Assembly (NCBI GenBank): GCA_040386775.1
Contig: JAZKEU010000016.1
Span: 13,801-77,800, forward strand
Direction of reading: 5' to 3'
Length of the DNA: 64,000 nt
From: Bdellovibrionota bacterium
Lineage (GTDB): Bacteria; Bdellovibrionota; Bdellovibrionia; Bdellovibrionales; JAEYZS01
The notes under the pieces are model-generated. The model was not told the DNA's origin. It did not search any database and saw nothing but the letters and a program-made list of their open reading frames with translations. Positions 1 to 64,000 of this stretch are shown here, in pieces (the first letter of the stretch is position 1; every line of letters starts with the position of its first letter). A program made the translations under genes and the position numbers.

Positions 1-2
1 CC

Positions 3-719
3 GAAGATGGTGGATTTTATACTCATAAAGGTTTCGATGTTGAAGAATTAAAAAATAGCTTTATGAAAAACATAAAAAAAATGTCTTTCGCTCGTGGCGG
101 ATCAACGATCACACAACAGTTAGCAAAAAATCTTTATTTGACTCCCGAAAAAACTCTAACCCGAAAACTAAAAGAGCTGATCCTGACAAAAAGAATCGAG
201 GAAAGATATTCTAAGGATGTTATCTTAGAAAAATATTTAAATGTGGTAGAGTTTGGAAAAGGCATTTACGGCATCAAGGCCGCCACCGAATATTATTTCC
301 AGAAGCCGCCTTCGATGGTGACTCCACTTGAGGCCGCATTCATTGCTTTCTTACTTCCAAATCCAGATAAATATGCCGTAAGTTTTAAAAAGAAAGAGCT
401 CACGCCATTTGCCAGAAGCCGGATCAAAGATATTCTATTTAAAATGCAACACTACAAAAAAATTCATCCAGCAGAGCATTCAACTGCAAAAGCTCAGCTC
501 CAAACTATGTTTAAACTTGCTCCTGAAATGGAAGGTGAGTCTGAAGATGCAGAATATTATTCTGATTCAGATGGAGCAACCTACGACATGACTGAGATTC
601 GAAAACAACAAGATGAATCCATCAACAAACTAGAGTCTCTTCCCGATAATCCACCGGATTCTTTAGAAACGGTTTATCCTGATGAAATTCCTGCATCAGA
701 AACTTACGAAGTGAATTAA
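3..719 (+). CDS. Monofunctional GT51 peptidoglycan glycosyltransferase, 5'-truncated by window edge
   Basis: The reading frame is open from the first bases, so the gene begins outside the window; the first visible residues are EDGGFYTHKG, the GT51 motif that holds the catalytic glutamate. It continues with [16 protein letters not shown] and a KYLNVVEFGKGIYGIKAA block, the other conserved GT51 motifs. The family polymerises lipid II into glycan strands at the outer face of the inner membrane. No transpeptidase domain follows. Instead there is a tail of about 90 residues rich in Glu, Asp, Ser and Pro. The protein is therefore MtgA-like rather than a class A PBP. Its stop overlaps the stop of the convergent downstream gene by 4 nt. 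The acidic tail is unusual for MtgA proteins. Confidence 0.9.
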   Translation, partial: EDGGFYTHKGFDVEELKNSFMKNIKKMSFARGGSTITQQLAKNLYLTPEKTLTRKLKELILTKRIEERYSKDVILEKYLNVVEFGKGIYGIKAATEYYFQKPPSMVTPLEAAFIAFLLPNPDKYAVSFKKKELTPFARSRIKDILFKMQHYKKIHPAEHSTAKAQLQTMFKLAPEMEGESEDAEYYSDSDGATYDMTEIRKQQDESINKLESLPDNPPDSLETVYPDEIPASETYEVN

Positions 720-1444
720 CAAGTCGTCTTTTCGATTATCATTATATATGGAACGTCTTTAATTTCATAAACTTCTTGATCACTTTTCAGTCTGATTTTC
801 TCAAGCTTTGAAGTGTCTTTCATTTCAATTTTTTTGCTTTCACATTTCTTGATATCCACTTTTCTAAAAGCCTCTTTTTTCCTGAACTCAAAGCACTCGG
901 TTCCATCGATAAAATAAAGATCTCCACTAGAATCAAAATGAATTCTGCTGATTGCCGCCGGAGTCATATCTTGAGATTTTGAAAGATAAGCTTCACGCTT
1001 TAAAGAGTTTAAATTTACCATTTGAATATTGCTCGCACCCATCGTGATGAGCTTGGACGTCAGCTCAAGATTACCTCTATCTGTTAAAACAATTGGATTT
1101 CCCATGGGAGAAAAACCCATCACTGCAGCGGTGCCCCTACCAAAAACCGTACAGCCTTTTTCATCTCCGCCACCAATAAACTTTAGGATGTGTTCTTTTT
1201 CTGCCTCTTTTTCTAACTTTCCAAAAACTTTCAGCGTGTACTCCGTCTCACCATTTACAGGTTTTCTGTCTACAATGAGGGATTTATCAACGGTATCCAA
1301 CTCCATGGAGACACATGCTTTCTCGGCTTTTCTACAATTTCTAGAAATCGCAAGATCTGTAGGCTCTAAAACCGCTAAGGGTTTAGTCTGCGCCTGAACA
1401 TTCAAGAATAGAACAGTGATTAAAATAAAGATCAATTTTTTCAT
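716..1444 (-). CDS. Secreted protein of unknown function
   Basis: The 242-residue product starts with a clear signal peptide (MKKLIFILITVLFLNVQAQT), so it should be periplasmic or outer-membrane associated. I do not recognise a family. The body is rich in Lys, Glu and Thr with scattered cysteines. The middle stretch (GGGDEKGCTVFGRGTAAVMG, then short beta-type segments such as SGDLYFIDGTECFEF) could be a small beta-propeller-like or lipocalin-like fold, but that is a guess. It converges on the GT51 gene with a 4-nt overlap of stop codons. Confidence 0.75.
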   Translation of the reverse strand: MKKLIFILITVLFLNVQAQTKPLAVLEPTDLAISRNCRKAEKACVSMELDTVDKSLIVDRKPVNGETEYTLKVFGKLEKEAEKEHILKFIGGGDEKGCTVFGRGTAAVMGFSPMGNPIVLTDRGNLELTSKLITMGASNIQMVNLNSLKREAYLSKSQDMTPAAISRIHFDSSGDLYFIDGTECFEFRKKEAFRKVDIKKCESKKIEMKDTSKLEKIRLKSDQEVYEIKDVPYIMIIEKTTC

Positions 1445-1567
1445 AAATATTAAGGTATCACCTTAGATGCTTGAGTAAAGCAAAAACAAGTCGCTTAAAT
1501 CTTTAGGCTTTTGTCTAGTTTTTTTGTAAATTTATTATTTTCAATAATAATGCCGATAACTTAGAGT

Positions 1568-3997
1568 ATGTTGCCGTCTTTTTTCACCATTGTATTTATA
1601 TCTCTTCTAGCTTTACCCGCGCAAAGCAATGATTCCGTTTCTGCAATGGAAAAGGCTAATAAGCAATTATCTTCTATTAATCAATTAACACCCCACTGCG
1701 ACAATTGCGTATTAGAAAATAGAGACAATTCTTATTCATGTAGTTACTTCCTAAATGAATTGCGAACTGAAGACTTTAACCGCATTGTAACCTTGAATGG
1801 TGGGGCAAAGGCTTGCGAAAATTGGTCTTCTAGCCCTGGTACTAAAAATAAATTCTCAAGTGCGGCAGATCTGCAAAATCAACTGGCAAGTATGTTTCCG
1901 GAGGTCGGTGACTCTTCCCACAATCAGGTAAAAAATTGTACAAATGATAAAACAGAATTAGATTCTACAAAAAGATACAAAATTGCGAAATTTTATCATT
2001 ACATCAAGCGTTTCAATCTGGCGGCCTCTCGAGCTTATGAGGAATTATCAGCTATAAATAACTTATTAGGTGAAAACGATGAATTGTCTTGCCTTGGAAA
2101 AGGAACTCTTGATGAAGCTCACACAAGATGTCAGGAGCTAAAAAAATGCCCTGTTTCTAAAAAAGGGGCACTTGCCGAGATAGCCGAAAAATCTAAGCTC
2201 GACGAGCAATCATATCTTCAGATCAAAAAAGAAATCCAAAACTTAGATAAAACCTGCTTAGCGTCTAAAGAAGAGTATGATTCATTAAAATCTTCACTAT
2301 CTGAAAGAAAACCTGAAGTAGAAAAATGTCAGTACGGCGTAGGAACAAGAGATCATGCAAAGATCTGCAGGACATACACCTACAAAGAATACCAAAAAAT
2401 TAGCCAGTGCGATTCTGCAAAAACAAATCTAGGATTTGTTTTGCATATAATTGAAGAATCAAATCCTTGGTTTAAAAGTGATAATTATTTTAATCTGCGA
2501 AAAAATTTTGATGTGCAAAGTTCCATAAAAAAGCAAATGCTAATGAATCGTCAAGAACTCAAGAAAAAAATCATTGAGTTTAGAGATGCTAGTTTTTGTA
2601 TGAATGGATTTTTGAGAGCAGGCCAATGTGATAACAAAAAAATTAGAGGTCTCTTGGCGATTTCTCCAGAAATAGAAAAATCAGAAAATAAATCCTCCAA
2701 ATATTTATCTACTTTTACTTACCTGAACACTCAGTCTTGTGTAGAAGAAAAAATGTCCTTCAACCGAAGGACCGTACCTCTACTACAAGGTGCGGCCATT
2801 GATGTCGGCTTAATTTTGATCGGTGGCGGCGTCGCATCCATTGCCGCCAAAGGAGTTCGCGCAATTTCGTTTGAAAAAAAAGCTGCTGACGCTATCTCTC
2901 TTGGCCGTAAAACCGCAGCGGTCTTAGGCGCAAATTTAGCAGTCGCATCACCTGTCTATTTTGATGCCCTAAAAACATGTTTTCGCCCAAATACAAGAAA
3001 ATTCGACTTCAATACTTCTGCAAAAAATTCTTGTCTAGATTCCTTATCCAATCCATCTTTGGCTCAAGATGAACAAAAGAACTGCGTGACGGCGCTTGCC
3101 TGGGCCGGCGTTGCAACATTACCTCTGGTTCCACTACTTCCACAAAGTAAGAAATTAATCGCCGCCATGGCAGCGATGGAAAAAGAGTCAGGAAGAATAT
3201 TTCTAGCAACATACGGGAAAATAAAAGATTTGAAAGTCGCTGGCTACATCAGAAACAGCGTAAACTTTACTCCTGCCGAAGCGGCGGCACTTCGGACTGA
3301 AGCTGAAAAAATATTTGCATCAACGACATTAAGTGATGCTAAAAAAATTCAAACCGTTTCTTCTCTTTATTTCAGGGCACGAAATAAACATCTTTCAACG
3401 GAAGAGTTAAAGAAAGTGGAGGAAGCTTTAGCTAATGTTCGTAACGATGCTGATTATAGCTATGCGCAGGCAGAAAGAATTTTTATAGAAAAAGGCATCG
3501 ACCCCTTGAGCGTAAAATATCATAACACCCTGGCTCACGAAGCAGAACACGTTATTCAACATCTAAGTGAAAAAAATCGAAGCGCCTTTCTTGATATTGT
3601 TGAATCTATTATTAAAAGAAAAAATCTTTCGCTTGAACCTCCTGGCTCTCAACTTTACCGCAGAGAATTAGAGGCTATCGGTGCTCAATATGACATGCTA
3701 AAACTTTTTCCAGAAGAAATGATCCGAAAAGAAGCTAAAGAAATTCGAGAGAAACTAACAACTATAAGAGATAACCAAGGTAGAGATATAAGAGCTAATT
3801 TTAATTCCTCCATATTATTATCATCGCTAACTATGAGCCGTGATGAATATATAAAGGCGATGAGAAATCATCAGGGCTACAATGGGTACTCAGCAGCAAG
3901 TATAGATGCTCGACTTTTTAGACAAGTCGGACCTGTTTTGGGAGGAATTGCACTGATAGAGGCCTTCAGATACCTTACTGACTCCGAAACCGAATAA
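1568..3997 (+). CDS. Large secreted cysteine-rich protein with HEAEH zincin-like motif
   Basis: The 809-residue protein has an N-terminal signal peptide (MLPSFFTIVFISLLALPAQS) and a first half with many cysteines and coiled-coil-like Lys/Glu stretches. Gly/Ala-rich hydrophobic segments lie near residues 405-430, 445-465 and 515-530. Near the C-terminus is AHEAEHVIQHL, with H657, E658 and H661 matching HExxH. About 40 residues later RRELEAIGAQYD offers E700 or E702 as a possible third zinc ligand. A metallopeptidase function is therefore plausible, but the overall family is not recognised. No strong Shine-Dalgarno is visible before the chosen ATG; the signal peptide supports this start. The stop lies 8 nt from the convergent dus gene. 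Confidence 0.75.
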   Translation: MLPSFFTIVFISLLALPAQSNDSVSAMEKANKQLSSINQLTPHCDNCVLENRDNSYSCSYFLNELRTEDFNRIVTLNGGAKACENWSSSPGTKNKFSSAADLQNQLASMFPEVGDSSHNQVKNCTNDKTELDSTKRYKIAKFYHYIKRFNLAASRAYEELSAINNLLGENDELSCLGKGTLDEAHTRCQELKKCPVSKKGALAEIAEKSKLDEQSYLQIKKEIQNLDKTCLASKEEYDSLKSSLSERKPEVEKCQYGVGTRDHAKICRTYTYKEYQKISQCDSAKTNLGFVLHIIEESNPWFKSDNYFNLRKNFDVQSSIKKQMLMNRQELKKKIIEFRDASFCMNGFLRAGQCDNKKIRGLLAISPEIEKSENKSSKYLSTFTYLNTQSCVEEKMSFNRRTVPLLQGAAIDVGLILIGGGVASIAAKGVRAISFEKKAADAISLGRKTAAVLGANLAVASPVYFDALKTCFRPNTRKFDFNTSAKNSCLDSLSNPSLAQDEQKNCVTALAWAGVATLPLVPLLPQSKKLIAAMAAMEKESGRIFLATYGKIKDLKVAGYIRNSVNFTPAEAAALRTEAEKIFASTTLSDAKKIQTVSSLYFRARNKHLSTEELKKVEEALANVRNDADYSYAQAERIFIEKGIDPLSVKYHNTLAHEAEHVIQHLSEKNRSAFLDIVESIIKRKNLSLEPPGSQLYRRELEAIGAQYDMLKLFPEEMIRKEAKEIREKLTTIRDNQGRDIRANFNSSILLSSLTMSRDEYIKAMRNHQGYNGYSAASIDARLFRQVGPVLGGIALIEAFRYLTDSETE

Positions 3998-4004
3998 AAT
4001 TATC

Positions 4005-5015
4005 TTATCCGTGACCACCCATTAAGAAGCGCTCTGCCGAAGTGTCTGTTTGCGTTAGATGCGCAATAGAACTGAAGTAAGTTTCTACGTGATTAAGAAT
4101 TTCTTTAGAATCTTTTTGCTGAAAAACATCTTTTCTAAATTGCGCCGATCCCGGATATCCCGCAGAGAACCAACTTGAGAATTTTTTAAGCTGAACGCCG
4201 ATGACTTTTTCTTCACAATCTTTTTGTAAATACACGTTCAGTAAATTGATAAGTTCGATAAAATTCTTGTCGGTTCTTTCGTTTTGTTTTTTATGGAGGT
4301 TCAAGGCCTGTCTAAAAATCCAAGGATTCTTTAAACATCCACGACCAATCATTACGGCATCACAACCCGAAGTTGTTAATCTCTCCACAGCTTGCGCCGC
4401 CGTGTGAATGTCGCCATTACCAATGATTGGAAGTTTTGCCTTCGCCTTCACTTCTGCAATGTAATCCCAATCTGCCAAGCCCTCGTAACCTTGTGTTCTC
4501 GTTCTACCGTGAATGGCCATCCACGTAATACCTTCTTCGTAGGCAATGCGTGCGACCTCTTGCGTATTGCGCGTATTTGCATCCCAACCTGTGCGAACTT
4601 TAATGGTCAGTGGAATTTGAATTGCTTTTTTAACTACGGATAACATCTTTGCAAGGCCGTCGAGATCTTTTAACATTGCAGAGCCTGCGCCCTTACAAAC
4701 TACTTTTTTGACTGGGCAACCAAAATTCAAATCAACAAAATCTGCGCCTTTATCTTGAACAAACTTTGCACCTTCCGCCACGATCTCTGGAGTTTCTCCA
4801 AAAAGTTGGATGCCTACAGGGCTTTGAATTTTTTCAAATTTCATTAAGTCTATTGTCTTTTGACTTCCGTAATTCAATCCATTGGCCGAGATCAATTCCG
4901 ATATGACAATTCCGCATCCCATTTCTTTCATAAAAGAACGGAACGCATTATCAGTAATGCCTGCCATTGGGGCTAAAACAAATGGATTGTTATGGAGCTC
5001 TTGGACTAAATTCAT
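4005..5015 (-). CDS. dusB: tRNA-dihydrouridine synthase (DusB-like)
   Basis: This FMN-dependent enzyme reduces uridines in tRNA D-loops. The 336-residue protein shows the family's APMAGITDNAFR start, the NFGCP motif with a catalytic-site cysteine, KGAGSAML, HGRTRTQGYEG, and the flavin-phosphate site GNGDI with DAVMIGRGCLKNPW. Length and motif order fit the DusB group. DusA or DusC are less likely because of the KGAGSAM segment and the GRGCLKNPW ending. It is transcribed divergently from the cystathionine synthase gene. Confidence 0.92.
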   Translation of the reverse strand: MNLVQELHNNPFVLAPMAGITDNAFRSFMKEMGCGIVISELISANGLNYGSQKTIDLMKFEKIQSPVGIQLFGETPEIVAEGAKFVQDKGADFVDLNFGCPVKKVVCKGAGSAMLKDLDGLAKMLSVVKKAIQIPLTIKVRTGWDANTRNTQEVARIAYEEGITWMAIHGRTRTQGYEGLADWDYIAEVKAKAKLPIIGNGDIHTAAQAVERLTTSGCDAVMIGRGCLKNPWIFRQALNLHKKQNERTDKNFIELINLLNVYLQKDCEEKVIGVQLKKFSSWFSAGYPGSAQFRKDVFQQKDSKEILNHVETYFSSIAHLTQTDTSAERFLMGGHG

Positions 5016-5102
5016 CGAAAAACTGTTATATATGTAATGTTGTATTTGCTCAATAGCATAGGATCAGAGTATGTTAAAAAACTGATTTATCCAGGAGATT
5101 TA

Positions 5103-6077
5103 ATGAAAATTTACAATAACATACTAGAAACTATTGGCAATACTCCAATGGTTAAATTGCAAGGCTGTGTGCCCGCAAGTCCTCATAATTACTTTGCAAA
5201 AGTAGAGTTTTTCAATCCCGGTGGAAGCGTTAAAGACCGTATTGCCCTAAGTATCGTTGAAGAGGCAGAAAAAAGAGGTCAGCTTAAGCCCGGTGGTACA
5301 ATTGTAGAAGCAACATCAGGAAATACGGGCGTTGGGCTAGCATTAGTTGCAGCAGTAAAAGGTTACAAATGCGTAATCTCAATACCTGACAAAATGAGCG
5401 AAGAAAAAATCAATACGATTAGATCTTTCGGTGCTGAGGTTGTGGTCACTCCCGCAGGCGTAGAAGCTGATGATCCAAGGTCTCACTATAGCGTTGCTAA
5501 AAATTATGTAAAAAATAATCCTAATTCTTTTTTGACAAACCAATATCACAACCCTGACAACGTAAAAATTCATTTCGAAAAAACGGGCCCAGAAATATGG
5601 AATCAAATGGATGGAAAAATTGATATCTTCGTTGCGGGAGCGGGCACAGGAGGAACTATCTCTGGTGTTGGCAAATACTTGAAGGATAAGAACCCAAAAA
5701 TAAAAATCATTTCTCCAGATCCAATTGGTAGTATTCTTTTTGACGTTCACAAATATGGTGAAGTTAGAGACCCGATCAGTAAGTATGAGGTGGAGGGTAT
5801 CGGAGAAGATATGATTCCAGAAAACGTACACTTCAAAGTGATCGATGAATTTATCAAAACACAAGATAAAGAAACTTTTTTGACTTGCAGAGATATTCTA
5901 AAAAAAGACGGAATATTCGTTGGACCCTCTTGTGCATCTGCTCTCGTTGCGGCACTGAAATACGGATCAAGAGTTACAGAGCCACAAAACATTGTGGTTC
6001 TATTTCCTGACAACGGATCAAAATATTTAAGCAAAGTTTATAACGACAACTGGATGAAATCGAAGGGATTTATCTAA
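5103..6077 (+). CDS. Cystathionine beta-synthase (catalytic core only)
   Basis: This fold-type II PLP enzyme condenses serine with homocysteine. The PLP lysine is K44 in GGSVKDR; SGNTGVGLA and GAGTGGTISGVGKYL are the substrate and phosphate loops. EGIGEDMIP resembles the equivalent segment of CBS enzymes rather than CysK. The 324-residue length means the C-terminal CBS regulatory pair is absent. An in-frame ATG exists at 5037, but AGGAG sits about 5 nt before the ATG at 5103, and homology begins there. The stop overlaps the start of the next gene by one base. The neighbouring gamma-lyase supports a reverse transsulfuration role; cysteine synthase is the alternative. Confidence 0.88.
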   Translation: MKIYNNILETIGNTPMVKLQGCVPASPHNYFAKVEFFNPGGSVKDRIALSIVEEAEKRGQLKPGGTIVEATSGNTGVGLALVAAVKGYKCVISIPDKMSEEKINTIRSFGAEVVVTPAGVEADDPRSHYSVAKNYVKNNPNSFLTNQYHNPDNVKIHFEKTGPEIWNQMDGKIDIFVAGAGTGGTISGVGKYLKDKNPKIKIISPDPIGSILFDVHKYGEVRDPISKYEVEGIGEDMIPENVHFKVIDEFIKTQDKETFLTCRDILKKDGIFVGPSCASALVAALKYGSRVTEPQNIVVLFPDNGSKYLSKVYNDNWMKSKGFI

Positions 6078-7249
6078 TGGGTTCAGATATCGATTACTCA
6101 AAAAAGAATTTTGCAACAAAAGCAATTCACGTTGGACAACCACCAGATAAAACAACTGGAGCAATTATGACTCCGATCACTCTGGCTACAACTTACGTAC
6201 AGGAATCTCCGGGCGTACACAAAGGTTATGATTACTCTCGTGCAGACAATCCAACTAGAGAGGCCTATGAAAGATGTTTAGCAAGCCTTGAGAATTGCAA
6301 GTTCGGCTATGCTTTTGCTTCGGGTTGTGCCGCTTCTACAACAATCATCATGATGCTGAAGGCTGGCGATCATGTGATTTGTTCTGACGACGTTTACGGT
6401 GGGACATTCAGACTTTTTGATAAGGTGATTCAAGACAAAGGAATTTCCTTTGATTATGTGGATCTGACCAAAACAGACCTCATTAAAGCTAAAATTAAAT
6501 CCAACACGAAAATGATTTGGATTGAAACCCCAACAAATCCACTAATGAAGGTTGTTGATATTCAAGCGGTCACAAAAATCGCAAATGCTAAAAAGATCTG
6601 GACCGTGGTAGATAACACTTTTATGTCTCCATACTTCCAAAATCCAACCGATCTTGGCGCAACGATGACCTATCACTCAACAACAAAATACATTGGCGGT
6701 CACAGTGACGTGATCGGTGGATTTGTTGCTACTAATGACAAGGACATTTCCGAAAAATTAAAATTCCTCCAAAAATCTATCGGTGCAGTTCCCTCTCCGT
6801 TTGATTGTTACCTTGCAATGAGAAGTTTAAAAACTCTTGCGGTAAGAATGGAAGCTCACGCAAAGAATGCGCAAGCCATTGCAGAATTTTTAGAAAAACA
6901 TCCGAAGGTAGAAAAAGTAATTTATCCCGGATTGAAGTCTCACCCACAGCATGCCATTGCTAAGAAACAGAACTCAGGCTTTGGTGGGATGATGTCTTTT
7001 TATATTAAAGGCGGATTGAAAGAGGCAAAAACTTTTCTAGAAAACGTGAAAATTTTTGCCTTGGCTGAGAGCTTGGGCGGAGTAGAATCTTTGATCGAAC
7101 ATCCTGCAATTATGACACACGCCAGCGTTCCCGCAAAGAACCGCAAAGCCCTGGGAATAGACGATACTTTGATTCGCCTGAGCGTAGGAATCGAGAACGA
7201 GAAAGATCTGATCGATGATTTAAAAGGCGCTTTCTCTAAAGTGAAATAA
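6077..7249 (+). CDS. Cystathionine gamma-lyase / gamma-synthase family PLP enzyme
   Basis: The 390-residue Cys/Met-metabolism fold-type I PLP enzyme has the signature YDYSRADNPTREAYE and the PLP lysine K204 in STTKYIGGHSDVIGG. With the preceding cystathionine beta-synthase it would complete the homocysteine-to-cysteine route by cleaving cystathionine to cysteine, 2-oxobutyrate and ammonia. The start codon shares its A with the stop of the upstream gene (TAATG), so translation is coupled. Sequence alone does not cleanly separate gamma-lyase from gamma-synthase; the operon partner favours the lyase. Confidence 0.9.
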   Translation: MGSDIDYSKKNFATKAIHVGQPPDKTTGAIMTPITLATTYVQESPGVHKGYDYSRADNPTREAYERCLASLENCKFGYAFASGCAASTTIIMMLKAGDHVICSDDVYGGTFRLFDKVIQDKGISFDYVDLTKTDLIKAKIKSNTKMIWIETPTNPLMKVVDIQAVTKIANAKKIWTVVDNTFMSPYFQNPTDLGATMTYHSTTKYIGGHSDVIGGFVATNDKDISEKLKFLQKSIGAVPSPFDCYLAMRSLKTLAVRMEAHAKNAQAIAEFLEKHPKVEKVIYPGLKSHPQHAIAKKQNSGFGGMMSFYIKGGLKEAKTFLENVKIFALAESLGGVESLIEHPAIMTHASVPAKNRKALGIDDTLIRLSVGIENEKDLIDDLKGAFSKVK

Positions 7250-7262
7250 AGTTTAAGATCGT

Positions 7263-7294
7263 TTGACACTTTTATATCAAAAAGGTACTTAAAT
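7263..7294 (+). promoter_or_regulatory. Possible sigma-70 promoter for tRNA-Phe
   Basis: A perfect TTGACA lies at 7263-7268, about 60 nt before the mature tRNA end. The -10 is poor: TTAAAT at 7289-7294 has a 20-nt spacer, longer than usual. The -35 is convincing, the -10 is not. Confidence 0.35.
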
Positions 7295-7328
7295 TAGCTC
7301 TAAAGTATCATAGCTTCTAGACGAACGT

Positions 7329-7404
7329 GGCCCGGTAGCTCAGTTGGTAGAGCAGAGGATTGAAAATCCTTGTGTCGGGGGTTCAATTCCCTCTTGGGCC
7401 ACCA
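7329..7404 (+). tRNA. tRNA-Phe (anticodon GAA), CCA encoded
   Basis: The cloverleaf is complete. Acceptor arm GGCCCGG pairs with TTGGGCC (two G-U pairs), D-arm is GCTC/GAGC, anticodon stem GAGGA/TCCTT encloses TTGAAAA with anticodon GAA at 7362-7364, and the T-loop is TTCAATT. The 3' CCA is encoded. Confidence 0.97.
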
Positions 7405-7436
7405 TTTTTAATACGGTTCTGTTTTTTCTCTTAATC

Positions 7437-8996
7437 TTATCTACTTGTTAACTCGCAAATGGCTTGAATTAACTCTGTATCATTTAAAGGTTTAGCAATA
7501 TGGCGCTGAAATCCAGCCTGTAGAGCAGCTGTTTTTTCCTCTTCCCTTGTATATGCCGTCAATGCAATTGCCGGTGTACTTTTCTTCCCAAGATCCTCAT
7601 CTGCTTTTCTTAGACTTCTTAAAAAAGCATAACCATCTTCGCCAGGCATACCTATATCACAAACAATTAAATCTAGAAGTGAGTCGTGAATAATAGTTCG
7701 AGCTTCTGCAGCAGACTCTGCTATTTTAACTTCTGCTCCTGCTCTCTTTAACACAAAACTCACTAATGCTAATGTATCTTGGGAATCGTCTACTGTTAAT
7801 ATGCGTAACCCTTTTAAAGAGCGTGCGGTTCTGTCTAAAGATACTATTGCAGAACTTTTCTCCTCAGCAGCGTCCTGAAAAGAATTTATTTTTCCCTTAG
7901 CCTCATCTGCGTAAGGGAGGCAAACAGAGATTGTTGTTCCTTTGCCAAGACCATCACTTTTGATTATGACTTCCCCTCCATGCAACTCTGTAAGATATTT
8001 CACTAGAGATAATCCCAATCCCATGCCTCCGTGCTGCCTTATCATGCTGTTATCCTGTTGGCGAAAACGATCAAATACGTAAGGCAAAAAATCCGCCGTT
8101 ATGCCTTTGCCATTATCCCTAACAACAATTTCTGCCCCAGATTCTTTTGCTTTTAGCATGATTTCTATTTTTCCACCCTCTGGAGTAAATTTTAGAGAAT
8201 TAGAAAGTATGTTCCACATGATCTGATGAATGCGAACCTGATCACAACACACATTTCTTATATCAGGATCAAAATTTGTCGTAAGAGTAATGTGTTTACT
8301 ATTTACAGCTAGATTTATAGCCTGTATGGCATCATTAATTATTGGGACTAAGCTTTGTACTTGAGTGAATAGACTGAGTTTCCCAGTGATGATTCTAGAC
8401 ATATCTAATAAATCATTAATCAACGTAACTAATAATTTAGAATTACGAAGTATAATCTCCATTCCTTCCTGAGATTCTTTTTCGGACAATATTCCTTGAT
8501 TCAGAAGCTCTGAGAAACCCTGAATGACTCCAATTGGAGTTCGTAACTCATGAGATATTGTGGCCAAAAATTCATCTTTGGTTCGACTGGCCTGCTTTAA
8601 GTTCTCCTCTGTTGATTTTCTTTCTATTGCATAACGTATAGATTTAAAAAGTGATTCTCCGTCCATGCGACTTTTACAAATATAATCTTGAGCGCCTTCG
8701 TGAACAGCTTTCATTCCAAAATCCTCATCATCTAATGATGATAAAACAACGATAGGGAGATTCGATGCTTTGGATAACACCTTCTGCAAAGTTTTATCAA
8801 TTGTGCTATCAGGTAAACCCAAGTCCAATAAAATTACATCGATATCCTTTTGGTTTAGTCGCTCAAGTCCATCAGACAATCGATTAGACCAGTGAAGTTT
8901 TACAGAATCTCCGCGTTTGCGAAGAATATGAGCTTGAATCAAATCTTTATGTTCAATCTCATCCTCAATAAGTAAAATTTGTATTGGGGTTTTCAT
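7437..8996 (-). CDS. Hybrid histidine kinase: REC - HisKA - HATPase - REC
   Basis: The 519-residue cytoplasmic protein begins with a receiver domain (QILLIEDE, phospho-acceptor in VILLDLGLP). A HisKA box follows (DEFLATISHELRTPIG), then an ATPase domain (NILSNSLKF, VRDNGKGI, GMGLGLSLVKYL) and a second receiver (RILTVDDS, LIVCDIGMPGEDG, ending AKPLND). The start at 8996 is preferred over an upstream in-frame codon because AAGGA lies 6-7 nt before it. It follows the response regulator gene directly and is the third gene of the operon headed by the ethylene-receptor-like kinase. It probably receives phosphate from or competes with its partners; the output is unknown, as no DNA-binding domain is present. 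Confidence 0.92.
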   Translation of the reverse strand: MKTPIQILLIEDEIEHKDLIQAHILRKRGDSVKLHWSNRLSDGLERLNQKDIDVILLDLGLPDSTIDKTLQKVLSKASNLPIVVLSSLDDEDFGMKAVHEGAQDYICKSRMDGESLFKSIRYAIERKSTEENLKQASRTKDEFLATISHELRTPIGVIQGFSELLNQGILSEKESQEGMEIILRNSKLLVTLINDLLDMSRIITGKLSLFTQVQSLVPIINDAIQAINLAVNSKHITLTTNFDPDIRNVCCDQVRIHQIMWNILSNSLKFTPEGGKIEIMLKAKESGAEIVVRDNGKGITADFLPYVFDRFRQQDNSMIRQHGGMGLGLSLVKYLTELHGGEVIIKSDGLGKGTTISVCLPYADEAKGKINSFQDAAEEKSSAIVSLDRTARSLKGLRILTVDDSQDTLALVSFVLKRAGAEVKIAESAAEARTIIHDSLLDLIVCDIGMPGEDGYAFLRSLRKADEDLGKKSTPAIALTAYTREEEKTAALQAGFQRHIAKPLNDTELIQAICELTSR

Positions 8997-8997
8997 A

Positions 8998-9462
8998 TTA
9001 TTCCTTTGCCTTATGTGGCGCTTGATTCCATACACCCCAATAAAGATTTAGGTCTTCGGCCATTTTTCGAAAACTATTAAAATCTAAGGGTTTTACTAAA
9101 TAACTATTTGCATGTTCTTGATAGGCTCTCGCCCTGTCCGATTCTGCAGCAGAGGTAGTAAGAACTACCACTGGTATAACTTTCAATCGAGAATCCATCT
9201 TGATCTTGCGTAAAACTTCATGCCCATCAATTTTAGGCAATTTGAGATCTAATAAAATAATATCTGGAGCAACCTTTTCTTTATATTTGTCTCGACAAAA
9301 AAGGTAATCTAGCGCTTCGGCTCCATCCCTAACGCGATCAATTTTATTTGTAATTCTATTATTCTCTAAACCCCTAATAACTAACTGCGCATGATCATCA
9401 TCATCTTCGACTAACAAAAATGTAATGAGTCTGGGCAACACAAGGTCATTATTATTGTTCAT
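8998..9462 (-). CDS. Single-domain response regulator (Rcp1-like)
   Basis: The 154-residue stand-alone receiver has an acidic pocket in FLLVEDDDDH, phospho-acceptor D72 in IILLDLKLPKIDG, T102/T103 and K124 in YLVKPLD. The extended loop after beta-3 (DYLFCRDKYKEK) resembles the Rcp1 group that partners phytochrome-type kinases. There is no output domain, so it probably works by phosphotransfer or protein contact. Its start overlaps the end of the upstream kinase by 11 nt, with GGAG before the ATG, so coupled translation and direct partnership are likely. Confidence 0.93.
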   Translation of the reverse strand: MNNNNDLVLPRLITFLLVEDDDDHAQLVIRGLENNRITNKIDRVRDGAEALDYLFCRDKYKEKVAPDIILLDLKLPKIDGHEVLRKIKMDSRLKVIPVVVLTTSAAESDRARAYQEHANSYLVKPLDFNSFRKMAEDLNLYWGVWNQAPHKAKE

Positions 9463-11017
9463 ATTCTTCTTCTCCGGGTTGAGTAAAGTCTTTTGGAAAG
9501 GCTAACCAGAACGTCGCTCCCGCACCAATCTCTGAGTCTATCCAGACGCGCCCACCGTGAAGCTGCATCGCTCTCGATACAATTGTAAGCCCCACACCCG
9601 TTCCTCTATTGTCACTTTCCAATCTTTGGAAAAGGCCGAAAATTTTTTGATGATACTCTTTCGCAATGCCTGGGCCATTATCTCGAATATAAAAGTGAAT
9701 TTCATGACCCATATCTTTGGAGCCAATTTCTATTTTTGGATTTGGAACATCACATGCGTATTTCAGCGCATTGATAATAAGATTTTCTATGGCTTGGTAG
9801 ATACGATGGCGATCACCAGATATCTCGTGTAAGCTTTTTTGGATAATTAATTGCACCGACTTATCCTTGATCTGCTGATTTATATTCTCTGTAATATTTT
9901 TAACTAGCGTAAACATATTGATGAGTTCAACTTGCAGTTTTACCCGACCCATGCGACTTAATTGCAGAAGATCATTTATGAGCTGGCTCATGCGAATATT
10001 TGCACGATCAAGGCGCATTAATGAATCCCCGAGCTTGTCATAATTTTTAGAGGCAATATCTTCTTTAATCATACCCAAAAATCCGGCACTGGTAACAAGT
10101 GGTGATTTCAAATCATGAGATACAGTATAAACAAACTGCTCCATCTCGTGATTTTTTTGGCGAACAGCAGAAGTAGATTGGCGAATACGATCCTCAAGAC
10201 TCTTGCGTTTAGTGATGTCAACAATAGAGGCCAATACAAATCTTCCATTTTCAGTGATCAACGGATTCAGTCCGATCTCTACAGGAAACTCTGATCCGTC
10301 TTTTCGAAGAGCAAAAAGATCTCTCCCTGCGCCCATTTGCCTCGTCTGCGGAGATGCAAAGAAAGAACCTCGGTGCCCCGGGTGAGATTTTCTATATCTC
10401 TCTGGAACTAAAAAATCCATACTTCTTCCTATAATCTCTTCCCTCTGATATCCAAAAAGAGTTTCAAATTCTTTATTGCAAAAAACTACTCCTCCCACTT
10501 GATTCACCATTAGAAGGCCATTAGGAGTTGCCTCAACAACACTGCTAAGCCACTCCTCTCTTTTTTTTAATTCCACATCTTTATTTTTTCTTAGTTCTTC
10601 ATTGATTTTTAATAGATTTGCGCTGTCTTCTTGTAAGTTTTTAATGTCTGGAAAGGCTAACGCTCGCGGCATTAGATAGATAAGTAATATAGCCGTTGCT
10701 AGCGATATTACTGCTGTAAACAGCTTTAAAAATCCATGAATTCCATATTCTGGATTCCAAATTGTTATAATATCCATTATATGGATCGCGCCGCAGAATA
10801 TAATAAAAAGTGCAAACATAATAAAAATCCAATTGAACACTAAATCTTTTCTTTTTCTGACAAAGTAAAAAAGAACTATTAGCATCATAAAATATGAGAG
10901 CGATATGATTACATCCGAGCCCAGATGCAGCCATAAAATATCTGACCTCGCCAAGTAGCTGTGCCCGCGGGGAATAAAGCTGTTAGCGCTGAACAGCTGG
11001 TTTATAAATTGTAGCAT
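9452..11017 (-). CDS. Ethylene-receptor-like sensor histidine kinase (EBD - PAS - HisKA - HATPase)
   Basis: The 521-residue protein opens with three transmembrane segments (about residues 33-54, 63-86, 96-118) that match the ethylene-binding domain of plant ETR1 and cyanobacterial homologues. The ligand/copper residues fall at D35, Y42, I72, C75 and H79, each exactly ten positions after ETR1 D25, Y32, I62, C65 and H69; CGAxH carries the Cu(I) ligands. A coiled coil, a PAS domain (about 155-272), HisKA with H300 in VSHDLKSP and an ATPase domain (DNGPGIA, GTGVGLTIV) follow. It is the first gene of a three-gene operon, with GGAG before the ATG. That it binds ethylene is inferred from conserved residues; small-molecule or copper sensing are alternatives. 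Confidence 0.9.
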   Translation of the reverse strand: MLQFINQLFSANSFIPRGHSYLARSDILWLHLGSDVIISLSYFMMLIVLFYFVRKRKDLVFNWIFIMFALFIIFCGAIHIMDIITIWNPEYGIHGFLKLFTAVISLATAILLIYLMPRALAFPDIKNLQEDSANLLKINEELRKNKDVELKKREEWLSSVVEATPNGLLMVNQVGGVVFCNKEFETLFGYQREEIIGRSMDFLVPERYRKSHPGHRGSFFASPQTRQMGAGRDLFALRKDGSEFPVEIGLNPLITENGRFVLASIVDITKRKSLEDRIRQSTSAVRQKNHEMEQFVYTVSHDLKSPLVTSAGFLGMIKEDIASKNYDKLGDSLMRLDRANIRMSQLINDLLQLSRMGRVKLQVELINMFTLVKNITENINQQIKDKSVQLIIQKSLHEISGDRHRIYQAIENLIINALKYACDVPNPKIEIGSKDMGHEIHFYIRDNGPGIAKEYHQKIFGLFQRLESDNRGTGVGLTIVSRAMQLHGGRVWIDSEIGAGATFWLAFPKDFTQPGEEEYEQ

Positions 11018-11064
11018 CTGTTCTCCATACTCAGGATAGTCTTTGCATTTTTGTTATTTAAACA

Positions 11065-11097
11065 AAAACAATTTATATTGTAAACAATAATTGTTTT
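11065..11097. promoter_or_regulatory. Alternating ACAAT/ATTGT half-sites upstream of the kinase operon
   Basis: Four 5-bp half-sites alternate in orientation: ACAAT 11068-11072, ATTGT 11077-11081, ACAAT 11084-11088, ATTGT 11090-11094. The inner pair makes the perfect palindrome TATTGTAAACAATA (11076-11089), and AAAACAATT/AATTGTTTT (11065-11073 / 11089-11097) makes an outer one. The block lies about 50 nt upstream of the ethylene-receptor-like kinase start, where an operator would sit. AT-rich sequence makes chance palindromes more likely. Confidence 0.4.
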
Positions 11098-11273
11098 ATA
11101 TAGCTGACCGAAAATAAGAGAGCCAAGATACTTAGTGGTGTGACCGGTAAATGAGCCTTTTAGGGATTATTTCTTTAAAAAAGACGCTCTTCTTTAGAAA
11201 TTCAAAAACGACTTTTGCAAACGACAATATCGTGTTAAATATATCCCATATCTAACCATGAGAGAGGGTAAGT

Positions 11274-11546
11274 ATGAATCAGATTAGAGCTAGCCACATT
11301 TTAGTAGACTATGAACACGAAGCTAATGATCTTTTGGGTAAAATTAAGGATGGAAAGACTTTTGAAGAACTCGCGCAGAAATTTTCAAAATGTCCCTCCG
11401 GCGACCAGGGTGGGGATTTAGGTTTCTTTAAAAAAGGAATGATGGTTCCAGAATTTGAAGCAGCTGCCTTTGCGTTGAATACCGGTGAGACCTCAAAGCC
11501 CGTAAAAACACAGTTTGGATTCCACCTGATCAAAAGAACTGAGTAA
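11274..11546 (+). CDS. Parvulin-type peptidyl-prolyl cis-trans isomerase (PpiC-like)
   Basis: The 90-residue protein is a single rotamase domain: RASHILV, then CPSGDQGGDLGFFKKGMMVPEFE, then TQFGFHLIKR, the canonical PpiC motif order. It lacks a signal peptide, so it should be cytoplasmic, like E. coli PpiC, and helps isomerise X-Pro bonds during folding. The length matches the family, and GAGAGGG precedes the ATG. It converges on the TerC-family gene with a one-base gap. Confidence 0.95.
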   Translation: MNQIRASHILVDYEHEANDLLGKIKDGKTFEELAQKFSKCPSGDQGGDLGFFKKGMMVPEFEAAAFALNTGETSKPVKTQFGFHLIKRTE

Positions 11547-11547
11547 A

Positions 11548-12492
11548 TTAGATTTTTATATGACCCTGCTTCTTCTTTTTCTCGTCTTTGCGAGTTTTAT
11601 AAACAGAAGCCAGAATCGCTGAAACTAAAGCTGCTAAAATCATTAAAAGTGAAATTACGATTGGAATTTTGTAAAAATCAGCAATAAGCATTTTCGTTCC
11701 CACAAAAGCTAAGATAAAACTCAACGCTGGCTTTAGATAAATAAATTTATCCATAAGTCCCGCGATGCAGAAATAAAGAGCTCTCAGTCCCAAAATTGCA
11801 AATACATTGGAAGTGAAAACAATAAATGGATCCTTTGTTACCGCAAAAATCGCAGGAATCGAGTCAAAAGCAAAAATAACGTCTGTGGTTTCGACCAAAA
11901 CTAAAACAACAAAGAGCGGAGTGGCCCAGTATTTGCCATTCTTATTAATAAAAAACTTTTCTCCGTGGAACTCTTTCGTGATTGGGATAGCTTTCTTCAA
12001 AAGCTTTACGACAATGTTTAGCTCAGGATCAGCCTCTTCTTCTTTCTGCAAGAACATCTTTATGGCTGTGAAAACTAAGAAGGCTCCGAATACATACATA
12101 ACCCAGTGGAACTTATTAAGAAGTGCCGCACCCACATAAATAAAGATCGCTCTCAATACTAAGGCACCTAAAATCCCCCAAAACAAAACTCTATTTTGAT
12201 GCGACTGAGGAACTCTGAAATAAGTGAAGAGCATTAAAAATACAAAAAGATTATCTACGCTGAGAGAAAGTTCGATGAGGTAGCCCGCTAAGAATTCCAT
12301 GCCGGCTACAGGGCCCTCTCTCATCCAAAGCAAGGCATTAAATCCAAGTGCAATCGAGATAAAAAGAATCGTTTTGAGTGTCGCCTCTTTCATCGACATT
12401 GATTTTCCCTTTTTTTGGAAAAAGCCCAAGTCTAATGTCATAATGATCAAAACTATTATTCCAAAACCAATCCACATAACTTGATGATTCAC
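11548..12492 (-). CDS. TerC/Alx-family integral membrane protein
   Basis: The 314-residue protein has about nine hydrophobic segments and the TerC hallmarks ELSLSVDNLFVFLMLF and VVLVLVETTDVIFAFDSIPAIFAVT, whose acidic residues are thought to bind metal. Family members export manganese or are linked to tellurite resistance and membrane-protein metalation. The start is GTG, with AAGGAG about 8 nt upstream, which settles the choice. No yybP-ykoY type riboswitch could be recognised in the roughly 160 nt upstream. Confidence 0.9.
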   Translation of the reverse strand: MNHQVMWIGFGIIVLIIMTLDLGFFQKKGKSMSMKEATLKTILFISIALGFNALLWMREGPVAGMEFLAGYLIELSLSVDNLFVFLMLFTYFRVPQSHQNRVLFWGILGALVLRAIFIYVGAALLNKFHWVMYVFGAFLVFTAIKMFLQKEEEADPELNIVVKLLKKAIPITKEFHGEKFFINKNGKYWATPLFVVLVLVETTDVIFAFDSIPAIFAVTKDPFIVFTSNVFAILGLRALYFCIAGLMDKFIYLKPALSFILAFVGTKMLIADFYKIPIVISLLMILAALVSAILASVYKTRKDEKKKKQGHIKI

Positions 12493-12653
12493 TGCTGATA
12501 CTCCTTCAAAAAATGAACTCAGACTTTATAATAATCCTTATATCATTGCCATTTAGAACGGACAGAGTCGAAGATGTATGACTCGATGCAAAATGCCCTA
12601 TATTGAATTTAAACCGTTTGAATTTTTGTACCGGTTCCTTTAAACCTAATCCC

Positions 12654-12743
12654 GGAAGAGTGGCAGAGTGGTTTAATGCAACGGTCTTGAAAACCGTCGG
12701 CCCTTCACGGGGCCCGTGAGTTCGAATCTCACCTCTTCCGCCA
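12654..12743 (+). tRNA. tRNA-Ser (anticodon TGA), CCA encoded
   Basis: Acceptor GGAAGAG pairs perfectly with CTCTTCC. The anticodon stem ACGGT/ACCGT holds loop CTTGAAA with anticodon TGA. A long variable arm (CGGCCCTTCACGGGGCCCG) typical of serine tRNAs follows, then T-loop TTCGAAT. CCA is encoded. Confidence 0.97.
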
Positions 12744-12923
12744 TTTAAATTTTAGAAAACAAATCCTCTCAATAAAAAATCATCAAATATTTTTGATTCT
12801 ATTTATAAAATTAATCTAATTAAAACTTCAACCACCATAGGCAAATACCTATGGAAGCTATTGTTGCTATTTATTAGCCTTCAAAAATAAAACGAGATAC
12901 GGTTAGCGGCAATGGAGGTATTT

Positions 12924-13403
12924 ATGAAAATGTTTATTTTGGGTTTAATTTTTTTATCAGCAAATGCATTTGCGCAAGAGAGTGGTTCGGTTTTTCAACT
13001 TAGTAGTGTACAAGAATGTAATCAGTCTTGTTTATACGCCGAACTTGAAGCCATAGCAGATCTTACAAGTCGTGCAGACGCTAGATGCAGTCCTGCTGCG
13101 GCAAATCGAATCTCTGACTGGCAAACGAATGTGACTGGTTATGGTAGACTAACAACGACTGCAATCTTCTCGTGCGAAAAAGAGAACAAATCAGTTTTTC
13201 AAATCAGCGGCGCAAAAGAATGTGGACTGGATTGCTTACAAGCTGAGATTGAAGCTATGGCAGATGCTAAGGCCCGTGCAGAAGCTAGATGCAGTCCTCT
13301 TGCTGCAAAGCAAATTTCTAACTGGAATACAGATGTAACTGGCTACGGCAGACTTATTACAACAGCGGTCTTTTCATGTCAAAACGAACAAGCTAATAAT
13401 TAA
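12924..13403 (+). CDS. Secreted protein made of two tandem 68-residue four-cysteine repeats
   Basis: The 159-residue product has a signal peptide (MKMFILGLIFLSANAFAQ) followed by two copies of one domain, residues 22-89 and 90-157. Each copy contains SVFQ, xECxxxC, ARCSP, W and TGYGRL then a final FSC. Cysteines fall at 32, 36, 55, 84 and again at 100, 104, 123, 152, so each copy probably forms two disulfides in the periplasm or outside. No known family is recognised. An upstream in-frame ATG at 12912 is rejected because GGAGG sits inside it and serves the ATG at 12924. A terminator follows. Confidence 0.85.
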   Translation: MKMFILGLIFLSANAFAQESGSVFQLSSVQECNQSCLYAELEAIADLTSRADARCSPAAANRISDWQTNVTGYGRLTTTAIFSCEKENKSVFQISGAKECGLDCLQAEIEAMADAKARAEARCSPLAAKQISNWNTDVTGYGRLITTAVFSCQNEQANN

Positions 13404-13414
13404 ATTGTAACTAC

Positions 13415-13447
13415 CTTTCGTCGCTAAAAAAGCGACGAAAGCCTTTT
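13415..13447 (+). terminator. Rho-independent terminator after the two-repeat secreted protein
   Basis: An 11-bp perfect stem (CTTTCGTCGCT 13415-13425 and its complement 13431-13441) encloses AAAAA and is followed by a short pyrimidine run (CCTTTTC). Confidence 0.8.
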
Positions 13448-13466
13448 CAAAATACTTTAAGAAAAT

Positions 13467-14366
13467 TTACATTTTATTTACTAAATCAACCAAACTGATC
13501 CACATGGCCGTGTGGTTATCAAAATATTTATTTTCTTCATTCCGACGACCTTCAAAAGTGAAAGCCAATGTCTGGTATGCCTCGTAGTAATGGTCCTTAG
13601 AAGTTCCATGAGCATCATAACCCAGAATGTCCGGGCAAGTTCCATACTCAAAATCATTTCCCATATGTTGTTTTATCATTTGGCTAGCTGTAACAAAATT
13701 ATTTTTTGCACTCATAGGCAATGTTGGCCCAGTGAAGGACCAAGGATAAAGAACTGCACCCGTACAGCAATGATAGTCCATTGAGAGCATCAGCTTTCTC
13801 TCCAGTTTAGCTTCTGCATTTAAAAAGCTTTTAAGCGCAATTGTTTCGGGCTGAGAAAATCCAATTTTTGGTTCTATAGAGATATCAAAATCACGATTCA
13901 AATCATATCCCGCACTATTCTGTCTTCTTCTACGATCATATCCATCAGGATTTAAAATAGGAATGATATAGAGTGAACCACCTTCTTCAAAAAATTGATT
14001 GATTGAAGTTTGACGCAGTCCTTTTTCCAAAAACCATCTCGGCAATCTATCTTCAATATTTAAATATTCATCACCATGAATGGCTCCTGCGATATAAATT
14101 GCTTTACTCGCTTTTGGCTTTATTGATTTCTTAGCTATTTTTATAAGTGAAAGTGGTCTTCCATCAATAGTTGTTCCATACCGAATGACCTCAGAATATT
14201 CCGGATAAGCTTTTTCTAAACTGAATAACTCTTCTACAATATTTTTATATGGCGGTCCGAATATACCTGAATCTGACTGTATTCTGTACGGTTCATGGTC
14301 AGGAAAATCTGATGCGAAGGCATTAATAGATAAGAAAATAGTAAATATTAAAAATAAATTTTTCAT
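13467..14366 (-). CDS. Secreted M14-family zinc carboxypeptidase
   Basis: The 299-residue enzyme has a signal peptide (MKNLFLIFTIFLSINAFAS) and the M14 zinc and catalytic set: H97 and E100 in GAIHGDE, N157/R158 in YDLNRDF, H199 in MDYHCCTG, and the general base E272 in FTFEGRRNE. It should hydrolyse C-terminal residues from peptides, or peptidoglycan stem peptides, in the periplasm. A strong GGGAGGGG precedes the ATG. Secreted M14 enzymes of this size are frequent in predatory Bdellovibrio, which is context rather than proof. Confidence 0.92.
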   Translation of the reverse strand: MKNLFLIFTIFLSINAFASDFPDHEPYRIQSDSGIFGPPYKNIVEELFSLEKAYPEYSEVIRYGTTIDGRPLSLIKIAKKSIKPKASKAIYIAGAIHGDEYLNIEDRLPRWFLEKGLRQTSINQFFEEGGSLYIIPILNPDGYDRRRRQNSAGYDLNRDFDISIEPKIGFSQPETIALKSFLNAEAKLERKLMLSMDYHCCTGAVLYPWSFTGPTLPMSAKNNFVTASQMIKQHMGNDFEYGTCPDILGYDAHGTSKDHYYEAYQTLAFTFEGRRNEENKYFDNHTAMWISLVDLVNKM

Positions 14367-14488
14367 GTTCCCCTCCCGGAAATCAATTGATTCATAAAGT
14401 CTTTATAAACAAATTAATAAAGTCAATGAATCTAGGGCTGAATTAAACAGGCTTGCCATATTCCGCGAAAATTTGTTAAATACCCTCT

Positions 14489-15142
14489 ATGTCGGTAGAA
14501 CAAACCTTTGAACATTTTTTTAAACCCGAAGCAAAAAGAAGTGGTGCTGATTACTTTGCTAAAAATGCCGTGATCTTATCCAATAAATCAGACACGCATG
14601 TGCAAGGGTACATCAAAGGTGTCGCAGCCGGAAGGGTATCGCTTTCTTCAACATCTATCGAAAGTATTTCTTTTTCCGCAAGCTGCACTTGTCCTGTTTC
14701 CAATAAAGGACACTTCTGCAAACACATCTGGGCGGTTTTACTTTCTACCGAGATCAATTATCCTGATTTTTTGACTTCTAAAACAAATATCGAAAAAATT
14801 TCGAAAACCAATCTCAAGCAAGACGTCTATAAAGAAAAGCAGGCCGACTATCGCAAGCTTCAATATCAAAAACAAAAATTAAGCGCTAAAAAGATAAAAA
14901 TAGAAAAAGAAAAAAAGAAGTTCCAAGATGAAGCCCCAAAACTCCCGAATGACGTAGAGAGTGCTTTAGTTTTTTTTGAAGAAAATGGATTTCCAATCGA
15001 AAAACCTATTCAAGAAGAAACTCTAAATAACGCGAGAAAAAAATTAGCGCGAGTTTTTCATCCTGACGTTGGTGGAAGCCACAAAGAAACCGTAGTTCTC
15101 AATGAAAATTACGATATCATTTTAAATTTTATCCGGTCTTAA
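14489..15142 (+). CDS. SWIM zinc-finger protein with C-terminal J-domain-like segment
   Basis: The 217-residue cytoplasmic protein carries a SWIM zinc finger, C66-x-C68 then C77-x-H79 in CTCPVSNKGHFCKHIW. A strongly basic helical linker follows (about residues 105-148). The C-terminal segment (about 155-217) contains HPD at 191-193 in ARVFHPDVGGSHKE, preceded by a basic helix as in DnaJ-family domains. J domains stimulate Hsp70 ATPase; SWIM fingers bind DNA or proteins. The combination suggests recruitment of DnaK to a SWIM-bound target, an inference only. The stop overlaps the convergent MFS gene by 4 nt. Confidence 0.85.
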   Translation: MSVEQTFEHFFKPEAKRSGADYFAKNAVILSNKSDTHVQGYIKGVAAGRVSLSSTSIESISFSASCTCPVSNKGHFCKHIWAVLLSTEINYPDFLTSKTNIEKISKTNLKQDVYKEKQADYRKLQYQKQKLSAKKIKIEKEKKKFQDEAPKLPNDVESALVFFEENGFPIEKPIQEETLNNARKKLARVFHPDVGGSHKETVVLNENYDIILNFIRS

Positions 15143-16359
15143 GAATTTAATTTTTCTAATTCCATTTTTCGCAAAGATGGGCAGAAATACGCAACAACGC
15201 CAACTGTACAGAGACAAATGATTCCGCCAAAATAAACTGCCGGCACAGTTCCCAAAATTTTGGCGGCAACTCCGGATTCTAGTTCTCCAAGTTCATTTGA
15301 GGATCCAATAAAGATTGAATTTACCGCGGATATTTTTCCACGCATGTGATCGGGAGAGCAAATCTGTACGGCACTTGATCTCGTGATCATACTCACGCTG
15401 TCACACGCTCCACTCAAGGCAAGGGCCGCAAGCGACAAATAGAAATTCGTACTTAGGCCAAAAATCAAAATGCAAAAACCAAAACCTGCAACCGCCCACA
15501 AGAGCACAGTTCCTGATCGTCCCTTGATGGCTTTACTTGATAAATACAAAGCCACAATGGTGGCACCGACCGCAGGAGCCGCTCGCAGTGTTCCCAATCC
15601 TTTTGCTCCGATCATTAAGATATCGCTCGCAAAAATGGGCAGAAGTGCTGTGACTCCACCAAACATCACCGACACCATATCCAAAGTCAGTGCGGGAAAT
15701 AAAATAGGATGTTTATAAACAAACTTTAATCCCGAAAGAAGTTCATCCTTGATCGACTTGTGCATATTCGTAGAATCTGGCGGCAAGATCTTTATCTTGA
15801 TTAAGAAAATACTTCCAAAAGAAATGACAAGAGCTATGCACACCGCCGATGAGGCAACGATCGGGCCAAAAAAACCAAAAAGAATTCCGCCCAATGCAGG
15901 ACCTGCAATTCGTGCCACCTGCATCACCGAAGAAGACATCGCGGTGGCTTTGAGTAAGTTTGCCTTGCCAACTATTCTGGGAACAGAGGCAAAGATAACT
16001 GGTTGTGAAAACGAACGAGCAAGTCCGGTTAAGAAAGATGCGCTGTAGAGCATGAACACTTGCATGTTGAGCGACAGTTGTGCCTGATAAATATGTTCGA
16101 GCAATAAAATCACACCAGACAGCAAGCTCACCAATAAAACATAACGATAAACAATCAATGGGCGAAGACGATCTACTAGGTAGCCTGCATAAAGCGCCAA
16201 GCCTATGGCAGGAACCGCTTCTGTAAGACCTATAAAACCCAGAGCCAATGGATCCTTGAGCAACTCCCAAATTCTCCATCCTAGAATCACTGCCTGCATC
16301 TGCACGCCAATGGTGTAGAAGAATCTTGCGGTAAGTAGTTTTTTAAAATCCAATGGCAT
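15139..16359 (-). CDS. MFS transporter (EntS-like, MFS_3 type)
   Basis: The 406-residue polytopic protein has about twelve hydrophobic segments, the MFS loop signature GYLVDRLRPL between helices 2 and 3, and FSQPVIFASVPRIVG in the position typical of EntS-like exporters. The substrate cannot be read from sequence, and no siderophore or antibiotic genes are nearby. It is divergent from rsmG. Confidence 0.88.
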   Translation of the reverse strand: MPLDFKKLLTARFFYTIGVQMQAVILGWRIWELLKDPLALGFIGLTEAVPAIGLALYAGYLVDRLRPLIVYRYVLLVSLLSGVILLLEHIYQAQLSLNMQVFMLYSASFLTGLARSFSQPVIFASVPRIVGKANLLKATAMSSSVMQVARIAGPALGGILFGFFGPIVASSAVCIALVISFGSIFLIKIKILPPDSTNMHKSIKDELLSGLKFVYKHPILFPALTLDMVSVMFGGVTALLPIFASDILMIGAKGLGTLRAAPAVGATIVALYLSSKAIKGRSGTVLLWAVAGFGFCILIFGLSTNFYLSLAALALSGACDSVSMITRSSAVQICSPDHMRGKISAVNSIFIGSSNELGELESGVAAKILGTVPAVYFGGIICLCTVGVVAYFCPSLRKMELEKLNS

Positions 16360-16418
16360 ATTTTCACCTTATAGCGAGGAACTTGTAAGGACTCTTAAAT
16401 TATCGTAGATTGAATCCT

Positions 16419-17042
16419 ATGTCTAATACTGCTTATTTTGAAAAAAGAATTCCGATTATGTTAGAGCTGGGTTTTAACGAAACTCAATTGCCAATTCTTA
16501 AAAAGTATATCGATTTTCTTTGGGAGTCGAACGAGATTCTAAACTTGATCAGCCGTAAAATGACTTTTGAAGAGCTAATTGATAACCACTTGATTGATTG
16601 TTTGCTGCCTCTTAAAAATTTTCCAACTAATGTTGAGAATGTTGCAGATTATGGAACTGGCGGTGGACTTCCTGGAATTCTCTATGCCATTCAATTTCCA
16701 GAAATGAAGTTTCATCTCTATGAAAAAAGCAATTTGAAGTGTGACTTTCTGGTGAAGTGCTTGACCTTTGCTCCTAATATTATTGTTCAAGGAGATATTC
16801 CTTCCGATCTGCCTAATATTGATCTTATCATTGCAAGAGCCTTTAAACCTATCGATGTGCATTTGGATATGAGTCGAAGTTATTATCTTAAAAAGGGGAA
16901 ATACTTTCTTCTCAAAGCTAGAAAAGAGAAAATCGAAGAAGAGCTTATTCTTGCACGTAAGCGATTCAAAGATCTAAAAGTTGAAATTATTCCTCTCAAA
17001 TCTCCAGTATTAGAGGTTGAGCGTCACTTGGTTCTTATCTAA
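16419..17042 (+). CDS. rsmG: 16S rRNA (guanine-527-N7)-methyltransferase RsmG
   Basis: The protein of 207 residues shows the RsmG pattern: NLISRK with ELIDNHLIDCL before the Rossmann core, then the SAM-binding DYGTGGGLPGI, LYEKSNLKCDFL, and the late IARAFKP segment. It methylates G527 of 16S rRNA. An in-frame TTG lies three codons upstream at 16410; the ATG is chosen, but neither has a clear ribosome-binding site. It stands alone rather than next to mnmG or parAB, as is common elsewhere. Confidence 0.9.
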   Translation: MSNTAYFEKRIPIMLELGFNETQLPILKKYIDFLWESNEILNLISRKMTFEELIDNHLIDCLLPLKNFPTNVENVADYGTGGGLPGILYAIQFPEMKFHLYEKSNLKCDFLVKCLTFAPNIIVQGDIPSDLPNIDLIIARAFKPIDVHLDMSRSYYLKKGKYFLLKARKEKIEEELILARKRFKDLKVEIIPLKSPVLEVERHLVLI

Positions 17043-17148
17043 ATTTTCCGGCCATTTTGACACCAATAACGCGAGCCTACATTTTGCATTATTCTCTTTC
17101 TACTTATGAAAAAATGGATTTTCATTAGCGGATACTAGGGAGGGAACT

Positions 17149-19239
17149 ATGTTTAAATTATTCTTCAAGGTGGCTTTGATCTTTGTATCAACAACATCTT
17201 TGGCAAATGCATCTAACTTCACAACTTTAAACCAATTGAATTCTAAAAAGATTTTAGAGTCTGACGGAATAAAGTTTGAAGTGCTCAAATCTCGATCCGA
17301 TGATATCTTGCTGTCTTATCCGAGAGGATTGATTGGCCAAGGAAATATGTTCGGCACCTCAATCATCAAAGTTTCTGACAAAGAAGACGCAGCCCTCGGA
17401 AACCTAAAGCTTGCCTGGTTTGCAAGCCTTGCCCGTTCAGAATTGATAAATACCAATACAAAACAAGCATTGATTTTCAAAGGTTCCTTTGGTGGCGAAG
17501 GTTCTGAAACTCAACCTTTAAAAGTATTAGCGGAAATCCCGGTGACGGAGGTGACAGATTCTACAGTCACTCTAAACCTCTCTGCCCTGGGTAAAGACCT
17601 TGATATCGCGCCAATGTTTGTAAAACACAGTGGAGAAGAGATGCAAAACTTCACTCATCTCGGATCAAAAACCGTATCGGTTGATTTTTCTGTAAGTACT
17701 TTAGTGTTTGATGTGGAATCGACATATAAAATCGAGGCAACAAATCAAACCACTAAGGAAATAACTTCTAAAGAAGTTATGATCACAACGAGATGGTTTG
17801 TACGATTGAACTCTGGAATGACTCCTTATTTTGTTCCTAGAAAGAATACTCCAGGAGTTGGTTTTTTCACCAATGGCGAAAGCAGCAACGATTATATTTC
17901 TAGATTCGCAATCACAGATCTCGCTACAAATCCTGTGAAATATTATGTTAAGAACGTTCCTCTTGAGCACAGGCCAGCAGTTCTCTCGGGATTTGAAGAT
18001 TGGAATCACAAACTTCAAAGTACCTTAGGACATAATCTTTTGGTTTACGAAGTGCTTGAAACAAATGATCCTCGCTATAACCAAATCATCGCGGGCGATG
18101 TGAGATACAATGTTCTAGAATGGGATATCGATAACAAGGCAAGTTATGGCGGCCTTGGCCCTTCGATCAAGCACGGTACGACGGGTGAAACGATCGCCGG
18201 TCATACTTTGATTCAAGGACCAGAAATTCTCGCTATCTATAAAAAATGGTTTAAAGTGAAAGAGCAAGTTGCAGCTCTCAGTTCTCGCGGTCAAAATGAT
18301 CGAGCAGAGAAATTAAAAATGGATTTTGTAAAAGAAATTTCGGCAAAAGTAATTTCTCAAAAAAATGTTAGAAAATATAAGCTTTCTTTCAGAGATATTG
18401 AATTGCAAATTCCTTCGCAAGACATCAGGCTGCATGATCCTCTCGCAGTTGATCCATTAGATTTTTATGAAACACCGGTTGGATATACCTATGAAAATTA
18501 CATGAATGGATATTGGAGAGAAATTATTCCTCATGAGTTGGGCCACAACATTGGCCTAAGACATAATTTCCGAGGAAGCTTAAAGGACAAAGGCGAAGGA
18601 ACTGTCGGCTCTGTTTCGAGATCGGTAATGGAATATCTTGGAAGAGGTCATAGACACCTCAATAGAGTTTCAGAATACGATATCATGGCAATTGCCTACG
18701 GCTACCTTGGAAAAAAACCTGCGCACAAAGATTGGTTCTGCACCGACGGAGATCAAGGCATCTACAGCTATACAAATTCCGCAGAGTGTTCAAATGGGGA
18801 CGCAACATCGGATCCCTTCAGCTACATGGAAGGCAAAATAAACCGCGGATTGGATCTCTTGTTAGCAAGAAATACATCTTCTGCACCAGAGTGGACCATG
18901 AAGGAAGCAGCAGGCCCGATAGGAGGATTTTTCCTTCACCTCACAACCTATGCAACTACCGCACAAGCTTCTGCCGAGAAATGGACAAATTTCTTTGGTA
19001 AGGAAGGTCGTCCAACAACTTCAGAGGAAGTTCCAGCTTATGTTTTGAATAGACTCAATGATCTTATCTGTAGCCCTGAGCTTGACGCACAAGCAGCTGC
19101 AAAAGACACCCAAGAAGGAAAAATAATCGCAGCGAAAAATTTAGAAGATTATCGCAACCATGCCTTTACGGTTATGAAAAACGTGCCGGCACCTTGGGCC
19201 ATTGTCAGTAAACAGAACTTTAATTGTTACAAGGATTAG
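17149..19239 (+). CDS. Secreted zinc metalloprotease (metzincin, DUF5117/DUF4953-like)
   Basis: The 696-residue protein has a signal peptide (MFKLFFKVALIFVSTTSLANA) and the extended metzincin motif HELGHNIGLRHNF with zinc ligands H462, H466 and H472 and catalytic E463. SVMEYLG follows at the Met-turn position. The architecture, a long N-terminal beta-rich region before a late metzincin core, matches the DUF5117/DUF4953 zinc-dependent protease group. It probably acts in the periplasm or outside. AGGGAGGG precedes the ATG, and a terminator follows the gene. Confidence 0.9.
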   Translation: MFKLFFKVALIFVSTTSLANASNFTTLNQLNSKKILESDGIKFEVLKSRSDDILLSYPRGLIGQGNMFGTSIIKVSDKEDAALGNLKLAWFASLARSELINTNTKQALIFKGSFGGEGSETQPLKVLAEIPVTEVTDSTVTLNLSALGKDLDIAPMFVKHSGEEMQNFTHLGSKTVSVDFSVSTLVFDVESTYKIEATNQTTKEITSKEVMITTRWFVRLNSGMTPYFVPRKNTPGVGFFTNGESSNDYISRFAITDLATNPVKYYVKNVPLEHRPAVLSGFEDWNHKLQSTLGHNLLVYEVLETNDPRYNQIIAGDVRYNVLEWDIDNKASYGGLGPSIKHGTTGETIAGHTLIQGPEILAIYKKWFKVKEQVAALSSRGQNDRAEKLKMDFVKEISAKVISQKNVRKYKLSFRDIELQIPSQDIRLHDPLAVDPLDFYETPVGYTYENYMNGYWREIIPHELGHNIGLRHNFRGSLKDKGEGTVGSVSRSVMEYLGRGHRHLNRVSEYDIMAIAYGYLGKKPAHKDWFCTDGDQGIYSYTNSAECSNGDATSDPFSYMEGKINRGLDLLLARNTSSAPEWTMKEAAGPIGGFFLHLTTYATTAQASAEKWTNFFGKEGRPTTSEEVPAYVLNRLNDLICSPELDAQAAAKDTQEGKIIAAKNLEDYRNHAFTVMKNVPAPWAIVSKQNFNCYKD

Positions 19240-19249
19240 TATCTAGATA

Positions 19250-19284
19250 AAAGAGCCAACTCAAAAAAAATTGGCTCTTTTTCT
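19250..19284. terminator. Bidirectional terminator between convergent genes
   Basis: AAGAGCCAA (19251-19259) pairs with TTGGCTCTT (19271-19279), with T-runs on both strands outside the stem. It lies between the metzincin (plus) and the antiporter (minus), so it may serve both. Confidence 0.85.
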
Positions 19285-21497
19285 CATCTCAGTTTTTCGA
19301 GAACGTTTTGGTCGCCGGCTACCCAGACGATGTCGCCTTCGTTGAAGATAAATGAGGCTTCTGGGTTTAGTATTCTTTCGCCGTTTCTTTCAACGCCTAC
19401 GATGACGGCCTTTGCTTTTCCTCTGATTCCTAAAGAACGGATTGATTGGTTCAAGAGACTTGAATCTTTATCCACTTCTATCTGCTGCAATAAGAACAGC
19501 TCATTATCATCGGGGAGCGTACTCATGCTTGGCTCGATGATATCCTTGAATTTGCTGAGCTGCTCATCTGTTCCGATAACAGAAAGTTTGTCGTAGGGAT
19601 AAAGCTTTTCGTTACCATCGGGGGCTTTGATTTTTAAATCGCCGCGTTCAATCAAGGCAATAGTCACGCCATGTTTTTCACGCACCCCAATTTCTAAAAG
19701 AGTTCTGCCTATGCTTGCCGAGTGAGGAAAAACAGAAAACTTTGCGATATGCGCATCCCAGGGAGCAATCGCAGGATTCTTTTTGCTATCGTTTAATTCT
19801 TTTTCATTAAGGTTAAGCAGAAATTTTTTCTCAATAAAATTATAAAGAATCTGCAACCGGCTTGAAAAAGCTGCTAACAGTACCACGATAATTACAGTAG
19901 GAATTGCAATGGCAATCCCTACGGAAAAATATTGCTTTAGGAGGAAACCAATCAACATCAGGCCAATAACGTATCTAACCACTTCAAGAGCAATGATCGC
20001 CCCCCGCAGTCTATTATTGCTCCAAAGTTTAGAATAAATTCCATAACTTATTTTTTTACTCACTAGAGCCCACAAAAATGGTGCCGCACAAATCAATGTG
20101 AGAACTAGCGTGATCGCTACTCCTGTAGCACCAGAAGCTATGTTGCTGTAGATGATTTTTGAAAGGACTTTTGAGAACAAAAGAAAGATTCCTAGAATCA
20201 AGGTCACATTCAACCCAATATGAATAAAGAAAGATCTCACCAATTCTTTCCACTCGCTCACAGAGCTTACAGTTTGAGCTGATGAGCTGTATTTAACAAG
20301 TGCATCATTCACCTTCGTGGGAACTCTTTTTTGAATGAATTCATAAATAGGAATGGAGTACTTGATCATATAAGGAGTGGTAAATGTCGTGATCGCCGAA
20401 ACAGCAACAGCAATGGGATACAAAAAATCACTTGTGACCTTTAAACTCACTCCTAGCGTAGCAATAATAAAAGAAAATTCACCAATCTGCGAAAGACTTA
20501 AACCAGCTTGTACCGAGTGCTTTAACGTTTGGCCAGCGGCCAAAGCGCCAGCCAGCGTACTGATAGCCTTTCCAACAATGGTAACAATAGTAATGATTAC
20601 TACGGGCCCTGCATATTCAACGAGAACTTGAGGATCAATCAACATTCCAACAGAGACAAAAAAGATCGCGCCAAATAAATCTTTTACGGGCTGAATGATA
20701 TGTTCGATTTTATGAACATAGGTGGTCTCCGCCAAAATAGATCCCATAATGAAAGCCCCAAGTGCCGGAGAGAATCCTGCCTCTGTTGCCAGAAGCACCA
20801 TCATCAAACATAAACTCAGCGAAACTATCAAAATCGTTTCAGATGACATTAATTTTTGGGCGCGCCGTAGAAAAGATGGAACAATCAAAATTCCCGCTAC
20901 AAACCAAAGAACTAAAAAAAATCCAAGCTTGAGGACAGAGCTGATCATCTCTGCGCCTTCGAACTGCTGACTGATAGAAACAGTCGATAGCAACACCATA
21001 AGTAAGATCGCAACCAAATCTTCTACAATAAGGGCACCGAACACCAGTCCTGCGAATTTTTGATTCTTCACTCCCAGTTCATCAAATGCTCTGATAATAA
21101 TTGTCGTAGATGAAATGGATAAAATTCCTCCGAGGAATAAGCTATCCATATGCGACCAGCCCAAGAGTTGTCCTGTCACATAACCAATACCCAACATCCC
21201 AAGAACTTCAGTGATGGCCGTGATCGAAGCTGCTCCGCCCACTTTCGTTAATTTTTTAAAACTGAATTCCAATCCCAAACCAAAAAGTAAGAAAATCACT
21301 CCGATCTCGGCCCAAATTTGAATATTTGGAAGATCAGAAATTGTTGGGAAAATAGAAAAATGAGGACCAACCAAAATACCAGCAATAATATAACCAAGAA
21401 CAACCGGTTGCTTTAGTTTTTTAAAAATCAGTGTAGTGAAGCCCGCGGCGCCTAGAATTAATGCAAGATCTCTTATCAGCGGGGGTAAATGTATCAT
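19284..21497 (-). CDS. CPA2-family cation/proton antiporter with two TrkA-C domains
   Basis: The 737-residue protein begins with about twelve to thirteen membrane segments of the Na+/H+ exchanger type (QPVVLGYIIAGILVGPH, GLGLEFSFKKL, ISSTTIIIRAFDELG, AGFSPALGAFIMGSILAET). A second hydrophobic region of four or five segments follows. Two RCK_C/TrkA-C modules end the protein (about 575-655 and 660-737). These bind ligands and gate K+ or H+ flux. Unlike KefB/KefC no NAD-binding TrkA-N domain is evident. It follows a small membrane-anchored protein by 5 nt, so the two are co-transcribed. Confidence 0.9.
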   Translation of the reverse strand: MIHLPPLIRDLALILGAAGFTTLIFKKLKQPVVLGYIIAGILVGPHFSIFPTISDLPNIQIWAEIGVIFLLFGLGLEFSFKKLTKVGGAASITAITEVLGMLGIGYVTGQLLGWSHMDSLFLGGILSISSTTIIIRAFDELGVKNQKFAGLVFGALIVEDLVAILLMVLLSTVSISQQFEGAEMISSVLKLGFFLVLWFVAGILIVPSFLRRAQKLMSSETILIVSLSLCLMMVLLATEAGFSPALGAFIMGSILAETTYVHKIEHIIQPVKDLFGAIFFVSVGMLIDPQVLVEYAGPVVIITIVTIVGKAISTLAGALAAGQTLKHSVQAGLSLSQIGEFSFIIATLGVSLKVTSDFLYPIAVAVSAITTFTTPYMIKYSIPIYEFIQKRVPTKVNDALVKYSSSAQTVSSVSEWKELVRSFFIHIGLNVTLILGIFLLFSKVLSKIIYSNIASGATGVAITLVLTLICAAPFLWALVSKKISYGIYSKLWSNNRLRGAIIALEVVRYVIGLMLIGFLLKQYFSVGIAIAIPTVIIVVLLAAFSSRLQILYNFIEKKFLLNLNEKELNDSKKNPAIAPWDAHIAKFSVFPHSASIGRTLLEIGVREKHGVTIALIERGDLKIKAPDGNEKLYPYDKLSVIGTDEQLSKFKDIIEPSMSTLPDDNELFLLQQIEVDKDSSLLNQSIRSLGIRGKAKAVIVGVERNGERILNPEASFIFNEGDIVWVAGDQNVLEKLR

Positions 21498-21502
21498 TTA
21501 AA

Positions 21503-21895
21503 TTATTGAGCCTTCGGACAATCGTGCATTCTTAAAAGTCTTGCACCAAAATACGTACCGGACTTATCAAACTCCCATGGCGGGTATGGATAAAATTTTG
21601 CGACCACGCACTTTCCCTTCTCCGCAACAGACCACTGGCGATCCTCTGTAGAGGCCGTCATAATTTCACCGTCTTCAACTTGGATCGCTACAGCGTAGGA
21701 GAAGAGTTGCTTTTCTGCTAGTTTTTGATTGGCATTTTCGCTTCCAACTATAGCCATGGGAGCAGTTGGTTTTTCTACGTTAATGATGATACCCTTCACT
21801 TCTTTCGCGAAAATATAACTATAAAATCTCACAAACGCTACACTTGAGCCCATCAAGATCAGAACGAATACGATTGCATAGAAAAACTTCTTCAT
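21503..21895 (-). CDS. Small membrane-anchored protein of unknown function
   Basis: The 130-residue protein has one N-terminal hydrophobic segment (FFYAIVFVLILMGSSVAF) that may be a signal anchor, followed by a periplasmic domain with C96 and C126, which could pair. No family is recognised. Being 5 nt upstream of the antiporter on the same strand, it may be a partner or regulator of it. Confidence 0.7.
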   Translation of the reverse strand: MKKFFYAIVFVLILMGSSVAFVRFYSYIFAKEVKGIIINVEKPTAPMAIVGSENANQKLAEKQLFSYAVAIQVEDGEIMTASTEDRQWSVAEKGKCVVAKFYPYPPWEFDKSGTYFGARLLRMHDCPKAQ

Positions 21896-21958
21896 AAAAC
21901 CTCTTTAATGTATAACGCTAAAAGTATCTAAGCTTTTTTGCTAAATCAAGCTGTATGT

Positions 21959-24124
21959 CTACGGTGACTTCTTAGGCGCGCTTTGAGGCTTAGCTGACTC
22001 ATCTTTTATTTTAAAATAATTTGTTAAAAGATCGATCTTAGCCTTCGCATCTAAACTTTTGTTGAATTGCACATAAAAAGATAAATTTCTAAAAACCAGT
22101 TTTGCATAGTATTCAGTTTCTAAATACGGAATGTCTTCAATGAATTCGTATGTATTGCCTTCGTAGCGAGATTTCAACCAACCTTTGACAGGATTGACGC
22201 CGGCATTGTATCCCGCTGCAGTCAGCAACATTGAGTTGTCAAAAATATTTAGGAGCTGTCTCAAGTGTGCAATTCCCAATGGCAGAATGATTGCTGGGTT
22301 ATAAAGCTCTTCAGGATTTGAGAATGTCACTGCTGTTTCGTCCGTGTGCTTGGCAGCAACTCTTGGTAACAATTGTAATAACCCGAAGGCATCCGCAGGA
22401 GATCTTGCCTTTGCATCAAAGAGCGATTCTTGTCTCATGATCGAATAAACCAATTCATGGGGAACTTTAAATTTTTTAGCGTATTTTTCAACGATTTCAA
22501 AATGTGGTTTTGGATAAAAGAACGACGGAGCTTTTTCGAAGAGTTCGAGTTTGGAATCCTTTTCAAAAATTTCTATGATCTGTTGATTCTCCTTCAGAAG
22601 CCCAGAATCACTCGACCAAGCTAGGAATTGAAGTCTCGTTGCTATTTTTTTACGAGAAGATTTTCCTATACTTCTCCACAAATCACTTAGGTACTCAGAC
22701 AGAATCTGAGGTTCGTCCATAGCCAGTAATGTTTGAATTGTTTTTTCTCTAGATGGATCAACAATATCGCTTTCCTCCATTTTTACTTCCGAGGAAAGTT
22801 CTTTTTCAAAAAATTTGGGATTGATCTCTAGAGTCGCGAGTCTTCCGTAATAGCCCAAAGTATTTTCTTCAGAAATTTCTTTCAATATATCTTTGGCCTT
22901 TTCTTCTTTCTTCATATCTCTATAGAGCATGGCTTGCCAAAACAAGCTCTTGTAGTAGGAAACTTCGTCGTCTGGCCCCTTGCTTTTACTTTCCAAGGCC
23001 TCCAGTCCGTCGATGGCTTTTTCAAGCTGATTGTTCTTCTTGGCATTCCAAGCCACCAGCCAGAGTAGTTTTAATCTAAAAGTTTTATCCGGATCTTCTT
23101 CTAGGGCCTTTTCGAAATATTCGATCGCTCCAGAATAATTTTTCTTTTCCTGATCCATTCTTCCAAGAACCCAGTAGACTTGATCAAGTGATGCGGATTT
23201 GGGAGAGTTCTTGGCCGCTTCTAGCAGCAAGTTTTTAGCTGCCTCTATTTGCCCTTCAGTCCACATGTCTCTTGCAAGTTGAACAGTAGAGTCCGTATAG
23301 AATTTTGCGAATTCCTTTTTAGGATTTTTCAAAAAATACGTTTCAAAAAATTTATGACCTTTTTTAAACTCCGCAATTCCCTTCTCTTTACTTTCCTCAA
23401 CTCTATAAGTAATTCTAGAATACTCATAAGCTTTAAAAATATCATCTAGCTCATCGGCTTTAGATTTTACTGATTTGTACTTATCAAGGTCTCTTGTGGA
23501 TTCCTTAATGATTTGATTATAAATTTTTCGACTGGGAGCAAATTTTCTTTGCATACGTAAGCCATAGGCCGCTTCAAAAAGTTTTTTCTCTGGAATGTCT
23601 CGTCCATACTCTACATAGAATGCTGGAAACATAAAAAGCATCTTATCAAATAGTTCTTTTTGTTTTGCAGGATTAACTTTTTTTATATTTTTTCTATAGA
23701 GATTTGCTCTTTCTAAAAATTCAAGCGTCGCTCTGGCCTGCACGTCGAGATTTAAATACGCCTCATAGTACTCCGCAAATAATTCTGGACTATTGGTTTC
23801 TCTCAAACCACTGATGATGGCATCTTTTTTTAACCAATCATGTTTTAGATCCTTTACGATATTCTGTTTTTTATTGCACTTCTGAGCATATCTTAGATTC
23901 ACGACCGCTTTTATCTCTGGAGTTGGGGCTTCTTGCTTTAGAAAATTTTTAAAAGCTTGGCAGGTTTTTTCAGATTTTTTATAATCCTCAATCCATTGAT
24001 TTTCATTTTCTTTTTTCTCAGCCTCAGATGCAATCGCACGTTGCGCTGAGTCCAAAGAACTGCAGGACACAAAGATGAGTGCAGCAGGAATAAATGTCAG
24101 GATTGTCGAGCGAAGATGCTTCAT
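21959..24124 (-). CDS. Slt-type lytic transglycosylase lipoprotein
   Basis: The 721-residue protein has a lipoprotein signal ending FVSCSS (lipobox cysteine at 21), a long alpha-helical superhelix with TPR-like repeats (about 30-530) and a C-terminal SLT domain. The catalytic glutamate is E566 in MRQESLFDAKARSPADAFG, and AAGYNAG is the conserved substrate loop. It cleaves the MurNAc-GlcNAc bond to 1,6-anhydro products. The TTG at 24160 extends the frame by 12 residues; the ATG at 24124 is preferred because it gives a normal lipoprotein signal. It is the last gene of the LpoB-like/TPR operon. Confidence 0.9.
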   Translation of the reverse strand: MKHLRSTILTFIPAALIFVSCSSLDSAQRAIASEAEKKENENQWIEDYKKSEKTCQAFKNFLKQEAPTPEIKAVVNLRYAQKCNKKQNIVKDLKHDWLKKDAIISGLRETNSPELFAEYYEAYLNLDVQARATLEFLERANLYRKNIKKVNPAKQKELFDKMLFMFPAFYVEYGRDIPEKKLFEAAYGLRMQRKFAPSRKIYNQIIKESTRDLDKYKSVKSKADELDDIFKAYEYSRITYRVEESKEKGIAEFKKGHKFFETYFLKNPKKEFAKFYTDSTVQLARDMWTEGQIEAAKNLLLEAAKNSPKSASLDQVYWVLGRMDQEKKNYSGAIEYFEKALEEDPDKTFRLKLLWLVAWNAKKNNQLEKAIDGLEALESKSKGPDDEVSYYKSLFWQAMLYRDMKKEEKAKDILKEISEENTLGYYGRLATLEINPKFFEKELSSEVKMEESDIVDPSREKTIQTLLAMDEPQILSEYLSDLWRSIGKSSRKKIATRLQFLAWSSDSGLLKENQQIIEIFEKDSKLELFEKAPSFFYPKPHFEIVEKYAKKFKVPHELVYSIMRQESLFDAKARSPADAFGLLQLLPRVAAKHTDETAVTFSNPEELYNPAIILPLGIAHLRQLLNIFDNSMLLTAAGYNAGVNPVKGWLKSRYEGNTYEFIEDIPYLETEYYAKLVFRNLSFYVQFNKSLDAKAKIDLLTNYFKIKDESAKPQSAPKKSP

Positions 24125-24141
24125 CACAATCAGTTTAGTAC

Positions 24142-25425
24142 TTAATTGTATGATCTCCAAGTGATAAACGTTTTTTGCTGAGCTTTGATCTTAACTTTAG
24201 CTGCAGACATTTCTTCTGAAAGTGCATTTCCGTTGGGACCAATACTTTCCGCAGAGATTTCATATTCTCCTGGTGGAAGTTTTATTCTCGCGACCTGAAA
24301 TGCCCCTGGAAGCGTTGACCACTGCCGAAGATCTGCCTGATCCGTAAGGTTCAATCCAATCCAAGCCACTGCGCCCAAGAGTTCGTTTTTCTTTCCAACT
24401 TGTTTTGCAGCTGCATACTTTGCAGCAATTCCCGCAGCTCTTTTTGCAATCAGTCCAGCGTATTGATCATCGAGAGTTTTGATTGCTACATCTGACACAT
24501 TATAAATTTCTTTTGTTGAAGCATTTGTTGAAAGTGAGGAGCTTAAACCCTTTATATAAACCTTTGCCGCTGAACTCTGTGTAGCCTGTGGATAAAGTTT
24601 GGGGATCCGTGGAAAATCTGGATGAGGTTTTTTAATTGGCCCAGGTCCTTGTTGATAAATAAAAATCAACTCGCTGTCACCCTTACCAATTGGATTCTCT
24701 TCTGCTCTTTTTGCAACTTCCGTTATATTGATTCCATGTTTTTTAAACAAAAATCCTAACTCATCCATGCGCGAAGACATTTTTGCTAATCTATAAGCAT
24801 CTTTTTGGTAAACTTTATTTCTAGGTTCTTGATTAAGAGCGTCTTTATAGGAAATGTAGGCATCATCCCACTTTCTATCGGCTTCCCAAATGATTCCGCT
24901 CAAATAAAATGCAAAGGCATTTTGATCGTAGTTCTTTTTTCCTTCATCACGATATTTTTGCAGAACCTCGTTCGTTCTTCGGGTCTCCACCAGAGCGCCA
25001 TCCAAATCATTTTTCATTAAAAAATCTAACGCCAAATAAACATGGATAAATACTTTTTCAAAATCATCACCCTTGTATTGAACCATGCCTTCGTTCATGA
25101 GAATGCTTGCGGCAACTTTTGAAATGGAGTGATAGTCCTTAAGGGCCGCGATGTCGTCCGCTTTTAGAAAAGCCTTGATGCTTTCATCGTATTTTCCTGC
25201 GAGATGCAGAGCCATTCCATAATCCAATAGATAAACCAACTGATCATCACCCTCTTCTTCGGCCAGAGGTTTTAAGACATCAATTGCTTTATCGTAATCG
25301 CCAGATCTTAAATATGAATTTGCTTGTGAACTGGTCCGAGAAAAATGCGAACAGCTCACAAGAAAGAGTAGAGAGAAAAGCCAAAGCAAATTTTTCTGAA
25401 AACTTTTCGATGCTTTGGCTTTCAT
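24142..25425 (-). CDS. TPR lipoprotein (COG3014-like)
   Basis: The 427-residue lipoprotein (lipobox LVSCSH) has TPR-like repeats in the N-terminal half (YLRSGDYDKAIDVL, ALHLAGKYDESIKAF, KWDDAYISYKDALNQEP). The C-terminal domain ends in a beta-sandwich-like region (LPPGEYEISAESIGPNG). This layout matches the COG3014 group that is often encoded beside LpoB homologues. Its function is not established; tethering of a cell-wall complex is plausible. It sits between the LpoB-like gene (4-nt gap upstream) and the transglycosylase. Confidence 0.8.
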   Translation of the reverse strand: MKAKASKSFQKNLLWLFSLLFLVSCSHFSRTSSQANSYLRSGDYDKAIDVLKPLAEEEGDDQLVYLLDYGMALHLAGKYDESIKAFLKADDIAALKDYHSISKVAASILMNEGMVQYKGDDFEKVFIHVYLALDFLMKNDLDGALVETRRTNEVLQKYRDEGKKNYDQNAFAFYLSGIIWEADRKWDDAYISYKDALNQEPRNKVYQKDAYRLAKMSSRMDELGFLFKKHGINITEVAKRAEENPIGKGDSELIFIYQQGPGPIKKPHPDFPRIPKLYPQATQSSAAKVYIKGLSSSLSTNASTKEIYNVSDVAIKTLDDQYAGLIAKRAAGIAAKYAAAKQVGKKNELLGAVAWIGLNLTDQADLRQWSTLPGAFQVARIKLPPGEYEISAESIGPNGNALSEEMSAAKVKIKAQQKTFITWRSYN

Positions 25426-25429
25426 GATC

Positions 25430-26017
25430 TTATAATCCTATAGATTTCTTTTTGTAGATTTTTCTGATTTGCTTGTATCCAGACCAAACTATGACGTTTC
25501 TTTCTAAGCTTGTTAGATTCAAAGTCACTTTGTAATAAACAGTTTTGTCTTTTCCAACTTCTTGCACAATAGAATCTAAGCGGCCATTAAGAATATAATC
25601 TGCACCTTCTTGTTTTCCCGGACCTTTTTTGGTGTCTTTAGAAACCATTCCCGTGTCTTGGTAGTCGTATTCGCCTTTGATGTCTTCTCTGGCTTCTTTA
25701 TCCACGAATAATACTTTTCCAGAATTCATTAATTCTACACGCACCATATCCATCACACTTTGTGTGTCGATGTGTTCGCTCGTTTTATTTTGTAATTGCG
25801 TGATCATCACAAGTGGTTCTTTTTTTGCTGCTGCGATAGATCTGTGCGCCGTTAAGCTTGCCACTAGATCTTTAACCACTTTTTGCATGTCGGTTTCAGA
25901 CCATTTGTCGTTGAGTAAGTTTGTGCTCTCTACGTTCTCATCGTAGTCACCTTTTTTGAAGGCTTTTGGTCCACACGCAGTCAAAGACAATGCGATTATT
26001 AATACTAGAAACTTCAT
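25430..26017 (-). CDS. LpoB-like penicillin-binding-protein activator lipoprotein
   Basis: The 195-residue lipoprotein (lipobox ALTACG) matches the LpoB family: SETDMQKVVKDLVASL, then PLVMITQLQNKTSEHIDT, then GADYILNGRLDSIVQEVG and the final IVWSGYKQIRKIYKK. E. coli LpoB reaches from the outer membrane to stimulate PBP1B. A possible client here is the PBP1A at 52.4 kb or another class A PBP. GGAGG lies just upstream of the ATG. First gene of the envelope operon. Confidence 0.85.
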   Translation of the reverse strand: MKFLVLIIALSLTACGPKAFKKGDYDENVESTNLLNDKWSETDMQKVVKDLVASLTAHRSIAAAKKEPLVMITQLQNKTSEHIDTQSVMDMVRVELMNSGKVLFVDKEAREDIKGEYDYQDTGMVSKDTKKGPGKQEGADYILNGRLDSIVQEVGKDKTVYYKVTLNLTSLERNVIVWSGYKQIRKIYKKKSIGL

Positions 26018-26074
26018 TTTTCCTCCGGTTGCTTGATAACTTTATCGCCCGATATATTTCGAGTTAAAGACACA

Positions 26075-26125
26075 GCCAATTTTCTAAAAAAGAGACCTTA
26101 CTTGTCTCTTTTTTAGAAAATTGGC
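26075..26125. repeat. Perfect 22-bp inverted repeat with 7-nt loop
   Basis: Arms at 26075-26096 and 26104-26125 are perfectly complementary (they begin GCCAATTTTC and end GAAAATTGGC), with loop CTTACTT. The element lies in the 321-bp divergent space between the LpoB-like gene and the 1738-residue gene, where a terminator has no obvious gene to serve. It could be a leader hairpin of the LpoB operon, an attenuator, or a remnant of a small mobile element. Confidence 0.75.
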
Positions 26126-26296
26126 CGGTGCTTATTTATATTAAACAGGAGATTTGGAGGTGCCAAGCTCTTATACAGGTGTTTGACATAAATTGTATGT
26201 AGACCATTATTTAGACAGGGCCTTGGTCTGGTGCAGCGTAATTACTTATAACTATTGATGTTTTTTTGCCTCAAAACCATACACTCCAAAATCCCG

Positions 26297-26312
26297 TGGC
26301 ACATAGATTGTA
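26297..26312 (+). promoter_or_regulatory. Sigma-54-like promoter for the 1738-residue gene
   Basis: TGGCACATAGATTGTA matches the -24/-12 pattern (TGGCAC, then TTGC with exact spacing), except that the -12 element reads TTGT instead of TTGC. Predicted transcription start is about 26322, leaving a short leader with GAGG before the ATG at 26339. Spacing to the gene is ideal. Confidence 0.45.
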
Positions 26313-26338
26313 ATTACCTACTTGTGAGGTAATCCATT

Positions 26339-29300
26339 ATGAAAAAACTGATTAATGAAGTTGTGATATTCCTGCTGATCATCTCGTTCACCAGCAACAC
26401 TTTGGCAGCAAATACGAATTCATCTTCTGACAAGAAGCCATTGATTGCCATGACTCCAGGAGCGGAGACGCGCGCACAACCTACGCCTAAAACATTCTCG
26501 GAAATAGTCCTCGAGCATCTTGGTTTAGGTCCAAAGCCAACTATCACTCCGCAGGTTCAAAAGGCCAATATAGGAAAGTCCGGCAAGCATACTCAAGATA
26601 AGTATGGGGCTACAGAAACTCCCAACTCATTACAAATTCAAAAAGACATTATAAAAATTAGAGAAAAAAGAGAGATGGCAAGAAAATTTAGAGAGTTCAT
26701 CGCTCTAGAACAAAAAAACGAACATACTTATAGAATACAGCTTGAGCAACAAAGAAAATCTATAAACTCTCAGACTATAAAACAAATCAATGATTACTAT
26801 GAAAGAATAGATACTGAAAAATCTAACAATTCATCTTTGGATGCAAACGTTATCAATTCCAGAGAATACCAATTGATTGATGCTTACTACGTGTCAGCAA
26901 TTCTAAGATACGTTGAAACAAACAAACAAAAATCAGAATCCAATCCAGATGCAAAATTCTCTATGACTGAATTTCAAGCATACTTAGATACAACACAAAA
27001 AATGATGAGTAAGCTCTTTGGTTTGAGTGCCGTAGCAACCAAAAATTATTCTTATGAACATCTTTTGGATATTCATGAAAAATTATCAAGCCTACCTGAT
27101 AAACCTACAGTCATTATGGATATAAGAAAAAATCCATCTACACAAATAGAGGTAGATTCAGATGATGACTTGCTTTATGCCCTCGCAGGTTCTTCAGAAA
27201 TTTTAAGATTTGCCTTAGAAAATTCATTGGCCCTGGTTACATATCAAGATGGTTTAATGCCTAGAAATGCAGATGGATCAATTGATGATGAGTCCATCGT
27301 AAAAATTCGAGATAGATACGGCAATGAACAAGATATGAAACTCAGTATCTTTATGATGTTGATGGGTGACCGCAGCGGCAACAGAACAAAGTCTTTTGCC
27401 CATGGTAATTCTTTATTCGCATTAAGATATCTTCTTTCTCGCTACGAATCGGAGAAAAGAAAAATTGAAGAGATCAAAGCCAACAATAAAAGAACAGTAG
27501 AAGTTGCAGCAAATCTGTTAAGAAGAAATACAGAGAACCCGGTGCAACCAGAACTATTTAATAGCGGAACAACCGACTCGTCAAAAAGAAAGCTTGGTAT
27601 CGTCAATGCCGATGGCTCTTTGGATTTATCCGGAATAGAACTTCCCGCACTCAAGGCTGTCCCTAGAGAAGAAAATATTCGTTTGCAAAATTTAGTTGAA
27701 ATTTTTCAACGTAGTAATCAAGCTGATAACCAAACAAGAAATGGGTTCTATTATCCAACCTCCAGAACAAACTACATTCTAAAGGTAACGCCTGAAGAAA
27801 AAGAACAATTCAAAAAAGAATTTCCAGAGTTAGAATTCGAGAGTCTCGGACGCAAAGGGAATTATATTCACCTCCGTCTAAAATCTGCAGACCAAAAAAA
27901 GATAACTCTTATGAGATATAAGGTTCAGCCTGAACTCATTAAAAAATTCTCTCCCCTCATGATAGAAAAAACTCTTGTTTCAGAAGTTAATTCTTCTGTT
28001 AAACATGCCGCCGCTGTATTCCCTATAGAATCTGTCTCTTTCTATATCGGTATGTATGTTAATACGATGCTTAACCTTAGTATTAAGTATAAAGATGATC
28101 CTGCTGCGCTAGAAAAATATTATCACGAAGCTACCTCTGCAGCTGGTCAGTTAAGCTTTTTTGCCTTCATGCTTGGAAACAGAATATTCACAAACTTAAT
28201 TGGTCCACATATAGGATCTAAACAAATATTACATCAACTCCTAGGATTCCTTGGTATGGGTGTAGGTTCTATTGCTTCTGCCGGTTTTCATGATGTTATA
28301 TCAATGACAAAAAGCTGTGCCATTAATCTTATGGGTGTTGACGAATTTGATGGCAAAGAACAACAAAAAGTTCTGCAAGAATGTCAGGCAACTTACGATA
28401 GAGTGGTCAGTTCCGAAAACATGCATAATTATATCGTATCATTTATGAATATTGCGATAGCCGGTGGTGCGTCTACAGCGACAACCGCCATTGCCGGATT
28501 GACTACTTCCGTCGCTGCGCAAGGATCAAAATGGGCGGTGCAAGAAGCCGCACTCGCCACCGGTAACAAGACACTTCTTCGTGCTGGTTCGACATTGGAA
28601 GGTCTTGCGATGGAAATCAACGTCGCAAATCAAGAGTTGCGCGCCTATTCTCTAACCAAAAGCGTTATGGCCGGTGGGAAGCTTACAACTTCATCTAGAC
28701 TGGCAAGTTGGTTTGGATTTATTCCTGGAAAAGAAGGAAACTTAATGCGTATCAGTTTAAGCTTCGGACGCTTAGGTTGGAAACTTGTAGGCGGTATTGT
28801 TATCTTCTTCCAGTGGGATGAATGGTTTAGACCTTATACCTACAAATTTGAACAGAAAACTATGGGTGCAGGAAAAAAATTAGGATCACTGCACACCAGA
28901 CAATATGAGCAGCTGAGCTACCTAGAAAAAAATAACTGGACAATGCCACTTTGTATTCTCGATGGACTAAGAACGCCTGCGCCAGGCCCAGTACCTGCTG
29001 ATTGCGATCCATACAAAAATTCTACCGATATTAAAGAACAATCAAAGCTGTGGAGAGATGCTCTATTGTATAAGTTCATGGGGTCTTATTCAAACTGGTT
29101 AATGTATATCGAGAACTACCAATCTCAGTGGTCGATGACTCAGGAGTTTTACAAGCAACTCTCGAGCTATACTTATATCGCTCGATCTGAAAATTTTGAT
29201 GGAAAAAAACTAAGTTACTTTAATCCATTACTCCACGATGATGACTTTAATGGCGTTCTCTATTCAGATAGAGTTAAATTATTTGATCCCTCGATGATGG

Positions 29301-31555
29301 ACGTTGTGCGAGACGAGATGGGAGAAATCACTTTTGACGGAATGAATAAACTACGCGCACAAAGAGTTATTGATTTGCTACCAGCGATTGGTAACAAAAT
29401 TAAGGAAATTCAAGCAAAGATTGATCAAACCAAAGGGCCAAAGAACTCCCTGGCTGAGAGTCTTATTGTTAAGGACTTGATTGCTACCAAGACTCTACTA
29501 TCAAAAATTTCTAAGAATATTGTAAATTACCTCGTTTTATCTGAAACACAAAGAGCTAAGGAAAATAGCTCTATCCTTGATTTCTTAAAAGGAAAAAAAT
29601 CTACAACGGCAACCGATGTTTCCCTTGGAATAGTAAGAAGTCATTTCTCTAAAAAAGAACTGAATGGCGAAGACTTACCTGTATACAAAGATTTTTCTCC
29701 TTTGATCCATGTTATTGATATTATCAATACATCTTTTAAGGACTACACAAGTACCTACAGAAATTATAAAGCAGAGGGGCCTACACGCGAGAAAACTCCT
29801 ATAGAATCACAAATGATGTATGCGGCTTACGAAAAAGCAACATTCTTTAAAGGCCTCAGAGATTATTTGGGCAATCCTTATCCTGCCTCAAGAGGAGAGG
29901 CTTTTGTCCGTGCTTTTGATGATTTTGTTAAAAATTCTTATACAGAAGAACAAATTAAAAAAATGTCTAAAAAAACCGGATCTGTTGGTAGAGATTTACT
30001 TTGGAACGCTGTATGCGGTGAGCACTACATTGGCGAAGCAGATCTTGAAAACGATCCCATGAAAAGCAATATCATTGATGAAGAATGGGGTGAAGACGCT
30101 GACTTTAAAATACCGCGCCTTGTTCAAAAAAGGAACGATAAGCTTTGCTCAAACTACAAAGTTTCGCATCCTACCCGTGGCTTAAAAGTAACAGATTCAG
30201 TTTTGGATTACTTAATGAGAAATTCTGAACTTGGAAAAAGCTCCGGTGATTTTGATTCTCTATGGAAGGATATAATTCAATTAAAATTGGAAAAAATTTA
30301 TAATAAATTTGATAAAAGCTATCAAGTGTTAATTCGCAAGAATTATATACCAAATTTAACTGGTGAGATTACAGAACCTTCTGAACCAAATCTAGCTGAA
30401 AAAATTAATAACTTCACCCCTACTGGTCAAATTACTAATTTCATTTCTGCGAAGCTCGAGCAAAAAATTGATCTTTCTGGAACTCCAATAGAGGTTTATA
30501 AGAAAATCAAAGCACAAAGAAATTCTTATGTCGCAAATGTAGGGCTCAATGTTATACAAACATATGTAGGCGAAGTGGATATTTATCTAAAAGTATTAGA
30601 TAGTGTTTTTAAAAATTCTATAAAACAAAATTTCAGAATAAGGTCTGCACAATTGAAGAAACCTGAAGAAATTAATAAACTCAGAAGAGAGTTATCTGAT
30701 CGTACGCAAAAATTTGATCATGTAGTGAAAAACTTTAAAGAATCTTTCATAAAAATTCTTTTGAGCTTTAAAGAAAAAAAGGTAGATGTAGAATCTGAGT
30801 ATGCAGCCTTGCTTTTTTCATACTATAACATTATCAAATCTGTTGGAATTGTCGGCGATATCGAAATCAAACAAGAAAATGAAGATATCCAAGGCGTGGG
30901 AGAAACTACAACTAAAATTGTAGCCCATATTTCTAGAAGTACTTTCGGAACGAAAATTTTGGCTATGTATTTTGAGAAGAAGCAGAAAAAGGAATTGGAA
31001 GATCTTGTCAAAAAAATGGGAGCTACAGATGATGTTTCAAAGAGCTTCGTACAGGCCCAGGCTCTCGGTGATTTAGTTAACGAAAATTTCGCAAGCAAGA
31101 TGAAAACAAGAATTGAGACTCACCCGGCGATCAAATCTACCTTTGAAGATCTAATGAAAAAAGTAGAAGCCGAGAAATCCATAAACAATCCCTATACTCA
31201 GGCTATAAACATGTCTTTACCTGTCCTGGACGAAGAACGTAGAATCCTATTTCAGCCTGCTGGTACACTGGCGTTTAGCTTAACAAATGAATCCGGTAGT
31301 CAGTATTTAATGAATATTCCTAGTGTTATTGATACTTTGAAAAATAAAGAATCTAATCCTCTCGACCTTCTTATGGCAAAGTTAAGCAATCAGTATTTAG
31401 CAGTCGTCGGTGCCGCCCGCAGTATCGATGTGCTGATGGAAGAAGTATATTTTAATGTGAATATCCTAGAAGCAGCAGACATTAATAATGAGTATAGACA
31501 GATTGAAATACAAAAAGCAGATAAGTTCCGCCCTGGAACAATGAGGAGGAATTAA
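26339..31555 (+). CDS. Very large exported protein of unknown function
   Basis: The 1738-residue product begins with a signal peptide (INEVVIFLLIISFTSNTLAA). The N-terminal third is Lys/Glu-rich with coiled-coil character near residues 95-160. A central block, about 560-830, holds several Gly/Ala-rich hydrophobic segments (for example LLGFLGMGVGSIASAGF and MNIAIAGGASTATTAIAG), which could be membrane-inserting. The last 900 residues are mainly helical and charged. I recognise no domain. Codon use and composition look like the neighbours, so recent transfer is not suggested. A sigma-54-like promoter lies just upstream, and a smaller secreted orphan follows. Confidence 0.85.
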   Translation: MKKLINEVVIFLLIISFTSNTLAANTNSSSDKKPLIAMTPGAETRAQPTPKTFSEIVLEHLGLGPKPTITPQVQKANIGKSGKHTQDKYGATETPNSLQIQKDIIKIREKREMARKFREFIALEQKNEHTYRIQLEQQRKSINSQTIKQINDYYERIDTEKSNNSSLDANVINSREYQLIDAYYVSAILRYVETNKQKSESNPDAKFSMTEFQAYLDTTQKMMSKLFGLSAVATKNYSYEHLLDIHEKLSSLPDKPTVIMDIRKNPSTQIEVDSDDDLLYALAGSSEILRFALENSLALVTYQDGLMPRNADGSIDDESIVKIRDRYGNEQDMKLSIFMMLMGDRSGNRTKSFAHGNSLFALRYLLSRYESEKRKIEEIKANNKRTVEVAANLLRRNTENPVQPELFNSGTTDSSKRKLGIVNADGSLDLSGIELPALKAVPREENIRLQNLVEIFQRSNQADNQTRNGFYYPTSRTNYILKVTPEEKEQFKKEFPELEFESLGRKGNYIHLRLKSADQKKITLMRYKVQPELIKKFSPLMIEKTLVSEVNSSVKHAAAVFPIESVSFYIGMYVNTMLNLSIKYKDDPAALEKYYHEATSAAGQLSFFAFMLGNRIFTNLIGPHIGSKQILHQLLGFLGMGVGSIASAGFHDVISMTKSCAINLMGVDEFDGKEQQKVLQECQATYDRVVSSENMHNYIVSFMNIAIAGGASTATTAIAGLTTSVAAQGSKWAVQEAALATGNKTLLRAGSTLEGLAMEINVANQELRAYSLTKSVMAGGKLTTSSRLASWFGFIPGKEGNLMRISLSFGRLGWKLVGGIVIFFQWDEWFRPYTYKFEQKTMGAGKKLGSLHTRQYEQLSYLEKNNWTMPLCILDGLRTPAPGPVPADCDPYKNSTDIKEQSKLWRDALLYKFMGSYSNWLMYIENYQSQWSMTQEFYKQLSSYTYIARSENFDGKKLSYFNPLLHDDDFNGVLYSDRVKLFDPSMMDVVRDEMGEITFDGMNKLRAQRVIDLLPAIGNKIKEIQAKIDQTKGPKNSLAESLIVKDLIATKTLLSKISKNIVNYLVLSETQRAKENSSILDFLKGKKSTTATDVSLGIVRSHFSKKELNGEDLPVYKDFSPLIHVIDIINTSFKDYTSTYRNYKAEGPTREKTPIESQMMYAAYEKATFFKGLRDYLGNPYPASRGEAFVRAFDDFVKNSYTEEQIKKMSKKTGSVGRDLLWNAVCGEHYIGEADLENDPMKSNIIDEEWGEDADFKIPRLVQKRNDKLCSNYKVSHPTRGLKVTDSVLDYLMRNSELGKSSGDFDSLWKDIIQLKLEKIYNKFDKSYQVLIRKNYIPNLTGEITEPSEPNLAEKINNFTPTGQITNFISAKLEQKIDLSGTPIEVYKKIKAQRNSYVANVGLNVIQTYVGEVDIYLKVLDSVFKNSIKQNFRIRSAQLKKPEEINKLRRELSDRTQKFDHVVKNFKESFIKILLSFKEKKVDVESEYAALLFSYYNIIKSVGIVGDIEIKQENEDIQGVGETTTKIVAHISRSTFGTKILAMYFEKKQKKELEDLVKKMGATDDVSKSFVQAQALGDLVNENFASKMKTRIETHPAIKSTFEDLMKKVEAEKSINNPYTQAINMSLPVLDEERRILFQPAGTLAFSLTNESGSQYLMNIPSVIDTLKNKESNPLDLLMAKLSNQYLAVVGAARSIDVLMEEVYFNVNILEAADINNEYRQIEIQKADKFRPGTMRRN

Positions 31556-31790
31556 ATTCAGATTTTAAGGATTTGGCATAGAAGTTCTTAAATCTAAAAT
31601 AAAGCGTACCTAAGGTCTGAAAACATAATTTAGATGTCAAAATTAAGCCCTTAGTCTTACCTTTTTTCATACCTTACAATAAAGGCATGTTTTAATAGAA
31701 AACCTAGAGGGTTTAAACTATAATTGAAAAATATTATTAAGTTATTTAAACATTAAAATAATTAAAAAACTATAAACGGAGGAATTTAAA

Positions 31791-32465
31791 ATGAATCTAA
31801 CTAAGAAAACAGTGATAGTCGCATTATCACTAGTAGCTCTTTCAACTTCAGCAATTGCGGGCCCAACAGGCGGAAAGCCAAAAAGAACTAGCGAAGATGC
31901 TGCTTCAAGCTTAAAAGGCGGCAAAAAAGTAGAAGGTACATCTGAAGCTGCTGCGAAAATAAGAGAAGGAAAATCTTATAGATTGGTTCAAGATACTATT
32001 ACTAAAGTTGGCGTAACTGGAATCGTAATTAGTGGCATTAAAATCAATGCAGAGAACCAAGAAAGAGTTACGCTCAGGCTAGCTGAAGCTCTAGATAAAA
32101 ATCTTCTTGGAGAAGGTGCACAAGAGACTCTCGCTTCAATCGCTAAAGATCCAACTAACGAAGCAAACAGAGCGCTTTTAGCAAACCTTGTTGGATTAGC
32201 TATCAGACAAAAGCTCACTACTGAGAATTTAGTTTTTGAAGAAATGGTAGATGGTCAAATGACTAGACTCAACACTATGGACTTCTTAAATGGAGAAGCT
32301 AAATCTATTGCTGCATCTGGTAATCCAAAATTTGCTAGCTTCTTAGCTAAGAAATCTCAGTATGAAAGAACAATGTCTTCAAAAGAAGCTATCAAAAAGG
32401 CTCTTGAAGAACTTGGAATTTCTTATGAAGAGTTCGTAAGAAGATGCCTTAAATCAAAAGCATAG
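31791..32465 (+). CDS. Small secreted protein of unknown function
   Basis: The 224-residue protein has a signal peptide (VIVALSLVALSTSAIAG) and then a Lys/Ala/Glu-rich helical body with no recognised family. GGAGGA precedes the ATG at good spacing. It lies 235 bp after the 1738-residue gene on the same strand and ends in a strong terminator, so it may have its own promoter or share the upstream transcript. No clear promoter is visible in the gap. Confidence 0.8.
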   Translation: MNLTKKTVIVALSLVALSTSAIAGPTGGKPKRTSEDAASSLKGGKKVEGTSEAAAKIREGKSYRLVQDTITKVGVTGIVISGIKINAENQERVTLRLAEALDKNLLGEGAQETLASIAKDPTNEANRALLANLVGLAIRQKLTTENLVFEEMVDGQMTRLNTMDFLNGEAKSIAASGNPKFASFLAKKSQYERTMSSKEAIKKALEELGISYEEFVRRCLKSKA

Positions 32466-32484
32466 TTTTAAAATAACTATAAAA

Positions 32485-32518
32485 AAAAAGCCAAGCCCTA
32501 AAAAGCTTGGCTTTTTTT
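32485..32518 (+). terminator. Rho-independent terminator
   Basis: AAAAAGCCAAGC (32485-32496) pairs with GCTTGGCTTTTT (32505-32516) across loop CCTAAAAA, followed by more T. The A-run on the other side means it can also act for the leftward gene that ends at 32537. Confidence 0.9.
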
Positions 32519-32536
32519 ATGCTCTTTCGAATCTAC

Positions 32537-33049
32537 TTATTGATTCCCCGTACTGTCTTTCACTGGGCGAGCCTTTAAAGTCTTTGGATCCACTTCCACC
32601 TTCACTCCTGCTCTTGCGGCATTTTCTTTGAACTCGCGTACGAATTCTTCGTTGGTCACGCCTGGCGGCGGAGTGTTTCTATTTTCGATCACCTGCTGTT
32701 CAAATTCAGTTGAAGGGTCTTTTCCGACCGCATGATCGTATTGATCCCTAAAGACTCCTGGATCTTGCGGGTTTTGTTGTTTTGGATTTACAATAAATGG
32801 CGCGCGCTTTTTCTGTGTAGGCACCGCTTGCAGATTCTTGGGAGCTTCATTTTTTAACTCCATTTCTTTTCTCTGACCTTCGATTTCGATTCTCTTTCCT
32901 GTGCTTATGATTTTATCGTTCACTCGCTGCTCAACCTTCGAAGGCTTCTGTTCGATATTGCCTGTGTACTCTGGACCTTGTGCAAAGGCCATATTCGGAA
33001 GGATCGCATTTAGAATTATAAGATTTAGAATTATAAGTTTGTTAATCAT
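32537..33049 (-). CDS. Secreted charged protein of unknown function
   Basis: The 170-residue product has a signal peptide (LIILNLIILNAILPNMAFA) and a low-complexity, highly charged body rich in Gln, Lys, Glu and Pro (QKPSKVEQRVND, PTQKKRAPFIVNPKQQNPQD). It is probably largely disordered in the periplasm. No family is recognised. It follows the sensor kinase gene on the same strand after about 60 nt. Confidence 0.7.
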   Translation of the reverse strand: MINKLIILNLIILNAILPNMAFAQGPEYTGNIEQKPSKVEQRVNDKIISTGKRIEIEGQRKEMELKNEAPKNLQAVPTQKKRAPFIVNPKQQNPQDPGVFRDQYDHAVGKDPSTEFEQQVIENRNTPPPGVTNEEFVREFKENAARAGVKVEVDPKTLKARPVKDSTGNQ

Positions 33050-33109
33050 GGCTTAAGTATACCTAAAATCTAGTGGTTAATAAAATCATTCTCATTTTGA
33101 AACATTAAA

Positions 33110-35035
33110 TTATGTATTTTTCGGAGTAATCATTGGCAAAATGATTTTAAACTCTGTACCTTTGCCCACTTCGGAATCCACAAGGATTTGGCCGTTGTGT
33201 TTTTCGATAATTCCGTAAGAAATCGACAGACCCAGGCCGGTGCCTTTGCCTACGGGTTTTGTGGTAAAGAATGGATCAAAAATTTTACTTAAAGCTTTTT
33301 CGGGAATTCCTCTGCCATCATCCCTAATAGAGATAACAACTTCTAACCCTTTTTTCTTGGTCTCAATCCAGATCTCGCCCTTACCATCGATGGCTTGAAT
33401 TGCATTGGAAACTATATTCATAAAGACTTGGTTGATTTGCCCTGCATAACAATAAATCAGCGGAATTTTCCCGAACTTGGTGTGGACTTCAATATCTTTT
33501 AATTCGCTCTTTAGAATTTGCAGCGTACTCTCTAATCCCTCTTCAAGATCATACTCTTTTTTCTCGAGCTCGTCAGATCTTGAGAAATTTTTAAGATTAA
33601 GGACAATGTCCCTCACTCTTTTTGCGCCATCTTGGCAAGACCTAATGAGCTTTGGCAGATCCTTCATCATGTACTCGTAATCCACTTCTTCTTTTGCAGC
33701 GTCAAGTTTCTTTGGGGATTTCTCGGCCACTTCGATAAGCTTTTCAAAACGATCGATATAATCCTTGAGCACTCCCATATTGCTGTAAATAAACCCAATA
33801 GGGTTATTGAGCTCGTGGGCGACTCCCGCCACCACTTGACCAAGACTTCCCATCTTAGCAGTGTGAACAAGTTGTGCTTGGGCCTCTTGCAATTCTTGGT
33901 TTGTCTTTTCGAGTTCCTTTACTTTTTTGGTCAGTTCGTTTTGTGCTTTCGTCACTTTCTTGGACATATCATTAAAGCTCTTCGTTAATTCCCCAATCTC
34001 GGTTCCGGAGTCGGCTTGGATATATGTGTGTGCGCCGCCACTTTCTAAATTTTTAACCGCACTCATCAATTGCACTAAAGGTTGAATCAAAATTCGGGAA
34101 ACAATCCAAAGTGCAAAAAGAATCAAAAGAATCACGACGCCCACAACGCTGAATACCGTTTTGTTGATTCTTTTTGTTGTCGCGTCGATTTCTTTCTTGG
34201 AAGAAGCTAAACCAAACTTAATATTTTCTTGTTCTTTTTCGAAAGGCTTAATCAATAGAGAATAGGGCTCACTCTTGCTTTCAATTGTGATGAACTTTAT
34301 GTTGTCTGTTTGACCCTTTTGATAGGCGGAAGCCCCAATCAGTAAGAAATCAGGTTGAGTGGAAACAATCGGTTTGAATTCTTTATCCAAAATCAAAACA
34401 TCTAGGTTAAATCTAGTTTTTAGGTTATCAATAAATTTTTGATCGATACGGATGGTCTCCTGAATGTAACCGTCGATGTTTTTTCTTTTGCCCACAATCT
34501 TGGAATAGGAGATCAAATCAAAACCTGATTTAGGGTTGATATCGCTCAGAATAATTTGATTTTTTTCTTTAATGGTTTTTATCAAAGAATCTGTCAGGAA
34601 AACATCGCCCTTTTCTAACTGGAGCTCGTTAATGATAAACCCATCTTCATCTTTTTTGAAGGCCACGATCAGCTGCCCCTCTCTATCAAATAGAGAAATC
34701 TGATCCAGGTAGCCTGCGCCCAGCCACTCCGAAGCTGCTCTTTTTAGGTTGGGAATATTTTTGGTAGAGATATTGTAAACCAAACCATCGTCAGTTGTAT
34801 GGAGTTCGCCTGAAGTTTTTAAATAATTTTTTAGTTCATCGATAGATTTGGAAATAACAATAAAATTATCATTCAAACGTTTGAGCATTTCGTCGCTGAA
34901 TACTTTTTCAAATTGGACTAGTGAATATCCCGTAATGAATGTGAGCGGAATCAAAGAGAACAATAGAAACCAAAGCGTCAGCATGGTTCTTAGAGATTTT
35001 TGCGGATATAGAAAAATCTTTTTAATTTGATTCAT
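33110..35035 (-). CDS. Membrane sensor histidine kinase (periplasmic sensor - HAMP - NtrB-type kinase)
   Basis: The 641-residue kinase has TM1 (about 14-37), a periplasmic sensor of about 230 residues, TM2 ([19 protein letters not shown]), a HAMP segment and coiled coil. The kinase core has [17 protein letters not shown]-box [17 protein letters not shown] and [12 protein letters not shown]. The HELNNP form is typical of kinases that phosphorylate NtrC-like regulators. A 40-codon upstream extension is rejected: AGGA lies 6 nt before the ATG at 35035 and the extension lacks signal character. It is the last recognisable gene of the mreB operon, 7 nt after the anti-sigma-like gene. Confidence 0.9.
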
Positions 35036-35042
35036 TACATTC

Positions 35043-36113
35043 CTAGTTATTTTCCGGAGTCGGGCCTTGAGAAGAATCTTCTGCTGGAACCGTAGATCCC
35101 TCACCGCCCTCTTCAGAATCTTCCATGCCTGATGAGCCTGCTCCTGCTGCACCACCGATATTTTTCTTTTCTACCCAGAGAATATATCTCTCTATTCCCT
35201 CGGGCATAATCCTTGGATGAGAAGATTTGACGATATTGAATGGAGCATATTTTTTGAGCCCGTCTTGTAAAGTGCCACTATTGTTTTGTGGAACAGAAAA
35301 ATGGAAGTAACTTCCGCCTTTTCTTCTCCAGCCCAATTCCACTTCCCCGGCTTTTTCGCCCCCAAGACTAGAAATAAGTGTGGCGATTTCTGGAGTGACT
35401 GTATCTACGTCCTCCACATACATCGTCATACGATAAACATATGCGTTTCCTTTTTTAGGAGCAGGCTTCGCTACCGGTGCTGTCGCCACAGGTGTTGTTG
35501 CTGGAGCTTGAGGTGCAACCGCCGCAACCTCCGTAGGTTTTGTATCCTCAGGTTTTATTGGCTCAATGGAAGGCTTAAGCAGCAGGGGAATTTCCTTGGA
35601 AGCAATAATAGGAGCTTTAAGTTTTACATCAGCAACTGCTATTTGCTCGCCAGTTTCTTCTTTGCCTGAAATTTCTGTTTCCGCAACCATTTCGGGTCCC
35701 GGCGGCTTGATATCAAATTTTTTCACAAGCATTGAATCTGGCTGTGTTTCTTCGCCCTTAAATAAATTTGGAACTTGAGTGACGAAAAGCGCGATCGCTA
35801 CCGCCACCACAACAGCTTCAAGGGCCCAACGTACTGGTTGCGGAAAACTATTCCATTTTAATTTAGAGAATAATTTTTCTGTGGGTTTTGGCTGATCTAA
35901 GATCAAATCCACTAAGGGTTCTGAGACTGAAATATTTTTTAATTTATCACAGTAAGAAATTCCGATAGAAAGTTTTTTTAATTCTTCACGCACTCTCGGC
36001 GAAGACTGAAGCCCCTCTTCTACCGCTTGATGTCTTAAGGGATCGAGCTTTCCTGATTTGTAATCATAAAGCATTTCGATACACATGAATTCACTTAAGT
36101 TTCTTTTACGCAT
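35043..36113 (-). CDS. Anti-sigma-factor-like single-pass membrane protein
   Basis: The 356-residue protein has an N-terminal cytoplasmic region resembling anti-sigma domains (LYDYKSGKLDPLRHQAVEEGLQ, without the paired cysteines of the zinc class). One membrane segment follows (ALEAVVVAVAIALFVTQV), then a Pro/Ala/Lys-rich spacer and a periplasmic domain (YVYRMTMYVEDVDTVTPEIA) resembling the DUF4349-like region of some anti-sigma proteins. The ATG at 36113 overlaps the end of the sigma-like gene, so they are translationally coupled, as is usual for sigma/anti-sigma pairs. The tail is Gly/Glu/Ser-rich. Confidence 0.75.
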   Translation of the reverse strand: MRKRNLSEFMCIEMLYDYKSGKLDPLRHQAVEEGLQSSPRVREELKKLSIGISYCDKLKNISVSEPLVDLILDQPKPTEKLFSKLKWNSFPQPVRWALEAVVVAVAIALFVTQVPNLFKGEETQPDSMLVKKFDIKPPGPEMVAETEISGKEETGEQIAVADVKLKAPIIASKEIPLLLKPSIEPIKPEDTKPTEVAAVAPQAPATTPVATAPVAKPAPKKGNAYVYRMTMYVEDVDTVTPEIATLISSLGGEKAGEVELGWRRKGGSYFHFSVPQNNSGTLQDGLKKYAPFNIVKSSHPRIMPEGIERYILWVEKKNIGGAAGAGSSGMEDSEEGGEGSTVPAEDSSQGPTPENN

Positions 36114-36567
36114 CAAAACCCCCGCCAGGAGGAACAATTTCACCTAATATCTTTAAACCTTTTCCAACGCGGTACCTGATGCTTCCCTCAGTTACGCCGA
36201 GACCTTCTGAAATGTCTTTATCTGAAAAATTTAAAAGCTGTGACCAGATCACGGCGAGATAAAGTTGTGGATCGATATCTTTTACAAACTCTCTCCAAGG
36301 TTCAAGCTTAAGTGTGGGAGGAATAATCCAGCCTTCTGCCAAGAGATCAAAATCTGTAGCTTTGATATTTCTTTTTTTTGAATATTTTTTCCAAACTTTG
36401 TAAGTTGAATAAACAAGGAGAGGCTCCGTAGGACCATGAGTCTCTCTGCGCTTTAAACGTTTATCATAAAGTCCTAGGGCTTCAACAGAAGCCTTTAGTG
36501 CAAGGCTCTTGTCTAAGAACGTGTAGAAAAAAAATAAAGCGACAGATCTTATCTGTGCTTCTTTCAT
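36106..36567 (-). CDS. Sigma-factor-like regulator with region-4-type HTH
   Basis: The 153-residue protein ends in a helix-turn-helix (LAVIWSQLLNFSDKDISEGLGVTEGSIRYRVGKGLKIL) of the sigma region 4 kind. The N-terminal half is helical and does not show a convincing region 2 core-binding or -10-recognition motif. It may be a divergent ECF sigma factor or a transcription factor derived from one. The mreB stop is 3 nt upstream and the anti-sigma-like gene overlaps its end, so it belongs to the mreB transcript. Confidence 0.7.
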   Translation of the reverse strand: MKEAQIRSVALFFFYTFLDKSLALKASVEALGLYDKRLKRRETHGPTEPLLVYSTYKVWKKYSKKRNIKATDFDLLAEGWIIPPTLKLEPWREFVKDIDPQLYLAVIWSQLLNFSDKDISEGLGVTEGSIRYRVGKGLKILGEIVPPGGGFDA

Positions 36568-36570
36568 AGA

Positions 36571-37653
<1,083 letters not shown>

Positions 37654-37761
37654 CTAGTGTAACTGGTTTGAAATGTGAGTCAACCCTCTAAACCTCTAGA
37701 ATTATAGCTCAAAAATTTTTTATTTTGACAGCTTAAGACGCGGAGTGATATCAACCCACAG

Positions 37762-38220
37762 ATGACACAAGATATGTACTTCGAAAAAATTCAGAACTTC
37801 CTTGAGACAAAACCCGCAAGCCACAAACTCATGAGCTATCTCAACTCGAGCGCTGAAATTGGAATCAAGATTGGAAATAATCTTGATTGCTCATATTTTA
37901 AACAAGACGGTAAGGCAAAATTAGAAAAGCGCACTCCGAAATCCCCTGATGTGGTATTCAATTTTACCCCAGAAGCCGCCGAAACCCTTCTTAAAACCGA
38001 AGGGATCGATCTAGGTGATCTTGTGGTGGATGTTGTGAAGCTCTACCTGGCTGGAGTTGTTAGTATCCATCTGGCGGGGTCAATCCCTCTTCTTCTATTT
38101 CGGGGTTACGTCCAAATTCTAAAAGCTTCTCGCGCGCAGCTTCTGGTACTTTTAAAAGATCGCGGATTAGGTAACTTGTCGATCCTCTCACTAATTCAGA
38201 AGCTAAAATCTCCGAAGTAG
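37762..38220 (+). CDS. SCP2-like sterol/lipid-carrier domain protein
   Basis: The 152-residue protein resembles the SCP2 fold: KIGNNLDCSYFKQDGKAKLEKR, PDVVFNFTPEAAETLL and a C-terminal GVVSIHLAGSIPLLLFRGYVQ helix. Proteins of this type bind hydrophobic ligands. The last 161 nt overlap the end of the convergent gene at 38060, an unusually long antisense overlap. The SCP2-like C-terminus reads naturally to the stop, so I do not regard it as spurious. Confidence 0.65.
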   Translation: MTQDMYFEKIQNFLETKPASHKLMSYLNSSAEIGIKIGNNLDCSYFKQDGKAKLEKRTPKSPDVVFNFTPEAAETLLKTEGIDLGDLVVDVVKLYLAGVVSIHLAGSIPLLLFRGYVQILKASRAQLLVLLKDRGLGNLSILSLIQKLKSPK

Positions 38221-38866
38221 ATCCCGGAAAGTTTCCATTCTCTAGAGCCCTCAAGATTCCATGAAGTTCACTTTTGTAATAAGAGAGAATCAAATAATCT
38301 TTTGGACCTTTGACTGTAATGTCCAGGGTTAAAAACAAATCTTTGATTTCATAAAATGCTTCGATTTGAGTGAAGCGATATCTCGAAGGCTCTGTTGTTT
38401 TCGCAGGATCAATTGTTACTTTGTACAATCCCTCTTTTACTTTTTCTGTATGGGCCTGCAAACCTAAAAGCTTAGAAACTTTTTTTATCGCTTGCGAAAT
38501 CGCTAAGCGTGCAATCCAGTCGGCATACATGTATTTGATACCGCTGATGTCTTTTTCTATGACTTTTATATTCGCAAATTCGTACGCTTCGTTGTCTGTC
38601 ACTTCGAGATAAATTTTGGCTGGATTGCGTTCGCTAGCTTCAGGCTTCGGAGCTTCTTGAAGTAAAATTCTAAAGTAATCCAAGTACCCGCTCTCGTCGT
38701 AAAGTTTCTGATATTCAAGGACATCACCTTTGAATCCCACATGAGCGAGCCACTTTCCGAGTATCGTATCAAAATCTGTTTTCTCTAATTGAGATTGGCT
38801 TGTTGATGATAAAAATATTATAGATATAAATCCCAAACAAACTATGGAAAGCAAAACCTTCTTCAA
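38060..38866 (-). CDS. Secreted protein of unknown function
   Basis: The protein has a signal peptide (KKVLLSIVCLGFISIIFLSS) and about 268 residues in total. No family is recognised. The middle has alternating beta-type strands (EAFYEIKDLFLTLDITVKG). The start is uncertain: GGGGGGA lies 4 to 7 nt before a GTG (38869) and a TTG (38866); a TTG at 38881 would place the Shine-Dalgarno inside the gene. The last 54 codons overlap the convergent SCP2-like gene. Confidence 0.7.
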   Translation of the reverse strand: MKKVLLSIVCLGFISIIFLSSTSQSQLEKTDFDTILGKWLAHVGFKGDVLEYQKLYDESGYLDYFRILLQEAPKPEASERNPAKIYLEVTDNEAYEFANIKVIEKDISGIKYMYADWIARLAISQAIKKVSKLLGLQAHTEKVKEGLYKVTIDPAKTTEPSRYRFTQIEAFYEIKDLFLTLDITVKGPKDYLILSYYKSELHGILRALENGNFPGSTSEILASELVRGSTSYLIRDLLKVPEAAREKLLEFGRNPEIEEEGLTPPDGY

Positions 38867-38887
38867 CACACGTCCCCCCAAAAAGAA

Positions 38888-40513
38888 CTATTTCTTCCAC
38901 GAGAGCTCAAAGCTTTCGTGTTTGCGTACATCTGCGATATTAAGCTGACGCTCTTCCTCGCTCCAATCTAATTTTTGCTGGAAGATTTGTGACAATCGCT
39001 CGAGATGCTTAAAACCATGATCCTTCTCCGCCAAGAATAGTGGTACCCGCCTTAGATAAAAATCCAATAGTTTTCCACACATAGACTCATTTGATGCGAA
39101 GTGCGCTTCCATTTCCCAAACCGAGGTTTGCGCTGGACTATAGTACTGACTCACAATATCAAACGCCTCTGAACCATGACGGTCTAAAAGTATTTGGATC
39201 TCGTTTTTCGAGAAATGAGTCTTGGAAGTGAGTTCATCGAGTTTACTTTGGGCTTCTTTAAAACTTTCTGCAGTCACTTTTGGATTGAGAGCGACCTTAG
39301 TATTTCCGGTTTTAAATTTCTTTCGATCAGCTTTTGAATAATTTTTTAAGAATTTTTCTACAGTTTGTTCGGCCATTTTTCTATATGTCGTGTATTTTCC
39401 GCCAGCAACGAAGGTGATATTGCGTGGATCTTCTAAAATCACATGTTCGCGACTCGTTTTACTTTCTGTTTCCGATCCATCATGTACCAAGGGCCTTACT
39501 CCTGCATAAGATGCCAGGATGTCTTCTTTTCTGATGGCACCAGGAAAGTATTCTTCTACTACTTTTAAAAGATAATCGACGTCGGCTTTTGTTGAGTGAA
39601 CTGTTGATGGATTATCTTTGAAATCTGTATCGGTAGTTCCGATGATGATCATTTCGTGTCTAGGTATTCCGAATACGATTCTTTTTTCTCCTTCCGTTGC
39701 CATCACCATAGCACACGGAAGTGGCAAGCGATCCTTACTGAGCGTAATGTGAATTCCTTTTGATGGGCGAAGAAGTTTTTTCCACGTTTTCAACAGACTT
39801 TCCCCCAAGATATCTGTCCATGGACCGACCGTCGAAACAAAATGTTTCCCCTTGAGAGTGAATTTTTGCCCGGAGAGAACATCTTCGCAATCCAACGCCG
39901 TCACTTTTTCGTTCGTCATTTTTGCGCCAACGGCCTTCACGTAACTGATTTGATCCGCTCCTAAGCGCTTTGCAGATCTTAAGGTTTCAATTACAAGTCT
40001 ATCGTCGTCCATGTATGCATCTGAATAAACAAAAGAACCCATCAGATTTTTGGGCTGTAGGATTGGAATTCTTCCAACAGATTTTTTGGCAGAAAGTCTT
40101 TCGTGAAGTTTTGGCGCGCGAAAAAGTGAAAGGGCATCATAGAGCCACATGCCGAGGCCCATTTTATTCATACCCACTCTGCTCCCCTTGTAAAGTGGAA
40201 GTAGAAATCTCAAAGGATGAACCATGTGCGGTGCAATTTTAAAAAGAAGCGCTCTCTCTGAGAGAGCCTCGAAGACCAAATGGAATTCCATATTTTCTAA
40301 ATAACGAATTCCACCATGAATGAGTTTGGATGATCTTGAACTTGTTCCGGAAGCAAAGTCAGAAGCTTCTACGAGGGCTACTCTCATTCCACGGCTAGCA
40401 GCATCTCTTGCGACACCTGCGCCCGTGATTCCGCCACCGATGATCACCACATCATATTCTGTTTCGGACATTTTTTTGATGATTTGTTTGCGATCTAAAA
40501 AAGAAAAACTCAT
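38888..40513 (-). CDS. glpD: Aerobic glycerol-3-phosphate dehydrogenase
   Basis: The 541-residue FAD enzyme has the dinucleotide motif VVIIGGGITGAGVARDAASR, then SSRSSKLIHGGIRYLE, and a late FVAGGKYTTYRKMAE segment, all typical of GlpD/GlpA. It oxidises sn-glycerol-3-phosphate to dihydroxyacetone phosphate and passes electrons to quinones at the inner membrane. A GTG nine bases upstream is possible; the ATG is chosen. No glpF, glpK or glpR lies nearby. Confidence 0.95.
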   Translation of the reverse strand: MSFSFLDRKQIIKKMSETEYDVVIIGGGITGAGVARDAASRGMRVALVEASDFASGTSSRSSKLIHGGIRYLENMEFHLVFEALSERALLFKIAPHMVHPLRFLLPLYKGSRVGMNKMGLGMWLYDALSLFRAPKLHERLSAKKSVGRIPILQPKNLMGSFVYSDAYMDDDRLVIETLRSAKRLGADQISYVKAVGAKMTNEKVTALDCEDVLSGQKFTLKGKHFVSTVGPWTDILGESLLKTWKKLLRPSKGIHITLSKDRLPLPCAMVMATEGEKRIVFGIPRHEMIIIGTTDTDFKDNPSTVHSTKADVDYLLKVVEEYFPGAIRKEDILASYAGVRPLVHDGSETESKTSREHVILEDPRNITFVAGGKYTTYRKMAEQTVEKFLKNYSKADRKKFKTGNTKVALNPKVTAESFKEAQSKLDELTSKTHFSKNEIQILLDRHGSEAFDIVSQYYSPAQTSVWEMEAHFASNESMCGKLLDFYLRRVPLFLAEKDHGFKHLERLSQIFQQKLDWSEEERQLNIADVRKHESFELSWKK

Positions 40514-40532
40514 TTTAACCACCGGTTATTTT

Positions 40533-40991
40533 TCAAACGATTTTTGTCGTGTAAACTTCTAAGTAATTTTTTGTTTGATTGGCTATTTTAAATGGCAACT
40601 GCACCTTTTCATCGAGACTATCAAAAATAGAATCTTTATTAAAGAGTACCCTTTGTAAATGCTTATCTCTGCCATACTTATAAGCAAAATCCAAAAGCTT
40701 CAATCCTGTTTCTTGATCTGTGTAAGATAGATATTCAATCCAAAGTGTTTGCGTAAGAGATTCCATAAAGAGAATAGGCTGAGCTAAAAAATATGCTTTG
40801 AGAGCTTCTTTCTCGTCGTACATGCCAATGCACCAACCGGTTTTTAGGTAATGCTCAAGAGATTCAGGTCTCCAGGCCGCCTTCCATACCAAATTCATGC
40901 GTTCGATCTCGTCGAGATTTTTAATCTTGGATTCTTCGAGGTTTGTGATCTCTTCGAGATTTTGAATGGTGAGGACTTTAAAATTTGACAT
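40533..40991 (-). CDS. Possible GNAT-like protein, function unknown
   Basis: The 152-residue protein has the layout of a degenerate N-acetyltransferase: GWCIGMYDEKEALKAYFLAQ could be beta-2/beta-3 and WIEYLSYTDQETGLKLLDFA a beta-4 to alpha-3 region. The acetyl-CoA loop R/QxxGxG/A is not evident, so activity is doubtful. It lies about 20 nt upstream of glpD on the same strand and is probably co-transcribed with it. Confidence 0.6.
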   Translation of the reverse strand: MSNFKVLTIQNLEEITNLEESKIKNLDEIERMNLVWKAAWRPESLEHYLKTGWCIGMYDEKEALKAYFLAQPILFMESLTQTLWIEYLSYTDQETGLKLLDFAYKYGRDKHLQRVLFNKDSIFDSLDEKVQLPFKIANQTKNYLEVYTTKIV

Positions 40992-41020
40992 GTATATAGA
41001 GGAATATATAGCTTCTTAGT

Positions 41021-41782
41021 ATGCAGTACAAAGATTTTTCAGATGAGACTTGGAGTTTTATTACGAGGCAAATAGATGATGCCGTGAAGGCCCCGGGCCC
41101 TCATTATGCAGCCTTTGATGCCGACGGCACCCTTTGGGACAACGACGCGGGCAATGCCTTCTTTGACTATGAAATTGATAATCAACTTGTACCGCTACCG
41201 CCGGAACCCTGGAAACATGTTTATGCCGTGAAAGAACAAGATCCCAAGAAGGCTTTCTTATGGCTTGCGCAAATTCATAAGGGCGTTCCCATCACGACTG
41301 TCCGTCAGTGGGCGCAAGATTCCTTGAGCAATCGAAATGGTATTCCGTGCTTTCCTGCAATTAAAAAACTGATCGAATATCTGCGATCAAAAAATGTTCA
41401 GGTCTTTGTAGTTACGGCTTCCGTAAAATGGGCCGTGGAGCCTTGTGTGGCTCAACTCAATATTCCTTTTGAAAATGTTTTGGGAATTCAAACCAAGATC
41501 ATCGATGGTGTGTGCTCAGATATTCAAGAAGGACACATTACTTACCGCGAAGGCAAAGCTCACGCGATACTAGAAAAAACCAACAACATTAGACCCATTT
41601 TGGCTTGCGGAAACACCATGGGAGATTATTGGCTCTTAGACATTGCAACTCACGTGCAACTTGCTGTGAGAACAGAAAGCCATGATGTCGCATTTAAAGA
41701 CAAAAATATTCTGAATCAAGAAAAAGCTCTCTACCACGAAGCCATCCAAAGAAAATGGCTAACTCATAATTTCTTAGGCTAA
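41021..41782 (+). CDS. HAD-superfamily phosphatase (PSP-like)
   Basis: The 253-residue cytoplasmic enzyme has HAD motif I FDADGTLWDND (nucleophile D33, acid D35), motif II VVTAS, and motif IV CGNTMGDYWLL. The long insertion after motif I is a C1-type cap as in phosphoserine phosphatase relatives. The substrate is not certain; serB function is possible but specificity residues cannot be assigned. It is divergent from the GNAT-like gene, with a 29-bp gap. Confidence 0.85.
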   Translation: MQYKDFSDETWSFITRQIDDAVKAPGPHYAAFDADGTLWDNDAGNAFFDYEIDNQLVPLPPEPWKHVYAVKEQDPKKAFLWLAQIHKGVPITTVRQWAQDSLSNRNGIPCFPAIKKLIEYLRSKNVQVFVVTASVKWAVEPCVAQLNIPFENVLGIQTKIIDGVCSDIQEGHITYREGKAHAILEKTNNIRPILACGNTMGDYWLLDIATHVQLAVRTESHDVAFKDKNILNQEKALYHEAIQRKWLTHNFLG

Positions 41783-41824
41783 AAAGGTACCCCTTAGTTT
41801 TTCGTACTGGTACTGCGTCAAATT

Positions 41825-43141
41825 TTAGCTCATCGCCTTTTCGATATCGGCGACTTCTTTTGGCGCGAGGAGTGTTAGATTCTCGTAGCCTTTTTTCGTA
41901 ACCAAAATATTATCTTCGATACGAACACCCAAACCTCTTAATTCTTTTGGTGCGCCTTCATCATTTTGTGGAACATAAAGCCCGGGCTCAACGGTGAAAA
42001 CCATTCCCGGTTCTAGCTTTCTAGATTTTTTGCCGATTTGGTAGTGGCCGGCATCGTGCACATCCATTCCTAGCCAATGAGAAACTCCATGCATGTAGTA
42101 TTTTTTGTAAGAGAGATCTTTGATTAATTTTTCTTTTTTGCCTTTAAGAAGTTTCAGATCGATCATTGCTTCTGTTAGCATCTCGATTGTTTTTTCCTGC
42201 ATAGCACTGAATTCCATTCCCGGTTTCACCATGGAAATAATGTGCTTATTCACCTTCAATACGTGTTCGTAGAATTCTTTTTGGATCTTTGAGAACTTAC
42301 CACTAACAGGGAAAGATCTTGTGATGTCGCCAGAGAAATAATTGTACTCGGCACCAGCATCGATCAAAATGATATCGCCTTTTTTGCATTCTTCATCGTT
42401 AAAAACATAATGAAGAGTGGTTGCGTTTTTTCCACTCGCGACAATGGCGTTGTAGCCCTGTCTTGCTGCCAATTGATTTTTAAATTGGAATTGAATGTAA
42501 CCTTCAATTTGTCTTTCATTCATCCCTGGCTTTGTGAACTTCATCGTTTCTTTGTGAGCTTTCGCCGTGATCTCGCAAGCCTTTCTTTGCCATTCAATTT
42601 CGGTAGCATCTTTGAAAAGTCTAAACTCACCCAAGAGTTCTGAACTATCAAGAACTGGAATATTCCCACGCACTCCTCTACTGTAAACCGTTTTTGCTTT
42701 TTCTAAAGCCCTTAGGAAAATCACATCATGCTTCATGTGCTGCTGAAGTCTAAAGTAAACTTGCTTAACGTCTTTGATCAATTCAGGAAGTTTTTCTTCT
42801 AATGTATCAATCAAGTAAACTTCGTCGATACCGAAATATTTTTTTGCACCCTCTGGTCCATAACGAAAACCATCCCAAGTTTCTCTGAGCTCATCTTTTG
42901 GACGTACAAATAAAATTGTTTCTGGTTTTTGGCCGGGTCTAAAAACAAATACAGATTTGGGTTCTTCAAAACCCGTCATATAAAAGAAATTTGTATCTTG
43001 ACGGTATTCATATTCAGCATCGTGGTTTCTTAAAAACTCCGGATTCGAAAAAATCACCATGGCAGAATCCTGCATATACTTGCCGATTCTTTCTCTTCTC
43101 TTCTTAAAAATACTCACATCAAATTGTGGCGTCCTAGACAA
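41825..43141 (-). CDS. pepP: Xaa-Pro aminopeptidase (M24B)
   Basis: The 438-residue enzyme has an N-terminal AMP_N domain (FFYMTGFEEPKSVFVFRPG) and a pita-bread M24 domain. Metal ligands lie in ILIDAGAEYNYFSGDITRSFPV (two Asp), HGVSHWLGMDVHDAG (His), FTVEPGLYV (Glu) and VRIEDN (Glu). It removes N-terminal residues preceding proline. The start is TTG, supported by GAGGAG about 7 nt upstream. A REP pair lies immediately upstream of that ribosome-binding site. Confidence 0.93.
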   Translation of the reverse strand: MSRTPQFDVSIFKKRRERIGKYMQDSAMVIFSNPEFLRNHDAEYEYRQDTNFFYMTGFEEPKSVFVFRPGQKPETILFVRPKDELRETWDGFRYGPEGAKKYFGIDEVYLIDTLEEKLPELIKDVKQVYFRLQQHMKHDVIFLRALEKAKTVYSRGVRGNIPVLDSSELLGEFRLFKDATEIEWQRKACEITAKAHKETMKFTKPGMNERQIEGYIQFQFKNQLAARQGYNAIVASGKNATTLHYVFNDEECKKGDIILIDAGAEYNYFSGDITRSFPVSGKFSKIQKEFYEHVLKVNKHIISMVKPGMEFSAMQEKTIEMLTEAMIDLKLLKGKKEKLIKDLSYKKYYMHGVSHWLGMDVHDAGHYQIGKKSRKLEPGMVFTVEPGLYVPQNDEGAPKELRGLGVRIEDNILVTKKGYENLTLLAPKEVADIEKAMS

Positions 43142-43156
43142 GCAAAGCTCCTCTCA

Positions 43157-43230
43157 AAAGGTGAGCCGCACCTTTTGCTCAGAATTGCGTTATTTAACGC
43201 AAAGTTTTGGAAAAGGTGCGGCTCACCTTT
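43157..43230. repeat. REP inverted pair (copies A and B) without internal gene
   Basis: Copy A (43157-43177, minus orientation) and copy B (about 43195-43230, plus orientation) both contain the core GGTGCGGCTCACC inside an 8-bp stem. Copy A has the ATTCTGA-type arm, copy B the TTTTGG-type arm with AACGCAA. The pair is only 74 bp and has the same outer tips and arm types as the RAYT-bearing pair at 59.7-60.5 kb. Its right edge supplies part of the patatin-like stop codon, and its left edge abuts the pepP ribosome-binding site. Confidence 0.9.
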
Positions 43231-44191
43231 ATAGACCGAATTGTTGGGTGATTTTTTCGGCGGCTTCTTTGCCGGCGCGTTCACCCAATTGAATATATTC
43301 TTTTCTGGATTTAAAGTCCAAGATGTTGTTGGAAATAGGAATTCTGATCGTTTGGTGAACGTATTTTTTGTTCTCGTTTATTGATTTATTGATATTTGAC
43401 CAGAGGATCGCCGTTGATTCATCCACCTTAATTCCTGCCAGTGGGTAATGTGAAGTCACAACATCAACAAGGATAATATAATCCACGCCTCTAAATGCCA
43501 CTTGATCAATAAGGTATTTCGCTTGGAGTGATGAGCTCACCCATCCATTCTTGCTGGTTGTTATAGGCGGTTGACCTAAGCAGTATCCAAGAGTGTCTTT
43601 ATAAGTACCTTTAAAGATCATCAAGCTTTTAAAATTTTTCAAGTTGTCCGTGATACATGAAAAAGGAATTTTTCCGGTTTCAACTTTTGCATCGCCAAAC
43701 ATGGTTTTTAAATAGGGCTCAACTTCTGAAAAAGGTTTTGGTTCTTCAGAGGACAATAATCCTTTTTTAGAAAAATCATCAGGAATCTTTGAAGCTTTCC
43801 ACTCTACATCGTGAGCTTTCCCATTCACAGAATAAAGTGCCCCCATGAGAGCTCCCCACTCTAGACCTGCTATGGTGTGAATAGGAATTTTTGCTTTTTC
43901 AAACTCTCTCAATACTCCAATATAGGCATAAGATCTTGCGCCGCCGGGGCCCAAAACGATTCCGATCTTTGGAACCTTAACGTCAGGAATAGCTGGTGGT
44001 TCTGCGCCCTCGCCGCTTTGATCAGGAATATCTACGCGATTTGGTAAATCTCCCGTGGCAGGAATTGGAAGATTGGTTTGCGATCCTTCTTTTCTTTTTG
44101 TCGCGACAGAGCACGCGATGAGATTAAAACTAATGAGTATTACGAGTAGAATGCTGAATTTATTTTTGCCGGATTTATTTTTTTTGTGCAT
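43229..44191 (-). CDS. Patatin-fold lipoprotein, apparent pseudoenzyme
   Basis: The 320-residue lipoprotein (lipobox LIACS, cysteine 27) carries the patatin oxyanion segment GIVLGPGGARSYAYIGVLREFE and the nucleophile-elbow region. However the elbow reads GLEWG instead of GxSxG, so the catalytic serine is E111. The usual DGG/DGA aspartate loop is also not recognisable (KNGWVSSSL in its place). Phospholipase activity is therefore unlikely; a binding or regulatory role is inferred. ATG at 44191 is chosen because AGGAG precedes it and it yields a normal lipoprotein signal. The start overlaps the end of tlyA by 17 nt, and the stop overlaps a REP element. Confidence 0.85.
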   Translation of the reverse strand: MHKKNKSGKNKFSILLVILISFNLIACSVATKRKEGSQTNLPIPATGDLPNRVDIPDQSGEGAEPPAIPDVKVPKIGIVLGPGGARSYAYIGVLREFEKAKIPIHTIAGLEWGALMGALYSVNGKAHDVEWKASKIPDDFSKKGLLSSEEPKPFSEVEPYLKTMFGDAKVETGKIPFSCITDNLKNFKSLMIFKGTYKDTLGYCLGQPPITTSKNGWVSSSLQAKYLIDQVAFRGVDYIILVDVVTSHYPLAGIKVDESTAILWSNINKSINENKKYVHQTIRIPISNNILDFKSRKEYIQLGERAGKEAAEKITQQFGL

Positions 44192-44957
44192 AAACAAAGA
44201 ACTCCTGGTTGCCGTCTGATCCTGTAATTGGACTTTCAAAGTAGTTTAAGACTGAAAAGCGTGAATCTTCAAATAAAGATTTTATCAAAATTTCCACCCT
44301 TTGGAAGAGAGAAGTGTCTTTCACGACCCCACCCTTACCAAGGTCTTCTTTTGCGACTTCAAATTGGGGCTTTACCAAGAATAGCAGCAATCCGTTTTGT
44401 TTAAGGAAGGGCGCGACATGAGGAACTACAAACTTTAACGAGATAAAAGAAACATCGCACACGATAAGGTCAAATTGGTCATCTAGACCAAAGCTTGCAA
44501 AGAAATTTTTGCCGGACTTATCTTTTTGCGACAGATTCTTAACATGAACGCCTTCATAAACATGAAGCTTGGGATTTGACAGCAGTGAGTGATGGATTTG
44601 TTTATGGCCCACATCAATCCCCACAATTTCCTTTGCTCCGTTTTGCAAAAGGCAATCTGTGAATCCACCTGTAGAAATCCCAATATCTAGAATTCTTAAG
44701 CCCGAAACATGAAGTGCCACTTGAGTGAGCGCACCTTCCATTTTGATTCCGCCCCGAGAAACGTACTTGTTGCTTTGCCCGTTCTCTACGCGAATTGAAT
44801 TTTTAGTTTCTTCATTTATGTCGACTTCAAGATTTGATTTTAGAATTTTTTGATCTTTTAGAAAAACAATGCCTTCTTCAATCGCAGCCTGTGCTTTATT
44901 GCGAGATTCAAAGAATCCCCACTCCACTAAAACTGAATCGATGCGTTTTTTAGACAT
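44175..44957 (-). CDS. tlyA: TlyA-family rRNA 2'-O-methyltransferase
   Basis: The 260-residue protein has an N-terminal S4 RNA-binding domain (RIDSVLVEWGFFESRNKAQA, YVSRGGIKMEGAL) and an FtsJ-like methyltransferase domain with LDIGISTGGFTDCLLQNGA. In mycobacteria TlyA methylates ribosomal cytidines and was once called a haemolysin. Its ATG shares a base with the ispA stop. This xse/ispA/tlyA order is a familiar arrangement. Confidence 0.93.
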   Translation of the reverse strand: MSKKRIDSVLVEWGFFESRNKAQAAIEEGIVFLKDQKILKSNLEVDINEETKNSIRVENGQSNKYVSRGGIKMEGALTQVALHVSGLRILDIGISTGGFTDCLLQNGAKEIVGIDVGHKQIHHSLLSNPKLHVYEGVHVKNLSQKDKSGKNFFASFGLDDQFDLIVCDVSFISLKFVVPHVAPFLKQNGLLLFLVKPQFEVAKEDLGKGGVVKDTSLFQRVEILIKSLFEDSRFSVLNYFESPITGSDGNQEFFVYAQKK

Positions 44958-45895
44958 TATTTTAGTCTTTTAGAGTTGAATTGAGAAAGTGAAGTTAGAA
45001 ATTGTGACGTTTCAAAATTTACTAAAATTTCGAGAGACTTTTTAGTGAGACTTTGTAAAAGTGCTTTGGATTTTTCTAAGCCCAATACTCCCACAAAACT
45101 TCCCAATTCGTGTTTATCTTTATCGAGAATATCATCTGCAATTTGAAAGTTTAAGCCAATGTATCTCGAATATTCCTCGAGAGCCTTGATTTGCTGAGAA
45201 CTCGCCTCGCATAAGATTGCTGAGCCCACAATTGCGGCTCTCATTAATGCGCCTGTTTTATTGATCTGCATTTGGGAAAGCTCTTCAACGCTCACTTTGT
45301 TTTTTTGGGTCGAAAGGTCAACGTATTGACCGCCGATCATTCCGAGAGTTCCCGCACACTCTGCTAAAATATTGATAACTTTTAAAGTATTTTTAGGATT
45401 CGAAGAATTTTCAGACAATACTCTAAAGGCCTCTGTCAAAAGCGCATCCCCTGCGAGGAGCGCTGTTGCCTCCCCGTAAACCTTATGATTTGTAGGTTTT
45501 CCGCGTCTTATGTCGTCGTTATCCATGCAGGGAAGGTCATCATGAATAAGAGAATAAGTGTGAATCATTTCGATAGCTAAGGCTAGCGGCAAAACTTTTT
45601 CGTAATTGCCTTTGTTGGACTGGAATAAGTCAGCAATGGCTAAGCAAAGAACTGGGCGAAATCTTTTTCCCTCACCAGAGAGTGAGTACTTCACCGCTTC
45701 ATAGAAATTTTTTAGTTTGTCTGTGTAATTTATAAATTGAGACTCATCGAAATCAACATGTGCTTTGAGAAGAGAAAGATTTTTTAGTTGATTAGAATAG
45801 TAGCTTGAAAAAAATGAGCTCTGGGAGGATGTTTTTTCGTTTAAAAAATCCTCGAAAGTTTTTTGATATGAAGAGTACTGGCTATCAAAGTTCAA
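44957..45895 (-). CDS. ispA: Farnesyl/geranyl diphosphate synthase
   Basis: The 312-residue enzyme has the first aspartate-rich motif in LIHDDLPCMDNDDIRRGKPT and the second as QIADDILD. It condenses IPP with allylic diphosphates for quinone and undecaprenyl synthesis. The only start giving the expected length is TTG at 45895, and no good Shine-Dalgarno is visible. It follows xseB by 3 nt, so it is coupled to xse expression. Confidence 0.93.
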   Translation of the reverse strand: MNFDSQYSSYQKTFEDFLNEKTSSQSSFFSSYYSNQLKNLSLLKAHVDFDESQFINYTDKLKNFYEAVKYSLSGEGKRFRPVLCLAIADLFQSNKGNYEKVLPLALAIEMIHTYSLIHDDLPCMDNDDIRRGKPTNHKVYGEATALLAGDALLTEAFRVLSENSSNPKNTLKVINILAECAGTLGMIGGQYVDLSTQKNKVSVEELSQMQINKTGALMRAAIVGSAILCEASSQQIKALEEYSRYIGLNFQIADDILDKDKHELGSFVGVLGLEKSKALLQSLTKKSLEILVNFETSQFLTSLSQFNSKRLK

Positions 45896-45898
45896 AGC

Positions 45899-46132
45899 TT
45901 AATCGGCCGACTTGGCTGGACTTTCACTAAAGGGTACAGTTACTGGATTTCCATTTTCGTCTAGACCAGTTAAGATTTTTACTTTTTGCTCAGCCTGACT
46001 CAGATGAGATTGGCACTCTTTTGTCAGTTTAACGCCTTCTTCAAATAACTTTAAAGATTCGTCGAGCTCTAAATCTCCTTGTTCCATTTTTTTTACAATT
46101 TCTTCTAAGCGCTTAAGTTTGTTCTCAAACAT
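45899..46132 (-). CDS. xseB: Exodeoxyribonuclease VII small subunit
   Basis: The 77-residue protein is the all-helical XseB: LKRLEEIVKKMEQGDLELDES, then LKLFEEGVKLTKECQSHL. It assembles with XseA into the nuclease that cuts single-stranded DNA into oligonucleotides. GAGGAAA precedes the ATG. Confidence 0.95.
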   Translation of the reverse strand: MFENKLKRLEEIVKKMEQGDLELDESLKLFEEGVKLTKECQSHLSQAEQKVKILTGLDENGNPVTVPFSESPAKSAD

Positions 46133-46169
46133 ATTTTCCTCACTTACTTTGCTACTGGTATGTTACCAG

Positions 46170-47441
46170 TCACTTTGTAGATTTCACCTCAGCCACCACT
46201 TCGCCTTTGAAGAGTTGAATGCTGATTTCATCACCTTTTTTTAATTTTTTTACATCTTTTATAATATTGTCTTTATCATTTTTCACGATAGCGTAACCAC
46301 GATCCAACACTTTTAGTGGACTTAAAGAATCTAAAACGGAAGCCCATCTGATGAACAACTGTCTTTTGAAAGTGATATTCTTTTGAATCGCGTTTTGCGC
46401 TCTCCCGGAAAGATCATCCAGTTTGAGCATAAGATCTTGAAGTTTTCTTTTTGGATCTACAAGTTGTCTCTGCGCGTGGAAGAGCTTTTGTTTTTCCATT
46501 TGAATTTTTTTATTCATCGAGTTTCTCAATGCTTTAAACTGCATTGAAATTCCACCCATAAGGTCCGCAGCATTTCTAGAAATCAATTCTGCCGCTGCAG
46601 ATGGTGTCGGTGCTCTCAAATCGGCAACAAAGTCAGCAATCGTAAAGTCCACTTCATGCCCCACAGCCGAAACCGTTGGAATTACCGATGCAGCAATGGC
46701 TCTCACCACAGCCTCTTCGTTAAAGGCCCAGAGATCTTCGATGGAACCTCCACCCCGACCTACGATCATCACATCAAAATTTCCGATTTTATTTGCTATT
46801 TGAATGGCTGCAACAATTTCCTTTTGAGCTTGAATGCCTTGTACTGCACAAGGGAAAATTGTAACTTCGAGATTCTTCATTCTTCTTCCGAGAACATTAA
46901 GCATATCTCTGATTGCCGCTCCTGTTGGAGAAGTCACGATGGCTACTCTTTGCGAGTGTTCTGGGATTTTTCTTTTTCTAGCTTGATCGAAAAGACCTTC
47001 TTTTTGAAGCTTGGCTTTAAGTTGTTCGAAAGCTATCTGCAAAGCTCCGGCGCCAACAGGCTCCATCACTTCGCACATGATTTGGTACGAACCGCGCGGC
47101 TCATACACTGTCACCTTACCGCGAACCAGAACTTCCATTCCGTCTGCAGGTTTAAATTTCACGTGGCGGTTAAAACCCTTGAACATCACTGCGCTGATTT
47201 GGGCTTTATCATCTTTTAGGCTGAAATAAAAATGTCCTGAAGAGTGAGGTTTGAAGTTTGAGATTTCACCCTTGATCCAAATCATAGGGAATTCACCTTC
47301 AAGTTGATCCTTGATGGCGCGATTCAGTTCATTAACGGAGTAGACTTTAGATTCCTCTGTCTCCTCGACAACCTCATCTGCGAGCTCTTCGCCCGGCTCA
47401 ACGTTAAACATTAATTGATTTAAATTAGACATATCTGACAT
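46170..47441 (-). CDS. xseA: Exodeoxyribonuclease VII large subunit
   Basis: The 423-residue protein has the OB-fold (WIKGEISNFKPHSSGHFYFS), the catalytic core (VAIVTSPTGAAIRDML, GRGGGSIEDLWAFN, SAVGHEVDFTIADFVADLRAPTPSAAA) and the helical C-terminal region that binds XseB. About 30 acidic residues precede the OB-fold, longer than usual. It heads the xseA-xseB-ispA-tlyA-patatin-like run. Confidence 0.95.
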   Translation of the reverse strand: MSDMSNLNQLMFNVEPGEELADEVVEETEESKVYSVNELNRAIKDQLEGEFPMIWIKGEISNFKPHSSGHFYFSLKDDKAQISAVMFKGFNRHVKFKPADGMEVLVRGKVTVYEPRGSYQIMCEVMEPVGAGALQIAFEQLKAKLQKEGLFDQARKRKIPEHSQRVAIVTSPTGAAIRDMLNVLGRRMKNLEVTIFPCAVQGIQAQKEIVAAIQIANKIGNFDVMIVGRGGGSIEDLWAFNEEAVVRAIAASVIPTVSAVGHEVDFTIADFVADLRAPTPSAAAELISRNAADLMGGISMQFKALRNSMNKKIQMEKQKLFHAQRQLVDPKRKLQDLMLKLDDLSGRAQNAIQKNITFKRQLFIRWASVLDSLSPLKVLDRGYAIVKNDKDNIIKDVKKLKKGDEISIQLFKGEVVAEVKSTK

Positions 47442-47482
47442 CGGACATGAAAGTATTTACAGAGCGAGGGAGTGTCAATTAC

Positions 47483-47660
47483 AAAAAAAAAGATGGCCTG
47501 CAGTTATCTAGAATAACGACCCGTTTTAAAAAAGTGGTAGGCTGTGTAGCGACTTTAGGCTTCTCAATACAAGTTGAGCTTGCTCACCATCGCTAAGAAC
47601 TGCCCCCTATATTATTAAATCTTGTAGGGTCGTTTATTGCTATAACAACAAACCATCTAA
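47483..47660 (-). ncRNA. ssrS: 6S RNA
   Basis: On the minus strand the central part reads GGTGAGCAAGCTC, then GAGAAGCCTAAAGTCGC followed by TACACA, closely matching E. coli 6S RNA (GGTGAGCATGCTC, GAGAAGCCTTAAAACTGCG). The flanks pair as a long rod: AGATGG (5' end) with CCATCT (3' end), then GTTAT with ATAAC, and AACGACCC with GGGTCGTT, leaving the central bubble. A T-run follows the last CCATCT. A TATTAT -10 element precedes the 5' end. 6S RNA mimics an open promoter and binds housekeeping RNA polymerase in stationary phase. Length about 178 nt, normal for the family. Ends are approximate. Confidence 0.92.
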
Positions 47661-47667
47661 TAACACT

Positions 47668-47695
47668 ATAATACCACCGATTCTCGGACAGACAA
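47668..47695 (-). promoter_or_regulatory. Sigma-70-type promoter of 6S RNA
   Basis: On the minus strand a -35-like TTGTCT (47690-47695) and a -10 TATTAT (47668-47673) are separated by 16 nt. The predicted start, about 47660, coincides with the base of the 6S closing stem. Confidence 0.65.
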
Positions 47696-47812
47696 ATAAA
47701 ACTATTTGTGAAAACGCAAAAATATTTCTTATGGCGATTTATACATTTTTAGAGAGGAAAATCCTTATATGTGACAAGATGTAGCTAATAGTCGAGCGTT
47801 GACTTATCGAAA

Positions 47813-47842
47813 AAAATTATTTTCTTGCCAAAGATTTTTGGC
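47813..47842 (-). terminator. Probable terminator of the 73-residue membrane protein gene
   Basis: On the minus strand GCCAAA-AATC-TTTGGC (47827-47842) is followed by AAGAAAATAATTTTTTTC. The stem is only 6 bp but the T-run is good. The position, about 30 nt after the stop, fits. Confidence 0.55.
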
Positions 47843-47870
47843 TCATAACTTGCTAAGGAGCTTTAGATCA

Positions 47871-48092
47871 CTAAAGATTGGTGTACCAAATGTTTTGCAG
47901 AGACCAAACAGAACCTATAATCAGGCAAACGAAACCTAAATATCTATGGCTTACAAAGTTTGCGTGAAGATTTTTTGGCAATCGCTCTTCTGCCAATTTC
48001 ATGAAAAATTCTGAATTCAAAACAAGCGTCATGATCAGGCCATAGCCAAAAACGAAATAAGGAAAAATCATATCGAGTTCTTTGTGTGTCAT
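47871..48092 (-). CDS. Small two-helix membrane protein of unknown function
   Basis: The 73-residue protein has two hydrophobic segments (MIFPYFVFGYGLIMTLVLNS and YLGFVCLIIGSVWSLQNIW) separated by a charged loop. No family is recognised. It is preceded by another small secreted orphan on the same strand and followed by a plausible terminator. Confidence 0.6.
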   Translation of the reverse strand: MTHKELDMIFPYFVFGYGLIMTLVLNSEFFMKLAEERLPKNLHANFVSHRYLGFVCLIIGSVWSLQNIWYTNL

Positions 48093-48134
48093 ACATATTT
48101 ATCGGGTTTTTGCGGATTGTCTTTATAGGAGGAC

Positions 48135-48464
48135 TTATTTTGAACCGCGACTTGCAGGGCTTAAATTATCTTCCCCAACCTCAATAAAATCTCCAGCCCT
48201 TCCGCCCGCTTTGACTTCCTTAAATCCTCCCGCTGGTCTTCTTGATTTAATGGGTCCAGCTTTGCGTTTTGGAGCTTCGTGGATCGACAAAACAGGAATT
48301 GCCGGTTGAGCGGTGGGTATTTTGGGCTGTACTAATAACCCATCATTATGAATGTAATCGTCGTTATAGTAAGAGCCGTCGTTATGGGATTGCCCTCGCA
48401 CGTTGGATTGTGCTCCCGATGAGATGGAATATAAAAATATGAATATCGAAACAATGATCTTCAT
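48135..48464 (-). CDS. Small secreted protein of unknown function
   Basis: The 109-residue product has a signal peptide (MKIIVSIFIFLYSISSGAQS), a short Asn/Asp/Tyr/His-rich stretch (SHNDGSYYNDDYIHNDG), then a Pro/Lys/Arg/Gly-rich tail (APKRKAGPIKSRRPAGG). It is probably disordered. A GTG six bases upstream is possible; the ATG is chosen though no strong Shine-Dalgarno is seen. The Asp/His-rich stretch could bind metal, which is a guess. Confidence 0.6.
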   Translation of the reverse strand: MKIIVSIFIFLYSISSGAQSNVRGQSHNDGSYYNDDYIHNDGLLVQPKIPTAQPAIPVLSIHEAPKRKAGPIKSRRPAGGFKEVKAGGRAGDFIEVGEDNLSPASRGSK

Positions 48465-48557
48465 AATCACTTATCGGCTGGAAATCTCAAAACTAGACTA
48501 TGGGTAACTGGGCTATAGTTGAAATATTAATTGTCTCATTATGAGACACTTCCAAGA

Positions 48558-49661
48558 TCAGTAGATACTAGAAAGAAGGAGGTCTATCTCCTCCATGGCA
48601 TCAATAGCAATAAAAATTTCCGTATAAAGAATTATGAGATGGGCCTGCAAGGCATATGTTATTTCCACTTGCTCACCTGCATCGCATTTGGTGGTGATGG
48701 GCTTTAGCTCTTCAATACTATCCAATCCAAACGTAAGAACCATAGGATGTAATGCTCTTTCTAGATTTAAAACAATTCTCTCATTGATAATTTTTTTATC
48801 TAAAAGCCATTTTTTATTTTCACGCAGGGCTTTTGTATAAATTTGATAGAGAGACTGCCCCAACAAAGACATCTCCGCAATGTTCTTACAAAGCTCCGCT
48901 TGCTCCTCTTCTTTTAATTTTCCAACCATAGAGGAATATTTTTTAATAACCTCTGTATTGGCGGCCAAGAAACCTCGTTGAAAATTATTGCTGAGTGGTT
49001 CAAATCCACCCTTTAAAGTTTTGGTTAAGATTGAAAAGCTACTTGTAATTACGGTTTGAATTGTAATCGCGTTTTTTTCTCCAAAATCCAGAGCATGCAA
49101 ATATTCGTGCAACATAACGCCTAAGATTTCTTTATATAAAGAATCCTGAGGAATGGTTTTTAGTTGATAAAAGCTAATGCAAATGGGACTACCAATCTTA
49201 AACTCTTTGATCGACGCATAACCATGGGGTTTGTCCTGAGATGCGCATGGTCCGTCTTTTTTGATTATAATTTCTGAGGCCTTGACGATTTTTTCGAAAG
49301 CACGCCTTAAGGGCGCCGGTCTTTCTTTCATCGAATACATCTCATGGTCTTCGATTTCTTTATCGATTTGGGCTCTCTCTTCTTCGGGGACTAACTCTGT
49401 AAGTTTATTTTTGAAAGCGCGTAGTAGAATTTTTTTTTCTTTGTTTGAAACACTCTCTATAAAATAGAGATCTAAAATAGAATTTACCGCTTTTGGAAGA
49501 TCTTCTATTACCTCAAGGTAGGTATCCTCGATTTCTTTATCCGTACTGAATACGGTATTGCCACCGCCGCTATCTTGGCCGCCCTGAACTACGCTTTTAT
49601 TTTCCGTTTTTGAGCAGGAAATTATGGTGATTGAGAATAACAATAAAACTAAATATTTCAT
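48558..49661 (-). CDS. Lipoprotein with HExxH metallopeptidase-like motif
   Basis: The 367-residue lipoprotein (lipobox IISCSK) contains MLHEYLHALDFGEKNA: H185, E186 and H189 form HExxH, and E195 or a later acidic residue could be the third ligand. Flanking sequence does not match a family I recognise. It is probably an outer-membrane-tethered zincin. Its start overlaps the stop of the preceding lipoprotein gene by 4 nt, so the two are co-expressed and may form a pair. Confidence 0.8.
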   Translation of the reverse strand: MKYLVLLLFSITIISCSKTENKSVVQGGQDSGGGNTVFSTDKEIEDTYLEVIEDLPKAVNSILDLYFIESVSNKEKKILLRAFKNKLTELVPEEERAQIDKEIEDHEMYSMKERPAPLRRAFEKIVKASEIIIKKDGPCASQDKPHGYASIKEFKIGSPICISFYQLKTIPQDSLYKEILGVMLHEYLHALDFGEKNAITIQTVITSSFSILTKTLKGGFEPLSNNFQRGFLAANTEVIKKYSSMVGKLKEEEQAELCKNIAEMSLLGQSLYQIYTKALRENKKWLLDKKIINERIVLNLERALHPMVLTFGLDSIEELKPITTKCDAGEQVEITYALQAHLIILYTEIFIAIDAMEEIDLLLSSIY

Positions 49662-50755
49662 TTTTTATCCTCTGTGCCGTTTGAAAAATACATTTTAAAA
49701 AGATTGGTGTCCTTTTGTTTATGCAGCTCAATGGTTTTTCTAAAGGATTCCATTCCGATTAATATCGAATCGATATCTCCCTTATCCAGAGTTTCAGCTA
49801 CTGGATTTTCACAAAAACCATAATAGTCACTCGAGGCTGCTCCCAGTTGAGTTTCAACAAAAATCTTTTGAGCATACAGGCAATAAGAACTGCGTTGAGC
49901 AGGGTTGATATCGTAATTGTAGCAATCAGGACTTTTATTTATACGCGCTAATTTTAATTCATATTTTAAAATATTTATATCCATCTTATAGGAATACACT
50001 CTCTTTGCTTCCATTAACGAACACAGCTCAACTTTGTCTGGAGATGTGAGTGGAGTTTTTCGAATCAAAGATTCTATCTTGCTGGCAAGAGATTCCATAT
50101 CGTCATAATTATAATACTCAGCCAAGAGGCCACCATCACTCTCTAAAATAGAAGCAATGATGTTATACAGCGGTTTTAAATTTTGTATAAAAAGATCGGT
50201 CAGCAACCTGGACTCTTCCGCGTTCAAACCCAATTCTAAAAGATGTGCGGACAACAATTGCACACTCATTTTTTCTCTTACGATTTCTATGGACTTGCTG
50301 CTCAAATGATCTTCAGGGGCAAATTCTTTATCCGCTAAAATTTCTAGGTACGTTTTTGAATGGTCTTTCTTTGCGAGATTAACTTTATCCATGTAATGTT
50401 GCATTCCGAAGAGCAGACGGTTTATTTCTGTATCGTCGTACTCGTTCTCATCGAACTCCACATTGTTTATTAAGGCTGTTCGTCCTTTTTCCAATAGTGA
50501 CTTCAAATTCCCATCGCTTACCGATTGAATGAAAGATTCCGAAAATAGCATGGCATACATTGCGCGAATATCTTCTTTGGCTATATGAAATATCAGCGCG
50601 ATGTCATCCAAAGAATTCTTTTTTTCCGCGGCGATTGTGGCCTCTGAATCTATCACTTTTGTATTTGTTGTCTTAGAGCACGAAATAAAAAACACCGAAA
50701 TCAATCCGGAGATCAAAATAATTTGAACTGAATTTCTTAATGATCTTAAAAGCAT
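49658..50755 (-). CDS. Lipoprotein of unknown function, partner of the HExxH lipoprotein
   Basis: The 365-residue lipoprotein (lipobox FISCSK) is helical and acidic, with no recognised domain. It shares with its downstream partner the -SCSKT lipobox context and similar length, and the two overlap by ATGA. No Shine-Dalgarno is visible before the ATG. A sigma-54-like site sits so close upstream that the start codon would be nearly at the transcript's 5' end. Confidence 0.75.
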   Translation of the reverse strand: MLLRSLRNSVQIILISGLISVFFISCSKTTNTKVIDSEATIAAEKKNSLDDIALIFHIAKEDIRAMYAMLFSESFIQSVSDGNLKSLLEKGRTALINNVEFDENEYDDTEINRLLFGMQHYMDKVNLAKKDHSKTYLEILADKEFAPEDHLSSKSIEIVREKMSVQLLSAHLLELGLNAEESRLLTDLFIQNLKPLYNIIASILESDGGLLAEYYNYDDMESLASKIESLIRKTPLTSPDKVELCSLMEAKRVYSYKMDINILKYELKLARINKSPDCYNYDINPAQRSSYCLYAQKIFVETQLGAASSDYYGFCENPVAETLDKGDIDSILIGMESFRKTIELHKQKDTNLFKMYFSNGTEDKK

Positions 50756-50766
50756 AAAGGTCTTTA

Positions 50767-50782
50767 TGCATCTCCGATGCCA
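50767..50782 (-). promoter_or_regulatory. Sigma-54-like promoter upstream of the lipoprotein pair
   Basis: On the minus strand TGGCATCGGAGATGCA has GG and GC separated by exactly 10 nt and matches TGGCAY at -24 and TGCA at -12. The predicted start is at about 50756, leaving almost no leader before the ATG at 50755, which argues against it or implies a leaderless message. Confidence 0.3.
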
Positions 50783-51034
50783 GCTAAAAATCCTTCATTT
50801 CAAATGTATTCCATTTAAAGCAACGGCAGAGCGCTAAAAAGGAAAACCTTACATAAAAGATGTTTAAAATCGTCACCTTAGCTCATAACGAAAAGGACTT
50901 TTTTGGTCCAGAAAAGCTTTGAATCTATTTAGCTTCTAGAGCTTCGAGTATATGATTGAAGGAGGTCGAATATTTTATTTATCAAAGACTTAAGTCTGGC
51001 TCATTTTGAGCCGATATATATTTTGAGGTTCAAT

Positions 51035-52339
51035 ATGAAATTTTATATTTTGGTTTTAGTATTAGTAATTATTAATTTTGCAAATGGTTTTGTAAAAGCT
51101 GAAGAGAAAAAAAGCGACGATAGTGCGACGGCCCTCGCTGCTCTTTTAAGTAAAAATAATGACGATGCTTGTTCTGCCTACGGTGCACAATCTCAAGAAG
51201 TGAAATGGAATGATTCATCGATCCCCGCTATAGATGTCTGTCAAAATACGATTTCGTGTGCCAATGCTTACGAGGAATACACAGATGCTTCCACTAGTCA
51301 AAAAACTGAAAACAAAGACCTTCAAAAAGAAATTGATGAACTGAAAAATGACCTGCAAGAAGCGACCTCATCAAAGGCTGAAAAACTCAATGGGATTAAC
51401 GATGAAATTATAAAAGCCTCGCAAGCTTTGGAACAAACAAAGAGTGACTTAAACGAAGAATACATAAAGCACGACGAAGAAACTCAGAAGTTAGTCGATG
51501 AACTGGAATCAAAAAGTAAGGCCAAGGCAACTGAGCGCACTACCCTTATAACAACTAAAAAAGACCAGCTCGAAAGAAATGCGCTGCTATTACTTCAAGA
51601 ATCTTACAAAAAATGCCATAACGATTCGAAAGAATTCCATAAAAACTTAGTTGCGGAAAACAAGGCTATTGCAAGTGTCGGTAACACAGGAAAAAGCAAA
51701 CAATCTGCTAGATCAAATAAAAAGTTAAAAGAGGAAACGTATGCTAAATATAACGATTGCCTCAAGAGCGCCGCAAGCTCCGTGAATAATCAAAAAACAA
51801 CAACTCAGGAAGAAATGGCAGATCAACTTACAAAAATAAATACTGAGCTTGAGTCCATCAATAAAGAACTTGCCGTTTTGGTTCAAAAAACAAATCCTCA
51901 AAAACTAGCACAATTTACGCAAAGACAAACAACCGCCGAAAATATTTACAAACAAACCGCTGAACAAAAAGATCGCGAAAAAAAAACCATAGAAGAATCC
52001 ACACAGCAAAAGGTACAACTTTTAAGCCAGCAAATTGCAGCCAAAGAATCTGAACAAATTTCCATCAAAGACAAAAAAGCTAACACTGCAAATTCTGCAA
52101 AAGATAAACGGGCTAAGAAAGACAGAAAAGCTAAGGATGACGAGTCTGAAGACAGCGAACTGGTGGATAAACTCTATGGCGCTCAGGCGGCTTGCTGCAA
52201 TATGGCCGCACCCAAAGATAAGAGATTGATTGCTTTATTCCCACAAGTAGCAAAAAAAGTGAATCAAAAGACTCCGAGTCCAAATCTCTGCAATGACAAG
52301 CGGGTTAAGACTGGCAGCGGAAACTCGTCTAACAAATAA
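51035..52339 (+). CDS. Secreted coiled-coil protein of unknown function
   Basis: The 434-residue product has a signal peptide (MKFYILVLVLVIINFANGFVKA), a short cysteine-containing domain (DDACSAYGAQSQEVKW, DVCQNTISCANAYEEY), and then long Lys/Glu/Gln-rich coiled coils (about residues 90-370). A second Cys segment, AQAACCNMAAP, lies near the end. It is probably an elongated periplasmic protein. The ATG at 51035 is chosen with GAGG 6 nt upstream over a TTG four codons earlier. A small hairpin (GGCTCA/TGAGCC, 50998-51012) lies in its leader. Confidence 0.75.
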   Translation: MKFYILVLVLVIINFANGFVKAEEKKSDDSATALAALLSKNNDDACSAYGAQSQEVKWNDSSIPAIDVCQNTISCANAYEEYTDASTSQKTENKDLQKEIDELKNDLQEATSSKAEKLNGINDEIIKASQALEQTKSDLNEEYIKHDEETQKLVDELESKSKAKATERTTLITTKKDQLERNALLLLQESYKKCHNDSKEFHKNLVAENKAIASVGNTGKSKQSARSNKKLKEETYAKYNDCLKSAASSVNNQKTTTQEEMADQLTKINTELESINKELAVLVQKTNPQKLAQFTQRQTTAENIYKQTAEQKDREKKTIEESTQQKVQLLSQQIAAKESEQISIKDKKANTANSAKDKRAKKDRKAKDDESEDSELVDKLYGAQAACCNMAAPKDKRLIALFPQVAKKVNQKTPSPNLCNDKRVKTGSGNSSNK

Positions 52340-52423
52340 CCTCTCGGCGCACCGCTTCGAGTTTTCATTTAAAACAACGTAAACATACCTTTTTCATCTC
52401 ATAGGGGTTACACTTAAACCCTT

Positions 52424-55126
52424 ATGAGTAAACTAAAAAAACTGATCACCATTGCTATAGGCGGATTCTTCTTATTCATCGTTGCGATTGCTCTCTTTCT
52501 TGTCTACGTGACATCATCGCTCCCAAAGCTCGTTACGGTGCAAGATTACGAACCCCTTGTCGTAAGCGAAGTCTTTGATCGCAACAATCAGAAGATTGGT
52601 GAGTTCTTTAGAGAGCGTAGAACTATTGTATCCTACGACAAAATTCCCAAGAAAATGGTTGAAGCCTACATCGCCGCTGAAGACTCAAGTTTCTTTGAAC
52701 ACGGTGGAGTTAACTTCTTAGCAATTGGTCGCGCTTTCTTTGTAAACTTAAAAGCCGGAAGGACGGTTCAGGGTGGATCGACAATCACTCAGCAAACTGC
52801 AAAGACAATTCTTCTGTCTTCAGAGAAAACTTACATCAGAAAAATCAAAGACGTTTTGCTCGCTTACAAGATGGAAGAAAATCTTTCTAAGCAAGATATC
52901 TTGTATCTTTACTTGAACCAAATTTATTTGGGTCAAGGCGCTTATGGTGTAGCAGAAGCCGCAAAAGTTTATTACCGAAAAAATCTAGATCAATTAACGA
53001 TCGGCGAGATCGCAATGCTTGCGGGGCTACCTCAGGCTCCCTCTCGTTACTCTCCGGTTTACCAGCCTGTGAGAGCGAAAGAAAGACAGATCTATGTTCT
53101 CAATCGAATGGCTGAAGAAGGGTATATCACCAAAGATGAAGCCAAAAAAATCATTGCGGAGCCCGTCACAGTTTACATCCGAAAGAATTATACGGAAGAA
53201 GCTCCGTTCTTCTTGGAGACTGTAAGACAGCATCTTGTAAAAACTTTGGGTGAAGATCAGGTTTTAAATAAAGGCTTAAAAATTCATACGTCTCTTGATA
53301 TTGAACTGCAAAAGAAAGCTCAGCTCGATGTGCAGAATGGTTTAAGAGAACTCGACAAGCGCCAGGGTTATCGCGGTGCAGTTAAAAATATTGCAGATAC
53401 AAAAGAGGTTGCAGATTTTTTACTCAAAACCCGAAACGAACTTATCGATCAAAAATATCAAAAGCGCGTTATCAATGTCGATGGCACAACCGACGCCCCG
53501 GGCGCACTGAAGTTCGAAAAGGTTCCCGGTCAAAAAAATATTCCTGATTATCTTTCTCAAAATCAAATTGTGGAAGGAATTGTGATCAAGGTGGATGACG
53601 TTCTGGGATTGGTGCAGGTTCGTTTTGCGGAAAGCAAAGGGATCATCGATCTCGAGACCATGCTCTGGGCAAGAAAACCGAACCCTGAGGAAAACTACGC
53701 ACAAAATGACATCAAAATTCCTTCTGAAGCCTTGAAGCAAGGTGATATCGTTAAGGTGAAAATCGTTGGCGAAACCTTCTCTTCTTCTCGATTGAATGAA
53801 GACCTCGCAAAAAAGAAAAAAGCTCAAGGCAAGAATTATAAACCGCCTGATGATCTACCGGACTTCAAGCAGTACGCAAGACTTGAACTTGAGCAAGAGC
53901 CTCTCGTTGAAGGCTCTTTGATTTCTTTCGGTTTGAATTCAAAACATGTTTTAGCCCTTGTGGGTGGTTATGATTTTCAAAAATCAGAATTCAATCGCGC
54001 TCTTCAGGCTGCAAGACAATCTGGTTCATCTTTTAAACCTATCGTTTATGCCGCAGGCCTTGATCATGGTTTTGCACCCAACAGCGTGTTGATGGATGCG
54101 CCCGTAGTTTACGAAGAAGCCGTTGAAGGGTCTGAAGGCCAAGCCAACATGGATGAAGTTAAAAAATGGAAGCCTGGCAACTATGATTCTAAATTCGGCG
54201 GAGACATTCTACTTAGAACGGCATTGATTAAATCAAAAAATATTCCAACAATTAAAATTTTAGAAAAAGTCGGCGTTAACAGCGTCGCAACTTATGCTCG
54301 GAGACTTGGAATATTTAGTCCACTAAATCTAGATCTTTCTATTGGCCTCGGGTCTAGCGGTACTACTCTATATGAAATGACAAAGGTCTATGCCACTTTT
54401 GCCAACCAAGGAATGAGATTTAAACCTGTATTCATTTTGTATGTTCAAAGTCAAAGCGGACAAAACTTATTAGAAAACGTAACCCTTGATGCAAGATTTG
54501 AGAGCGAGCTCAGACAAATCGATGATAACTTCGAAGCAGAAAGACAAACTGCTCTTCCGATCTTAAAAGGGAGCGACGAAGCCGCAAAGAAAAGAATCCA
54601 ACCGATTTATTTTGATAATCCAGACCAACTTATATCTCCCCAAACTTCTTACCTTATGAACAGTCTCTTAACGGGCGTTATCGCGGAACCTGGTGGAACC
54701 GGTGGCGCCGCGAGATCTCTTGGAAAAATTGTTGCGGGTAAAACAGGAACCACTAACGGTTACTACGATGCTTGGTTTATCGGATACACTCCGCAAATCG
54801 CAACTGGCGTTTGGGTAGGATTTGATAACGAAAAAACTTTGGGCAAAGGTGAAACTGGCGGTCGCGCGGCACTTCCTATTTGGATCAACTACATGCATGC
54901 AGCGCTGAAAGATTTTCCATCAAAACCTTTTGATGTTCCACAAGGAATTGTATTTGTATCTATTGATAGTGAAACAGGCAAGCTCGCATCTAGCAATTCT
55001 GGAACCGTCATTCGCCAAGCATTCTTAGAGGGGACTGAGCCATCGGCTCAAGCCAACAGTGGAACTCAAAGCCCTGCTGGGCAGGACGAGAGAACTGACT
55101 TCTTTAAAGAGGACCTCAATGAATGA
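52424..55126 (+). CDS. mrcA: Class A penicillin-binding protein 1A
   Basis: The 900-residue bifunctional enzyme has one N-terminal membrane segment, a GT51 domain ([39 protein letters not shown]) and a transpeptidase domain. S535 and K538 form SxxK in [13 protein letters not shown] is in [10 protein letters not shown], and KTG is at 773-775. An insertion between the domains (about 330-490) matches the OB-like domain of PBP1A. It polymerises and cross-links peptidoglycan. The stop overlaps the uvrA start by 8 nt. Confidence 0.95.
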
Positions 55127-57932
55127 AGTTAAAAAAATATTACCAGTAAAGAATATCAAGCTCCGCGGCGTACGCCAAAACAATCTTAAGAACATCGACA
55201 TTGATATTCCTCTCGGATCTTTTACGGTTGTTTGCGGACCCTCGGGTTCGGGAAAGTCTTCTTTAGCATTTGAAACTCTATACGCCGAAGGGCAACGCCG
55301 TTACATCGAAAGTCTTTCTTCTTATGCCAGACAATTCCTCAATAAATCTCCGCAGCCCGATCTCGATGACATTGAGAATATTCCACCCGCTATTGCCATT
55401 GAACAAAAAAATACAGTTAAGACTTCAAGATCTACCGTAGGAACTGTAACGGAAGTTATCGACTTCCTGAGATTACTTTTTGAAAAATTAGGAATTCCTT
55501 TTTGTCCAAATGGCCACGGAATTATTAAATCAGAAAGTGTATCTTCCTCCGTTGATCATTTAATCAGAGATTTTGATGGAGAACGTGGATACATCCTTGC
55601 TCCTATTACCGCTGAGGGTCGCGTGGCTGAAGGAAAAAAACTTTTAAGCCTTCTCATTCAAGAGGGGTTCATTAGAATTTTTTACAAGAAGGAAATGAAG
55701 GAAATTAACGCTAAAACAAATCTTCCAAAAGAAGATTTCTTCTTGGTCATCGATAGAACTTCTTTTTCCAAAGACGAACGCGGAAGAATCGCAGATTCAT
55801 TAAACCAAGCTTACAGCGCTTCAAAAAGATTAAATAAAAACTACACCGGCGGTCACGCAAGGGTTCAAGCACTTTCGGGTAAAGAGCTAAAATTCTCTGA
55901 AGAGATGTCCTGCAATGAATGTGAATTTACTTTCCCACCAATTTCTTCAAGGCTCTTTAATTTTTCTTCTCCCATTGGAGCATGTTCGAATTGTAACGGG
56001 TTTGGAAATACTTTGGATCTCGATGAGAGAAAAATTATCCCCAATCCTACAAAAAGTTTAATCGAAGGCTGCATCCATCCTTTTGCAATGCCTTCTGCCA
56101 CGCAAGATAGAAAAGAATTAAAAAAATTCTGCACTAAATACGATATCGACATGAATGTAGCCTGGGAGGATCTTCCTGCCAAACAAAGAAAGATGATTTG
56201 GGACGGGACAAAAGAATTCTACGGCGTGAAAGGCCTGTTCACCTGGCTCGAAACAAAAAAATATAAAATGCACGTCAGAGTATTTCTTGCAAGATTTAAA
56301 TCCGCAGAGATTTGCAAGGTGTGCAAAGGCACGCGCTTAAAACCTGAAGTGCAACATATTTTAATTCATGAAAAATCCATCACGGACATGTCACAAATGA
56401 CCGTAGAAGATCTATTAGAATTATTAAAAAGTTTAACTCTTACAAAACAACAAAAAGAAACCACGGCAGAGGTTTTGAAACAATTGATCGCGCGCCTTGG
56501 ATTTATGATGGACGTTGGGGTGAATTACCTGAGTATGGATCGCCCCACGCGAACTCTTTCTGGCGGAGAATATCAAAGAATCAATCTCGCAAACCAACTC
56601 GGCATGGGATTATCGCAAACACTTTATGTGCTTGATGAACCTACGGTGGGGTTACATCCGAGTGATAATGATCGTTTAATTAAAATTTTAAAAGATTTAA
56701 AAAATTTAGGAAACACCCTTGTTGTTGTAGAACATGACAAAGAGGTCATCAGAGAGAGTGATCGCGTAATCGAAATGGGTCCAGGCTCTGGTCATCTTGG
56801 CGGTGAAGTTCTATTCCAAGGAACAAAGCTGGATTTCTTGGAGAAAAAAGATTCCCTCACCGCTCATTACTTAAGAGATGAACAATCTAAGAAAGTGATC
56901 ATCAATCCTCGACCTGTGGATCTTGATTCTTACAAATATAAAATCGAGCTTCAGGGCTGCAAAGGACATAATCTCAAAAATGTCGATGCCACTTTTCCTT
57001 TGAGAAGATTCGTGGTCATAACGGGAGTTTCTGGTTCAGGAAAATCATCTTTGATTTCACAAACTCTGTACCCTGCAATTGAGCAGAATATCACGGGCGA
57101 GAGACAAGAAATCCTCGAATACAAAAAGATTTCTGGAATCGACGAGATCAGCAACGTTATTTTTATTGATCAAAAACCTATCGGCAAAAGCTCAAGAAGC
57201 AATCCTGCCTCCTACATGAAGGTATTTGATGAAATTAGAAATATTTTCTCTTCTACCGATGATGCGAAAGAGCGCGGATTAACTCCCGGCTACTTCAGCT
57301 TGAATGTCGAGGGCGGAAGATGCCCAGATTGCAATGGCGAAGGTCATCAGGTGATTGACATGGCCTTTATGGATGATGTGATCCTCACTTGCGAAACTTG
57401 CGAAGGCAAACGCTACAGAAAAGAAGCGCTAGATATTGAGTATCGTGGAAAAAGCATTAACGATGTTTTAAATATGACCGTCCTTGAGGCAATGAACTTC
57501 TTTGTAAATTATCCGCAAATCAGAAGATCATTGATGTACCTCAAAGAAGTTGGCCTTGATTACCTCCGGTTAGGCCAAAGCGCGCCAACTCTTTCTGGTG
57601 GTGAATCACAAAGATTAAAAATCGCAAAAGAACTTACAAAGTCTCAGCAAAACAATACTCTTTACATCCTGGATGAACCCACAACGGGTTTGCATCCCAG
57701 AGAGATTGAATTTTTGCTTCAAGTGTTAAATAAACTCATAGATGCCGGCGGATCAGTCATCGTGATTGAACACAACATTGATGTAATCAAGCAAGCAGAC
57801 TTTGTAATCGAGATTGGCCCACAAGGCGGAAAAAAAGGTGGAAAAATTCTCTTCGCCGGAGCTCCCGAGGATCTCTCTAAGAAGAAAAACTGCCCAACCG
57901 CCCCCTACTTAAAGCCCTACTTCGAAAGGTGA
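55119..57932 (+). CDS. uvrA: Excinuclease ABC subunit A
   Basis: The 937-residue protein has two ABC cassettes: [20 protein letters not shown] with [13 protein letters not shown], and [17 protein letters not shown]. Both signature motifs ([24 protein letters not shown]) and zinc fingers (CNEC...CSNC, CPDC...CETC) are present. It recognises bulky DNA lesions with UvrB. The start at 55119 is preferred to 55059: GAGG lies 6 nt upstream and homology begins there. It overlaps the PBP1A gene. Its last codons and TGA stop (57930-57932) lie in a REP element. Confidence 0.97.
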
Positions 57933-57960
57933 GCCGCACCTTTTCCAAAGGTTTGCGTTA
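57925..57960 (-). repeat. Solo REP element (copy C) overlapping the uvrA stop
   Basis: It contains the invariant core in minus orientation with the CTTTGG/AACGCAAA arm (TTTGCGTTA at its right edge). The uvrA TGA falls inside it: GAA AGG TGA. Confidence 0.9.
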
Positions 57961-58003
57961 TAAGAATGGACTACTTAACATTTATTGAATATTTTGAGGA
58001 CAG

Positions 58004-59722
58004 ATGAACGAACTCAGGAAAATTTGGCCCTACATTAAACCTTATAGAAACGGTTACATTGTTGTGATCTTGCTCGGACTTATTATGTCTGCTTGTGATA
58101 CGGCTGTCGCTGCCTTGATCAAGCCCCTTTTTGACGAAGTCTTTACTAATAAAAATAACCAATTAAAACTTTATCTGAGTGCTTCTATTGTTGGTGTTTA
58201 TTTCGTTCATGGTATTGCAAGATTCTTTCATGCCACGCAGATCAAAATGATCGTGGAATACATTACTGCTAGCCTTAGAATGGCTCTTCAGAAAAAATTC
58301 ATGCGCTTGAATCTAAATTATCATGCCGCCAATCCTCCAGCAGTTTCTCTGAGCAAAGCTTTTAACGATGTGGGTAACGTTCAATACGGTTTATGGAAGT
58401 TGGCGGATTTGGTAAGAGAGCCAATTTCTATTCTTTTCCTGCTTGCGTGGATTTTGTATATCGACTGGCAACTCACGATTATGATCTTTGTCGTAATTCC
58501 CATTATGATAAAATTCCTAAAGCAAGTTGGAAGAAGTGCGAGAAAGTACGGACATCTTCAACAAAAAGAATTTGAGAATGTGATGACCGCTTACAAGGAA
58601 TCCTTGGACGGCTTAAGAATTGTTCAGTCTTATAACCTCGAAAAATTTACTGAAAAAAAACTTCTCACTACGATCACCAAATATTTAGATCTTAGAAAAA
58701 TCATCTTGAACCGCGAAGAGATCGCAGGTCCTGTGACCGAACTTTTAGGCGCTCTCACTTTTGCAGCGGTACTTTATTATAAGGCTACTCAGGTGATCGA
58801 AGGCAAGGGAACCACGGGGGACTTTATGTCTTACCTAGCGGCTCTTGCCTTTATCCAAAAGCCCATCAAAAATTTGCAAGATGCTTATGTTAGATTCCAA
58901 AACATGATCGTTGCCGTCGGGCGCGTGGACGAAGTTTTAAGAGATACGAACGAAGTTCCGCAATCAGCAAATCCAAAACCTTTCCCGAAAGATTTTTCTC
59001 AAATCCAATTCAAAAACATCAGCTTTAACTACACAAAAGAACAAACGCTTTTAAAGGGCATTAATCTCAGCATTAAAAAGGGCGAGATCGTAGCGCTCGT
59101 AGGAGAAAGTGGATCTGGAAAATCAACTCTAGTGAACTTGCTAGAAAGATTTTATGACCCTACACAAGGAGAAATTTTTGTTGGAGATATTCCTCTGAAT
59201 GAAATTGATCTTTCTGACCTTAGAAAAAACATTGCGCTTGTAACTCAAGATGTATTTCTTTTTGATGATACAGTTTCAGAAAACATTCGCACTGGGAACA
59301 CCGAAGTTGAAAGCATCAGCGTAGAAGAATCTGCAAAAATGGCCAACGCTTTTGACTTTATTTCTAAATCCAATAACAAATTCGAAAGCAAAGCGGGCGA
59401 CCGCGGATCAAGGTTTTCGGGTGGCGAAAAGCAAAGGCTCTCCATTGCCAGAGCAATATATAAAAACGCACCCGTCCTTATTCTAGATGAGGCCACTAGC
59501 GCTCTGGATTCCAAAAGTGAACAAGAAGTACAAAAAGGCCTAGAGCAACTTATGAAAGGCAGAACCGTATTTGTCATCGCCCATCGCCTTTCCACGATCA
59601 TCAATGCCGACAGAATCGTAGTCATGAAAAATGGCGAGATCGCCGAAGTCGGAACCCACAGTGAACTCCTCACAAAAAAAGGCGCCTACTACAACTTCTA
59701 CCAACTCCAAGCCATGTCCTAA
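58004..59722 (+). CDS. MsbA-like ABC exporter (fused membrane and ATPase domains)
   Basis: The 572-residue half-transporter has six membrane segments (about 18-300) and a C-terminal ATPase with Walker A VGESGSGKST, Q-loop VTQDVFLFDD, signature RFSGGEKQRLS and Walker B VLILDEATSALDS. It dimerises in the inner membrane. Length and architecture fit MsbA, the lipid A flippase, but multidrug exporters look the same. GAGGA precedes the ATG. The TAA stop (59720-59722) begins a REP element and overlaps the convergent RAYT stop. Confidence 0.88.
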   Translation: MNELRKIWPYIKPYRNGYIVVILLGLIMSACDTAVAALIKPLFDEVFTNKNNQLKLYLSASIVGVYFVHGIARFFHATQIKMIVEYITASLRMALQKKFMRLNLNYHAANPPAVSLSKAFNDVGNVQYGLWKLADLVREPISILFLLAWILYIDWQLTIMIFVVIPIMIKFLKQVGRSARKYGHLQQKEFENVMTAYKESLDGLRIVQSYNLEKFTEKKLLTTITKYLDLRKIILNREEIAGPVTELLGALTFAAVLYYKATQVIEGKGTTGDFMSYLAALAFIQKPIKNLQDAYVRFQNMIVAVGRVDEVLRDTNEVPQSANPKPFPKDFSQIQFKNISFNYTKEQTLLKGINLSIKKGEIVALVGESGSGKSTLVNLLERFYDPTQGEIFVGDIPLNEIDLSDLRKNIALVTQDVFLFDDTVSENIRTGNTEVESISVEESAKMANAFDFISKSNNKFESKAGDRGSRFSGGEKQRLSIARAIYKNAPVLILDEATSALDSKSEQEVQKGLEQLMKGRTVFVIAHRLSTIINADRIVVMKNGEIAEVGTHSELLTKKGAYYNFYQLQAMS

Positions 59723-60387
59723 AGGTGAGCCGCACCTTTTCCAAAGGTTTGCGTCAAATATGGATCTAAATTTATTAAGAAATCTTTTGAGTCTTTAGGG
59801 AATTTAAAGTTTCCGTTCTTTTTTAGACTCTTCCCTATTTTTTCTTCTAGTTCTGCTGGGGATGGTTGGTTTAACCAAGCTATTAGTTCTTTAGAAGTTT
59901 CAGGAATATGCTGCTCGTGACTTACCTTCTTTTCCAAGCGGTATTTAAAGTTTACATTTGTGAGCGTGCTCCACTTGTAATCCAAAACATTTTTTGTAAT
60001 TCCGGCCTTCACTGGATTTCTATATAGATACTTATACAGAATAGCGTAAACATCCGTCCTATCTGCGATTGTCCAGCCGTAGGGCCCACCATAGACGTGG
60101 TTTATTCTCTCACTAGCCAGGCCAATTCCCTTACTTGTTTGAGTCATAAAATATCCCATCGCCTTATCTAGATTAGAATTCGGCGTAGAAATCAGCGCAT
60201 GAAAATGATTATTCATTAATACAAATGAATGAATCTTGATATCGTATCGGATAGTTATCTCATTCAAATAATGATTAAATATATTCCAACAATCTGCGAT
60301 CGGCAGAGGGAAGGAGTCTTTATTATTAGCTCTCGCCCATACATGATAAGCGTGCACATCTGATTTTATAATTTTTTTTCTAGCCAT
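59719..60387 (-). CDS. REP-associated tyrosine transposase (RAYT, Y1/HUH)
   Basis: The 222-residue protein has the HUH motif in FVLMNNHFHALI (H61, H63) and the RAYT signature KYLYRNPVKAGI, where Y120 is the likely catalytic tyrosine. These enzymes nick REP/BIME DNA as single strands and are thought to spread REP elements. The gene is bounded by a REP copy at each side in opposite orientation. Its last residues, FGKGAAHL, and the stop are encoded by the left REP copy. GAGGGG precedes the ATG. The frame is intact, so the enzyme may still work. Confidence 0.93.
   Translation of the reverse strand: MARKKIIKSDVHAYHVWARANNKDSFPLPIADCWNIFNHYLNEITIRYDIKIHSFVLMNNHFHALISTPNSNLDKAMGYFMTQTSKGIGLASERINHVYGGPYGWTIADRTDVYAILYKYLYRNPVKAGITKNVLDYKWSTLTNVNFKYRLEKKVSHEQHIPETSKELIAWLNQPSPAELEEKIGKSLKKNGNFKFPKDSKDFLINLDPYLTQTFGKGAAHL
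59721..59754 (-). repeat. REP element copy D, left boundary of the RAYT unit
   Basis: Minus orientation, CTTTGG-type arm with ACGCAAA. The msbA-like stop and the RAYT stop both lie at its outer edge. Confidence 0.92.
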
Positions 60388-60480
60388 GCCCCTCTACTAA
60401 AGCAAAAATGGAACTTCGCTTAGACCTGCGTAATTTTCATCTGAGCATTTTCTGCTACCGAAATCCGTATTTTTGACTGG

Positions 60481-60514
60481 ATTCTGAAGGAAAGGTGCGG
60501 CTCACCTTTTCTTG
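60481..60514 (+). repeat. REP element copy E, right boundary of the RAYT unit
   Basis: Plus orientation with the ATTCTGA-type arm and the invariant core at about 60493-60507. It lies about 95 bp upstream of the RAYT start. A partial half-copy (AAGGTGAGACGC) follows at about 60519-60530. Confidence 0.9.
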
Positions 60515-60618
60515 TCTCAAGGTGAGACGCATTCAAAAAATTTTAAAGTTGTATATTATTTTGACGATAAGTTTTTAGACAGTCTTGTTTACTAATTATT
60601 CACTTTGGGAGAGATCGA

Positions 60619-62172
60619 ATGATCAATTGGGATGAGTTTGAACATATACACGTAATTAAAAAACTAAAACACATTCTTAGTGCTTGGTGGAATGTGGATA
60701 CTGTTTTTACGGATGATCGTGGCGTACTGAGAGGCTTTCAAAATGAAAAAGTCGCTCTAAGAAACCCACTGGTTAAGTTCCTTTTGGAAAAAGAAAATGT
60801 AGTTGAGAATTTAACTGAGTTCGTAAACAAAACAATGGAAGAGCTCAGAGCTTCTGGAAATAGATATTCTATCAAAAAATGGGATCTTGCGGGTTTTGAT
60901 GCAGCTATCGTTCCTATTTATATCGAAAATGATTTTGTTGGAACTGTGGTTTCGGTTGGCTTCTTTAAAGACAACGCAGACACAGATAGACTAAAGGAAG
61001 TAAGAGAGAGATTTGCGACATTTGCAGCTCCCTTAGACCTTATTGAAAAATCATTAACATCAATCAAGAGCATCAAAGACGAAGATAGACAGCATTTCTT
61101 TGAACTTGTAGAGTTGGTTGCTCAAGAGATCGTGACTCTTCATTTAGAAATTTCATCACGTGAAAATAGAATTACAGAGTTAAACAAAGAATTAGGCGTG
61201 AGATACAAATACGACAACATGATTGGTAAGTCTAAGCCTATGCAAGAACTCTACTCTCTTCTTGATAAAATCAAGAGCGCGGAAAGTACAGTTCTCGTAC
61301 AAGGTGAAAACGGTACTGGTAAGGAATTGATCGCAAAAGCCATTCACTACAATTCTCCTCGTAAAGATAAGTCTTTCGTGATTCAGAACTGTTCTGCTTT
61401 CAACGATAACTTATTAGAGTCAGAATTATTCGGTCACGTAAAAGGATCGTTCACTGGCGCGTTTAAAGATAAAAAAGGTTTATTTGAACAAGCCCACAAA
61501 GGCACATTCTTCCTGGATGAGATCGGTGACACTTCACCAACGATGCAAGTAAAACTTCTTCGCGTACTTCAAGAAGGTACCTTCACTCCAGTAGGTTCTA
61601 CGGAACCAAGACGCGTGGATGTTAGAATCATCGCGGCGACGAATAGAGACCTTAAAGAGATGGTAGAAAAAGGAACGTTCAGAGAAGACTTATACTATCG
61701 CTTGAACGTTATTAACTTAAGAGTTCCACCTTTAAGAGAAAGAAAAGAAGATATTCCAATCCTTATTGAACACTTCTTGGACAAGTCTCATGTTGAAGGA
61801 CAAGAAAAGAAAATTATCACCAAGCGTGCATTAGAAAAACTTTATGACCACACTTGGCCAGGTAACATCAGAGAGTTGCAAAACGAAATCGAAAGATTGG
61901 TAGTTCTTGCCGGTAGCGAAACAAAGATCGCAGCCGAAATGCTCTCTGGAAGAATTATGGAAGATGCGAACAAGGCAAAGGTTCAAGGCACAAGACTTCA
62001 AGGGAAGTTAAAAGATGCCCTTGAAGAACTTGAAATTGAAATGATCAGAGAAGGCTTAAGAAGAACAGGCTGGAACAAGTCAAAACTTGCGAAGGAACTT
62101 GGTATCTCAAGAGCAGGTCTCATCATGAAAGTCGAAAAATACGGACTCGATAAGAGAAGATTAGCAAAATAA
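60619..62172 (+). CDS. Sigma-54-dependent transcriptional activator
   Basis: The 517-residue protein has an N-terminal GAF-like sensor (about 1-185, IVPIYIENDFVGTVVSVGFF), a AAA+ domain (Walker A GENGTGKELIAKAIH, GSFTGAF contact loop, Walker B GTFFLDEIGD, RVDVRIIAATNRDLKE), and a C-terminal Fis-type helix-turn-helix (LAKELGISRAGLIMKVEKYG). The GAFTGA motif is present as GSFTGA. It activates sigma-54 polymerase in response to an unknown cytoplasmic signal. GGGAGAG precedes the ATG, and its TAA stop overlaps the left edge of a REP element. The next gene appears to be a degenerate relative. Confidence 0.95.
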   Translation: MINWDEFEHIHVIKKLKHILSAWWNVDTVFTDDRGVLRGFQNEKVALRNPLVKFLLEKENVVENLTEFVNKTMEELRASGNRYSIKKWDLAGFDAAIVPIYIENDFVGTVVSVGFFKDNADTDRLKEVRERFATFAAPLDLIEKSLTSIKSIKDEDRQHFFELVELVAQEIVTLHLEISSRENRITELNKELGVRYKYDNMIGKSKPMQELYSLLDKIKSAESTVLVQGENGTGKELIAKAIHYNSPRKDKSFVIQNCSAFNDNLLESELFGHVKGSFTGAFKDKKGLFEQAHKGTFFLDEIGDTSPTMQVKLLRVLQEGTFTPVGSTEPRRVDVRIIAATNRDLKEMVEKGTFREDLYYRLNVINLRVPPLRERKEDIPILIEHFLDKSHVEGQEKKIITKRALEKLYDHTWPGNIRELQNEIERLVVLAGSETKIAAEMLSGRIMEDANKAKVQGTRLQGKLKDALEELEIEMIREGLRRTGWNKSKLAKELGISRAGLIMKVEKYGLDKRRLAK

Positions 62173-62211
62173 CGCAACCCTTTGGAAAAGGTGCGGCTCA
62201 CCTTTTCTTGT
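62170..62211 (+). repeat. Solo REP element (copy F) overlapping the activator stop
   Basis: Plus orientation, full arm TAACGCAACCCTTTGG and invariant core. The TAA at the left edge is the stop codon of the sigma-54 activator. Confidence 0.9.
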
Positions 62212-62231
62212 AATCACTTCAAAAAATATTA

Positions 62232-62268
62232 AAAGTTCGGCACTTAGAAGGCCGAACTTTCTTTTTTT
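62232..62268 (+). terminator. Rho-independent terminator after the sigma-54 activator
   Basis: AAAGTTCGGC (62232-62241) pairs with GCCGAACTTT (62251-62260) across loop ACTTAGAAG, followed by CTTTTTTTG. Confidence 0.9.
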
Positions 62269-62350
62269 GTAATTCCAACAAATTCATTATTTCATATTAA
62301 TATCGATACCTTATAAGATACGCATGTGCCCTTTTTTTACACTTAAAAAT

Positions 62351-62366
62351 AGGCACGGCATTTGTA
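62351..62366 (+). promoter_or_regulatory. Sigma-54-like promoter for the degenerate activator gene
   Basis: AGGCACGGCATTTGTA has the -24/-12 layout with exact spacing (GGCACG, then TTGT in place of TTGC). It overlaps a TTG (62362) that would otherwise extend the next gene, which supports the downstream ATG at 62416. The same TTGT variant occurs in the site at 26297. Confidence 0.4.
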
Positions 62367-62415
62367 TTATACAGATCCGTTACTAGAAGTAAGATCGCTT
62401 AGGGTGGAAAAACGG

Positions 62416-63330
62416 ATGAATATTTTCGAAGCTACTACAAAGGTTTCTAAAATCGCAGAACAAAAATATGGATGCTCTGTAGAGTTTGTTTATTTTGGTC
62501 AGAATGCTGATCATAATGATGATTCTTACAACTCCGTCTTTGAAACCATTCAAAGAAATGTAGGCGCACAATTTGTAATTGCCAAAGGCGCGATCCTTGT
62601 TCCTGTTTATGTTGATGGAGAAATTTTTGGCTCTATCGTGATCAAAGATGGAATGAACGTTGATCCTCTAAACTTCGAAGACCTACATATTTTTCTCGAT
62701 ACTACTCTTAAAGATTTCATCATTAAAAAAGAAAAATTAAGAAGAATAAAAATCGAAGAATCCATTATCAAAGCAAACAAGATGAAGGAAAGCTCGAGCA
62801 ACGTCATTCCGCTTTTCAAAAACATGAACGATGATATCGTTCTTTCATTGACTCGAAGTTACGAAGAAAAAACTACAGACATCGAAACTAAAAACGACAA
62901 GGTGTGGAGATCCGCACTTTTCTTGACGGGTGGCGATTATACGCAAACAAGAGCCATCGCACACGACATCCATTCACTACTAAATCGAAACGCATTTGTT
63001 CCTTATAGTGTTTTAGAAATGAATTCTCCAAGGTTTTCTGAAAATCTGCCAAGTTTGGGGAGAATTTCTATCTACATTCCGGAAATTCTAGATTTATCTC
63101 AAAACGAGGCTGCTGAAATCTTCAACTTCATTAAAAATCTCTCAAGTAGAGAACATCCATTCTTTATTATTTCTTCACAAAAATCTTTTGATGAAATTCA
63201 GAAAGAAGCCCTTCTAGACCCGGAGCTTATCAGTGCACTTAAGTTGTTCCACTTGGAGTTCCAAGGTAAGTCCAATCTTAAAGACTTTTACAGTCTTTTA
63301 TTGCTAGACCCAGAAACTCAACATCAGTAA
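62416..63330 (+). CDS. GAF-like sensor joined to a degenerate AAA+ activator domain
   Basis: The 304-residue protein has a GAF-like N-terminal part (about 1-130, GAILVPVYVDGEIFGSIVIKD) resembling the sensor of the preceding sigma-54 activator. Its C-terminal half follows the order of a AAA+ activator domain (ALFLTGGDYTQTRAIAHDIHSLLNR; ISIYIPEILDLSQNEAAEIFNFI). It lacks the Walker A lysine motif, GAFTGA loop and DNA-binding HTH. It cannot be an ATPase or activator itself; a regulatory partner for the upstream protein is inferred. An upstream TTG start is disfavoured because the sigma-54-like site overlaps it. Confidence 0.75.
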   Translation: MNIFEATTKVSKIAEQKYGCSVEFVYFGQNADHNDDSYNSVFETIQRNVGAQFVIAKGAILVPVYVDGEIFGSIVIKDGMNVDPLNFEDLHIFLDTTLKDFIIKKEKLRRIKIEESIIKANKMKESSSNVIPLFKNMNDDIVLSLTRSYEEKTTDIETKNDKVWRSALFLTGGDYTQTRAIAHDIHSLLNRNAFVPYSVLEMNSPRFSENLPSLGRISIYIPEILDLSQNEAAEIFNFIKNLSSREHPFFIISSQKSFDEIQKEALLDPELISALKLFHLEFQGKSNLKDFYSLLLLDPETQHQ

Positions 63331-63438
63331 TCACGTTCTTGCGGACTCTGTCTGATCACCCATTTTCGTCTTGTTTTTGCTCTCTCCTTCTGTCAGCATA
63401 ATAACTGGCAAAATATCTTTAGGGAATGAGACGGAAAA

Positions 63439-64000
63439 ATGACTTTAATCACAGACGACAAAGTTCAAGAGCTTAAGTTTTATGGATTTGTTTCCAAGAC
63501 TCTTGGCAATACTCCATTTCAGATCTTTCAGCTCGCTGGCGACGCTTCTAATCGCAAATATTACCGCGTGGTAACAGAAGACAAGTCTTGGGTTCTGATG
63601 GACTGGGAACCCTTTAGCGAGAACGTAGATGACTATCCATTGTTGAGCGTCCTTAAGCATTTTGAAAAACACAACATTCATACTCCAAAGATCGTCGCCA
63701 AATCTCCAAAAGAAGGACTTCTTATGCAGGAAGACCTGGGCGATTTGACTTTAGAAAGAAAGTTTTGGGAAAATCAAAATCAAGAAGCCATCATTCCTTT
63801 CTACAAGCAGGCTCTGGACGAAATCATAAAGATCCACTACCCCGCATCTCTAGATAAAACAAACTGCCATGCTTTTAAAATTGCCTTTGATACAGAAAAA
63901 CTTTTGTGGGAAATGAACTACGCTTACAAAAACCTCTTAGAAGGTTTGTGCGAAATCAAATTCACCACAAACGAAAGCAAAGAACTCCAAGCTGACTTTG
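63439..64000 (+). CDS. AmgK-like sugar kinase (aminoglycoside phosphotransferase fold), 3'-truncated by window edge
   Basis: The first 187 codons are visible and open to the end of the window. LAGDASNRKYYRV near residue 35 is the N-lobe signature of the COG3178/AmgK group, and LLMQEDLGDLTLERKF is the conserved hinge segment of these kinases. The catalytic loop lies beyond the window. AmgK phosphorylates N-acetylmuramate and N-acetylglucosamine at C1 in peptidoglycan recycling and normally neighbours murU; whether that holds here cannot be seen. Confidence 0.85.
   Translation, partial: MTLITDDKVQELKFYGFVSKTLGNTPFQIFQLAGDASNRKYYRVVTEDKSWVLMDWEPFSENVDDYPLLSVLKHFEKHNIHTPKIVAKSPKEGLLMQEDLGDLTLERKFWENQNQEAIIPFYKQALDEIIKIHYPASLDKTNCHAFKIAFDTEKLLWEMNYAYKNLLEGLCEIKFTTNESKELQADF

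Follow-up and report, generated by a model that had tools for sequence, protein, structure and literature searches.

Plant ethylene receptors carry GAF domains, and their output is mainly kinase-independent. In ETR1, Cys65 and His69 are, with Asp25, the copper ligands, and Y32 is presumably one of the seven residues of its ethylene site. It has been concluded from ETR1 mutagenesis that ethylene binding needs seven residues (PMC11819568; PMC6682694); a further paper places I35 and P36 among the essential ones (PMC6586836). P36L is the change of tomato Never-ripe, in which the plant is ethylene-insensitive (PMC6727826); in SlETR1 an exchange in the first helix at a location described as similar, P51L, gives complete insensitivity (PMC9911886), and P36L has also been listed for a squash receptor (PMC8012379). 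The insensitivity caused by P36L is a whole-plant phenotype, in a protein other than the kinase described here. Few of the known bacterial ethylene-binding domains (EBDs) have been put to the test; as a rule, a domain with the seven ETR1 residues is called functional. The tested protein closest to ours is AzoEtr1 of Azospirillum brasilense, for which ethylene binding was shown both in yeast and in A. brasilense itself; the gene of its regulator, AzoRR-etr1, overlaps the AzoEtr1 stop codon (PMC11819568). SynEtr1 (slr1212) and other cyanobacterial receptors have the same membrane domain, and SynEtr1 combines a histidine-kinase output to a regulator, a trait in common with our kinase, with a light-sensing cyanobacteriochrome section, in which it differs (PMC6682694).

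In this study, a stretch of 64,000 nucleotides from a member of the Bdellovibrionota (contig JAZKEU010000016.1; hereafter the window) was analysed. A single, intact ORF encodes a sensor histidine kinase with the only ETR1-type domain of the genome (Table 1). The catalytic motifs of the kinase and of the receiver are intact by sequence check, and an NCBIfam search of the kinase returned generic kinase matches only, all below cut-off. Two tRNA genes lie on the forward strand near the locus, tRNA-Phe (GAA) at 7329-7404 and tRNA-Ser (TGA) at 12654-12743; a terminator-like match at 7380 falls inside the former. Three other ORFs of the window have no Pfam match: 1738 aa at 26339-31555, 809 aa at 1568-3997 and 163 aa at 12912-13403, the last with a signal-like start and an internal repeat.

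Table 1. Features of the kinase locus (window positions; residue numbers are those of the kinase)
Feature	Position	Strand	Evidence or remark
Sensor histidine kinase, 521 aa, ATG start	9452..11017	-	ETR1-type membrane domain, PAS, HisKA, HATPase_c
PRGHSYLA, residues 16-23	10949..10972	-	PHGHC(Y/F)LW in homologues: H17R, C20S, W23A
ETR1_N / ethylene-binding domain, residues 27-121	10655..10939	-	Pfam PF25487; three helices in AF2 model
D35	10913..10915	-	ETR1 D25, conserved
Y42	10892..10894	-	ETR1 Y32, conserved
M45-L46	10880..10885	-	Codons ATG CTA; replace ETR1 I35-P36
I72-I-F-C75	10793..10804	-	ETR1 I62 and C65, conserved
H79	10781..10783	-	ETR1 H69, conserved; I78 just before
K98	10724..10726	-	ETR1 K91, AzoEtr1 K98; conserved output residue (PMC11819568)
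PAS domain, residues 165-270	10208..10525	-	Pfam PAS_9, E 1.9e-15
HisKA domain, residues 292-357	9947..10144	-	Phospho-acceptor His 301 in SHDLKSP
HATPase_c, residues 401-509	9491..9817	-	N, G1, F and G2 boxes intact
Single-domain response regulator, 154 aa	8998..9462	-	Overlaps kinase stop by 11 nt
REC-HisKA-HATPase-REC hybrid kinase	7437..8996	-	ATG at 8996 is the better start and follows the regulator stop directly

The membrane domain matches ETR1_N along positions 2-96 of the 97 of the profile with 116.9 bits (E 5.1e-34), against a curated cut-off of 27 bits, and it has the C75, H79 and D35 of the family. Three N-terminal transmembrane helices are indicated by hydropathy, and the AlphaFold2 model has three long helices at residues 25-55, 62-87 and 91-120 (mean pLDDT 92.9). 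The preliminary description had placed D35, Y42, I72, C75 and H79 at exactly +10 relative to ETR1 D25, Y32, I62, C65 and H69, within three helices of ETR1-like sequence; the alignment bears out the offset, and BLAST with Arabidopsis ETR1 aligned 91 residues at 34% identity. The profile search that it proposed led to ETR1_N and not to an unrelated membrane-sensor family. Its claim of a complete ETR1 residue set has to be withdrawn: the domain has five of the seven ethylene-binding residues, with M45 and L46 in place of I35 and P36, and by the seven-residue rule the protein would not count as a functional ethylene receptor. Homology to the ETR1 ethylene-binding domain, far beyond chance, is strongly supported. 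Among solved structures no relative was found by sequence, nor by fold at E<=0.001; the domain is therefore without a PDB template.

The layout of the locus is that of AzoEtr1 (L144): an EBD-PAS-HK protein, of 521 aa against 525 aa, with an adjacent, overlapping single-domain regulator and with common numbering of D35, Y42, I72, C75, H79 and K98. The two EBDs are 39% identical; however, AzoEtr1 keeps I45-P46 and C20, whereas the window kinase has M45-L46 and S20. At 25% identity for the kinase and 24% for the regulator, with other subtypes and a different transmitter lineage, the pair is not orthologous to AzoEtr1/AzoRR, and no hybrid kinase gene like that of the window has been reported beside AzoEtr1. 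Cyanobacterial EBDs are 46-57% identical to that of the window, but those sampled keep all seven residues. The plant ETR1 family has a homologous three-helix copper/ethylene domain; wild-type plant receptors carry I35 and P36, in contrast to the M45 and L46 of the window, and the second of these exchanges is that of the Never-ripe mutant (PMC6727826). A plasmid-borne kinase of Legionella adelaidensis (L149:2257-4862) has repeated PAS domains and a neighbouring regulator, is without an ETR1-type domain, and shares 43% identity with the window kinase over its PAS-HK part. This relative, together with the 25% identity of the kinase half to that of AzoEtr1, suggests domain shuffling in the history of the kinase.

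In a domain tree built on few columns and weak at many of its forks, from which only this grouping is relied on, the window sequence joins L002, L005, L016, L017 and L109 in a six-member clade (support 99/89). The phylogeny against bacterial homologues proposed in the preliminary description thus nests the window among canonical Bdellovibrionota domains: the five other members come from the window's order or phylum and all have the seven residues. The guess, made from the letters alone, of a Gram-negative and putatively predatory bacterium fits as well, the host sharing its order with a genome labelled 'Bdellovibrio sp.' (L016/L026). An orthologous operon was identified in the same order (L136, in G036; its EBD is also L002), with 58% identity in the EBD, 64% in the PAS-HK part and 73% in the regulator, which adjoins the kinase in the same position. 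That kinase differs in its length of 787 aa, in two extra PAS-like segments and in its motifs PHGHCYLW, AIP and CGATH, with all residues canonical; unlike in the window, no hybrid kinase gene was found in the 9.5 kb covered. Because this same-order orthologue and the clade mates are canonical, the residue changes are placed on the window's own lineage.

The variant was compared with 168 non-redundant homologous domains. All seven residues are kept in 129 of them; the combination DYMLICH is unique to the window, and so is the pair I35M and P36L. Position 35 of ETR1 is Ile in 162 of the 168 and Met in the window only, while the residues at position 36 are Pro (136), Ser (21), Ala (7), Leu (3) and Thr (1). 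One of the other two Leu-36 domains (L132) is also altered at Y32 and I62, and the second (L181) is without the copper ligands. Where Ser or Ala occurs at position 36 (28/168), the other site residues are mostly retained; some bacterial versions may be able to do without P36. A group with Ser at this position and the other six residues kept (DYISICH in 16), mostly from the window's phylum, includes L122, L134, L158, L160, L161, L165, L166 and L172, among others. Just before the copper His, Thr is found in 151 of the 168 homologues, against I78 in the window. In the subset of 161 sequences with both copper ligands, conservation reaches 85% or more at 29 columns; the window departs at six of these (H17R, C20S, W23A, I45M, P46L and T78I) and each of the 25 nearest homologues at none or one, with conservation of the N-terminal motif inflated by 80 loci that were collected by the PHGHC pattern. 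The nearest Bdellovibrionota sequences were found by searches without this pattern. Kept in the window are all copper-site residues as well as F68, F71, G76, W87, Y91, K98, T101 and S105. The variant is known from a single sequence, and no closer relative with M45/L46 was found in viral contigs or among 369 genomes of the phylum. A sequencing error is unlikely, as several separate codons differ.

ETR1-type domains were detected in 24 of the 144 genomes searched from the window's class, in 59 of 369 from its phylum and, for the phylum to which a verrucomicrobial genome belongs, in 20 of 289. In GTDB the matching stretches numbered at least 573, with the best of them from cyanobacteria, Bdellovibrionota and Verrucomicrobia; plasmid matches include Azospirillum, Rhizobium, Novosphingobium and Deinococcus, and the domain also occurs in Alphaproteobacteria. 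The preliminary description had such domains as known from plants and cyanobacteria. The range is wider than that, and the Azospirillum receptor is experimentally proven (PMC11819568). Such domains are common in bacteria, and the presence of one in a Bdellovibrio-order host is not new in kind. A literature search by titles and abstracts retrieved, at that level, no paper linking Bdellovibrio with an ethylene receptor. Two genomes of the window's own family were inspected: G001 is without such a domain, and G002 has a degenerate copy (L015). L015 reads DFLALDS, has lost the Cys/His copper ligands and heads an open 775-aa frame. Another ETR1-type domain, L019 (G073:C1:105046-105333), contains one in-frame TAG, possibly marking a pseudogene or a sequence error.

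The 154-aa regulator is the probable first phosphate acceptor of the kinase, and the hybrid kinase is a possible next relay step. As a conserved partner the hybrid kinase was dropped, since the orthologous operon L136 does not include it. From the overlap of the genes alone we infer co-transcription of the kinase operon; the result of a promoter scan was no better than chance. One P-type ATPase encoded in the genome carries the motifs CSMC and CPC together with helix motifs of the copper type; it falls below the NCBIfam Cu-ATPase cut-off and is assigned to the Cu(I) type from its motifs. With this ATPase encoded, a supply of copper to the sensor is possible.

On balance, and with modest confidence, we regard the kinase as an AzoEtr1-type Cu(I)-dependent sensor with a drifted ethylene site, which would feed the regulator and perhaps the hybrid kinase. 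The membrane domain would dimerise and hold Cu(I) through C75 and H79. A change at the copper site would then affect both the autophosphorylation at H301 and the transfer of phosphate to the regulator, from which it might be passed onward to the hybrid kinase, a flow unsupported by the orthologues. Less certainly, the domain would have a lower affinity for ethylene or none, since Met and Leu stand where ETR1 has I35 and P36, Ile takes the place of the Thr that precedes the copper His, and the His/Cys/Trp motif at the N-terminus has disappeared. In that case the signal that matters could be copper status or some other small ligand, or the response to ethylene could persist in weakened form. We lean to reduced or lost ethylene binding in the window domain. 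Between normal ethylene sensing and the alternatives, copper sensing or a response to ethylene in weakened form, the odds appear equal. The failure of the seven-residue rule lowers the claim for ethylene sensing and not that for a receptor-like build and signalling: the kinase is built like ETR1-type receptors and probably signals like them.

A more specific proposal, which we put forward tentatively, is that P36L, I35M and T68I became fixed in a lineage that lost the His/Cys motif at the N-terminus, yet retained the copper ligands and an intact signalling operon, and so arrived at a sensor of copper(I) or another small ligand, or at a locked-on kinase. It is rather unlikely that the protein is a fully working ethylene receptor like AzoEtr1, in which M45/L46 and the N-terminal changes are tolerated and which responds to plant or microbial ethylene. 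The five retained site residues with K98 and S105, the strong family score, the canonical orthologue in the same order and the tolerance at position 36 implied by the 28 Ser/Ala homologues speak for it; these are set against a Met at position 35 that occurs in the window only where 162 homologues have Ile, the joint alteration of six conserved positions, the identity of P36L with the Never-ripe lesion (PMC6727826), and the listing of I35 and P36 as essential for ETR1 ethylene binding (PMC6586836). We consider it improbable that the membrane domain is decaying or is purely a structural anchor, with the PAS domain as the sensor and the copper ligands as leftovers. The loss of several conserved positions at once would fit such decay, as would the more degenerate L015 of a same-family genome, without the Cys/His pair, and the existence of PAS-HK-RR relatives without such a domain, as in L. 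adelaidensis; however, the ORF is intact, the AF2 model is confident, and the copper-site residues are all kept, along with the eight further residues from F68 to S105 named above. A chance resemblance in an unrelated three-helix sensor, in which generic hydrophobic helices align by composition, is refuted by the Pfam E of 5e-34, the 58% identity to the canonical orthologue, whose operon is shared, and the supported tree placement, and its probability is negligible.

The locus adds a record of ETR1-type domains in the Bdellovibrio order. With its copper site and full operon, and with the change that makes tomato ethylene-blind, the window protein is a natural test of the seven-residue rule. 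Comparison with the canonical orthologue could separate copper-binding from ethylene-binding residues and show whether there are other ligands in the family.
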